Below, one piece after another: positions 1-37,494 of a stretch of 37,494 nt of DNA (its first letter is position 1; each line of letters opens with the position of its first letter). The DNA is from Candidatus Eiseniibacteriota bacterium. Lineage in GTDB: Bacteria; Eisenbacteria; RBG-16-71-46; CAIMUX01; WJJG01. The DNA lies in contig JAGMBO010000086.1 of NCBI GenBank assembly GCA_023129715.1, forward strand, positions 1-37,494, read 5' to 3'. The notes under the pieces were generated by a model. The model saw nothing but the letters and a program-made list of their open reading frames with translations, was not told the origin of the DNA and did not search any database. The position numbers and the translations under genes are program-made.

Positions 1-8
1 TCTCCTTG

Positions 9-47
9 CTTGTGTTCTTCGTGACGGCAATTACGAAAAAACACAAG
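9..47 (-). terminator. Imperfect hairpin downstream of giant lipoprotein gene
   Basis: Bases 9-22 pair with 33-47 (CTTGTGTT with AACACAAG, then TTCGT with ACGAA, a one-base bulge between them), with a loop of about 10 nt. It lies about 90 nt beyond the stop codon of the giant minus-strand gene and could end its transcript. No clear T-tract follows on the minus strand, so a terminator role is inferred from position and stem strength only. Confidence 0.35.
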
Positions 48-134
48 TGGAGCCCATTTTCAATATCTTCCCGCGCGATCAGACCAGGATTATTGACGCT
101 TCAGGGCTAGCAAGGCGCCTCCTTGGCCTCCGCG

Positions 135-3100
135 TCAGTCATCCTTGACACAGCCAGCCCCGCGGGAACCAATCTGGTCGCACGCTGGATTGGGCTCGGT
201 ATGCGCGTTGCAGGGTGAGAAGATCGAGAGCATCAAGTTGCCGTTGAAGATATCGCAGAAGCGAGGCGATGCCTCGATGTTGTCATTGACCCCGTGCCAC
301 CCCGCTAAGCACCCCACATAGTTTCCACCCGAATTGCCGTAGACATCACAGCACGACAAGCTCGCGGAGCCACCCGAGCAATAGACTGGTCCTCCGGAAG
401 TCGTATAGGCGATGATGCAATTCATGAGTTGAAGTGTACCGTTGGCGAAGTAGAGGCCTCCCCCACTGCTTGAGGCGCCGCCGCGGGCAAACGTGCAATT
501 CGTCACGGTGACATCGAGATTCGAGCTGCAGATCGCGCCGCCCCAGCGTGCGGAGTTCTCGAAGAACGTGCACAGAGTCACCTGCGCTGCACTGCAATTG
601 GAAATGGTCAACGCACCGCCACAGCCTGTCGAGGCACCATTGTTGTAGAAGTTGCAGTTTGTGAACGAGACACTGGCCTGCGTGCAGTAGACGGCCCCTC
701 CATTGACGTTGACTAGATTGTCTTCAAACCAGCAGTCGCTGAATCCGATCGCGTAATCGCCGTACTCGCAGTAGACCGCACCACCGGAATTCACGGCGCC
801 ATTCGAGCGGAATTCGCAGTCGCGGAACATCTCCGTCCGCCGGCCCACGGGGCAGAACGCCGAGACGACCACGGCGCCACCATAGTCTGCCAGGTTGTCA
901 TAGAACACACACGATTGGAAGATCGGTGATGCGCAGCCGCAAGCAGCCGCACCCCCATAGGTTCCATAGCCATGTTGAATGGTGATCTCTTGAATGACTG
1001 TGTCAGAGCCCTCGTTGTCGTCGAAATCGAAGGCGCGATGCGGCTCGTTGATCGAGCCCTCACAGTCAATGATGCACGCGCTCGCGCTCCCGCTGAGTGA
1101 ACGAATGGTGAGAGCCTTGCCGTGGAAGTCGAGATCGCGGTTGCCGGGCCCGATGAAAGTCCCGTCTGCTAGGTAGATCTCGTGGCCGGCAGGGACACTG
1201 TCAATGGCTTGCTGGATGGTCGCGTAGGTGCCGCTTCCGTCGGGACGGATGTAGGTGATGCTCTGGATCGTGAAGGTGCCCGGACTGGTGGCGGAGGCGC
1301 CAGAGCTGAGATCGGTGATCAGAATCGAGTAGTCGTCTCCCTTCATGGCACATCCCTCGGCGGACCACTGGTGGCTGCCGTCATTGGGCGTTGACGCGGC
1401 GATCAATCGGCATACGGAGGCGCTGCGACGCAGCTCGATGCGCACCGTGGAGCCGCAGCACGCGGAGGGTGCCCAGAGGATATCGACCGGATCCAGAGGC
1501 AGATAGGAAGCTCCGCTGGGTGGCGAGGAGACGTTCAGACCGCAACCGGACTCGATCCGGAACTCGCCGTTACTGCGGTCAGCCTGGCCAGTGGACAGGT
1601 CAGTCACGCGAATCGTGTACCCGGACGTCTGGGATGCGCACTGCGCCGCTGTCCAGGGATGGGAGCCGTCATTTGGAGTCGACGAGGTGATCGTCCGGCA
1701 GACGACCCCACTCCGCAGTAGCTCGATCTTGACGAAGCCACTGCAACAGGAGGTGGAATTCCACAAAATCTGCTGGAACGTGCCGGCGCAGAAATCCTCC
1801 CCCCCATTGGGGGCCAGCACGCCGATGGCGCAGGGTGGCTGAATCCTGAACTCCGCAGCGCTTGTACCACTTGCCCCAATCTGGAGGTCCGTGACGCGGA
1901 CCGTGTAACCGGACGCTTGGGATGCGCACTGTGCGGCCGTCCAGAGATAAGATCCGTCGTTCGGGGTCGCTGGTGAGATGACATTGCAGACCGCTCCATT
2001 GCGGAGGAGTTCGATCCGGACGTCGTCCCCGCAGCAGGGTCCGGCGTTCCAGAGGATCTCGACCGGCGTGTCCGCGCAGAACTCGTCATTCGAGGCCGGA
2101 TGAGTGACCGCGATCCCGCACGGCGGTTGGATCGTGAAACTCCCGTCGCTTGTGTCGTCCGTGCCGGTCTCCAGGTCGGTGACCCGGACCGTGTAGCCGT
2201 ACGCCTGGGATGCGCACTGTACGACCATCCAGGGGTAGGATCCATCGTTCGGCGTCGAGGCGGCGATGGTGCTGCAGACAGAACCATTCTGCAACAGCTC
2301 GATCTGGACGGCCTCGCTACAACAGGAGGTCGACTCCCAGAGAATCGGCTGTGATTCTCCTTCACAAAAGACCTCGCCTCCGTTTGGCGTGACCAGGTCG
2401 ACCGCACAGGTTGAGATCGAGAAGACGGCATCGCTCTGATCGCTGATCCCAGTGGCGGGATCGGTTACGCGCAGAGTCAGTCCGTCTGCGCCCGCGGGAC
2501 AGGGCTCGACCTGCCAGGTGAATCGGCCCGTGTTTTCCGCCGCCGCGGAGATCGACAGACAGACGATACCGTCGTGGAGGAGATCGAGGCCGACCGTCGG
2601 TCCACAGCACGGCTCCGTGCTCCAGAGCAGATCGATCGACATCCCCGCACAGAAATCTTCGCCCCCATTGGGGTGCGCCACGGTGAGGAGGCACGCGGGG
2701 CGGATCGTCAGGGATCCCTCGGATTCGGCGGAGGTGTCCGAGTCGAGATCGACAACGCGGAGCCGATAGCCGAGTGACTCGGCGCCGCAGCCCGCCGCGG
2801 CCCACCGATGGGCCCCGTCGTTCGGCGTCGAGGCGGCCACGATCCCGCAAGTAGCTCCGTGCTGGAGGAGTTCGATCCGAACGTATTCTCCGCAGCACGG
2901 AGACGTTTCCCAGGCGATATCGATGGAGTCGCCCTCGCAGAAGATCCCATCACCGGCGGGACTCGTGACGGCGACGTCGCATCCGGCCAGGATCTCGAAG
3001 TATCCGGCACTTCGATCCATGGCGCCCGTCTGCGGATTCGTGATCTCGACTTGGTATTCCCCGCTGGCGACGCCGCACGGCTCTGCCCGGCAGGTGTAGG

Positions 3101-6100
3101 ATCCGTCGTTTTCGGTGGCCGCGGCCAAGCTGCGGCAGACCGTTCCGCTCTGCAGAAGGTCGATCCGTACCTGCGGGCCGCAGCACGCTCCGTGATCCCA
3201 CCGAATCGCCAGGGAGTCTCCGACGCAGTACACCTCGTTCCCTCCGGGCGCGGTGAGATCGAGATAACAGGCCGGCAAGACCTCGAAGGTGGCGTCGCTA
3301 TCGTCCGCCGCGCCGCCATCGAGATCAGTGACGCGGATTCGGTAGTCTCCCTCGGTCTCAGGGCAGCCGCCAGCAATCCAGGCGTACTCGCCATCGTTGT
3401 CCGTCGCGTCGGCAATTGTCTCACAGACACTGTCGAGGTGGAGGAGCTCGATCCGGACCAAGGCCCCGCAGCAGGTGGAGTGTTCCCAGACGATGGCAAC
3501 CTCCTCGCCCGCACAGTAGTCCTGGCCGCCATTCGGCGCCGAGAGAACCAGATCGCAGTCGCGCGCGATGGTGAAGGTCTCGGGGCTTTCTGCGCTGGCG
3601 CCGGTGGCCGAATCGGTCAGACGGATGCGGTAGCCGGTCTCGGGGCCTTCGCAAGGATCGGTGAGCCAGAGCAGAACGCCGTCGTTCTCGGTGGCGGCGG
3701 CGATCTGATGACAGATCTCGCCATCGCGAACCAGATCGATGCCGACTTGCTCGCCGCAGCAAGCTCCCGACGTCCAGACTATGGAGATCTCCTGGCCGGC
3801 GCAAAACGTGTCTGGTCCGATCGGCGCGAGAATCTCGAGCTGACATGTCTCGATGGCGAAAAACGCGGCAGTAGTGTCGGCAGCACCAGCTGCGGGTGCA
3901 CGTACGGCGATCTGGTAGCCGCCTCCCAAGTCGCATCCCGCCACGGGCCAGACGTAGTCACCGTCGTTGGCCGTCTCCGCGGCAATGACCCGGCAGAACT
4001 GGCCGTCCTGCAACAAGTCGATCGCAACCTCAGCGTCACAACAGGAGCGACTCGTCCACTGGATGGTCACCGACTCCTCGCTGCAGAACGTGGCCGACTC
4101 TGCCGGCGCGGTGATGTCGATCGCGCAGCGCTCGATCGCGAATGTGGATTCCGAAGTGCCCACGGCGCCAGTGGCCAGATCGCACACGCGGATCTGATAG
4201 TCTCGGTCCGCATCGCAAGGCTGGGCGGTCCATAGATAAGATCCGTCGTTCGCGGTCGTTGCGGCGATTGTCCGGCAGATTTCCCCGTCGTGTAGTAGCT
4301 CGATGGCCACCGAGTTGCCGCAACAGGACGACCCTTCCCATTCGATCAGGACGTCATCCCCCGCGCAGTAATCGCTGGGCCCGGAAGGGAGCGTGAGACT
4401 GATCTCACATGCCGCGATCGAGAAACTCCCGCTCATCCCCGCGGCTGCATCGCTCGTCAAATCCGTTACGGCGATCCGATAGTCGTCGGGGCTGCCGTCC
4501 GCCACGCACCGCGCCGCACCCCATGAATGCTGCCCGTCATTTGGGGTTGCGGCGGCGATCGTGGCACAGACCGTCTCATCCTGCAGGAGATCGATGCGGA
4601 CGCTGTCCCCGCAACATGCGGACCGAGACCAGATGATCTCAACCTCGTCGCCGGGGCAGAATGTGGCCCCGGCGGCCGGCGAGAACAGTGTCAAGGTGCA
4701 GGCAGGGCGGATGGAGAACGTTGCGTCACTCTCGTCCTCGACACCGCTCGCTCGGTCGGTTACACGGACGGCATAGCCGGTAGAGTCATCCGCGCAGGCC
4801 TCGGCAATCCAGCTGAAGCCGGTCTCGTTCGTTGCGGAGTCGGCAATCGTAGCGCACACTTGGCCGTCGTGGAGGAGTTCGATGCGGGCGGCGCTTCCAC
4901 AGCAGTAGGAAGACTCCCAAGTGATGGCCACCGGCCGCCCGGGACAGAAGGACTCACCCCCATTGGGCTCGGTGAGAGAAATCGCCTGCTCAGTGAAGAT
5001 CGAGAAGGCCCCGGGGCTCTCGGCGGAGGTCATCTGGGCGAGGTCGGTGACGCGGATGGAGTAGCCGGGGGCCCGCTCCGAGCAGGGAGCAGGTATCCAG
5101 GAGAAGGATCCAGTGTTCTGGGCGGCCTCAGCCAGGGTTTCGCAGACACTCCCATCCTGGAGGAGTTCGATGCGCATGGCGTTCCCGCATGCCGCGGATG
5201 CGGTCCAGGTGACCAGGGCTTCCCGGCCTACGCAGATGACGCAGCCGCTGTCGGGCGCGGTGACAGCTAGATCGCAGTCCCCCGGACAGTCGCCAAAGCT
5301 GACGAAGTCGGGAGTGATCGCCTCGCCGGTTCCCGATCGATAGAACGTGACACTCTCTTGCGACACACACAGTCCGGGCGTCGGGGATCCGCCGCAAGTC
5401 TGAATGTAGAGCAATACGTCGCAGCCGGGATCGATGACACCAGGCCCCGGAACCTCAGGATTGGGCGTGACCGACAGCAGGAAGCTCTGTTCGCCCGCCA
5501 CCAGGGGCTCGGTCGTCACCAGAAATCCATCCCGTCGTCCGCAGTCATACAGGCGGCTCCCCGGATCGATATAGAGCGTGGCACTGATCGCGTCGCACAC
5601 CGAGAATCGCATTTCGATCGCCTCGATCTCCTCGGGGTTCTCGACGACGACCGGGAAGAACAGGCGCTCGGGATGCGCCGCAGCGGCAGCCGTCGGGACG
5701 GCCGGCGGGGAGGTTTCCTCATCCAGTGGAATGCCCTCGTAGAGCACGAGGCGATGTTGGGTGGGCGGAGTGCTGGCCAAGACGACATTGACCGTGCGTT
5801 CGCTGACTTGCGGATCGAGGGTGAGAGTCGTCTGTCCGCGCAATGACCCGCGGGACACGAAGAATCGCCACCATGTGGTCCCCATCGGCCGCCATAGGCT
5901 GAGGACGATGTCCCCTTCGTCGGTGGCGCTGGCCTGTATATCCGGGACCCACGAAGGGTCGTTCTGGATCGGCCGTACGTCGTAGGCCGCGACTTCATTC
6001 CCCCCGAGAAGAAACATCGCGACGTGGGTGGAGTCGGCAAGTGCAGAGACCACCTCCTCGGACCACACGCCCTTCGGAGGAAGCTTGAGCGCGAGCGCCG

Positions 6101-6236
6101 GCCGACCGTCCGTCGAGCCGGGATCCGGGGCGAGGTTCCCTTCCGTGCAACCGAAGAGAGCCAACACCAAGGTCAGGAAGCCGACGAAGATGCCGGGGGG
6201 CGTTTGGGAAGGGATTGTCGCATACCAATGCCGCAT
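135..6236 (-). CDS. Giant exported Ig-like repeat / beta-helix protein, probable lipoprotein
   Basis: The product is about 2033 aa. Residues 1-29 form a signal peptide ending L-F-G-Cys30, a plausible though imperfect lipobox. About 290 unique residues follow, then 14 tandem Ig-like repeats of about 95 aa (residues ~321-1655), then a C-terminal right-handed beta-helix of about 375 aa with the opening TIQQAIDSVPAG, an IIDCEGS motif and repeated NC.F/GGAVYC rungs. The repeats resemble the Kre9/KNH1-like Ser-Thr-rich Ig-like family, with a core I-x-W, CCG, VRIELL, NDG-x-x-W and Y-x-I-R-V-T-D-L. Most carry six cysteines, so heavy disulphide bonding outside the cytoplasm is likely. ATG 6236 was chosen because GGGAG lies 10 nt upstream; a TTG at 6245 is the alternative. 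It is probably a surface stalk or adhesin, but the function is unknown. It lacks the FlgD-Ig tail seen on two other secreted proteins here. Confidence 0.88.
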   Translation of the reverse strand: MRHWYATIPSQTPPGIFVGFLTLVLALFGCTEGNLAPDPGSTDGRPALALKLPPKGVWSEEVVSALADSTHVAMFLLGGNEVAAYDVRPIQNDPSWVPDIQASATDEGDIVLSLWRPMGTTWWRFFVSRGSLRGQTTLTLDPQVSERTVNVVLASTPPTQHRLVLYEGIPLDEETSPPAVPTAAAAAHPERLFFPVVVENPEEIEAIEMRFSVCDAISATLYIDPGSRLYDCGRRDGFLVTTEPLVAGEQSFLLSVTPNPEVPGPGVIDPGCDVLLYIQTCGGSPTPGLCVSQESVTFYRSGTGEAITPDFVSFGDCPGDCDLAVTAPDSGCVICVGREALVTWTASAACGNAMRIELLQDGSVCETLAEAAQNTGSFSWIPAPCSERAPGYSIRVTDLAQMTSAESPGAFSIFTEQAISLTEPNGGESFCPGRPVAITWESSYCCGSAARIELLHDGQVCATIADSATNETGFSWIAEACADDSTGYAVRVTDRASGVEDESDATFSIRPACTLTLFSPAAGATFCPGDEVEIIWSRSACCGDSVRIDLLQDETVCATIAAATPNDGQHSWGAARCVADGSPDDYRIAVTDLTSDAAAGMSGSFSIAACEISLTLPSGPSDYCAGDDVLIEWEGSSCCGNSVAIELLHDGEICRTIAATTANDGSYLWTAQPCDADRDYQIRVCDLATGAVGTSESTFAIERCAIDITAPAESATFCSEESVTIQWTSRSCCDAEVAIDLLQDGQFCRVIAAETANDGDYVWPVAGCDLGGGYQIAVRAPAAGAADTTAAFFAIETCQLEILAPIGPDTFCAGQEISIVWTSGACCGEQVGIDLVRDGEICHQIAAATENDGVLLWLTDPCEGPETGYRIRLTDSATGASAESPETFTIARDCDLVLSAPNGGQDYCAGEEVAIVWEHSTCCGALVRIELLHLDSVCETIADATDNDGEYAWIAGGCPETEGDYRIRVTDLDGGAADDSDATFEVLPACYLDLTAPGGNEVYCVGDSLAIRWDHGACCGPQVRIDLLQSGTVCRSLAAATENDGSYTCRAEPCGVASGEYQVEITNPQTGAMDRSAGYFEILAGCDVAVTSPAGDGIFCEGDSIDIAWETSPCCGEYVRIELLQHGATCGIVAASTPNDGAHRWAAAGCGAESLGYRLRVVDLDSDTSAESEGSLTIRPACLLTVAHPNGGEDFCAGMSIDLLWSTEPCCGPTVGLDLLHDGIVCLSISAAAENTGRFTWQVEPCPAGADGLTLRVTDPATGISDQSDAVFSISTCAVDLVTPNGGEVFCEGESQPILWESTSCCSEAVQIELLQNGSVCSTIAASTPNDGSYPWMVVQCASQAYGYTVRVTDLETGTDDTSDGSFTIQPPCGIAVTHPASNDEFCADTPVEILWNAGPCCGDDVRIELLRNGAVCNVISPATPNDGSYLWTAAQCASQASGYTVRVTDLQIGASGTSAAEFRIQPPCAIGVLAPNGGEDFCAGTFQQILWNSTSCCSGFVKIELLRSGVVCRTITSSTPNDGSHPWTAAQCASQTSGYTIRVTDLSTGQADRSNGEFRIESGCGLNVSSPPSGASYLPLDPVDILWAPSACCGSTVRIELRRSASVCRLIAASTPNDGSHQWSAEGCAMKGDDYSILITDLSSGASATSPGTFTIQSITYIRPDGSGTYATIQQAIDSVPAGHEIYLADGTFIGPGNRDLDFHGKALTIRSLSGSASACIIDCEGSINEPHRAFDFDDNEGSDTVIQEITIQHGYGTYGGAAACGCASPIFQSCVFYDNLADYGGAVVVSAFCPVGRRTEMFRDCEFRSNGAVNSGGAVYCEYGDYAIGFSDCWFEDNLVNVNGGAVYCTQASVSFTNCNFYNNGASTGCGGALTISNCSAAQVTLCTFFENSARWGGAICSSNLDVTVTNCTFARGGASSSGGGLYFANGTLQLMNCIIAYTTSGGPVYCSGGSASLSCCDVYGNSGGNYVGCLAGWHGVNDNIEASPRFCDIFNGNLMLSIFSPCNAHTEPNPACDQIGSRGAGCVKDD
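1260..5276 (-). repeat. Fourteen tandem ~95-codon Ig-like repeats
   Basis: The repeats occupy the middle of the giant lipoprotein, with a period of about 282-294 bp. Each starts with Cys, then P-x5-(F/Y)C-x-G, I-x-W, CCG, (R/K)IELL, VC, NDG-x-x-W, a sixth Cys, and Y-x-(I/V)RVTD. Variants are visible. The first repeat has AC in place of CC but gains an extra Cys earlier. The second lacks the leading Cys, the eighth has Cys in place of the conserved Trp, and the fourteenth lacks the second Cys. Repeats 11-13 (about 1550-2400) are also alike at DNA level and share a GGGATGCGCACTG block, which suggests recent duplication. Confidence 0.9.
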
Positions 6237-6618
6237 CGGATGCAATCTCCCGGGAGGAGAGTTCCGCCGGCCACACGGCCCAGCCGTGGCTCCGAATCAC
6301 GTCACCATGGCAGGGTCTCTCAAGGCACTCGGGACATTCGATTCCACCTGAGTCTATCAGTCCGACGAGAACGGCGTCAATTCGTGGCGGGATCCTCTGT
6401 AGACGGCCACGCAGCGGGGCACTGCGGCCCGTCGTGACTCGGGCGGTCGAGGCTTGTCTGGGTTCTGGAAACAGGCGAGCGCCACAAAGAACGCAACATT
6501 GTATCCTTCATTCACAGCCATCCCTGCTCCCGCCTCTTACGATGCCACATACGATCTGCTAGAGTATCTGTGTCCCGAGTGTCGATGTGTCACATGTTCG
6601 CATTGTGGCGGTGATTAG

Positions 6619-6632
6619 TGCATCGCGATGCA
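6619..6632. repeat. Perfect 14-bp palindrome TGCATCGCGATGCA
   Basis: This is a self-complementary 14-mer in the leader region about 190 nt upstream of the FG-GAP gene. It could be a regulator-binding site for either divergent gene. No second copy was noticed nearby and no regulator is identified. Confidence 0.4.
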
Positions 6633-6694
6633 TCTCGATCGGGGGGCGGATCCTCATGCGATCCTGCGTCTCACCGGCAGGACATCTTACCGTC

Positions 6695-6721
6695 GAGGCG
6701 CCCGCCGGCGCCTCTTTCTCT
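6695..6721 (+). terminator. Terminator/attenuator-like hairpin in FG-GAP gene leader
   Basis: A perfect 8-bp stem, GAGGCGCC (6695-6702) with GGCGCCTC (6707-6714), closes a 4-nt loop and is followed by TTTCTCT. It reads as an intrinsic terminator on the plus strand but lies about 100 nt upstream of the FG-GAP start, where no plus-strand gene precedes it. It may be an attenuator in the leader, or the promoter may lie downstream of it. No riboswitch aptamer was recognised. Confidence 0.5.
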
Positions 6722-6821
6722 GGAATCCCTGGCCCGAATCGCGCCCCGACTCCCGTTCTTGCCAACGACGCCGGACAACCTCTCGCAGCACCTTCCTGCA
6801 ACTCGAACCAGGAGGAACACC

Positions 6822-9800
6822 ATGGCATGCTACACGCCTCGGCCGGATCCGAACGCATGCACGCGCCCCTTCAGGCCCTCTTGCGCCGTGTATCGAACTT
6901 CGCCGCGTGCGCTGCACGCGCCCCGCTGCAAACGATCCCTCTCCGTTCTCTCGGCTTGCCTCCTGCTCTCTCTATTCGCAGCCGCCTGCGCCGATGCGCA
7001 GGTCCACGTCGACCACACCGAGTCGCTCCTACCCTACGGAGACTCCTTACTCGATGACAGCGACAAGTTCGGGAAGTGTTTAGCTCCTGTCGGAGACCTG
7101 GACGGCGATCTCATCCCGGACGTGGCAGTCGGTGCACCCGGTGACGACGGCGGGATCGGCGGCCGTGGGGCAGTCTACTTGCTTGAGCTCGATTCAGACG
7201 GGACTGTCTATGATCGCCACAAGATCAGCGCTACGGAAGGCGGTTTCGGGGGGACACTTGCTGCTGGAGACGCGTTCGGTTCTTCGGTGGTCTCGCTCGG
7301 GGATCTGGACGGTGATGGCATCGACGACCTTCTAGTCGGGGCGCCCCTAGACGATTATGGCCCCGGCGACGATCTTGGCGCCATCTGGATTCTCTTCATG
7401 AACAGTAACCAGACGGTCAAAGACGAACAGAAGATCTGCTATCAAATCGCGTATTTCGAGGCAAACCTGGAAGAGCAGGATCGATTCGGCACCTCGGTCG
7501 CCGCACTCGGCGACCTGGATGGCAACGGCTTCGATGAGATCGTGGTGAGTGCCCCAGGTGATGATGCTGGAGGCCCCAGTCGCGGGGCAGTCTACATTCT
7601 CACGCTCTACCCGAACGGTCTTGTCCACTCCCACAGAAAGATCAGCGACACGGTTGGCGGTTTCACGGGAACACTTGATGACTACGACTACTTCGGCAGT
7701 GCCATCGCGTGTGCGGGAGACTTGAATGGCGATGGTGTGACGGATTTGTTCGTCAGTGCGCCGGGGGACGATGATGGCTCAACCAATGCCGGTGCTGTCT
7801 GGGTGCTGTTCCTGAACAGCGATCGCACCGTGCTGGCACATCAGAAGCTCAGCCGGACTGCGGGCGGGCTTCCCTGGTATATCGATGGCATCGGCAGCTC
7901 GGTGACATCGATCGGAGATCGCGACGGCGATGGAGTCCTCGACTGCGCCGTCGGTGCCGAAGAATTCTCGGGGGGTGGGGCCGTCTGGATTCTCTATCTC
8001 AATAGCAATGGCACTGCTAAGGACGCGCTCGAGATCCGCGAGATGTACGGGGGCTTCGAGGGTGAACTCGACCCTAACGATCGCTTCGGCGCTGGAGTTG
8101 CGTCTGTCGGGGACCTCAACGGAGACGGGGCCGGAGATCTCATGGTTGGCGCGATCCTCGACGACGACGGGGGGGCGAATCGGGGTGCTGCCTGGGTATT
8201 GTTCTTCGATGATCAGGAGTGTGTCATCCACGAGCAGAAGATCTCTGATACCGAGGGAACTCTCGCAGCCCCGCCGAATCCTCCCTGGTCGGATTACGGC
8301 TCTGCCCTCGCATTGCTCGGCGATGTGGACGGCGATGGAGTCAGTGACGTGGCCGTCGGCGCATCCGGGGAGTGGTATGGTTCGAATCGTGGCGCTGTGT
8401 GGGTGCTGTTCCTCAACAGCGACGGCACGGTCAAGGATCATCAGAAAATCAATGACATGGTGGGAGGATTCACAGGAGACCTCGATGACGACGATCTGTT
8501 CGGCAACTCGCTGGCAGGCCTGGGAGATCTGGATGGAGACATGGTCCCCGACCTAGCAGTCTGCGCCCCCGGTGACGACGACCTGGAGCCGAACTGTGGC
8601 GCGGTCTGGGTGTTGTTCCTCACGGCAAACGGAACGGTGAAGTCGCACCAGAAGATCAGTGGCGGAAGCGGGAATTTCACCGGGCTGATCGAGGGGGGGG
8701 ACCACTTCGGATCGTCAGCTACTTGGCTGGAAGACCTCGAACTCGATACCGTCGGGGCCCTAGCGGTGGGCGCAATCGATGATGATGACGGAGGCACCTC
8801 TTTCGGCGCAGTCTGGGTCCTCTTCCTCAACAGCAACGGCACGGTACGAAGCCATCAAAAGATCAGCAGTACCGCCGGGGGATTCGGTGGCCTACTCAGC
8901 AGCGATGATGGTTTCGGAGGCGAATCCGGTGCGCTCGGGGACCTCGACGGCGACGGCGTCCAAGACCTGGCCGTGTGCGCCGGTCTCGATGATGACGGAG
9001 GCGACGATCGTGGTGCGGTGTGGACACTGCTCCTGAACAGCGACGGAACTGTGAAGAGTTATCAGAAGATCAGCGATCTCGAGGGAGGGTTCGAAGGTAT
9101 TCTGGACGACGCCGACGGCTTCGGCTCCTCGGTTGCCTGGCTCGGAGATCTTGAGAACGACGGCACACCGGAAATCGCCGTCGGGGCGACGGGCGATGAT
9201 GATGGTGGTGGCTCGGGCGCACAGGGGGCGGTCTGGATCCTGACTCTCGATGCCGACGGCACTGTGCTCTCACACTGGAAGATCGGTGCCGCAGAAGGTG
9301 CGCTCAGCATGCTTCTCGAGGAAGGGGGCGAGTTCGGCGCATCGGTGACGTCACTCGGCGACTTCGAGGGAGATGGCGTGCCCGATTTCGCTGCCGGTGC
9401 GGATAAAGCAAGCGCGGGGAGATTCCAAAACGGGGTCGCCCATGCAATCTTCCTTGCCGCGAACCCCCCAGCTTGTGAGATCTCTCCACCAGCCCTTGAT
9501 TTCGGGCGCGTGGGCGCCGGCACCTCGATCGGCCATGGGATGGAGATGTCGTTCTCCATTCGCAATGTGGGCGGGGAGTTGCTGACCGGCGATGTGACCG
9601 AGGCGTGTGACGATTTCGAGATTACCGCGGGAGGCGGGGCCTTCAGCCTGGCAGCCAATGACTCCGTATCGGTCACCGTCAAGTTCATGCCCCCGTTGCC
9701 CGGGGAGTACGAGTGCGTGATCAGCACGGGCACTGGACTGTGTGGGGACGTGGGTTGCTTCGGGATCGGCGGCGCGGACTACATCCAGGTCGTTGGTGGA

Positions 9801-10415
9801 TTCAATGCCTGGGACGCGGACGCCCCGTCGATGACATTCCTCGGGTCTGGCGTATGGGTGGACACATTGTCGATCGATGCCGACTGCTACTATCTGAAGT
9901 TCCGCACGAACCAGTGGTGGGATATCCCGCGCGACTATGGTGGATGCACGGCTGAAGATCCGACCTGCCAGGTGCCGATGTCGGGACCGATCTGTCTGGC
10001 TGCCGGCGAGGGCACGGCGATTGGGCTCGTCGACTTCGCGATCACCGGAGACTATGCCTTCACCATCGACGAGTTCGCGATGACCTATGACATCGAACTC
10101 GTCGGTTCATCGGGTGTCGTGGCGTTGCCTTCCCCGACCGTCTTCCGCGTTTATCCGGCCCTCCCCAACCCGTCGGCGTCGGACGTCAGGCTCCGCTACG
10201 ACTTGCCGCAGTCCGCGTGGGTGACAGTGCGGGTGTTCGACATCACCGGCCGCTCGGTGCGCCTACTCGAGAACGGAGCGCGAGATCCGGGGCGCTACTC
10301 GCTCGTCTGGGACGGAAGAGACGCTGGCGGACGACGGATGGCCCCGGGAATCTACTTCTCACGGATCGAGGCGGGGGCTAGGCAGGAAACGCGGCGATTG
10401 ATTCGGGCCCGCTGA
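6822..10415 (+). CDS. Exported FG-GAP (integrin-alpha-like) propeller protein with FlgD-Ig tail
   Basis: The product is 1197 aa. ATG 6822 was chosen because GGAGG sits 6 nt upstream. A long basic N-terminus leads into a hydrophobic signal (residues ~40-58, ending ADAQ), with lipidation at AAAC as an alternative. Twelve FG-GAP blades follow (FG-x-S-V-x-x-L-GDLDGDG-x-x-D-x-x-VGAP), whose DxDGDG loops normally bind calcium. The ninth blade has lost this loop (LEDLELDTVGA). After the blades come an ASH/SPD-2/Hydin-like domain (PPALDFGRVGAGTS), a short domain with GGFNAWD and YYLKFRTNQWW that recalls glycan-binding modules, and a FlgD-Ig/type IX-like C-terminus (FDITGRSVR, WDGRDAGGRRMAPGIYFSRI). 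A secreted or surface structural/adhesive role is inferred. It is divergent from the giant repeat lipoprotein. Confidence 0.9.
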   Translation: MACYTPRPDPNACTRPFRPSCAVYRTSPRALHAPRCKRSLSVLSACLLLSLFAAACADAQVHVDHTESLLPYGDSLLDDSDKFGKCLAPVGDLDGDLIPDVAVGAPGDDGGIGGRGAVYLLELDSDGTVYDRHKISATEGGFGGTLAAGDAFGSSVVSLGDLDGDGIDDLLVGAPLDDYGPGDDLGAIWILFMNSNQTVKDEQKICYQIAYFEANLEEQDRFGTSVAALGDLDGNGFDEIVVSAPGDDAGGPSRGAVYILTLYPNGLVHSHRKISDTVGGFTGTLDDYDYFGSAIACAGDLNGDGVTDLFVSAPGDDDGSTNAGAVWVLFLNSDRTVLAHQKLSRTAGGLPWYIDGIGSSVTSIGDRDGDGVLDCAVGAEEFSGGGAVWILYLNSNGTAKDALEIREMYGGFEGELDPNDRFGAGVASVGDLNGDGAGDLMVGAILDDDGGANRGAAWVLFFDDQECVIHEQKISDTEGTLAAPPNPPWSDYGSALALLGDVDGDGVSDVAVGASGEWYGSNRGAVWVLFLNSDGTVKDHQKINDMVGGFTGDLDDDDLFGNSLAGLGDLDGDMVPDLAVCAPGDDDLEPNCGAVWVLFLTANGTVKSHQKISGGSGNFTGLIEGGDHFGSSATWLEDLELDTVGALAVGAIDDDDGGTSFGAVWVLFLNSNGTVRSHQKISSTAGGFGGLLSSDDGFGGESGALGDLDGDGVQDLAVCAGLDDDGGDDRGAVWTLLLNSDGTVKSYQKISDLEGGFEGILDDADGFGSSVAWLGDLENDGTPEIAVGATGDDDGGGSGAQGAVWILTLDADGTVLSHWKIGAAEGALSMLLEEGGEFGASVTSLGDFEGDGVPDFAAGADKASAGRFQNGVAHAIFLAANPPACEISPPALDFGRVGAGTSIGHGMEMSFSIRNVGGELLTGDVTEACDDFEITAGGGAFSLAANDSVSVTVKFMPPLPGEYECVISTGTGLCGDVGCFGIGGADYIQVVGGFNAWDADAPSMTFLGSGVWVDTLSIDADCYYLKFRTNQWWDIPRDYGGCTAEDPTCQVPMSGPICLAAGEGTAIGLVDFAITGDYAFTIDEFAMTYDIELVGSSGVVALPSPTVFRVYPALPNPSASDVRLRYDLPQSAWVTVRVFDITGRSVRLLENGARDPGRYSLVWDGRDAGGRRMAPGIYFSRIEAGARQETRRLIRAR

Positions 10416-10701
10416 TCGATGCGCGTAGTATCCGCGCGCACAGGAGGCCGAAGCGGGGCGATGACGCCTCATGACCAGAACGATTCGGTAAGGACTGGTA
10501 CGCCGCGATCGAAAACCTGGTCTGCCATCTCTGCTGCCTGCTCGGACGCAGAAGGACGCGAGTCTGACGTCCGAGGGGCAGGCTCGCGTGGCAACCCCTC
10601 CCGATCGGCGCGCCGGGCAGACCGAACTGATGCTCGATCCGCCGGAGTGGATCCACGAGGTGGTGCGATATCACACGACGGGTCGGCGAGCACCGGGCCG
10701 A
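10416..10701. other. Convergent intergenic region
   Basis: This spacer lies between the FG-GAP gene end and the nfo end. The only structure noted is a 7-bp inverted repeat, ACGCGAG (10556-10562) with CTCGCGT (10583-10589). No T-tract follows and no gene is convincing. Confidence 0.4.
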
Positions 10702-11676
10702 CTAGCACTGCCCTGCGAGCGACGCCCTCTTCGCCAGCCGTCTCAGGGTCGCCAGGTTCTTCCGATCCATCTCCCCTTCCTTCGGGGTCTCGAGGATCTT
10801 CGGCAGGGCGGCGAAGCGGTGATCGGTCAGAATCCATCCGAAGGGACGCCCGCCGATCTCGCCGCGCCCGATGTGGGCGTGGCGATCGACGCGCGATCCC
10901 AGCGGCGTGCGGGAATCGTTGAAGTGGAAGATCGCCAGGTTGGCGAGCCCGATCGTCCGATCGAACGCATCCCACACCTTCCCGTAGCTTCGCGGAGTGC
11001 GCAGATCGTAGCCGGCCGCGAAGACGTGGGCGGTGTCGAAGCAGACGCGGGCCCGGTCGGGATCCGCAAGGCCGCTGAGGATCTCGGCGATCTGTTCGAG
11101 GCGCCAGCCCAAGCCGGTGCCCTGCCCGGCGGTGGTCTCGATCACCGTCTTGGGAAGCGTTGACGGCAGAGCTCGCCGGGCCACCGCGACGCTCCTGTCG
11201 CACGTAGCGTCCCCGTCGGCTACAGCACCGCCTCCATCCTCGGCGGCCGGCGCCGTCGTCGCGCGGTGGATCCGATCGAGTGCTTGAACCACCCGGCGCA
11301 GCCCGCGCGTCTCCCCCGCACCCATGTGTGCCCCGGGATGGAAAACGAGCAGCGGGATCCCCAGCGCATGACAGAGGCGCACTTCGGCGACCATCGTCCG
11401 AATCGAGCGCTCGCGCAGGTCGCGATCGGGCGAGGCGAGGTTGACCAGATAGCTGGCATGCGCAGCGAGGGCAAACGGCCCTTCCCGCTCATCCGTCCGG
11501 CGGAAGCACTCGATCGCCTCGCTGGTCAGCCGCGGAATGCGCCATTGGGCTCGATTGTGGGTGAAGATCTGAACCGCCCGGCAGCGCAGCTCTCGCGCCC
11601 GCTCGAGCGCCATGTGCAGGCCCCCGGCGGTCGAGAGATGGGCGCCGATAATCAGCGGGTCGGCTTGCGGTGACAT
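10702..11676 (-). CDS. nfo: Endonuclease IV (AP endonuclease)
   Basis: The product, about 324 aa, cleaves 5' of abasic sites in base-excision repair using a trinuclear zinc centre in a TIM barrel. All family metal ligands are visible in order: HASY, FHPGAH, the Glu of VIETTAG, CFDTAH, FHFND, VDRHAHIG and ILET. IGAHLS...GGL opens the protein as in E. coli Nfo. A loop of about 30 residues before VIETTAG (AEDGGGAVADGDAT region) is longer than in the E. coli enzyme. ATG 11676 gives the normal N-terminus MSPQADPLIIGAH. It lies inside the end of the octaheme cytochrome gene, overlapping it by 25 nt in another frame, so translation may be coupled. ATGs at 11685 and 11715 are alternatives. Confidence 0.95.
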   Translation of the reverse strand: MSPQADPLIIGAHLSTAGGLHMALERARELRCRAVQIFTHNRAQWRIPRLTSEAIECFRRTDEREGPFALAAHASYLVNLASPDRDLRERSIRTMVAEVRLCHALGIPLLVFHPGAHMGAGETRGLRRVVQALDRIHRATTAPAAEDGGGAVADGDATCDRSVAVARRALPSTLPKTVIETTAGQGTGLGWRLEQIAEILSGLADPDRARVCFDTAHVFAAGYDLRTPRSYGKVWDAFDRTIGLANLAIFHFNDSRTPLGSRVDRHAHIGRGEIGGRPFGWILTDHRFAALPKILETPKEGEMDRKNLATLRRLAKRASLAGQC

Positions 11677-12500
11677 GCCGCACATTCGGTCGGGCCGCTC
11701 GTCTCGGTGTGGCAACCCAGGCAGCTCGCGTGCAGGGCATCCTCGACGCTGCTGACTTCGGCCTGCTTGGCCCGGATGTCATGACATGCCCGGCAGCGCT
11801 CCAGGTGGTGACACGTGGCGCAGTCGAGGCCATAGCCATCGGCATGCTCGGCGTGCGAGAAGGCGACCAGCGTGGTGCCCGCGCGGGGGGTGATGAAGAC
11901 GTGCTCATCCGGAGGTTCGAGGGCGGCGAGATCCTCTTGATTTGGACGCTGCGCGGCGAGCAGGCGCTCCGGCTCGATGGCCGACACCCCGGCCATCAGG
12001 CTCTCCTGGGCCGCGTGGCCCAGCTTGGGCGCGGCGGACACCCCCGGACGCGGGTGGCCCGCGGGCGCTCCCGTGGCTTCCGTCGCGCCGGACTCCCCGG
12101 AACCGGCCTGGTGACAGATGGCGCAGTCCCCGCCTCCCGGCGCCTGCGTATGGCAGGACAAACAAGCGCCGTGCATGGCGACTTTGGCACTGCTGACGAG
12201 CTGATCACCGGACTCCTCGCGGTGGCAGCCCCGGCAACCTTCCAGGTGGTGACACACTGTGCAGCCCATCTCCAGCGCGACGTGCAACTCGTGATCGAAG
12301 GCTACCTCGGTTCCTTGCCGGAACCAGGTCGCAAAGGTCACCACGCCGGGCTCACTGGCGGGAGTCCCCCGATCGAGGGTGATCTCGCCGGAGAGCAGGC
12401 GCGCCGTCTGTTCCTGGGCACTCCCCATCCCCGCGGCCGCGAGCAGGACAACCGGTAAAACCAGCGCCAAGGTCAGTGCCAAGAGCCGATGCCGCTTCAT
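11652..12500 (-). CDS. Octaheme periplasmic cytochrome c
   Basis: The product is 282 aa with a Sec signal peptide (MKRHRLLALTLALVLPV..., cleavage near GSAQ). Eight CxxCH haem-c motifs are visible: CTVCH, CRGCH, CLSCH, CAICH, CATCH, CRACH, CLGCH and CAACH. They form two tetrahaem halves with the same order and spacing (CHHLE-x-CRxCH, then CLxCH, then CxxCH), implying an internal duplication joined by an Ala/Gly/Pro-rich linker. The spacing resembles cytochrome c3/c7-type domains. GGAGG lies 9 nt before ATG 12500, whereas an ATG at 12509 would touch the SD. It is the last membrane-complex gene after the ferredoxin and NrfD genes and probably passes electrons between the quinone-linked complex and a periplasmic partner. 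Axial ligands cannot be assigned from sequence alone. Confidence 0.93.
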   Translation of the reverse strand: MKRHRLLALTLALVLPVVLLAAAGMGSAQEQTARLLSGEITLDRGTPASEPGVVTFATWFRQGTEVAFDHELHVALEMGCTVCHHLEGCRGCHREESGDQLVSSAKVAMHGACLSCHTQAPGGGDCAICHQAGSGESGATEATGAPAGHPRPGVSAAPKLGHAAQESLMAGVSAIEPERLLAAQRPNQEDLAALEPPDEHVFITPRAGTTLVAFSHAEHADGYGLDCATCHHLERCRACHDIRAKQAEVSSVEDALHASCLGCHTETSGPTECAACHRKPTR

Positions 12501-12521
12501 CGGGTTCATCCTCCAGCCTTG

Positions 12522-13712
12522 CTATGCGGGCGCCGCCTGCGACGCTCCGTCAGTGGATCTCTTTGCCCCCGCGCCGGCGTCCCGCGGCCCCTCGGCGGAG
12601 AAGACCGGCAGGAAGCGGGCGGCCAGACCGAAGACGAGCGCGGCACACAGAACCAGGAACACCGAAAGCCAGATCTCCTGCCAGTTCGGCAAGTAGCTTC
12701 CGCCCGTCGAGCGCAGCATGCCGACCAGGGATATGTTCAACCGATTGAGCACCAGACCAATGACGATCATGAGTGAAGCGAGGAAAAGTGGCGTCCGCTG
12801 GCGCCGCAACCGGGAGGAGAAGAGGATAAAGAGCGGCACGGTGAAGAGCGCCATCTCAGCCAAGAAGAAGATGCTCTCGGTACTGCCGGTGAAAGCCTCA
12901 CCCCAGACACCTCGCCGGGTGAGATCTTGAATGCGGAGGATCAGGTAGAAGATGTCGGCAAAGGCGAGATAGCGGCCCAGGCGGGCGAGCAGACGCAACT
13001 CGAGCCCGCGGCGCAGGAACTTCGAGCTCAGGAACGATTCCAGCATGACCATCGCGAAGCCGACGGTGACCGCCGAGAAGAAGAAGAGCAACGGCAGATA
13101 GCGCGTGTACCAGAGGGGATGGAGTTTCCCGGGGGTCAGCAGGAAGAGACTGCCCAGCGATGACTGGTGCAGGGTCGAGAGCACGATCCCCGTGATGAAG
13201 AGCGGGATCTGGATCGCGCGAATGATCCGCATGGGCGCATGCAGGCCAAAGCGCTCGAGGACCATCGGGAGGAACTCGAGGAGGAGCACCGTGGTGTAGA
13301 GCATCACACACCAGGCTACCTCGAACATCGCCGAGTGATGGTTCCAATAGATGATCGCGTGCCAGATGTTCCAGGGCTTGCCGATATCGAAGAGCAGCCC
13401 GACGATGACCAGCAGGTAGCCGAGGAAAGCCGTCAGAATCGCCGGCCGGACAAGGCCGCGATAGGTGTGGTCGCCGGCGATGTGCACCAGCAAGGCCATG
13501 GTGAACCCGCCCGCCGCCAGCGCCACGCCCGAGATTACATCGAAGCTGATCCAGAGCCCCCAGGGAACCTGATCGCTCAGGTTGGTCGTGGCGCCGAGAC
13601 CGAACGCGAAGCGCCGCAGGGTGATGATCACCCCGCCCAGAATAATGATCCCGATGGCGATCCGCCCCGGGGTGATCAGCTTGCGCACATCCATGCCGGC
13701 GATCGATGGCAT
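12522..13712 (-). CDS. HybB/NrfD-family integral membrane quinone-site subunit
   Basis: The product is 396 aa and almost wholly hydrophobic, with about ten predicted membrane helices. It resembles E. coli HybB along its length: FGLG...PWGLWISFDV, AGGF, VRPAILTAFLGY, D-x-GKPWN, MFEVAWC, LEFLPMVLERFG and LHQSSLGSL...KLHPLW. HybB/NrfD proteins exchange electrons between a partner Fe-S subunit and menaquinone. GGGAGGGG sits just before ATG 13712; an upstream ATG at 13727, preceded by AGAGG, is also possible. It follows the ferredoxin gene by only a few nt and precedes the octaheme cytochrome by 21 nt, so the three products probably form one complex. Confidence 0.92.
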   Translation of the reverse strand: MPSIAGMDVRKLITPGRIAIGIIILGGVIITLRRFAFGLGATTNLSDQVPWGLWISFDVISGVALAAGGFTMALLVHIAGDHTYRGLVRPAILTAFLGYLLVIVGLLFDIGKPWNIWHAIIYWNHHSAMFEVAWCVMLYTTVLLLEFLPMVLERFGLHAPMRIIRAIQIPLFITGIVLSTLHQSSLGSLFLLTPGKLHPLWYTRYLPLLFFFSAVTVGFAMVMLESFLSSKFLRRGLELRLLARLGRYLAFADIFYLILRIQDLTRRGVWGEAFTGSTESIFFLAEMALFTVPLFILFSSRLRRQRTPLFLASLMIVIGLVLNRLNISLVGMLRSTGGSYLPNWQEIWLSVFLVLCAALVFGLAARFLPVFSAEGPRDAGAGAKRSTDGASQAAPA

Positions 13713-13730
13713 CGCTACCCCTCCCATCCC

Positions 13731-14546
13731 TTACCTCTCTGCGCCCCGAGCGTCTTCGACCTCGCGCGCGTCCTCCGCATCTCGGGCGCGCTCCATGCGG
13801 CGATTGACCACCCAGTAGAGTCCGCCCAGGAAGACGGTGCCGGTAACAACGATACTGGGAATCCGCTTCTGCACCGCCCAGGTCAGTTCCGGCAGTGGGT
13901 TGTGGGTCATCGACGCGGGGAAGCCAAGTTGTGCGAAATCGACCGGTGAGATCATCAGGATGCTGCCGCCACCGACTTCCTTCTCCCCGAAGATGTGGTC
14001 GACGTAGAGGTCGGGGTGCTTGCGGATCCGCTCGCGGGCGATCTCCAGCAGCGTCTCGCGGGGACCGAAACGCGTGGCACCCGTGGGACAGGCCGCCGCG
14101 CAGGCGGGCTCCTGTCCCTCGTCGAGCCGCGGATAGCAGAGCGTACACTTGCGGACCACCGGTGCATTACTGTCCCATTGATAGCGGGGGACGCTGAAGG
14201 GACAGGCGACCATGCAGTACCGGCAACCGAAACAGAGATCCCCATCGTAGCTCACCGCGCCATCGGGCCGCTTCGTTAGCGCCCCGACCGGACAGGCGGA
14301 GACACAGGCGGGATCGGCGCAATGCATGCAGAGGCGCCGGATAAAGACCTCCTTGCCGTCGACCTCGCGGGGAACGACAACCGTGAAGTTGTCCGCCCCG
14401 AGTTCGCGTGCCGGCGGGTCGCCCGGCGACGGCTGCGCGAGGTCGTTCGCCTCGCGGCAACCCTCCATGCAGGCCTCACAGCCGATGCATTTCGTGAAGT
14501 CGATCAGCAGGCCCTTCTGACTTTCCCGGTGTGTACTGCGATTCAT
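13731..14546 (-). CDS. HybA-like ferredoxin subunit with C-terminal membrane anchor
   Basis: The product is 271 aa with four cysteine clusters (CIGCEACMEGC, CMHCADPACVSACPVG, CFGCRYCMVACPF, CTLC...CAAACPTGA), expected to bind four [4Fe-4S] clusters. GEKEVGGGSILMIS and a single C-terminal membrane helix (SIVVTGTVFLGGLYWVV) match HybA/HmcB-type subunits. E. coli HybA has a Tat signal, but this protein starts MNRSTHRESQKGLLIDFTKC. An in-frame TGA lies 9 nt upstream of the ATG, so no signal is encoded there. It may therefore face the cytoplasm, making the complex a trans-membrane conduit as proposed for Hmc/Tmc-type systems. GAGG lies 4 nt before the ATG. It is the first gene of the operon. Confidence 0.92.
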   Translation of the reverse strand: MNRSTHRESQKGLLIDFTKCIGCEACMEGCREANDLAQPSPGDPPARELGADNFTVVVPREVDGKEVFIRRLCMHCADPACVSACPVGALTKRPDGAVSYDGDLCFGCRYCMVACPFSVPRYQWDSNAPVVRKCTLCYPRLDEGQEPACAAACPTGATRFGPRETLLEIARERIRKHPDLYVDHIFGEKEVGGGSILMISPVDFAQLGFPASMTHNPLPELTWAVQKRIPSIVVTGTVFLGGLYWVVNRRMERARDAEDAREVEDARGAER

Positions 14547-14605
14547 GGATCCTCACTTCGCCTGCGGCGCAGGAAAGAACGCCTCACGCAACGCCGCGGG
14601 TATCG

Positions 14606-14631
14606 CTCCCGCCGGATGTGACCGGCGGGAG
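14606..14631. repeat. 10-bp perfect inverted repeat upstream of ferredoxin gene
   Basis: CTCCCGCCGG (14606-14615) pairs with CCGGCGGGAG (14622-14631) around a 6-nt loop. It lies 60-85 nt upstream of the ferredoxin start, right after the terminator of the preceding gene. No T-tract follows on either strand, so an operator or a leader hairpin for the electron-transfer operon is more likely than a terminator. Confidence 0.45.
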
Positions 14632-14633
14632 TG

Positions 14634-14671
14634 AAAAGGCCCCGCTCGACAACCACGGGTAGCGCGGGGCC
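14634..14671 (-). terminator. Intrinsic terminator of the barrel-protein gene
   Basis: On the minus strand GGCCCCGC (14671-14664) pairs with GCGGGGCC (14645-14638), loop 18 nt, followed directly by TTTT (14637-14634). It sits about 110 nt after the stop codon of the outer-membrane barrel gene and ahead of the ferredoxin operon, so it probably separates the two transcripts. Confidence 0.65.
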
Positions 14672-14779
14672 AACACCGGGATTGTAGCGGAGCTGTCTGC
14701 CAGGCTCAAGATTCGAGGCCGCCTCGCACCACGAAACTCAACACCGCACGGAATCCGGTTTCCCCCGCCGAAAGCGCAC

Positions 14780-15529
14780 CTACCACAACTCGACCCACCA
14801 GCGCAGACCCAAGGACAATGCCAGGTGCCGACCCTCGACCCGATAGGCCTCCTCGGCGGCGAACCCGGAAACGGGAACCGGGCGATAGGCGACCTCCGTG
14901 TCCATGAACGTCGAGGCGAAGGCCAGCTCGATCGAGAAGTCCTCCGAGATGGCGATATCCATCCCGGCGAGCACCTCGACGACAAGGGGGGATTCATCGG
15001 ACACGTCGATCTTCTCCTCCCCCTCCCAAGCCTGCCAGTGGCCGATCGTCTCGGCGGGTGAAAAGCGCGCCGACGCCAGACCCATTCCCGCACCGACGAA
15101 GCCATGGATCCGACCGGCCAGCGCGGGGCGTCGATAGCCCACATAGAAAACGGCCGGCAGGATGTCAAAGCGCCCCACCTCGGTCCCGTTGCCGAGCGGC
15201 ACCCGCAGAGAGCGCGCGCGGACGCCGATCACTACGTAGGAGGGGAAAACAAAGGAGACATCCACACCGTAGACCCCAGAGGAGAAGCGCCCCACCTCGG
15301 AGGCCCGCTTGACCGTCGATACGTACTCCTCGTCGAAGAGCCCGCCGATCCCATAGTTCATGCTGGCGGTGATGCGGGGGAACTCCGCCGCGGCGGGGAA
15401 AAGCGCCCCGCAGACAAGCAGCAGGGCGAGGGTGACGAGCAAGACCACCGACCCGCGCGGGGTCCACCGGTGATCCACGGCCACCCGGCGAGGCCCGCGG
15501 AATCGATCTGTGGGGCGGCGAAGCTGCAT
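14780..15529 (-). CDS. Probable outer-membrane beta-barrel protein
   Basis: The product is 249 aa. After a basic N-terminus, residues ~27-48 form a signal peptide (VVLLVTLALLLVCGALFPAAA). The mature part alternates polar and hydrophobic residues in short strands (VDVSFVFPSYVVIGVRARSL, FVGAGMGLASARF, FSIELAFASTFMD) and ends in HLALSLGLRWWVELW. A terminal aromatic residue is the usual BAM-recognition signal of barrel proteins. The size fits an OmpW/OmpA-like eight-stranded barrel, but I cannot name the family. No good SD precedes ATG 15529, so a start further in is possible. It is divergent from the S9 peptidase gene. Confidence 0.75.
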   Translation of the reverse strand: MQLRRPTDRFRGPRRVAVDHRWTPRGSVVLLVTLALLLVCGALFPAAAEFPRITASMNYGIGGLFDEEYVSTVKRASEVGRFSSGVYGVDVSFVFPSYVVIGVRARSLRVPLGNGTEVGRFDILPAVFYVGYRRPALAGRIHGFVGAGMGLASARFSPAETIGHWQAWEGEEKIDVSDESPLVVEVLAGMDIAISEDFSIELAFASTFMDTEVAYRPVPVSGFAAEEAYRVEGRHLALSLGLRWWVELW

Positions 15530-15635
15530 TGCCGTCTATGCTAGGTTGCTGCCCACCACGAGGTCAACGCTTGGGTTGCGGCACGGAGAGTCCTGATCAA
15601 CGGGGTTCTGCCGCGGGCGGGCGGTAGCCTTGGCT

Positions 15636-15679
15636 CAACCATGGGCTCTGGGTTGGCGCAACCGTGGGCTCTGGGTTGG
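15636..15679. repeat. Two 21-bp direct repeats in divergent promoter region
   Basis: Bases 15636-15656 and 15659-15679 are identical except at one position (A or G after CAACC), with a 23-bp period. Each begins CAACC and ends GGGTTGG, so each also has an imperfect inverted symmetry. A partial third copy (CAACGCTTGGGTTG) starts near 15565. Lying between the barrel gene and the S9 peptidase gene, they could be tandem operator sites. No regulator is assigned. Confidence 0.5.
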
Positions 15680-15798
15680 GCTGGGGACCTGTCGCTCACC
15701 ACTCCCACGGGTCGGTGGATGTGCTAGACTGCGCGCCAACGGACGACCCGGCAGTGTCTTGCCCCCGCAACGACGCCCCCCCGGCAGGAGGTGATCGC

Positions 15799-17916
15799 AT
15801 GCCCGCAGCGCGCCGCCCGATCCGCGCCGAGGATCTCTTCCGCCTCAAGATCCCCCTCGACCTCGATCTCGCCCCCGATGGAAGCACCCTCGTCGCGGCA
15901 ATCAAGAGCGCCGACCTGAAGCGCAACGCCTACACCAGCCACCTCCATCGCATCGAGATCCCCAGTGGCCGGCGTCTCGCTCTGACGCGTGGCCAGGTCA
16001 GCGACGGCGAACCTCGCTGGAACCCCGACGGCCTCCAGATCGCCTTCATCTCCTCCCGGGAGGGGCAAATCCCCCAGGTCTGGATCCTGCCGGTCGCGGG
16101 AGGGGAGCCGCGCCCGCTGACCCGGCTGACCGGTGGGCCGGTGCGGGGATTGCGCTGGTCGCCCGACGGGCGTTGGCTGCTCTTCCGGCACCGCAAGCAG
16201 CGGCCCGCCTCCAGGCCTCCCTCGGGACGGGAGCCGACCTACAAGCACGTCACCCGCCTGATGCACAAGTTCGACGGCGAGGGGTTCTGGCCGGATGAGC
16301 GCTGGCAGATCTGGAAAGTCGCCTTCCCGAGCGGGCGGATGGTGCCGCTGACCCAAGGCGACTACGATCATCACGATGCGGTTTGGAGCCCGAATGGGCG
16401 CAAGATCGCCTTCATCTCCAGCCGGATCCCGAATGCGGATGTGCATCCCGACAACACCGACCTCTTCGTGATGACGGCCTCGGGGCGCAATGTCCGCCAG
16501 ATCACCCGCCGCTTCGGGCCGGTCGATTCTCCCGCCTGGTCGCTCGACGGGCGCAGCCTCTTCTTCATGGGTCACTTCGGCAAGAGCGGCGAGTGGCTGC
16601 GCCACCCGATCCACATCTACCGAGTGCCGGCCGACGGCGGCCGGGTGCAGGATCTGACCCCCCGGCTGAGCCAATGGCCCTCGAACTGGGTGATCTCCGA
16701 TACCGCCCGGGCCAACACGAGCGTGATCCTTCCCTACCTGGCGCCCCTCATAGATCCTGCCCGGCGGCGCGGAAAGGGCGGGGCGGCAAGTGTGATGCCT
16801 AAAGAGCAGCACGAGCAGCAGGAACAGCAAGAAGGGCAAGAACAACAGGAGCAGCAAGGAAGACAGGTGCTGGAAAAGCGCCTCGCCATTCTGGTCAACG
16901 AACAGGGCGCCTGCCGACTCTACTCGCTGCCGGCCCGCGGCGGCCCCCTCCGCGTCGAGATGGAAGGCGCGGTCAATGTCCTGGGCATCGCGCTGCTGCC
17001 CCAGAGGGCACAAGCCGCGCTCATTGCCGCCACCCAGATGGACTGCGGGGATCTCTACACGTTGACGCTCGATCAGCGCAAGACGCCCCAGCGCCTGACC
17101 CGGATCAATCAAACGGTCTTCGATTCCCTCGCGCTCTCAGAGCCTGAAGAGACCATCTTCCGCGGCGCGCGCAACCGGGGCGTTCCGATCCATGGCTGGA
17201 TCCTGAAGCCCCCCCGCCTTCGCCGGGGCCAACGCTATCCCATGATCCTCAACATCCACGGCGGCCCGATGGCCCAATTCGGCTACACCTTCTTCCACGA
17301 GATGCACTATCTCGCCGCGCAGGGCTACGTCGTCGTCTTCGTCAACCCCCGTGGCAGCAGCGGCTACGGCCTGCGCTTCATGAACTGCATCGAGAACCGC
17401 TGGGGCCGGCTGGACTACGACGATCTGATGATGGTCACTGACGCGATGGCGCGGCGGCCCTATGTCGATGCGCGGCGCATGGGGGTCACCGGCGGGAGCT
17501 ACGGCGGGTTCATGACCAGTTGGATCGTCGGGCACACGAATCGGTTCAAGGCGGCAGTTACACAACGTCACGTCGGCAATGTGATCACCCAGATCGGTTC
17601 CTCCGATCTGGGGTTCTACCGAATCCTCTCCCGGGGCTACTTCCCATGGGACCGCCCCTTGCGCTATCTGCGTGATTCGCCCAACTTCTACGCGCAGCAC
17701 ATCCGGACGCCGCTGCTGATCATCCACAGCGAACAGGATCTACGCTGTCCGATTGCACAGGGCGAAGAGCTCTTCACCTATCTGAAGCTGCTCGGGCGCG
17801 AAGCTGAGATGATCCGCTTCGAGGGCGAATCGCACGGACTTTCCCGGGGCGGCAAGCCGCAGAACCGGCGCGAGCGACTGCGGCGGATTGCGGACTGGTT
17901 CGCGCGGTATCTCTAG
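15799..17916 (+). CDS. S9-family (prolyl oligopeptidase-type) serine peptidase
   Basis: The product is 705 aa. AGGAGGTGATC, a full anti-SD match, ends just before ATG 15799 and fixes the start. The N-terminal half is a beta-propeller of PD40-like blades (LDLAPDGSTLV, PRWNPDGLQIAFISSREG, LRWSPDGRWLLF, VWSPNGRKIAFISS). The C-terminal alpha/beta-hydrolase carries Ser567 in GGSYGGF, Asp647 in SEQDLRCP and His679 in GESHGLSR, a complete triad. It is closest to acylaminoacyl-peptidase/dipeptidyl-peptidase S9C-type enzymes, which trim oligopeptides. No signal peptide is seen, so it is probably cytoplasmic. Residues ~335-356 are a Gln/Glu-rich low-complexity insert within the propeller. The gene ends 4 nt inside the convergent propeller-protein gene. 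Confidence 0.94.
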   Translation: MPAARRPIRAEDLFRLKIPLDLDLAPDGSTLVAAIKSADLKRNAYTSHLHRIEIPSGRRLALTRGQVSDGEPRWNPDGLQIAFISSREGQIPQVWILPVAGGEPRPLTRLTGGPVRGLRWSPDGRWLLFRHRKQRPASRPPSGREPTYKHVTRLMHKFDGEGFWPDERWQIWKVAFPSGRMVPLTQGDYDHHDAVWSPNGRKIAFISSRIPNADVHPDNTDLFVMTASGRNVRQITRRFGPVDSPAWSLDGRSLFFMGHFGKSGEWLRHPIHIYRVPADGGRVQDLTPRLSQWPSNWVISDTARANTSVILPYLAPLIDPARRRGKGGAASVMPKEQHEQQEQQEGQEQQEQQGRQVLEKRLAILVNEQGACRLYSLPARGGPLRVEMEGAVNVLGIALLPQRAQAALIAATQMDCGDLYTLTLDQRKTPQRLTRINQTVFDSLALSEPEETIFRGARNRGVPIHGWILKPPRLRRGQRYPMILNIHGGPMAQFGYTFFHEMHYLAAQGYVVVFVNPRGSSGYGLRFMNCIENRWGRLDYDDLMMVTDAMARRPYVDARRMGVTGGSYGGFMTSWIVGHTNRFKAAVTQRHVGNVITQIGSSDLGFYRILSRGYFPWDRPLRYLRDSPNFYAQHIRTPLLIIHSEQDLRCPIAQGEELFTYLKLLGREAEMIRFEGESHGLSRGGKPQNRRERLRRIADWFARYL

Positions 17917-19196
17917 CTGCCGACCCGGTAGCAGACGATCTCCATCGGGGCCGCCTCCTCATCGCCGCCGAGCGCCCCGCCGCTCTGCATCCCCATGATC
18001 GCGGGAAGCAGGCCTCGAATCAGGATGACGCGGTCGTCACCAACCCGCACGAGCCCGTCGTCCCGGCCGTCGCCGTCACAGGCGATGCGCACTTGCTTGA
18101 TGAAGTGGCCCTCGGGATCGAAGACGTCATAGGTCGCCATGATCCCCTCGGGCTGGTCGGTGTCGCCGTGTGAGGTCAGAACCCAGATGTTTCCGTCGGC
18201 GGCAACGGTCACCTCGGAAACCGCCTCGGGCGTCTCGGCGAGCTTGATCTCCGCGCCCGGCAGCTGTCGCGTCTGCACCTCAACGAGTCCTTCGTAGAGC
18301 TCCCGCTCTTCCTGCGTCCGCTTGCGATTGGTGAACTCCTTCTCGATCACCCGCTCGAGGGTACCATCGGGTGCAAAGACATGGATGCGCAGCTCATCGC
18401 GCGCCACCGCCGCGTAGACCTTGCCGTCCGCATCGATCGCCCAGCGGCGGGGGAAGAGATTGTACTGATCCCGCTCATCGATCTTGAGATTGGCGAAGTC
18501 GAGTTCCAGCGGGTTCTCCCAGTAACGCACCTGCTCGGTGCCATCCAAGCCGAAGTGGGCGAGGAACCCGGTTCGGGTCTGCTGCCCCTGACGCTCGCCC
18601 ATGGTGATGTCGGTGCCGGCGACAACGAGATTGCCCCCGCGGCACTTGGCGTCGACAACAGCCACGAAGCCGCCCTCGGTTGCCGCACCCCCAAAGGTGA
18701 TCTCGCCGGCCGGAGTATCGTCGAGCGTGACCTTGACGAGCTTGCCCGGGAAAGTCTGCAGCAGCGCCAGCGTGCTGTCGGGCAGGAAGACCATGTCGCT
18801 CGGACGGCGCGTCTCGCCAGGCCCCTCACCCTCGCGACTGAGGGTCCCGATCATCTCCCCGTCGGGCGAGAAGACGAGCACCTGCGAAAGCTGGAGATCG
18901 AGCAGGTAGATGTTCCCCGCGTCATCGGCAATGGCCTGGACGACGATACCGAGGACGACATCCTCGTCATCTTCGCCGCCAACACTCCAGAGTTCCTCCA
19001 GCTCCAGGATCTCGACACCCTGGCTGGGTGAGGCCCCGTTCTTGATGTGAGGAACGCCGTCAACGATGACTTCCTCTCCCGCACCGGCGGCGCCGGGCGC
19101 AAGCATCCCCATCAATGCCGAGCATAACAGGACGAAGTATCCGCGCCTCAGCACCTCGCGTACTCCCTGGATCGCCCCCGCGCGTTTACAGTCCAT
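17913..19196 (-). CDS. Exported 6-bladed beta-propeller protein
   Basis: The product is 427 aa. A signal peptide (residues ~18-40, FVLLCSALMGMLAPGAAGAGEE) leads into NHL-like blades: AIADDAGNIYLLDLQLSQVLVFSPDGEMIGTLSREGEGPGE, WAIDADGKVYAAVARDELRIHVFAPDGTLERVIE and VAADGNIWVLTS...YDVFDPEGHF. This is the 6-bladed propeller family common in Bacteroidota and related phyla, usually exported and of unknown ligand. GGAGGAG sits a few nt before ATG 19196. The 3' end overlaps the S9 peptidase gene tail to tail by 4 nt. The function beyond binding or scaffolding is not deducible. Confidence 0.85.
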   Translation of the reverse strand: MDCKRAGAIQGVREVLRRGYFVLLCSALMGMLAPGAAGAGEEVIVDGVPHIKNGASPSQGVEILELEELWSVGGEDDEDVVLGIVVQAIADDAGNIYLLDLQLSQVLVFSPDGEMIGTLSREGEGPGETRRPSDMVFLPDSTLALLQTFPGKLVKVTLDDTPAGEITFGGAATEGGFVAVVDAKCRGGNLVVAGTDITMGERQGQQTRTGFLAHFGLDGTEQVRYWENPLELDFANLKIDERDQYNLFPRRWAIDADGKVYAAVARDELRIHVFAPDGTLERVIEKEFTNRKRTQEERELYEGLVEVQTRQLPGAEIKLAETPEAVSEVTVAADGNIWVLTSHGDTDQPEGIMATYDVFDPEGHFIKQVRIACDGDGRDDGLVRVGDDRVILIRGLLPAIMGMQSGGALGGDEEAAPMEIVCYRVGS

Positions 19197-19339
19197 GGTC
19201 TCCTCCAGTTCTCGAGGCCCCCAACGGCTGGAGCGATCGATGGATCGCCCCCGTGTGCCTCTCCAGGCGAGTCCGTTTTCCAGCGAGAGCCACCTCCGTG
19301 AAGCGGACGGAGATCGCTCCCGCGCAGCGACCGGTTCAT

Positions 19340-19554
19340 TCAGAAGTACAGGCCGACGGCGCCGGTATTCGGCTCCTCGCGTTCCGGCCGGCAGAGCCCC
19401 CCCCCGTCCGCCCAGATCACAGCCAACGCGACCTCCACCCCCAGAGCCGCAGATCCTCGCCTGGCGGGCACCGCCGGAGACGATAGCGGCTCAGCCCACG
19501 AAAGGGAATCTCCGGGTTGCCGGGGAGGCGCGCTGGAATCCGATCGAGAGTCAT
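19340..19554 (-). pseudogene. Decayed C-terminal fragment of an outer-membrane barrel protein
   Basis: One minus-strand frame reads LPGNPEIPFRGLSRYRLR followed by GEDLRLWGW and then a stop. This resembles the late-strand RGxxxYRxxG region of surface-antigen/BamA-like barrels. A second frame of the same strand continues as ALGVEVALAVIWADGGG and ends EEPNTGAVGLYF, with the terminal Phe typical of barrel proteins. The two parts are in different frames, and a run of nine C on the plus strand (19397-19405) lies in this stretch, so sequencing error or decay could explain the break. No N-terminal part of such a gene was found. The assignment rests on short motifs only. Confidence 0.35.
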
Positions 19555-19729
19555 GCTAGCGTTGCGATCCGTAATCCTCGTGGCAGCCTGGATCATGGAT
19601 ACGTATGCGGGTTACCCCGCTGGGCCACCATGCCGGGAGGCTGGGGAACTCTCATGCTGTGTGCCACTGAGGGCGCCTGATCGACTGTCCGGTGGAACCT
19701 ACCCGTCGGACCCCCTGGAGGATGCGGCC
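19555..19729. other. Intergenic region upstream of ParB-like gene
   Basis: No gene is supported here or in 19197-19339. The open frame that extends upstream of the ParB-like start has no initiation signal. Neither a clear promoter nor a hairpin was found. Confidence 0.4.
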
Positions 19730-20719
19730 ATGGCGGACGCCAAGAAGAAGACTTCCCGCAAGAGCGCGCCGGGGCAAGGCGCTCGCGGACGCCAGCCGGA
19801 GCAAGCCCCACCCGCCCCGCGCGGATTGGCCGCCGGCCGGCTGGGAACGGCCACCGTCCCGGCCGCGGTCACCCGCCTGGCCGAGACGCTCGAGACCGAC
19901 GGCGGATCGGTCCTCGCCGTATATCGCGATCCCCTGGGAAGCCACTGGCAGATCCTGGCCGCCCTGCCGGTCGAGCGCGTCACCCCGACCCCCTTCCAAC
20001 GCGATCTCTCCGCACCCCACGTTTCCCGCCTGGCGAGCGCGATCGATCAGCTCGATCGATTCCTCGACCCGGTGATCGTAGTGCGCACCGAGGACGGGCA
20101 GTACTGGACACCCAACGGTCATCATCGCGTAGGCGCGATGCGCAAGCTCGGTGCACGCGCCATCACCGCGCTCGTCGTGCCGGACGTGCGGGTCGCCTAT
20201 CGGATCCTGGCACTCAACACGGAGAAGGCCCACAACCTTCGCGAGCGAGCCCTCGAGGTGATCCGCCTGGCTCAGGGCCTCGCGGAGACCGATCCGCGTC
20301 CCGAACACGAGTTCGCCACCGAGTTCGAGGAACCCGGCCTGCTGACCCTTGGGTTGTGCTACCAGCAGGAAGTACGCTTCCCCGGAAGCGTCTATCACCC
20401 GGTCCTCAAGCGGATCGACAAGTTCCTGGACGCGCGGCTCCCCAAGGCGCTGGCGACACGGGAAGAGCGGGCCGTTCGGTTGCTGCAACTCGACGAAGCG
20501 GTCAATGGACTGGTTGCCGATCTACGAGAACGGGGTTTCGAGAGCCCCTATCTGAAGGCCTTCGTCGTCGCCCGGATCAACCCGCTGCAGTTCAAGCGCG
20601 GCGCCGAAGGTGAGTTCGATGAAACGCTCGCGAAAATGTTCGTGGCCGCTCGCCGCTTCGATGCCGCCCGCGTGCGCGTCGACGAGTTGACCAGGGTGGA
20701 ATCGCCACCGGAGGGCTGA
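19730..20719 (+). CDS. Orphan ParB/Srx-fold (ParB-like nuclease domain) protein
   Basis: The product is 329 aa. GGAGG lies 8 nt before ATG 19730. Residues 1-40 are Lys/Pro-rich and probably disordered. The next part is a ParB N-terminal/sulfiredoxin-like domain with TPFQRDLSAPHVSRLASAI, LDPVIVV and GHHR (130-133), the last being the nucleotide-binding box of the fold. The C-terminal ~150 residues are helical with no recognised domain. No ParA neighbour and no parS-like palindrome were noticed, so it is unlikely to be the chromosome-partition ParB. Standalone members of this fold can bind or hydrolyse nucleotides, but the role here is unknown. It may share a transcript with the CoA-transferase 63 nt downstream. 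Confidence 0.85.
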   Translation: MADAKKKTSRKSAPGQGARGRQPEQAPPAPRGLAAGRLGTATVPAAVTRLAETLETDGGSVLAVYRDPLGSHWQILAALPVERVTPTPFQRDLSAPHVSRLASAIDQLDRFLDPVIVVRTEDGQYWTPNGHHRVGAMRKLGARAITALVVPDVRVAYRILALNTEKAHNLRERALEVIRLAQGLAETDPRPEHEFATEFEEPGLLTLGLCYQQEVRFPGSVYHPVLKRIDKFLDARLPKALATREERAVRLLQLDEAVNGLVADLRERGFESPYLKAFVVARINPLQFKRGAEGEFDETLAKMFVAARRFDAARVRVDELTRVESPPEG

Positions 20720-20782
20720 GGGCCAAGTGCTCTTCCCGGTGAGTGAACCCCGGGTCGCTCCACAGTCCGTAGGATGACAACG

Positions 20783-22171
20783 ATGAAGCGAGTCTCATCC
20801 GTCGAAGAAGCAATCAACCCCACGCTGCTCAAGCCGGGGAGTGTGATCTACGCCTCCGGCAACGCCGCCACGCCCCAGGTATTGCTGCGCCGGCTTGCCG
20901 CGGACCTCGAGATCAAGAATGTCGCCCTCTACAGCGTTCTCCTTCTCGGCCAAGATCTCGAGGAGCTCTTCTCGGAAAGCCGCTGCCGGGACCTGACGCA
21001 TCGCGTGATCTTCAACAGCCATCTGAGCCGGGAGGCGGTCAATCGCGGGTGGGCCAAGTACCATCCCATGCATCTCTCCGAGATCCCGCGCTACGCCCGC
21101 GAACCGGGCGGGCCCGACGTCGTCCTCCTCACGCTCAGCGGTCCCGACAACGGCGGCAACTACAGTCTCGGAACCACCGTCGAGGCGGTCTTCGCCGCGA
21201 TCCACAGCGCCAAGCACCGCGGCGGAATCGTGATCGCCGAGCGCAATGCCCGAATGCCCTTTGTCCTGGGAACGACTATCCCCGCCGAGGCCATCGACTA
21301 CCTGATCGAGACCGACTACGCACTTCCGGTCAGCCCCGTCCATCAACCCGACGACCGCGCCCGCCGGATCGGTGAGGTCATCGCAGCGGTTTACGTACAA
21401 GATGGCCGCGGCAGCGAACCCGGCTCGACCCTGCAATACGGCATCGGGGAGGTTCCCGAAGCGGTGACCGATGCGATCCTGCGGCGCGGCATCGGAGATC
21501 TCGGGATCCACACCGAGCTCTTCTCGGATGCAATGATCAAACTCGTCGCCCCGGGTGTGGTGACCAATCGTTGGAAAACGAATATCGGCTTCGCCGTTTC
21601 ATCGATCTTTCTCTCTGCACGCGCCGACGGCTATGACTGGCTCAACTACAACAGCTCCGTACAGAGCCGCCCCGGCGACTACACGAACAGCGTCTTCCGC
21701 ATCGCCCAACAACCCCGCATGGTGGCGATCAACAGCGCCATCGGCGTCGATCTGCACGGCAACATCTGGGCCGACTCGATGGATGCGCGCAAGATCTACA
21801 GTGGCGTCGGAGGACAGAGCGACTTCATCCGTGGTGCGCAGTATTCCCCAGGCGGGGTCGCGATCATCGCGATGAAGTCGACGACCTCGGCCGGCATCTC
21901 GAAGATCGTCGATCGGTGTCCGGCCGGGATCACGACTACGGCAATCCCCGCGGATCAGGTCATCATCGTCACCGAACATGGCGCCTTCGATCCCCGGCGC
22001 CTGAGCATGGGCGAGCGGGCAATCGGCATCGCCCATCTGGCACCTCCCGAGGAGCGCGAGCGCCTGCTGCAGGTCATCACCGACGATCCCGCCTTCCACC
22101 GTCCCAGCCGCACGCTGCTCAAGGGCGTTCCCGGATTCACTGCGTACGAGAAGGCCTTGGCCCGGATGTGA
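20783..22171 (+). CDS. Acetyl-CoA hydrolase/transferase, 4-hydroxybutyrate CoA-transferase type
   Basis: The product is 462 aa. It resembles AbfT/Cat2-type class I CoA-transferases, which move CoA between acetyl-CoA and a carboxylate such as 4-hydroxybutyrate or butyrate. Landmarks are SGPDNGGNYSLGTT, GIGEVPEAV, GDLGIHTELFSD, GGQSDF and AMKST...SKIV. The Glu of GIHTE (about residue 245) is at the position of the catalytic Glu238 of Clostridium aminobutyricum AbfT, as I recall that enzyme. INSAIGVDLHGN has Gly where most relatives have Glu. AGGA lies 8 nt before ATG 20783; ATG 20774 overlaps this SD and is less likely. The substrate cannot be fixed from sequence. It ends 31 nt from the convergent metallophosphoesterase gene. 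Confidence 0.92.
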   Translation: MKRVSSVEEAINPTLLKPGSVIYASGNAATPQVLLRRLAADLEIKNVALYSVLLLGQDLEELFSESRCRDLTHRVIFNSHLSREAVNRGWAKYHPMHLSEIPRYAREPGGPDVVLLTLSGPDNGGNYSLGTTVEAVFAAIHSAKHRGGIVIAERNARMPFVLGTTIPAEAIDYLIETDYALPVSPVHQPDDRARRIGEVIAAVYVQDGRGSEPGSTLQYGIGEVPEAVTDAILRRGIGDLGIHTELFSDAMIKLVAPGVVTNRWKTNIGFAVSSIFLSARADGYDWLNYNSSVQSRPGDYTNSVFRIAQQPRMVAINSAIGVDLHGNIWADSMDARKIYSGVGGQSDFIRGAQYSPGGVAIIAMKSTTSAGISKIVDRCPAGITTTAIPADQVIIVTEHGAFDPRRLSMGERAIGIAHLAPPEERERLLQVITDDPAFHRPSRTLLKGVPGFTAYEKALARM

Positions 22172-22202
22172 CCCATATGCTAGCGGGGGGCGGAGACGCG
22201 AA

Positions 22203-23993
22203 TCAGCGGCCGAGGATCATCTTGCGCGCCTGCAGTTCTCCGTCGACCACGAGGCAGGCGAAGTAGATGCCCGCGGGAAGCGGCAGCCCATCGTCGCTCT
22301 CCCCGGTCCACTCGACCAGGTAGTTGCCGGCGGCCGCCCGGCGATCGACGAGGCGCGCCAACTCGCGGCCATCCAACCCCTGAATTGTCAGGCGAACATG
22401 CGCGGGGTCCGGCAGCACGTAGCTCAAGCGCGTGTGCCCGGTGAAGGGATTCGGCCGGTTCTGATGGAGTTGTACCGTGGTCGTGACGGCCCTTTCCTCG
22501 GGAGTGCCCGTCGAATTCTTCGTGGCCGTAACCGTGCCCACTGAATAGGACTGGATGTCGACAGCGACATAGCAAACATCGACGCTGCCCGTCTGATCGA
22601 CCTGGGTCAATGTCCCGCCGGTCACCGTGATCTCACCGGACCCGGAAGGCATCAGGAAGCGAAGTTGCCCATGCTCGAAGCGCTGGTGATGGCTGTTGTA
22701 GACCTGCGCGATGACCTCATCGTGCGTCCCATCGTTGGCGGGTGAGTATTCGACGAGCAGGCGATTGCCGTTGCCGCCGGCCGCGATCGTCACCTGAGGA
22801 AAGACATCGCCGTCGACAACCCGGATCAGCCGATAGGAACGATCCTCGTCGCAGACGTTGTTCGTCGCCAGATCGTAGGGAGCGGCCCCCAGACTGCCCT
22901 CATCGCGATGGATATGTCCCCAGAGCGCGAGGTCCACGCCGAGAGTGGTGAGATTGATCTGATCGGAGAAGTCGAAATGGTAGAAGAGGACCTTGGCCGT
23001 GGCACTGCCGGCCGCGGCGAGATCGTCGGCCAGCCACTGGAGCTGCGGACTCGTGAAACTCTCCGCCCCATAGTACTGAGAACGCCACATGTCGTAGTTG
23101 TCATAGGCCTCCAGGCCGGCGAAGTGCACCGAGCCGTAATCGAAGCTGTAGTTCTGTGTACGCCAGGGCGCCCCGGGTGGTGGGTCGTCGAGCCGCGCCC
23201 AGCCGAAGAAGCGCCACCAGTCGCGCCGCGCGGTTCCCGCAGGCGGCGGCGTGGAAGACCACCCCCCGATATCATGATTCCCCGACGTCAGGTAGACGGG
23301 AACATCGAACTCACTCAGCAGACGCTGCGCTCGCGTGTAGTATCGAAAGCCCTGAAAATCTTCCAGCTCTCCCTCGTTGAGCAGGTCGCCGGTCAGCAGC
23401 ACAAACTCGGGATTGATGATGCTGATGTCGTCCATGACGGTTCGCAGGTCGTGGACCTCGGAAGTGTCGGTTTCGGCGCCCGCCTCGTAGTAGAAGAGAT
23501 GGGTGGGCAGATGCGTATCGGTAATGTGGATGAAGTAGAAGGAATCCTTGAATTCAGGAATGACCCGCACCGCGTTCGCCGTGCTGTCGGCAATCCCGCC
23601 ATCGGCGAAGATCTCGAGGTCGTAGAGCTCATAGAGGGAAACCTCGCCGACCGGCGGAACGCATGCCTCAAGTGTCCACCAGAGCGTCGCCGGATCATAG
23701 AAAGCACCCGCGATCTCGAGAGGAAGCAGGATCTGGCCATACTCGAGCTGAGCGGCCCAGCCGATCGTCGCCGGATCGGCGGCACACTCGATCTGCAGGG
23801 TGTCGCCGGGGCGGACGAGCGCGGGAATGTTGAGCAGCGGCCGTTGGATCACCGTCAGGGTATCTCCGATGGGGAGAACCCGGGTGCCGTCAGCCGTGGC
23901 CGTCGCGGGATGGGCCGTGATGCCGCTGATCACGAGGATCAGGCAAATCAGCAGGCCTGCCGGAAGAAGGCTCGGTTGCGTGGCTGGCTTCAT
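22203..23993 (-). CDS. Exported calcineurin-like metallophosphoesterase with FlgD-Ig tail
   Basis: The product is 596 aa. The signal peptide covers residues ~8-35 (LLPAGLLICLILVISGITAHPATATA), followed by a roughly 110-residue N-terminal beta domain. The catalytic domain shows all five metal-site motifs: D159-T-H161, GDLLNEGE (202 on), GNHD (238-241), YHFDF and GHIH. A dinuclear-metal phosphoesterase or phosphatase is therefore expected, probably acting outside the cytoplasm. Residues ~505-596 are a FlgD-Ig/type IX-like module (NRPNPFTGHTRLSYVLP, VEWTGESDDGLPLPAGIYF) like that of the FG-GAP protein. GAGG lies 6 nt before the ATG. The substrate is unknown. Confidence 0.92.
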   Translation of the reverse strand: MKPATQPSLLPAGLLICLILVISGITAHPATATADGTRVLPIGDTLTVIQRPLLNIPALVRPGDTLQIECAADPATIGWAAQLEYGQILLPLEIAGAFYDPATLWWTLEACVPPVGEVSLYELYDLEIFADGGIADSTANAVRVIPEFKDSFYFIHITDTHLPTHLFYYEAGAETDTSEVHDLRTVMDDISIINPEFVLLTGDLLNEGELEDFQGFRYYTRAQRLLSEFDVPVYLTSGNHDIGGWSSTPPPAGTARRDWWRFFGWARLDDPPPGAPWRTQNYSFDYGSVHFAGLEAYDNYDMWRSQYYGAESFTSPQLQWLADDLAAAGSATAKVLFYHFDFSDQINLTTLGVDLALWGHIHRDEGSLGAAPYDLATNNVCDEDRSYRLIRVVDGDVFPQVTIAAGGNGNRLLVEYSPANDGTHDEVIAQVYNSHHQRFEHGQLRFLMPSGSGEITVTGGTLTQVDQTGSVDVCYVAVDIQSYSVGTVTATKNSTGTPEERAVTTTVQLHQNRPNPFTGHTRLSYVLPDPAHVRLTIQGLDGRELARLVDRRAAAGNYLVEWTGESDDGLPLPAGIYFACLVVDGELQARKMILGR

Positions 23994-24227
23994 CTATTGC
24001 CTCGCCGGAATCTGCCGCCTCTCGGCGGAGCCGCTGCATGACGATGGCGTCCCGGTGGATCCTCGCGGGTATGCCCTGAGCCGTTGTGATACTGCGGGTC
24101 TCTAACGTGGCTGAGCCATCGAGCCGGCGCTGCTCGGGGCCGGCATCGCTCACCAAGACCGCGCCAAGATCCACAACAAAGGATAGCACAAACCGCTCGC
24201 ACAGGGCGAGACTGACTGAGGGGAACG
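23994..24227. other. Intergenic region upstream of metallophosphoesterase gene
   Basis: No intact gene is visible. Together with the decayed beta-helix fragment that follows, it separates the high-GC metallophosphoesterase gene from the AbiE-containing block. No clear promoter was identified. Confidence 0.4.
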
Positions 24228-24610
24228 GCCACGCACACCCAATCACCTCCCGCTTTGCCGTATATGTCGCAGCAGACGAGGGATGGAATGCCCGTGGCGG
24301 ATCCACAATCCACGCTTCCGCCATCCCCGCAGAACGCGATTATCGTCCGCTCGCGGAGCGCAGGCAACGTACCACCACACACCATGGCTGGACCAGTGTT
24401 TCTATAGAACGTACATGCGGTCACAGCGAGGGTTGAGTTTGAGGAACCAGGTGATGCTCTCCAGGACGGAGGCAGAGAATTCCGAAGTCCGAAAGAGGAA
24501 TCCTCGATGTGGATCGGTTGGGCTCCCCTGACAATGGATGATGCAGTTTCCAGGATTGCCGCCTGCAGAACGGACAGCAATAGCCACCCTCTCGGCGCAG
24601 GGAAACTACA
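24228..24610 (-). pseudogene. Frameshifted beta-helix gene remnant related to the giant lipoprotein
   Basis: On the minus strand one frame reads IAVRSAGGNPGNCIIHC then QGSPTDPHRGF, matching LTIRS...ACIIDCEGSINEPHRAF at the start of the giant lipoprotein's beta-helix. Near 24440 the homology moves to another frame that reads STLAVTACTFYRNTGPA and then VCCDIYGKAGGDWVC, matching the last rungs (VTNCTF, SCCDVYGNSGGNYVGC). The intervening rungs are missing and the first part may be shifted again near 24590. This is most simply a decayed, internally deleted paralog. A sequencing error could account for one frame change but not for the missing rungs. Confidence 0.7.
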
Positions 24611-24672
24611 GTCACTGCTCGACAATCAGTATGGCACGGGCGATTGCGGCTAACGTCGCGGATCAGGCGCGG

Positions 24673-25077
24673 CTACTTGCCGTCGCCTGCATCCGGCTTG
24701 CTAGGTACCTGTTCGTGGCCCATCAGCCAATCAACAGCAGTGTCGATGTCGATGAAGATCTTGAGTTGTTGACCTAAGTTTGCCGAGACTGTTTCTAAGA
24801 AGTGGTAGTCATTCAGGGAACCGCTCACTACAAGCGCGCGTTTGCATCTCATTGCCTCTCCGGATTTTGCGACGTTCCTCGGCATGGCGTAGATCTCAAG
24901 AGTCGACGGTGTGATCTTCGCGCTACGCAAGTCGTTCAGCAACCTGTAGCAGTCATGTTTCTGGATCATGTCTGCAAGATCGGAGGCCATTTTCGTGACG
25001 AGCGAGGAATCGAACTCGCCATGAATGTGCCCGATGATGAGATTTCTTTCCACATCATACGTCAACTCGTATTTCAT
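24673..25077 (-). CDS. STAS/SEC14-like (SpoIIAA-fold) protein
   Basis: The product is 134 aa and soluble. The order of strands and the motifs MKYELTYDVERNLIIGHIHG, YRLLNDLRSA, PSTLEIYAMPR, ALVVSG and FLETVSANLG fit the short STAS/SEC14-domain family. These proteins have the SpoIIAA fold but lack its phospho-acceptor motif. The biochemical role of the family is unsettled. AGGAG sits 6 nt before ATG 25077. It is the last gene of the minus-strand block starting with abiEi. The structured element at 25090-25228 forms its immediate upstream region. Confidence 0.75.
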   Translation of the reverse strand: MKYELTYDVERNLIIGHIHGEFDSSLVTKMASDLADMIQKHDCYRLLNDLRSAKITPSTLEIYAMPRNVAKSGEAMRCKRALVVSGSLNDYHFLETVSANLGQQLKIFIDIDTAVDWLMGHEQVPSKPDAGDGK

Positions 25078-25089
25078 GATTTGCTCCTA

Positions 25090-25228
25090 ATGCCTGGCTG
25101 AGCCGCCGGTTTGTCCCTCGCGCGCGCAGCGCGCCTCGGAGCAAACGGCTGGAGCCGACCGTCCCTTCAGGGGCGGCGGCCCAGACAGGCATTCCAGGCG
25201 CGCGCTGCGCGCTTGGAATGTCAGGCAT
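25090..25228. other. ~140-nt multi-branched inverted-repeat element
   Basis: An outer stem ATGCCTG (25090-25096) with CAGGCAT (25222-25228) encloses three imperfect hairpins. The first is built on CATTCCA/TGGAATG around alternating GC (25190-25220). The second has CCC/GGG closing a TTCA loop (about 25153-25180). The third pairs GCCG/CGGC and TTTG/CAAA around a GCGCGC core (about 25103-25153). The element begins at the stop codon of the GNAT gene and ends just before the SD of the STAS-like gene. It could be an intercistronic RNA structure or a recombination site. The core-site triplets AAC/GTT of integron attC sites are absent from its ends. Confidence 0.55.
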
Positions 25229-25761
25229 CACCGGCACGCAAATGTGTGCCCCCTGCATGCGTGCTCGGCAATCTTGACGTATCGTAATTCCCACAGCGGC
25301 TTCCCGCCAATGGATAGTGGCTTCCTTGTGCCATCGAGAGCGTACCCGGCTCTTGAGTAGAAAACCCGGGATCGCTGGTTTCCTTCAAGGACCCAGAGCG
25401 TAATCCTCTCATGACCGTGTGCCCAAAGATGTGCTTCGGCCGACTCCATGAGCTTTCGTCCAAAGCCTTTCCCCCAGAAGACTGGCCGCACGTAGACCGC
25501 GTAAACCTCGCCAGCCATGCGTCCGTCATCATCTCGACTCTTCCCAAATGAGATCCAACCGACAATACGCCCATCGACTTCTGCGGCCAGCGTGCCGTCT
25601 GTGGACTTGGATAAGGCATCCTGCCAACGAGCCGTCCCCTTTCCCATAGACAGCGCGCTCAGGTGGGTTTCCGGCACGAGGCCGGCATATGCGGCCCGCC
25701 ATGTCTGAACGTGGATCTCCGCGATCTCACGTGCATCCTGAATTGCTGCCCTTCGGATCAT
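25228..25761 (-). CDS. GNAT-family N-acetyltransferase
   Basis: The product is 177 aa. MIRRAAIQDAREIAEIHVQTW is the typical GNAT N-terminus. VYAVYVRPVFWGKGFGRKLM is motif A, whose G-K-G-F-G loop binds the acetyl-CoA pyrophosphate. LWVLEGNQRSRVFYSRAGY is the usual motif B with N-x-x-S/A-x-x-F-Y. It transfers acetyl from acetyl-CoA to an amine; the substrate is unknown. ATG 25761 was chosen because it gives the normal N-terminus and overlaps the stop of the 60-aa ORF upstream as ATGA, which implies translational coupling. There is no good SD. An in-frame start at 25821 is unlikely. Confidence 0.9.
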   Translation of the reverse strand: MIRRAAIQDAREIAEIHVQTWRAAYAGLVPETHLSALSMGKGTARWQDALSKSTDGTLAAEVDGRIVGWISFGKSRDDDGRMAGEVYAVYVRPVFWGKGFGRKLMESAEAHLWAHGHERITLWVLEGNQRSRVFYSRAGYALDGTRKPLSIGGKPLWELRYVKIAEHACRGHTFACR

Positions 25762-25940
25762 TGCATTGTCTGCCGAACGTCGTGAATCACGCTTCGGCGC
25801 ACCAGCGACGATAGCGTGCATTCATCTTGTTGTGCAGTTTCAGTTCTCTTCAACTCAACAGCCATTTCCGTGGCCTGGGATGCCTGCCGAAGGTGCCTCA
25901 GTTCATCCTCCGATAGGCTGATTCCGGTTTCCTCTACCAT
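25758..25940 (-). CDS. Unknown 60-aa protein between AbiEii and GNAT
   Basis: I do not recognise it. It is highly charged and probably helical (SEDELRHLRQASQATEMAVEL, then KRTETAQQDE), without signal peptide or membrane segment. It starts 20 nt after the abiEii stop and its TGA overlaps the GNAT ATG (ATGA). That packing is the main support for its being real. No strong SD precedes it. The neighbourhood would allow a small antitoxin-like or regulatory role, but the sequence does not show one. Confidence 0.5.
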   Translation of the reverse strand: MVEETGISLSEDELRHLRQASQATEMAVELKRTETAQQDECTLSSLVRRSVIHDVRQTMQ

Positions 25941-25960
25941 GTATGCCGCATGCTCGAGTG

Positions 25961-26992
25961 TCAGCCACCGTTGAACTTCTTCTGGAACTCTCCCACCACA
26001 TGCAAGACTTCATCGAACTTCGGTACTTTGTCGAAGAACATCTCCGTGCTCATCGCCTGGTAGTCCTGACGCCATTCCGCTTCCTGTTCCGGCAGTGGTA
26101 CCACGCGGAGTCTCCCACGACTCAGCGTGCTGTAATCCATCCACGACCAGTTGGAGTAGATCTCCCGGTGCTTAGCCGTGCGGGCGAAGATGTCGTCACG
26201 GTCAGCCGCCTTCTCCGCGACACCTTTGGTGATCAGGCACCATAGATCGTAGTAGTGCCGGGCCATTCGGGCGGCTCTCTGCTTTCTATCTGCAGGACGA
26301 TAGGTTTCCTCGTGCAACAGCATGGCCTTCTCCCAGAACGTTCTTACTGCTGCCAGCGCTTGTACCCAGAACTTGCTGGGGCCGAGAACGTCTGGGAAAG
26401 CATCGAACAGATACGCATGCACTTCCTCCTCCTCAACGGGCTCATTGTCCGACCGGGCACCCATTTCGATCTTCACCACGCGCCGAACATAGGCCTCGGT
26501 GTTGGCCATGGCCGACGGGTATTTGAACAGAAGTGTCTGCCTGTCGCGGTCTTCCTCCTCCGAAGCGAGAATCAGTTCCCACGTGTCGGAGCTGGGGAGA
26601 GATGCGTCAATCCTTGCCGCCAGGGTCGGTGCCAGGTTGCCATGGATCCTGCTCTGCGCTGCCTCTCTCATCGCGTCGAGGCGATGACCCTTCTGCTTCT
26701 TACTGGGAGCGTTCTCGGGGCTATCCTCGCCCCCGAAACCAAGGAAGGCCTTGTCAATCACGATGTCGATGTCCTCGGAAAACCGGCTGATCAGGCTCCA
26801 GCACTTCGAGAGGGATGTACCGCCTTTGAACGTGATGTTCTGGCCCCACTCGGGAATACCGAAGAGCTCCCGGAGGGTCCAGCACACCCAGTAGTCCTTC
26901 TCCAGTGACGCGGCCGGCAGCGCTAACTGCTCTTGGGCCTGCTCACAGATCAGGCGACGACGTTCAGCAGGCTGCTCAACGTACCCGTCCAT
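25961..26992 (-). CDS. abiEii: AbiEii nucleotidyltransferase toxin
   Basis: The product is 343 aa. An N-terminal helical part (AAASLEKDYWVCWTLRELF-like, LEKDYWV) is followed by the DNA-polymerase-beta-type nucleotidyltransferase signature FKGGTSLSK (55-63) and RFSEDIDI (70-77), whose two Asp residues (74, 76) bind metal. AbiEii toxins of type IV systems stop growth, and relatives modify tRNA 3' ends with nucleotides. They act in abortive phage infection. ATG 26992 overlaps the abiEi stop as TGATG; a TTG at 26995 is a weaker alternative. The late motifs YYDLWCLITKG and FARTAKHREIY match the AbiEii helical C-terminal part. It looks intact. Confidence 0.93.
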   Translation of the reverse strand: MDGYVEQPAERRRLICEQAQEQLALPAASLEKDYWVCWTLRELFGIPEWGQNITFKGGTSLSKCWSLISRFSEDIDIVIDKAFLGFGGEDSPENAPSKKQKGHRLDAMREAAQSRIHGNLAPTLAARIDASLPSSDTWELILASEEEDRDRQTLLFKYPSAMANTEAYVRRVVKIEMGARSDNEPVEEEEVHAYLFDAFPDVLGPSKFWVQALAAVRTFWEKAMLLHEETYRPADRKQRAARMARHYYDLWCLITKGVAEKAADRDDIFARTAKHREIYSNWSWMDYSTLSRGRLRVVPLPEQEAEWRQDYQAMSTEMFFDKVPKFDEVLHVVGEFQKKFNGG

Positions 26993-27603
26993 CAACTCTG
27001 ACCCTTCCCGGCGATGGCGCGGATGATCTGGGCGATCCAGATTGGTGCGTAATGGATGTCCTTTAGGAGTTGCGCCTTGTCCTTGGCGTGCAGTCTCTTT
27101 CTGAGGATCGACGTGATGCGGTCATCGACGTGCCGCTGTCCCAGCCATCGGAGCGCCTGGATGACCGTCCCGCTGATCTTGCCGGCGGTCGCCATGTTCC
27201 GGGGCGTGGTGCGCTTGAGCAGGATCTGCCTGTTCCCCACCTGCAGCTTCCGGGTGGGGCCGTCGGTCAGGAAGACGATCTTCATGGGAACCTGGTCACT
27301 CAGGCCCAGTAGGTTGGCAGCGTAGGCCCCCGAAGGCTGGAGCCGCACGGCGTCGCGGACCTCCAGGGCGGCCACGACCTGGTCCACTGACGGTGCCAGG
27401 ACCCCGAGCTGGGGGTCGGTGCGAGGGTAGTCGTACAGGCCCCGGGCCACCTGCCGGATGGTGCCGTTCTGCTTGTAACGCTTGATGGCCGTCGCCACGG
27501 CGGTCCTGCTTCCCAGGTCCTTGAAATGGGCTGGAGTGAACACCCAACCCTTGCCATGGCCAGCTATTCGGCTAAACACCTTGCCGTCAACAGAATGAGG
27601 CAT
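26992..27603 (-). CDS. abiEi: AbiEi-type antitoxin / autorepressor (DUF6088-like)
   Basis: The product is 203 aa. The N-terminal winged helix reads GWVFTPAHFKDLGSRTAVATAIKRYKQNGTIRQVARGLYDYPR, typical of AbiEi/DUF6088 antitoxins that bind their own promoter. The C-terminal domain (IVFLTDG, RNMATAGKISGTVIQALRWLG) is the part that neutralises the toxin in studied AbiEi proteins. AAGGAGG sits 8 nt before ATG 27603. An open frame reaching 27657 would have to translate through the promoter and operator, so the shorter start is preferred. It is the first gene of the operon and its stop overlaps the abiEii start. Confidence 0.92.
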   Translation of the reverse strand: MPHSVDGKVFSRIAGHGKGWVFTPAHFKDLGSRTAVATAIKRYKQNGTIRQVARGLYDYPRTDPQLGVLAPSVDQVVAALEVRDAVRLQPSGAYAANLLGLSDQVPMKIVFLTDGPTRKLQVGNRQILLKRTTPRNMATAGKISGTVIQALRWLGQRHVDDRITSILRKRLHAKDKAQLLKDIHYAPIWIAQIIRAIAGKGQS

Positions 27604-27620
27604 TACCAAACCTCCTTCAA

Positions 27621-27650
27621 TGCCACAAAAAGTAGCTAGTTTTTGTGGCA
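27621..27650. promoter_or_regulatory. AbiE operator: 30-bp near-perfect palindrome
   Basis: TGCCACAAAAA (27621-27631) and TTTTTGTGGCA (27640-27650) are perfect 11-bp inverted repeats. The central TAGCTA is also symmetric, leaving one mismatched pair (G/G). It lies just upstream of the abiEi SD and over the predicted -10 and spacer, where an autorepressor would block transcription. Studied AbiEi proteins repress through promoter inverted repeats, so AbiEi is the expected binder. Confidence 0.8.
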
Positions 27651-27657
27651 AAGTCAA
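27629..27657 (-). promoter_or_regulatory. Putative abiE promoter
   Basis: On the minus strand TTGACT (27657-27652) matches the -35 consensus at five of six positions. A 17-nt spacer leads to TACTTT (27634-27629), a weak -10 with three of six matches. The operator palindrome starts inside the spacer and covers the -10. The spacing is right, but the -10 is poor. Confidence 0.5.
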
Positions 27658-28009
27658 GACTGAGGGAATGGGGCGAGCCGGAGGCGGCGGGGTCTTTGGC
27701 GGCAGGCGAATACCCTGCTAGGTGGAGAGACATGCGAACCAAGACATCGTGAGTGGTCCGCGCGAGTGAGAGTGCAGCCTGTCGGGATAGTGACGGCAGG
27801 TCCTGGATAGGCGCAACCGGCGTAGAAGCGATCAGTAATCTACTCGCATCGGGGCTGCGTTGCTACTGTCGCCACTCTGCAGCAGCTTCCCGGGCAGACA
27901 TCGGTGACATCCCCGACTGCATCCAGGGCCAGATCGAAAGTCGGCACCAGTGAGGCACCGGTGGACGGCCCCCGCGGGTCGCCCCCCGGTCCGGCAAGCT
28001 GGAAACCCG
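27658..28009. other. Intergenic region between abiE block and potassium channel gene
   Basis: About 350 nt lie between the abiE promoter and the channel gene end. I see no convincing gene, tRNA, terminator with T-tract or attachment-site repeat. Short open frames here have no SD. Confidence 0.45.
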
Positions 28010-29056
28010 TCAGGCCGCGAGCGACCCCGGAGATCGCGCGTGTTGCGAGAGGCGCGCAATTCCCTCCGCGCCGCTGGCGATGATCACGACGTCTCCGGGA
28101 CGGAACTCGGTCTCGCCTCCTGGCCGCACGCGCGTCGTCCCATCTGCGCGCTTGGTGGCCACGAAGACGATGCCGGCGCCCTCTTCGCGACCATGCTCGC
28201 GAATCGTCCGGCCGACCAGCGGGCTGTCCTCCGAAAGCGTGACTTCTCCGAGCTCGAAACCTCCGTCGCCGGCATGCGCGCGGCTGAGGAACTCGGTGAC
28301 GTTCGGCTGGACGATCGCGTTGGCGACTTCCAGCGCGCCGGTGCGATAGGGCGAGACGACATGGGTGGCCCCGGCCCGGCGGACCTTGCGCATCGAGCCT
28401 TCATCGTCGGCACGCGCAATGATCGTTAGGTTCGGATTGATCTCGCGCGCGCTGAGTGTGATCACGATGTTGTCGGAGTCGGCGTTGACGACACCGACGA
28501 CTCCGCGCGCCCGTTCGACGCCGGCGCGCAGGAGCACTTCGTCTTCTGTGGCGCTGCCGCGGATCGTGAGGTATCCGAGTTCCCGGGCCACCTGGAGGGC
28601 ATCCTCATCGGGATCGACCACCACCATGCTGACGCTCTCTTGCGCCAGACGTTCGCACACCGTCCGCCCAATGCGGCCGAATCCACAGATGACGTAGTGA
28701 TCACGCAGACGGTCGATCTGCCCTTGCATCCTGCGCCTCCAATCAAGTCGATACGAAACCGCGCCGTCGACGATCGCGCCGAAGGCGTAGGCGGCGGTGC
28801 CGATGCCGCCGATCATGAGCAGGGTCGTGAAACGCTCGCCAGCCTCCGAGAGCCCTTCGGCGCCGTAGCCGACGGTCGTGATGGTAACCAGGGTGAAGAA
28901 GAGGGAGCGCCAGATATCCCAGCCTTCCACGATCACGAACCCGACCGTGCCGACGCAGACGACGAAGCAGAGCACAGCCGCTGCCCGGGCAATCCGCGAC
29001 CTGACCAGGGAGCGACGGTTATCCGGGGTGCCCAAGGGCTTCCTGAAACTGGTCAT
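28010..29056 (-). CDS. Two-TM potassium channel with RCK (TrkA-N/TrkA-C) domains
   Basis: The product is 348 aa. A first membrane helix (VLCFVVCVGTVGFVIV), the pore helix and filter TITTVGYGA (TVGYG at 61-65), and a second helix (LLMIGGIGTAAYAFGAIV) form an MthK-like ion-channel module. The RCK domain follows with GFGRIG (125-130) and the strand-end VVVD (Asp148), a Rossmann nucleotide site. TrkA-C occupies the last ~80 residues (LSEDSPLVGRTIREHG, FRPGDVVIIASG). It is expected to be a tetrameric inner-membrane K+ channel gated by a cytoplasmic ligand. GAGGAGG lies about 11 nt before the ATG, rather far. A Pro-rich open frame upstream ends ATGA on this start. Confidence 0.93.
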   Translation of the reverse strand: MTSFRKPLGTPDNRRSLVRSRIARAAAVLCFVVCVGTVGFVIVEGWDIWRSLFFTLVTITTVGYGAEGLSEAGERFTTLLMIGGIGTAAYAFGAIVDGAVSYRLDWRRRMQGQIDRLRDHYVICGFGRIGRTVCERLAQESVSMVVVDPDEDALQVARELGYLTIRGSATEDEVLLRAGVERARGVVGVVNADSDNIVITLSAREINPNLTIIARADDEGSMRKVRRAGATHVVSPYRTGALEVANAIVQPNVTEFLSRAHAGDGGFELGEVTLSEDSPLVGRTIREHGREEGAGIVFVATKRADGTTRVRPGGETEFRPGDVVIIASGAEGIARLSQHARSPGSLAA

Positions 29057-29343
29057 CTGCGCAGCGTCCTCCTCGCAGTCCCTATCGGCACCGCAGCGCA
29101 GGTCGTTGAACCCATGGGCCGAGGGGGCGGGATCCCGGATCCTGGAGAGAGGGGATGTGCAACGAACCGCAGATCCGGCAGGCCCAGCGGTGGGGGACCC
29201 GACGAGCGGGGTGGCGCCCGAGGGAACGGGCCGGCCGACGGGGGAGCCGATCTACCGGCCTGCGTCCCAGGAGGCGGGCCGGAGGGCGGCCCGGGGAGCC
29301 AGGCGGCAGGGGCCGGCAAGGGAGCCGGTAACGGGGCCGTCAT
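29053..29343 (-). CDS. Doubtful Pro-rich 96-aa ORF
   Basis: The frame encodes MTAPLPAPLPAPAAWLPGPP and similar Pro/Ala runs, with no domain. Its stop overlaps the channel ATG (ATGA), and AGGAA lies a few nt before its own ATG, which would fit a coupled gene. However, the plus strand here is very G-rich, and a Pro-rich translation is what such DNA gives by chance. I treat it as probably not a gene. Confidence 0.22.
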   Translation of the reverse strand: MTAPLPAPLPAPAAWLPGPPSGPPPGTQAGRSAPPSAGPFPRAPPRSSGPPPLGLPDLRFVAHPLSPGSGIPPPRPMGSTTCAAVPIGTARRTLRR

Positions 29344-29580
29344 CGTTTCCTAAACGAGCCGAGGCCCTCACGCGTAGGTACAGTGTGCGCCGGTGAAGGA
29401 ACCGGACCCGTTGAGACCCCGATCTCCGGCACACCTGGAACCCGCACGGAGATCATGGGCGCAACCGAATGGCAGCCCGCGCGGTAGGAGGCCGCAACTT
29501 ATCTCATGATTAGCAGTTGCGCTTGGCCGGGAACTACCTATCTTCACGCTCGTGGGGGCACCCGCGAAGCGAGGAGACCC
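29057..29580. other. G-rich intergenic region upstream of ECF sigma gene
   Basis: Bases ~29110-29345 are strikingly rich in G on the plus strand, with many runs of three to five G. Several sets of three close runs occur (for example near 29116-29130 and 29275-29300), so G-quadruplex or R-loop formation is possible, although strict four-run short-loop motifs are not evident. The part 29345-29580 holds three GGAAC elements (29398, 29437, 29530), of which the last looks like an ECF promoter. No firm gene is seen. Confidence 0.5.
29530..29553 (+). promoter_or_regulatory. Putative ECF-type autoregulatory promoter
   Basis: GGAAC (29530-29534), a 16-nt spacer and CGT (29551-29553) fit the GGAAC-N15-17-CGT pattern of many sigmaE-like ECF promoters. 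It lies about 30 nt before the ECF sigma start, where an autoregulated promoter is expected. The base after CGT is G, not the usual C. Confidence 0.5.
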
Positions 29581-30147
29581 ATGGGCGACGGCGATCTCTC
29601 GGAACTCGCCAGGCAATTCCAGATGGGTGATCTGGAATGTCTCCGTCTGCTCGTCGAGGCGATGAGTCCCCTGCTGACCGCGGTCGCCTACCGCTACACG
29701 CATGACCGGGAACGGGCCCGCGACCTCTGCCAGGAGACATGGATTCGGGTGCACGAGCGAATCGCGCGCTATGATCCGAGACGCCCCTTTCCTCCCTGGC
29801 TGCTGGCGATCCATCGCCATGGATGCCTGAGCCACCTGCGGCGCCCCGCCGTGCGGCGCGAGTCCCCGATGGCCGACAACGCCCTCTGGGACACCGTGCC
29901 CGACGAACGCGCTCCCGATCCCTCGGAACGACTCGAGCAGCGCGAATTCGGCCGCCAACTCCGCCGCGCGCTGATCCAACTCAGCAAGCGCCAGCAAGAG
30001 GTCTTCGCACTCGTCGATCTCGAGCAGCAGGCGCCGCGAGACGCAGCCCGGATCCTCGACATGCACCCAACGACTCTGCGCACCACACTGCACTTCGCCC
30101 GCCGGCGTCTTGCGCAGATCCTGCGGGATTGGGAGGAAGCACCGTGA
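29581..30147 (+). CDS. ECF-type RNA polymerase sigma factor
   Basis: The product is 188 aa. Region 2 reads LLTAVAYRYTHDRERARDLCQETWIRVHERIARYDPRRPFPPWLLAIHRHGCLSHLRR, with the D-A/R-x-D-L-x-Q-E-x-W core that binds the -10. Region 4 reads LIQLSKRQQEVFALVDLEQ...DAARILDMHPTTLRTTLHFARRRL, the helix-turn-helix for the -35. The roughly 35 residues between are the usual acidic linker (WDTVPDERAPDPSERLEQ). AGGAG precedes ATG 29581. The stop overlaps the GTG start of the anti-sigma gene (GTGA), a typical coupled pair. Confidence 0.95.
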   Translation: MGDGDLSELARQFQMGDLECLRLLVEAMSPLLTAVAYRYTHDRERARDLCQETWIRVHERIARYDPRRPFPPWLLAIHRHGCLSHLRRPAVRRESPMADNALWDTVPDERAPDPSERLEQREFGRQLRRALIQLSKRQQEVFALVDLEQQAPRDAARILDMHPTTLRTTLHFARRRLAQILRDWEEAP

Positions 30148-30977
30148 GCCGGACGATTGATTGCCAGACGTTTGCGGAATATCTCGACGAACTCTCCCAG
30201 GGCAAACTCTCGCGGGACCAGGTGGAGCAATTGCACGCCCATGCCCTCCAGTGCCGCGAGTGCGCCATGCTCTTCAAGATCCGGGAGCATCTTCGCCAAC
30301 CGACAATCGCCGAGCTCTCCAACGCCATGCCTCCAGGAATGGGCGCGGAGATGTGGCGCCGGGTGGCCCATGCGCTTGGGCAGGAGGGAGCCCCAGGCAT
30401 AATCCGGGGCCGCGAACGACGCCGCTGGTGGGCTCGTCCCTTGCTCGTTCCCGCTCTGACGGCGGCGTGTCTGCTGCTCTTGGTCGTGAGCACCGTATTG
30501 GTGGGCGAAATCCGCAGGGGGCACCGGCGCGAGCAAACGCTCGCCGAAATCCTGGTGCGGCAAGAGACGCACCGGTCCCACGACGTCACTCGATCCCAAG
30601 CAGCGACGGCGGTTTTCGGGATCGCCGAATCGCGATTGGAGACCGGTCGAACGCCGCTGTTTTCCCGCGGCTGGCAGCGGGTTCTGCGCGACCGCGATGC
30701 CCTTCGTTGGGAGGAACTGGTGCGCCACTTGGAACGACTTCCCGAGGATCTGACGCTCCTCGACAGCCACGACGCCGAGGAGCTCCTGACCCAGCTCGAC
30801 CGTTGGCGGGGCATCGCTATCCCGCCGGGCGCCTGGGGACTCGACCTACGGGACGGACTGCAGAGAGAAGAAGTCATCGAGATCGTCCGCAGTCTGCCCA
30901 TCGACCCGCAGCGGCCGATCGCCTCACACGAAATCCGACGGCTCTTCCGCGGATTCGGGCGAGGATATGATCTGTAG
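30144..30977 (+). CDS. Membrane-anchored ZAS-type anti-sigma factor
   Basis: The product is 277 aa and starts at GTG 30144, with GGAGG 7 nt upstream. The N-terminal cytoplasmic part has the zinc anti-sigma motif H33-x3-C37-x2-C40 (HALQCREC). One membrane helix covers residues ~100-122 (LLVPALTAACLLLLVVSTVLV), so the C-terminal ~150 residues would lie in the periplasm, possibly as a sensing domain. It should bind and silence the ECF sigma encoded just before it until released by a signal. The periplasmic part (LRWEELVRHLERLPEDLTLL) is not recognised. Confidence 0.88.
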   Translation: MSRTIDCQTFAEYLDELSQGKLSRDQVEQLHAHALQCRECAMLFKIREHLRQPTIAELSNAMPPGMGAEMWRRVAHALGQEGAPGIIRGRERRRWWARPLLVPALTAACLLLLVVSTVLVGEIRRGHRREQTLAEILVRQETHRSHDVTRSQAATAVFGIAESRLETGRTPLFSRGWQRVLRDRDALRWEELVRHLERLPEDLTLLDSHDAEELLTQLDRWRGIAIPPGAWGLDLRDGLQREEVIEIVRSLPIDPQRPIASHEIRRLFRGFGRGYDL

Positions 30978-31017
30978 TCGGGACGGAAGCCCCGGCCACG
31001 TGAGGAGGAAGACAATC

Positions 31018-32007
31018 ATGAATCCCAAGAACCCCAATGCCACGAAGCCCGCGTCCCGCCGCCGCTCGCTCCTGTTGGGCGCCTTGGTAATCGGCCTGTT
31101 CTCCTTCGCCGGTTGCCAGCACTACGATGCGCAAGTTGCGATCCATCCCGATGGCTCGGGCCGCCGCACTATCGAATTCACGGTGGACAGCAGTAGGGAC
31201 AATACGTTCCCGCTGACGCACGAGGCTCTCGGCGAGCTCTTTCACATCGATTCGGCTCACGGATGGGAGCTCACATCGCCTGAGAAACCGGCGCCGGAAG
31301 CCTCGGCCGCCGGAGCAACCTTCCGACGCGAAACGACCTTCGACGACTTCGCCGCCTGGTCACAGGCCGACGGCGACCTGCGCATTCAGGCTGCCCGCCA
31401 AGGACGCCCCCACGCCGCTGTCGTCTTCGACAACGATCTCGACGTGCGCTTCATCGAGTCCGAGGAGGGACGGATCTGCCAGTACCGGGAGATCTTCTCT
31501 TGGACCGGGCTGCGCCAGGAGATCGCCGCATTCATGGCCGACCGCTTCACGGAGCAAATGGAAGCGTCCTATCCCTTTCTCTCCAGCAATGAGCTGCACG
31601 AATTGCGCGGCCTGATCGCCGGCATGATCATGCTCCACCTGGAAGCGGCGGGAAGCCCCGAAGGAGAAGAACCGGATGGCGACCTGATCCAGGCTGCGAT
31701 CACGGCGCACGCCGAGGACATTCTCCGGCGCCACGTCAGCGACTTGAGCACCGCGGAGATCAGCGAAATCGTGCGGGCGGCCGCCGACGATCCGATGGAT
31801 CTGCTCGACACGTACCTCGCCGAGGAACTCCCGGGCGCCTACCACGCCGCCTCGACCGCGCTCAACATCGCGGTCACGATGCCGGGCCCGATCATCGACA
31901 CCAATGCGGATCGGATCGACGGACAGCAGGTGACTTGGGAGCTGAACGTCTGGGACGCCAGCGCTCACCCAGTGGAGATTTTCGTCATTGCAGAGGTCGC
32001 CGAGTAG
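31018..32007 (+). CDS. Lipoprotein of the ECF sigma operon
   Basis: The product is 329 aa. AGGAGG lies 9 nt before ATG 31018. An Arg-rich n-region (SRRRS), a hydrophobic stretch and FAGC (Cys33) make a lipoprotein signal. The N-terminal mature part (YDAQVAIHPDGSGRRTIEF) and the C-terminal part (VTMPGPIIDTNADRIDGQQV) look like the two ends of an LppM/DUF3153-like beta domain that encloses a helical insert. It starts 40 nt after the anti-sigma stop, so it is probably cotranscribed. It could be an envelope component controlled by, or sensing for, the sigma/anti-sigma pair. Confidence 0.85.
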   Translation: MNPKNPNATKPASRRRSLLLGALVIGLFSFAGCQHYDAQVAIHPDGSGRRTIEFTVDSSRDNTFPLTHEALGELFHIDSAHGWELTSPEKPAPEASAAGATFRRETTFDDFAAWSQADGDLRIQAARQGRPHAAVVFDNDLDVRFIESEEGRICQYREIFSWTGLRQEIAAFMADRFTEQMEASYPFLSSNELHELRGLIAGMIMLHLEAAGSPEGEEPDGDLIQAAITAHAEDILRRHVSDLSTAEISEIVRAAADDPMDLLDTYLAEELPGAYHAASTALNIAVTMPGPIIDTNADRIDGQQVTWELNVWDASAHPVEIFVIAEVAE

Positions 32008-32023
32008 ACGGGTGTCACACGCA

Positions 32024-32368
32024 CTACGTTGAAGCGAAGGCGGCGAGCGCTTCCGCTTCCTGGTAGTAGGAATCGAACACCTCGAGCAACTTGGTGATGA
32101 TCATCACCCGGGAGATCTTCTCGTTGGCATTGCAGATCTTCATCTCGCCGTCCGCGCTCTTGATGCTCGTATAGACCATGGTCATGATGCCGATTCCGGT
32201 GGAATTGGCCCAGGTGACCTTGTCCATGTTGAGGAGGAACTTGCGCTCGCCCTTGTCGAGCTGTTCCTTGATCGCATCCTTGATCGCGAAGTTCTCCGGC
32301 CCCCCTTCGAGCGCCCCCTTGAGATCGAAGACGACGACGTCACCTTCCTTGCGTGGCGTGAATTTCAT
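32024..32368 (-). CDS. STAS-domain anti-anti-sigma factor
   Basis: The product is 114 aa. The motifs VVVFDLKGAL, KFLLNMDKVTWANSTGIGIM and LLEVFDSYYQEAEALAAF fit SpoIIAA/RsbV-type antagonists, which bind an anti-sigma kinase when unphosphorylated. In the usual D-S-S-G motif this protein has N-S-T-G, so Thr57 would be the phospho-acceptor. AGAGG lies 8 nt before ATG 32368. No kinase or phosphatase partner is encoded nearby. It ends 16 nt from the convergent lipoprotein gene. The neighbouring ECF system uses a ZAS anti-sigma, so the two need not interact. Confidence 0.88.
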   Translation of the reverse strand: MKFTPRKEGDVVVFDLKGALEGGPENFAIKDAIKEQLDKGERKFLLNMDKVTWANSTGIGIMTMVYTSIKSADGEMKICNANEKISRVMIITKLLEVFDSYYQEAEALAAFAST

Positions 32369-32490
32369 GTGGTGTGCCTCTCGTCCGTGATTCGTGGGAA
32401 TGGCCAAGCTCCGGTGCGCGCCGCGAGCATACGCGGGAAGACCCGCCGGCGCAAGCAGACTGCAGCGGGATCTCGCTTCCCTCGGCCCCG

Positions 32491-34863
32491 CTACGGACGA
32501 TGGAGCTGGAAGATCCAGGGTTGCTCTGCCTGCAGAGCGCGTCCGGCCAGCGTGTTGCAGTTCTCGGCGATCTCCTCCCCGGCCCAGCCCAGACTGACGA
32601 TCCACTCCTCGGGAATCGGCTCTCGGAAGGCAAGCACGATCGATCCCGCGGCGTCCCGCTCGCCCGCCTGTCGGCAGGTGATCCAGCACTCGTGCGATCC
32701 AATTCGCGTGCGCACACCTAGTTCGGGCCAACCGTCGGGAAGCATCGGTGAGACACTGATCCGCGGCGGCGTCGCGGCAAGATCGACATCGAGTCCCAGG
32801 TAGTCATCGAGCACCGTGCGCAGCAGTTCGGAGAGCGACCAGGCTTGGCTCGTCGCGCCGCCGAACTCGTCGTTGCTCGCCGCCTCGACGCCGTCGCGAA
32901 TCTCCTGCAGTGTCCCGACCGCTCCCGCGTGGAGGATTTCGTCGAGCAACATGCGCGTCTGCGCGAACCCCTCGCGGGGGTCGCCGAGGGCGGAAATGAA
33001 TGGCCCCGACAGCCACAGCCAGACGTCCCCGTTGTGGTAGGCCTCGTCATAGTAGTGGCGCTCGAGATCCAGGTGCCGCGAATGAAAGGCCGGGTCATCG
33101 GCGGCCAGTGAGCGCACGCCCCAGGGGGTGACCAGCTCTCGGGCGGCCCGGCCGCAGACGGCTCCCCGCTCCTCGGCGGAGAAGAGTTCCGGCGAGGCCA
33201 GGATCGCCAGGAGCCCATTGGGCCGAACCTGCGTGTCGCGGGAGTTGTCGGCGTTGAGATGATCAACAAGGCATCCATGGTGCCAAAAGTGCTCGCGGAA
33301 GCCCGCCATCAGACGCTCGGCCTGATCCCGATAGCGCGCCGCATCACCAGGGTCCCCGAATCGCCCCGCCATGCGCGCCGCCACGCGCAGGCTGCGGTGG
33401 AAGAGCGCCTGTACTTCCACCGCCCGATTCCCGCGCGGGGAGTAGGGATGCGCTTCCCCACCGGCGTCCATCCAGGTCTCGCCGTCGCCGTGGGTCAGGA
33501 ACCCATGTTCGTCGACCGCATGCCGCAGCGCTCCCTCGACGGCGCGGAATACAACCGGAGCCATCTCGGCCGCAAAGGCATCGTCTCCGGAACGCCGCCA
33601 GAGTTCATCGAGGGCGCGCACGAACCACCATGTCCCATCGATGCCGGCAAACTGCACCTGCTCGACGGTAACGAAATTCGGCAGGCGCCCCTCGCGGGGG
33701 CTGTCGGGATCCCGCTCCTGGAACGTGGCAAAGGACCTGAGGATGGTTTGCGCCGTGGCGAAGTCGCCCTGAACGAGACACGCGCCGGGGAGCACGATGA
33801 AGCTGTCCCGCCCCCAGTAGGTCGTGAACCAGTAGAACCCGGCATAGATCCCGGCACCCCGCTGCTCCATGATGAGATTGTCGAGCGAGATGCGCGCCCA
33901 GGCGAGCGCCCGGTCATCGGCGGGGGCCCCGGTCCGGATGCGTGCCCCGACGAGCAACCGCGTCAACCGGGCACGGCGCATCTCGGCCAGCCGGTCCGCC
34001 TCCTGCCGCAGGCGTCGCACACGTTGCGCGGCCGCCTCGGCGCTGGTATCGGCGGCGATGAAGACTTCGACGCGCCCCACCGGCACCCGGCTGGGAATGC
34101 GACCGCTGATCGCCCCCGGGATGTAGGGCGAGGCCTGGCCCATCGCCTTGCGCGCCGCATCCTTCGGATAGGTCGTATCGACGTAGCGGCCCTCCTCGCG
34201 GAATTCCTCCGCCCCGGTGACCGCGATGGCGAGCCACGCCGGATGGTCGAGGGTGCCCGCCGTGGCGATCTCGTCCTCCCGCGCGATGCGCAGCAGCCCC
34301 TCGCGCCACTCGACGCGGTAGGCGGGCTTCCCCACGCGCCAGAGAAACCGCATGTCGATGCGGGGTACGAAGGCGAATCGCCCCGCCGGAAGCCCCTTGT
34401 AGGAAACATGAAATCCGTTGGCCCGATCGAAGAGCATCACCGTCTCGGTGACCTCGGTGCCCGCCGGCAGGCAATGATGGCGCACGAGACGGTCGGGGTA
34501 GACCTCCGCCGTCACCGCGGTGCCCGGTCCTATTTCGGACCCGTCGGCCGCGCGCAAGACCCAGCCGTCGACCAGCTCGTGCATGGCCACGTAGAAGCCA
34601 TGATAGCTGCGCGTATCGGGTCCAATCGCCTCACCGGCCAGATGAGCGGCACCCTTGTCGGTAAAGATGAATTCGCGCGGGTGTTCACGGGAAACACCGA
34701 TGGCAAGCGCGTCGAGGTTGATGACCTCGTCGGACGCGGGGAATGTCAAACCTACATCCTCGGTTCTCTCCGCCATCGCACCGTCCGCCTCGCACGACAC
34801 TGCGCCCAGACACAGCGCACCCGTGACGAGCAACAACGCCAGCCAGGATCTCCCGGGGCTCAT
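32491..34863 (-). CDS. Exported GDE-type (amylo-alpha-1,6-glucosidase-like) glycosidase
   Basis: The product is 790 aa. A signal peptide ends A-V-S-Cys24, a possible lipobox. The N-terminal ~300 residues form a beta-rich domain (TRSYHGFYVAMHELVDGWVL, as in the glycogen-debranching N-terminal domain). The rest is an (alpha/alpha)6 barrel with FYWFTTYWGRDSFIVLPG, GIDGTWWFVRALDEL, GDGETWMDAGG, RGNRAVEVQALF, YHNGDVWLWLSGP and SQAWSLSELLR, matching bacterial and archaeal amylo-alpha-1,6-glucosidases. These normally act on glycogen in the cytoplasm. An exported form suggests use of external alpha-glucans, or another glycan with a related fold. The SD is GGAGG about 10 nt upstream. Confidence 0.87.
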   Translation of the reverse strand: MSPGRSWLALLLVTGALCLGAVSCEADGAMAERTEDVGLTFPASDEVINLDALAIGVSREHPREFIFTDKGAAHLAGEAIGPDTRSYHGFYVAMHELVDGWVLRAADGSEIGPGTAVTAEVYPDRLVRHHCLPAGTEVTETVMLFDRANGFHVSYKGLPAGRFAFVPRIDMRFLWRVGKPAYRVEWREGLLRIAREDEIATAGTLDHPAWLAIAVTGAEEFREEGRYVDTTYPKDAARKAMGQASPYIPGAISGRIPSRVPVGRVEVFIAADTSAEAAAQRVRRLRQEADRLAEMRRARLTRLLVGARIRTGAPADDRALAWARISLDNLIMEQRGAGIYAGFYWFTTYWGRDSFIVLPGACLVQGDFATAQTILRSFATFQERDPDSPREGRLPNFVTVEQVQFAGIDGTWWFVRALDELWRRSGDDAFAAEMAPVVFRAVEGALRHAVDEHGFLTHGDGETWMDAGGEAHPYSPRGNRAVEVQALFHRSLRVAARMAGRFGDPGDAARYRDQAERLMAGFREHFWHHGCLVDHLNADNSRDTQVRPNGLLAILASPELFSAEERGAVCGRAARELVTPWGVRSLAADDPAFHSRHLDLERHYYDEAYHNGDVWLWLSGPFISALGDPREGFAQTRMLLDEILHAGAVGTLQEIRDGVEAASNDEFGGATSQAWSLSELLRTVLDDYLGLDVDLAATPPRISVSPMLPDGWPELGVRTRIGSHECWITCRQAGERDAAGSIVLAFREPIPEEWIVSLGWAGEEIAENCNTLAGRALQAEQPWIFQLHRP

Positions 34864-34940
34864 CGTCCTGCTCCCTCCGCGCCCAGGCGACCCCGCACCG
34901 CCCGCCGGCCCGCGGGGACGGCCAGGGGGCCCCGGGCGGT

Positions 34941-35969
34941 CTACTGGCTCAGATAGACGGCCAGGAGATCGATCGCCGCCTGGACGTCGTCCTTGTGGGC
35001 CGTCTCATTGACCGAGTGCACGTAGCGTACCGGAATCGACAGCGTGATCACCCGCGCCCCGCCGCGGACACGCTGCATCCCGCCGGCATCAGTCCCGCCG
35101 CGCGGCAGGATCTCGAGTTGGTAGGGGATCTCGTGCTCCTCGGCCAGCGCGCGGAACTCACGGACCAGTTTCGCATCCGAGATCGAACTGGAATCCATGA
35201 TCTTCAACGCCACCCCCTTGCCGAGCTCGGTCACCCGGCTCTGTGCTTCGGCATCGGGAGTGTCGACCGCCAAGGTGACGTCGAGAGCAATCGCGATATC
35301 GGGAGCGATCTCGTAGGCGGAGGTCAGCGCCCCCCGCAGTCCAACCTCTTCCTGGACCGTGCCGACGGCATAGATGTCGTGGCGATTGCCCTCGACTGCC
35401 CGCAGCGCCTCGATCATTACATAGACGCCAATCCGGTCGTCGAGCGCCTTGCCCGTAACGCAGTCACCCATGCGCGTGAACCCACGTTGCCAGATGACGC
35501 GGTCGCCGATTTCCGCCTTCTTCTTGACCGTCTCTGCGGGAAGGCCGAGATCGACGAAGAAGCTTCCGACCCGCAGGTCCTTCTTGCGGTCTTCGGACGT
35601 CTGCAAGTGGATCGGTTTCCCGGCCACATTGAGCAGACCGGTCAATCTGTGCGTGCCCTTGCCGAGCACTGTCACCCGCTGGGCCATCAGCGTGCGCGGA
35701 TCGAAGCCGCCGGCAGGGTGCACGCGCAGGAATCCCTTGTCATCGATGTGGCTGACGATGAACCCGATCTCGTCCATGTGGGCCGCCAGCATGATCCGCT
35801 TGCGGCCCGCCTGGCGACCCTTGCCCCTCTTGACCCCGATGACATTGCCCAGGGTGTCGGTCGAGACCTTACCGCAGAGGGGCTTGAGTTCCGCCGCGAC
35901 CAATTCGGCGACTTCTTCCTCATGGCCCGATCCTCCGAACGCCTCCGATAATCGCTTGAGCAGCTTCAT
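34941..35969 (-). CDS. M42-family metallo-aminopeptidase
   Basis: The product is 342 aa, the usual family length. Ligands of the two-metal site are visible in order: the His of AAHMDEIGF, the Asp of TGKALDDRIG, QEEVGLRGA (the first Glu is the catalytic base), the Asp of IALDVT, and the His of VRYVHSVNE. RGGTDAGGMQ is also conserved. M42 enzymes such as TET and FrvX assemble into large tetrahedral dodecamers that remove N-terminal residues from short peptides in the cytoplasm. GGGAGG lies 5 nt before ATG 35969. It follows the glycosidase on the same strand after 78 nt and may form a separate transcript. Confidence 0.95.
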   Translation of the reverse strand: MKLLKRLSEAFGGSGHEEEVAELVAAELKPLCGKVSTDTLGNVIGVKRGKGRQAGRKRIMLAAHMDEIGFIVSHIDDKGFLRVHPAGGFDPRTLMAQRVTVLGKGTHRLTGLLNVAGKPIHLQTSEDRKKDLRVGSFFVDLGLPAETVKKKAEIGDRVIWQRGFTRMGDCVTGKALDDRIGVYVMIEALRAVEGNRHDIYAVGTVQEEVGLRGALTSAYEIAPDIAIALDVTLAVDTPDAEAQSRVTELGKGVALKIMDSSSISDAKLVREFRALAEEHEIPYQLEILPRGGTDAGGMQRVRGGARVITLSIPVRYVHSVNETAHKDDVQAAIDLLAVYLSQ

Positions 35970-36312
35970 GGTCGCCTCCCTTGCCTTCCGGTGACCCAGT
36001 GGGCCTCTACTCTAGCGCCGAGCTGGGGGGCGCGTCCAGCGTGCGAGCCTTCCCGCCCGGCCAGATCCACCTCTGTGCGGCGGTTGCCCGGCCCGCCGTG
36101 TGGCCGGGATACGCCACTCCCGGGGCCGGTGCCCGAGTCCGGCCACGCGGGGGCGCTCCCCAAACCGCGGCACTATATATGTGAATCCGCCGGGTCGAAG
36201 GATTAGCAAGACCGACCCCGGCCCTGCGGCGGCTAGCAGCAAGAGGCTGGGACCCCGCGGAGATCGGAGGACGCGAGCGATCGGACTGCACACCCATGTG
36301 CGAGGGGGCAGG
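35970..36312. other. Divergent intergenic region, M42 peptidase / HD-GYP
   Basis: No gene is supported in these 343 nt. An AT-rich CACTATATATGTG (36171-36183) stands out from the GC-rich surroundings and could serve as a -10 for either direction, but no matching -35 is seen. Confidence 0.4.
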
Positions 36313-37476
36313 GTGACCGACCCGGAAGAGACGAAAGAGCAGGCCGCAGAGCAGACTGTCGGGCAGGCTGCAGAAGAGGCCCCAGGACAGGCCGCCTCGG
36401 CGGAGGCGGAGGAGACGCCGCAGGCGAGCTCCGATGAAGCTGTCCTTGGCGAGGAGATCGAGGCCGCAGAGGGAACCTTCCAGCGAATCCCCCTGCAGAG
36501 CCTGCGTCTCGATACCTACACCGACTTCAATCTCTACCTGAAGCTCGCCAACACGAATCGCTACGTCCTCTACCGCAATGCAAACCTCCTATTCACCGAA
36601 CGCCACCGGGCGAAACTCCAAGAGAATGCGGTCAAGCATGCATACATTTCCGCCGAGGACCGCATGCGTTACTTCCGCTATCTGGAAGGACGCCTGAATG
36701 AGATCGTCAGCGACGGCAGCCTCACCGCGACCGAGACGTCGCGAATCGTCTATGAATGCAGTACGCACCTGGTCCGCGAGATCATCGAGAAGCCCTGGGT
36801 TGGAGAGAACATCAAGCGCGCCGAGGGGTTGATCTGTAACACCGTTGATCATCTCTTGCAGGGAGCCAGTCACCTGAAGGCCATGATCAGCATCATGTCC
36901 GCTGACTATTACACGTACACGCACTCGGTGAATGTCTGTGTCTTTGGTGTTGCCCTCGGGCAGCGCGTAGGTCTCTCCGGCCAAGAGCTCAACGAGCTCG
37001 GCATCGGCCTGCTGTTGCACGATGTCGGCAAGTCAGAGATCAGCAAGGAGATCCTCAACAAGCCCGGTTCGCTCACGCCGGAAGAGTGGCAGGAGATGAA
37101 GACCCACCCGGCACGCGGCGTGGAGATACTGAAGAACACACAACAGGTGGGACCGAACTCACTGCTGGTCGTCGGCCAGCATCACGAGAAATGCACCGGC
37201 AAGGGGTATCCGAAGGCATTGACCAGTGATGAGATCCACATCTATGCCAAGATCGCCAGCGTCGCCGATGTCTTCGATGCCCTGACGACCAACCGCTCCT
37301 ACCGCAAGGCGCTGGAGTCGTTCCCCGCGCTGCGACTGATGCGCAAGGAAATGATCCGCGACTTCAATCCAGGACTCTTCCGGGAGCTGATCCAGATGCT
37401 CGGCAGCCGTGAGGTTCTCGTTAGCGCTCCCGACCGGGAGGATTACAGGAGTTCCCGCGGGCGGGCGGCCGCCTAG
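36313..37476 (+). CDS. HD-GYP domain cyclic-di-GMP phosphodiesterase
   Basis: The product is 387 aa, starting at GTG 36313 (GAGGGGG about 5 nt upstream). No in-frame ATG lies nearby and upstream sequence has no start signal. Residues 1-60 are acidic, Ala/Glu/Gln-rich and probably disordered. A roughly 120-residue domain follows (FQRIPLQSLRLDTYTDFNLYL, LYRNANLLFTERH), like the N-terminal part of many HD-GYP proteins. The catalytic part has THSVNV, LHDVGK, HPARGVEILK, QHHEK and GKGYP, then DVFDALTTNRSYRKAL, so the metal ligands and the GYP loop are intact. It should hydrolyse c-di-GMP, which affects surface attachment and motility. No membrane segment or receiver domain is seen. Confidence 0.93.
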   Translation: MTDPEETKEQAAEQTVGQAAEEAPGQAASAEAEETPQASSDEAVLGEEIEAAEGTFQRIPLQSLRLDTYTDFNLYLKLANTNRYVLYRNANLLFTERHRAKLQENAVKHAYISAEDRMRYFRYLEGRLNEIVSDGSLTATETSRIVYECSTHLVREIIEKPWVGENIKRAEGLICNTVDHLLQGASHLKAMISIMSADYYTYTHSVNVCVFGVALGQRVGLSGQELNELGIGLLLHDVGKSEISKEILNKPGSLTPEEWQEMKTHPARGVEILKNTQQVGPNSLLVVGQHHEKCTGKGYPKALTSDEIHIYAKIASVADVFDALTTNRSYRKALESFPALRLMRKEMIRDFNPGLFRELIQMLGSREVLVSAPDREDYRSSRGRAAA

Positions 37477-37494
37477 CCCGGATAATTCATGATT

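Follow-up and report, generated by a model that had tools for sequence, protein, structure and literature searches.

The window analysed here, a stretch of 37,494 nucleotides from Candidatus Eiseniibacteriota, encodes a giant lipoprotein that is probably a surface stalk of 14 Ig-like beads, covalently chained by an inter-domain disulfide ladder of 13 rungs. The feature itself is real, and a serial inter-domain disulfide ladder is its probable explanation. We further consider it reasonably likely that all 13 joints are stapled and that the staple is an add-on, within one family, to an older two-disulfide repeat, switchable for each stretch or pair of beads so that stiffness could be set segment by segment.

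The reading frame at 135..6245 on the reverse strand is open without an internal stop (2036 codons), and the better start is the ATG at 6236, which agrees with the end coordinate of the original prediction; residue numbers are counted here from the TTG at 6245 and are converted to numbering from the ATG by subtracting 3. Cysteine makes up 5.7% of the protein compared with 1.2% in 12 neighbouring open reading frames, an approximately five-fold enrichment (binomial p ~6e-43). Scanning the window for Rfam families and tRNA genes gave no matches. It had been proposed that the gene encodes a lipobox-like signal, 14 Kre9/KNH-type Ig-like repeats carrying about 84 cysteines in a fixed six-cysteine pattern, and a terminal beta-helix. 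The signal, the repeats and the beta-helix were all recovered in our analysis, and the 14 tandem repeats (92-97 aa each) contain exactly 84 cysteines; the pattern itself is less fixed than supposed, being complete in 11 of the 14 repeats (R3-R13), with R1, R2 and R14 deviating. The repeats match the Pfam family Kre9_KNH (PF10342) over ten stretches, at 220.3 bits against a cut-off of 24.6. Their cysteines were named by consensus: C1 opens the repeat, C2 lies in the motif xFCxG, C3 and C4 form the CC pair, C5 lies in xVC and C6 follows strand E. Mean identity among the repeats is 42% and the maximum is 61%, which points to an array that is old and did not expand recently.

Table 1. Features of the giant lipoprotein gene, in order along the protein.
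Feature	Coordinates	Strand	Cysteines and other details	Basis
Giant lipoprotein gene	135..6236	-	2033 aa from ATG at 6236	
Signal peptide	6147..6236	-	lipobox-like LALFG/C (Cys33)	sequence; LspA encoded in genome
N-terminal domain	5277..6146	-	aa 34-323 (290 aa), six Cys	sequence
Repeat 1	4989..5276	-	C3 absent (no predecessor); extra Cys335	Cys scoring
Repeat 2	4701..4988	-	C1 absent	Cys scoring
Repeat 3	4410..4700	-	six Cys	Cys scoring
Repeat 4	4128..4409	-	six Cys + extra Cys688	Cys scoring
Repeat 5	3846..4127	-	six Cys	Cys scoring
Repeat 6	3558..3845	-	six Cys	Cys scoring
Repeat 7	3270..3557	-	six Cys	Cys scoring
Repeat 8	2982..3269	-	six Cys + Cys1052 replacing conserved Trp	Cys scoring
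Repeat 9	2694..2981	-	six Cys	Cys scoring
Repeat 10	2409..2693	-	six Cys	Cys scoring
Repeat 11	2121..2408	-	six Cys, modelled	Cys scoring, AlphaFold
Repeat 12	1833..2120	-	six Cys, modelled	Cys scoring, AlphaFold
Repeat 13	1545..1832	-	six Cys, modelled	Cys scoring, AlphaFold
Repeat 14	1260..1544	-	C2 absent (no successor)	Cys scoring
C-terminal beta-helix domain	138..1259	-	PMP-type repeats, 25 Cys	Pfam match, model, Cys count

The topology of the bonds was read from the co-occurrence of cysteines, scored in 161 repeats and 134 junctions from the source genome and six related genomes. C2 of one repeat agrees with C3 of the next in 133 of the 134 junctions (phi 0.98, p 1.7e-37), although p-values that count junctions as independent are too small because the repeats of one protein share ancestry through duplication. 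Across the 161 repeats, C1 varies with C4 (phi 0.89) and C5 with C6 (phi 0.83); C6 co-varies with C5 and not with C2, and for C2 and C3 inside one repeat phi is 0.61. Seven proteins have variable C2 and C3, and in these concordance is 84 of 85 at a shift of +1 compared with 59-82% at all other tested shifts. None of 20,000 within-protein shuffles of the same seven proteins reached 84 (mean 53, maximum 69). Repeats that carry C2 without C3, or the reverse, number 24 and mark the starts and ends of stapled runs. Neither the shuffle test nor the run ends fully remove the effect of kinship by duplication; a stronger argument than the p-values is the number of run ends, spread over seven proteins and four genomes. 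The single exception to the neighbour rule is the junction of repeats 5-6 in the protein L014. The sister protein L013 alternates strictly, with C2 reading 1010100 and C3 reading 0101010, and its beads are predicted to be stapled strictly in pairs. In the giant lipoprotein, the only C3 that has no predecessor (R1) and the only C2 that has no successor (R14) are the ones missing. The last repeat of L009 and of L018 retains C2, and an extra cysteine lies in the short C-terminal tail; the first repeat of L019 retains C3, and a cysteine is found just upstream of the stalk. Co-occurrence points to C1-C4 and C5-C6 bonds inside the repeat, strongly supports a C2(n)-C3(n+1) bond across repeats, and speaks against both a C2-C6 bond and a same-repeat C2-C3 bond. 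The cysteine-locked tandem Ig stalk of the original prediction is supported; the C2-C6 pairing and, by implication, the restriction of bonds to single repeats are not.

The cysteines of the stalk can be tallied on this topology. The 13 rungs would use 26 cysteines, 13 C1-C4 pairs another 26 and 14 C5-C6 pairs 28; the extra Cys335 of R1 may pair with Cys449 of R2 across the R1/R2 joint, and Cys688 and Cys1052 would be left unpaired, giving 82 + 2 = 84.

An AlphaFold model of repeats 11-13, built with 11 aligned sequences, consists of strands throughout and has a pLDDT of 95.1 and a pTM of 0.80, which for three equal domains implies that the beads are placed confidently relative to one another. 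Each bead has the Ig-like beta-sandwich fold, and Foldseek matched the model best to tandem Ig proteins (titin, Dscam) and to the FN3-like modules of CbhA; a PDB search with the repeat sequence profile found nothing below E 0.1. In the model C2 adjoins the A'-B turn and the CC pair lies in the BC loop, with the eight-residue strand B between C2 and C3 of one bead. Predicting the structure of adjacent repeats had been suggested as a check. In this confident model C2 and C3 of a single bead, judged from strand order, would sit at opposite poles (C2 C-terminal, C3 N-terminal), with C2(n) facing the BC loop of the following bead.

In the proposed mechanism, each bead would hold two internal disulfides, C1-C4 and C5-C6, and C2, at the end of strand A', would bond C3 of the next bead, giving 13 inter-bead rungs (338-448, 434-544, 530-641 and so on to 1486-1596). 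We infer that these bonds are made through periplasmic oxidation by the VKOR-DsbA enzyme of the same genome, that the rungs stop hinge motion at each joint and so produce a stiff rod, and that the rod is exported to the surface, where its tip may have a binding role. The genome does contain a VKOR-DsbA-DsbA fusion gene, located on the contig of a sibling giant, which fits an oxidising periplasm. An Ig domain bead is about 3.5-4 nm long, and 14 beads would make a rod of roughly 50 nm, anchored by the lipidated Cys33 with the beta-helix at the far end.

We considered three other arrangements of the junction cysteines. The stalk could be an ordinary string of beads in which every disulfide, for example C2-C3 or C2-C6, stabilises a single repeat, as in the LDL receptor, a disulfide-rich multi-module protein that keeps its disulfides within modules (PMC4500599). 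The correlation of C2 with C3 in the same repeat agrees with this, but is explained by the runs, since the one-sided repeats nearly all obey the neighbour rule; C6 does not vary as such bonds would require, and in the model C2 and C3 of one bead are separated by the length of strand B. We regard confinement of all bonds to single repeats as most improbable. The strand positions in the model would place four cysteines at the same joint (C2 of one bead and C1, C3 and C4 of the next), and these could coordinate a metal ion or cluster, in place of two disulfides. A site with four ligands should disappear as a whole, whereas here one pair of cysteines varies independently of the other: 85 repeats have C1 and C4 without C3, and two keep C3 without C1 and C4, making a metal site extremely unlikely. 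It is also very unlikely, in our judgement, that the C2-C3 bonds join two parallel molecules, one shifted by a repeat against the other, which would yield a cross-linked fibre and not a stiffened single chain. Such a shift would produce the same co-occurrence, including the missing cysteines at the ends; against it, the intramolecular partner is the adjacent pole of the same chain in beads that the model packs in a confident orientation, and the strict alternation in L013 is most simply read as bead pairs within one chain. The inter-domain ladder within a single chain is the arrangement that we favour.

The location of the stalk is a separate question. The protein begins with ...GFLTLVLALFG/CTEG, a lipobox-like L-F-G-C in which the Phe at -2 is atypical, and it has the features of a bacterial lipoprotein, namely a signal peptide, a lipobox and an invariant Cys, with LspA (E 8e-36) encoded in the genome; it is predicted to be lipid-anchored. 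Lipobox-like signals start most of the ladder proteins. For surface export we looked for a Bacteroidetes-type signal, in which positions +2 to +6 hold a polar residue or Lys and, after it, at least two acidic residues. The giant lipoprotein (CTEGNLAPD) lacks this signal, its acidic run (CTEGN) being weak, and resembles only weakly the SDDDD motif that exports surface lipoproteins in B. fragilis (PMC5080379), while the sibling starts CGDDD, CGDDS and CSEDK fit the signal better, the CGDDD type being similar to SDDDD. The presence of only a lipobox-like start, with a weak export motif, agrees with a periplasmic or inward-facing lipoprotein. A typical periplasm is narrower than about 50 nm, so that a stiff rod of the estimated length would exceed it, and the export-like starts of the sibling stalks also argue for the surface; we consider a periplasmic position unlikely. 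Exposure of the stalk on the surface is the reading we prefer, and the protein combines an anchor with repeated stalk domains, as fibrillar adhesins do.

Known bacterial means of keeping long surface rods from buckling are calcium at the linkers and isopeptide or ester bonds within single domains. Stapling each joint with a disulfide would be a different answer to the same problem, and one simple enough for use in designed protein rods. Disulfides that bridge two consecutive Ig domains are known from Siglecs: MAG has a C37-C165 disulfide between Ig1 and Ig2, among the features said to limit inter-domain flexibility (PMC5150538), and Siglec-6 has a C46-C172 inter-domain disulfide, based on an AlphaFold model together with mutants (PMC10122656). 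In these unrelated animal proteins the bond occupies a single junction, whereas up to 13 in series are predicted here, from co-occurrence, for a bacterial stalk. The giant adhesin of Mobiluncus mulieris is likewise a tandem Ig-like surface stalk with covalent reinforcement, but its 51 Ig-like domains carry isopeptide, ester, disulfide and thioester bonds within domains that are joined by a flexible linker (PMC10619420), in contrast to the special bond between domains proposed here. A survey of fibrillar adhesins makes no mention of disulfide or Kre9 (PMC8286594). We found no serial inter-domain disulfide stalk, bacterial or other, in a partial body of literature with few subscription journals, and the inter-domain Ig disulfides described there come from animal proteins, with one such joint in each. 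Sibling proteins carry the same repeat in stretches with and without the staple, so that its mechanical contribution should be directly measurable. The case also shows that sequence alone can disclose disulfide topology where cysteines are gained and lost in pairs along an array of repeats.

The architecture is not a one-off. The same genome encodes a second giant with 22 such repeats, and profile searches added comparable giants from G002, G003 and G004, three genomes of the same family, and simpler forms from other members of the order (G005, G007 and G008); strong matches are confined to seven of 47 genomes of the phylum, and the C2/C3 pair to four genomes of one family among these 47. Tandem Kre9/KNH repeats, which belong to the same domain family by sequence, are widespread across phyla and likewise occur in very large proteins. 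Outgroup repeats are nearly devoid of the six cysteines (0, 2, 0, 1, 0 and 0 at C1 to C6 in 51 repeats), whereas the full ladder pattern is found in one family of the phylum only. A consensus two-repeat query returned 18 loci, with the cysteine pattern in only one of them.

The domains at either end of the stalk recur elsewhere. The N-terminal domain has no Pfam or NCBIfam match and is homologous to the N-domain of the sister giant L019 (33% over 288 aa). The C-terminal segment exceeds the Pfam threshold for Chlam_PMP (41 bits against 20.6) and in this respect resembles the beta-helix repeats of Chlamydia PMPs, from which it differs in that there is no autotransporter barrel and the cysteine-rich domain caps a lipid-anchored Ig stalk. 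A single-sequence model of this tip has a pLDDT of only 53, and its structural matches are mostly beta-helices, none below E 0.02; a PDB sequence search with the tip gave no match. The beta-helix domain itself recurs in L014, L027, L012 and L030. Among the ladder proteins, the giant lipoprotein and L014 have a beta-helix tip, L019 has another domain, and L009 and L018 have none, which indicates that the tip is optional; together with the recurrence of the N-domain and beta-helix, this suggests that base, stalk and tip come in different combinations. L013 differs in being a large protein of secreted type; by inspection, its C-terminal end resembles a FlgD-Ig/T9SS-type sorting domain.

Two related repeat proteins differ in the cysteines from which stapling, the proposed C2(n)-C3(n+1) disulfide between consecutive Ig-like repeats (beads), is read. 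In L013, C2 and C3 alternate strictly along the repeats (presence/absence 1010100 and 0101010, respectively), a pattern from which the beads would be stapled pairwise; after the seventh repeat, its C-terminal end resembles a FlgD-Ig sorting domain. All the repeats of L020 have the C1-C4 pair, with C2/C3 present in none and the C5-C6 pair mostly absent, and on its cysteine pattern this lipoprotein would represent a natural control without staples. In the same genome as the giant lipoprotein, a gene for a VKOR-DsbA-DsbA fusion lies ~11 kb from that of the sibling giant, the 22-repeat protein.

The N-terminal domain of the giant lipoprotein, which aligns with that of the sister giant L019 at 33% over 288 aa and has no matches in Pfam or NCBIfam, appears to be an undescribed base domain. 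At the opposite end, several beta-helix cysteines recur at ~28-residue spacing, possibly forming a stacked cysteine column.

The neighbouring FG-GAP protein carries a C-terminal FlgD-Ig/Por_Secre_tail sorting domain, which suggests a T9SS-like export route. Elsewhere in the window, the cytochrome, NrfD-like and 4Fe-4S genes probably encode a respiratory membrane complex, and the AbiEii and DUF6088/AbiEi-like genes form a type IV toxin-antitoxin-like pair.

Locations of the features discussed
Feature	Location	Strand	Remark
Beta-helix domain	window 138-1259	-	25 cysteines
N-terminal domain, giant lipoprotein	window 5277-6146	-	common to L019
FG-GAP (integrin-alpha-type) repeat protein, 1265 aa	window 6618-10415	+	divergent from giant lipoprotein gene
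Class III/c7-type multiheme cytochrome, NrfD-like membrane subunit, 4Fe-4S protein	window 11652-14546	-	consecutive genes
AbiEii nucleotidyltransferase, DUF6088/AbiEi-like partner	window 25961-27657	-	
L013 protein, 1747 aa	L013 581-5821	-	7 repeats
L020 stalk	L020 3073-7842	+	16 repeats
VKOR-DsbA-DsbA fusion	L064 196-2391	+	same contig as sibling giant
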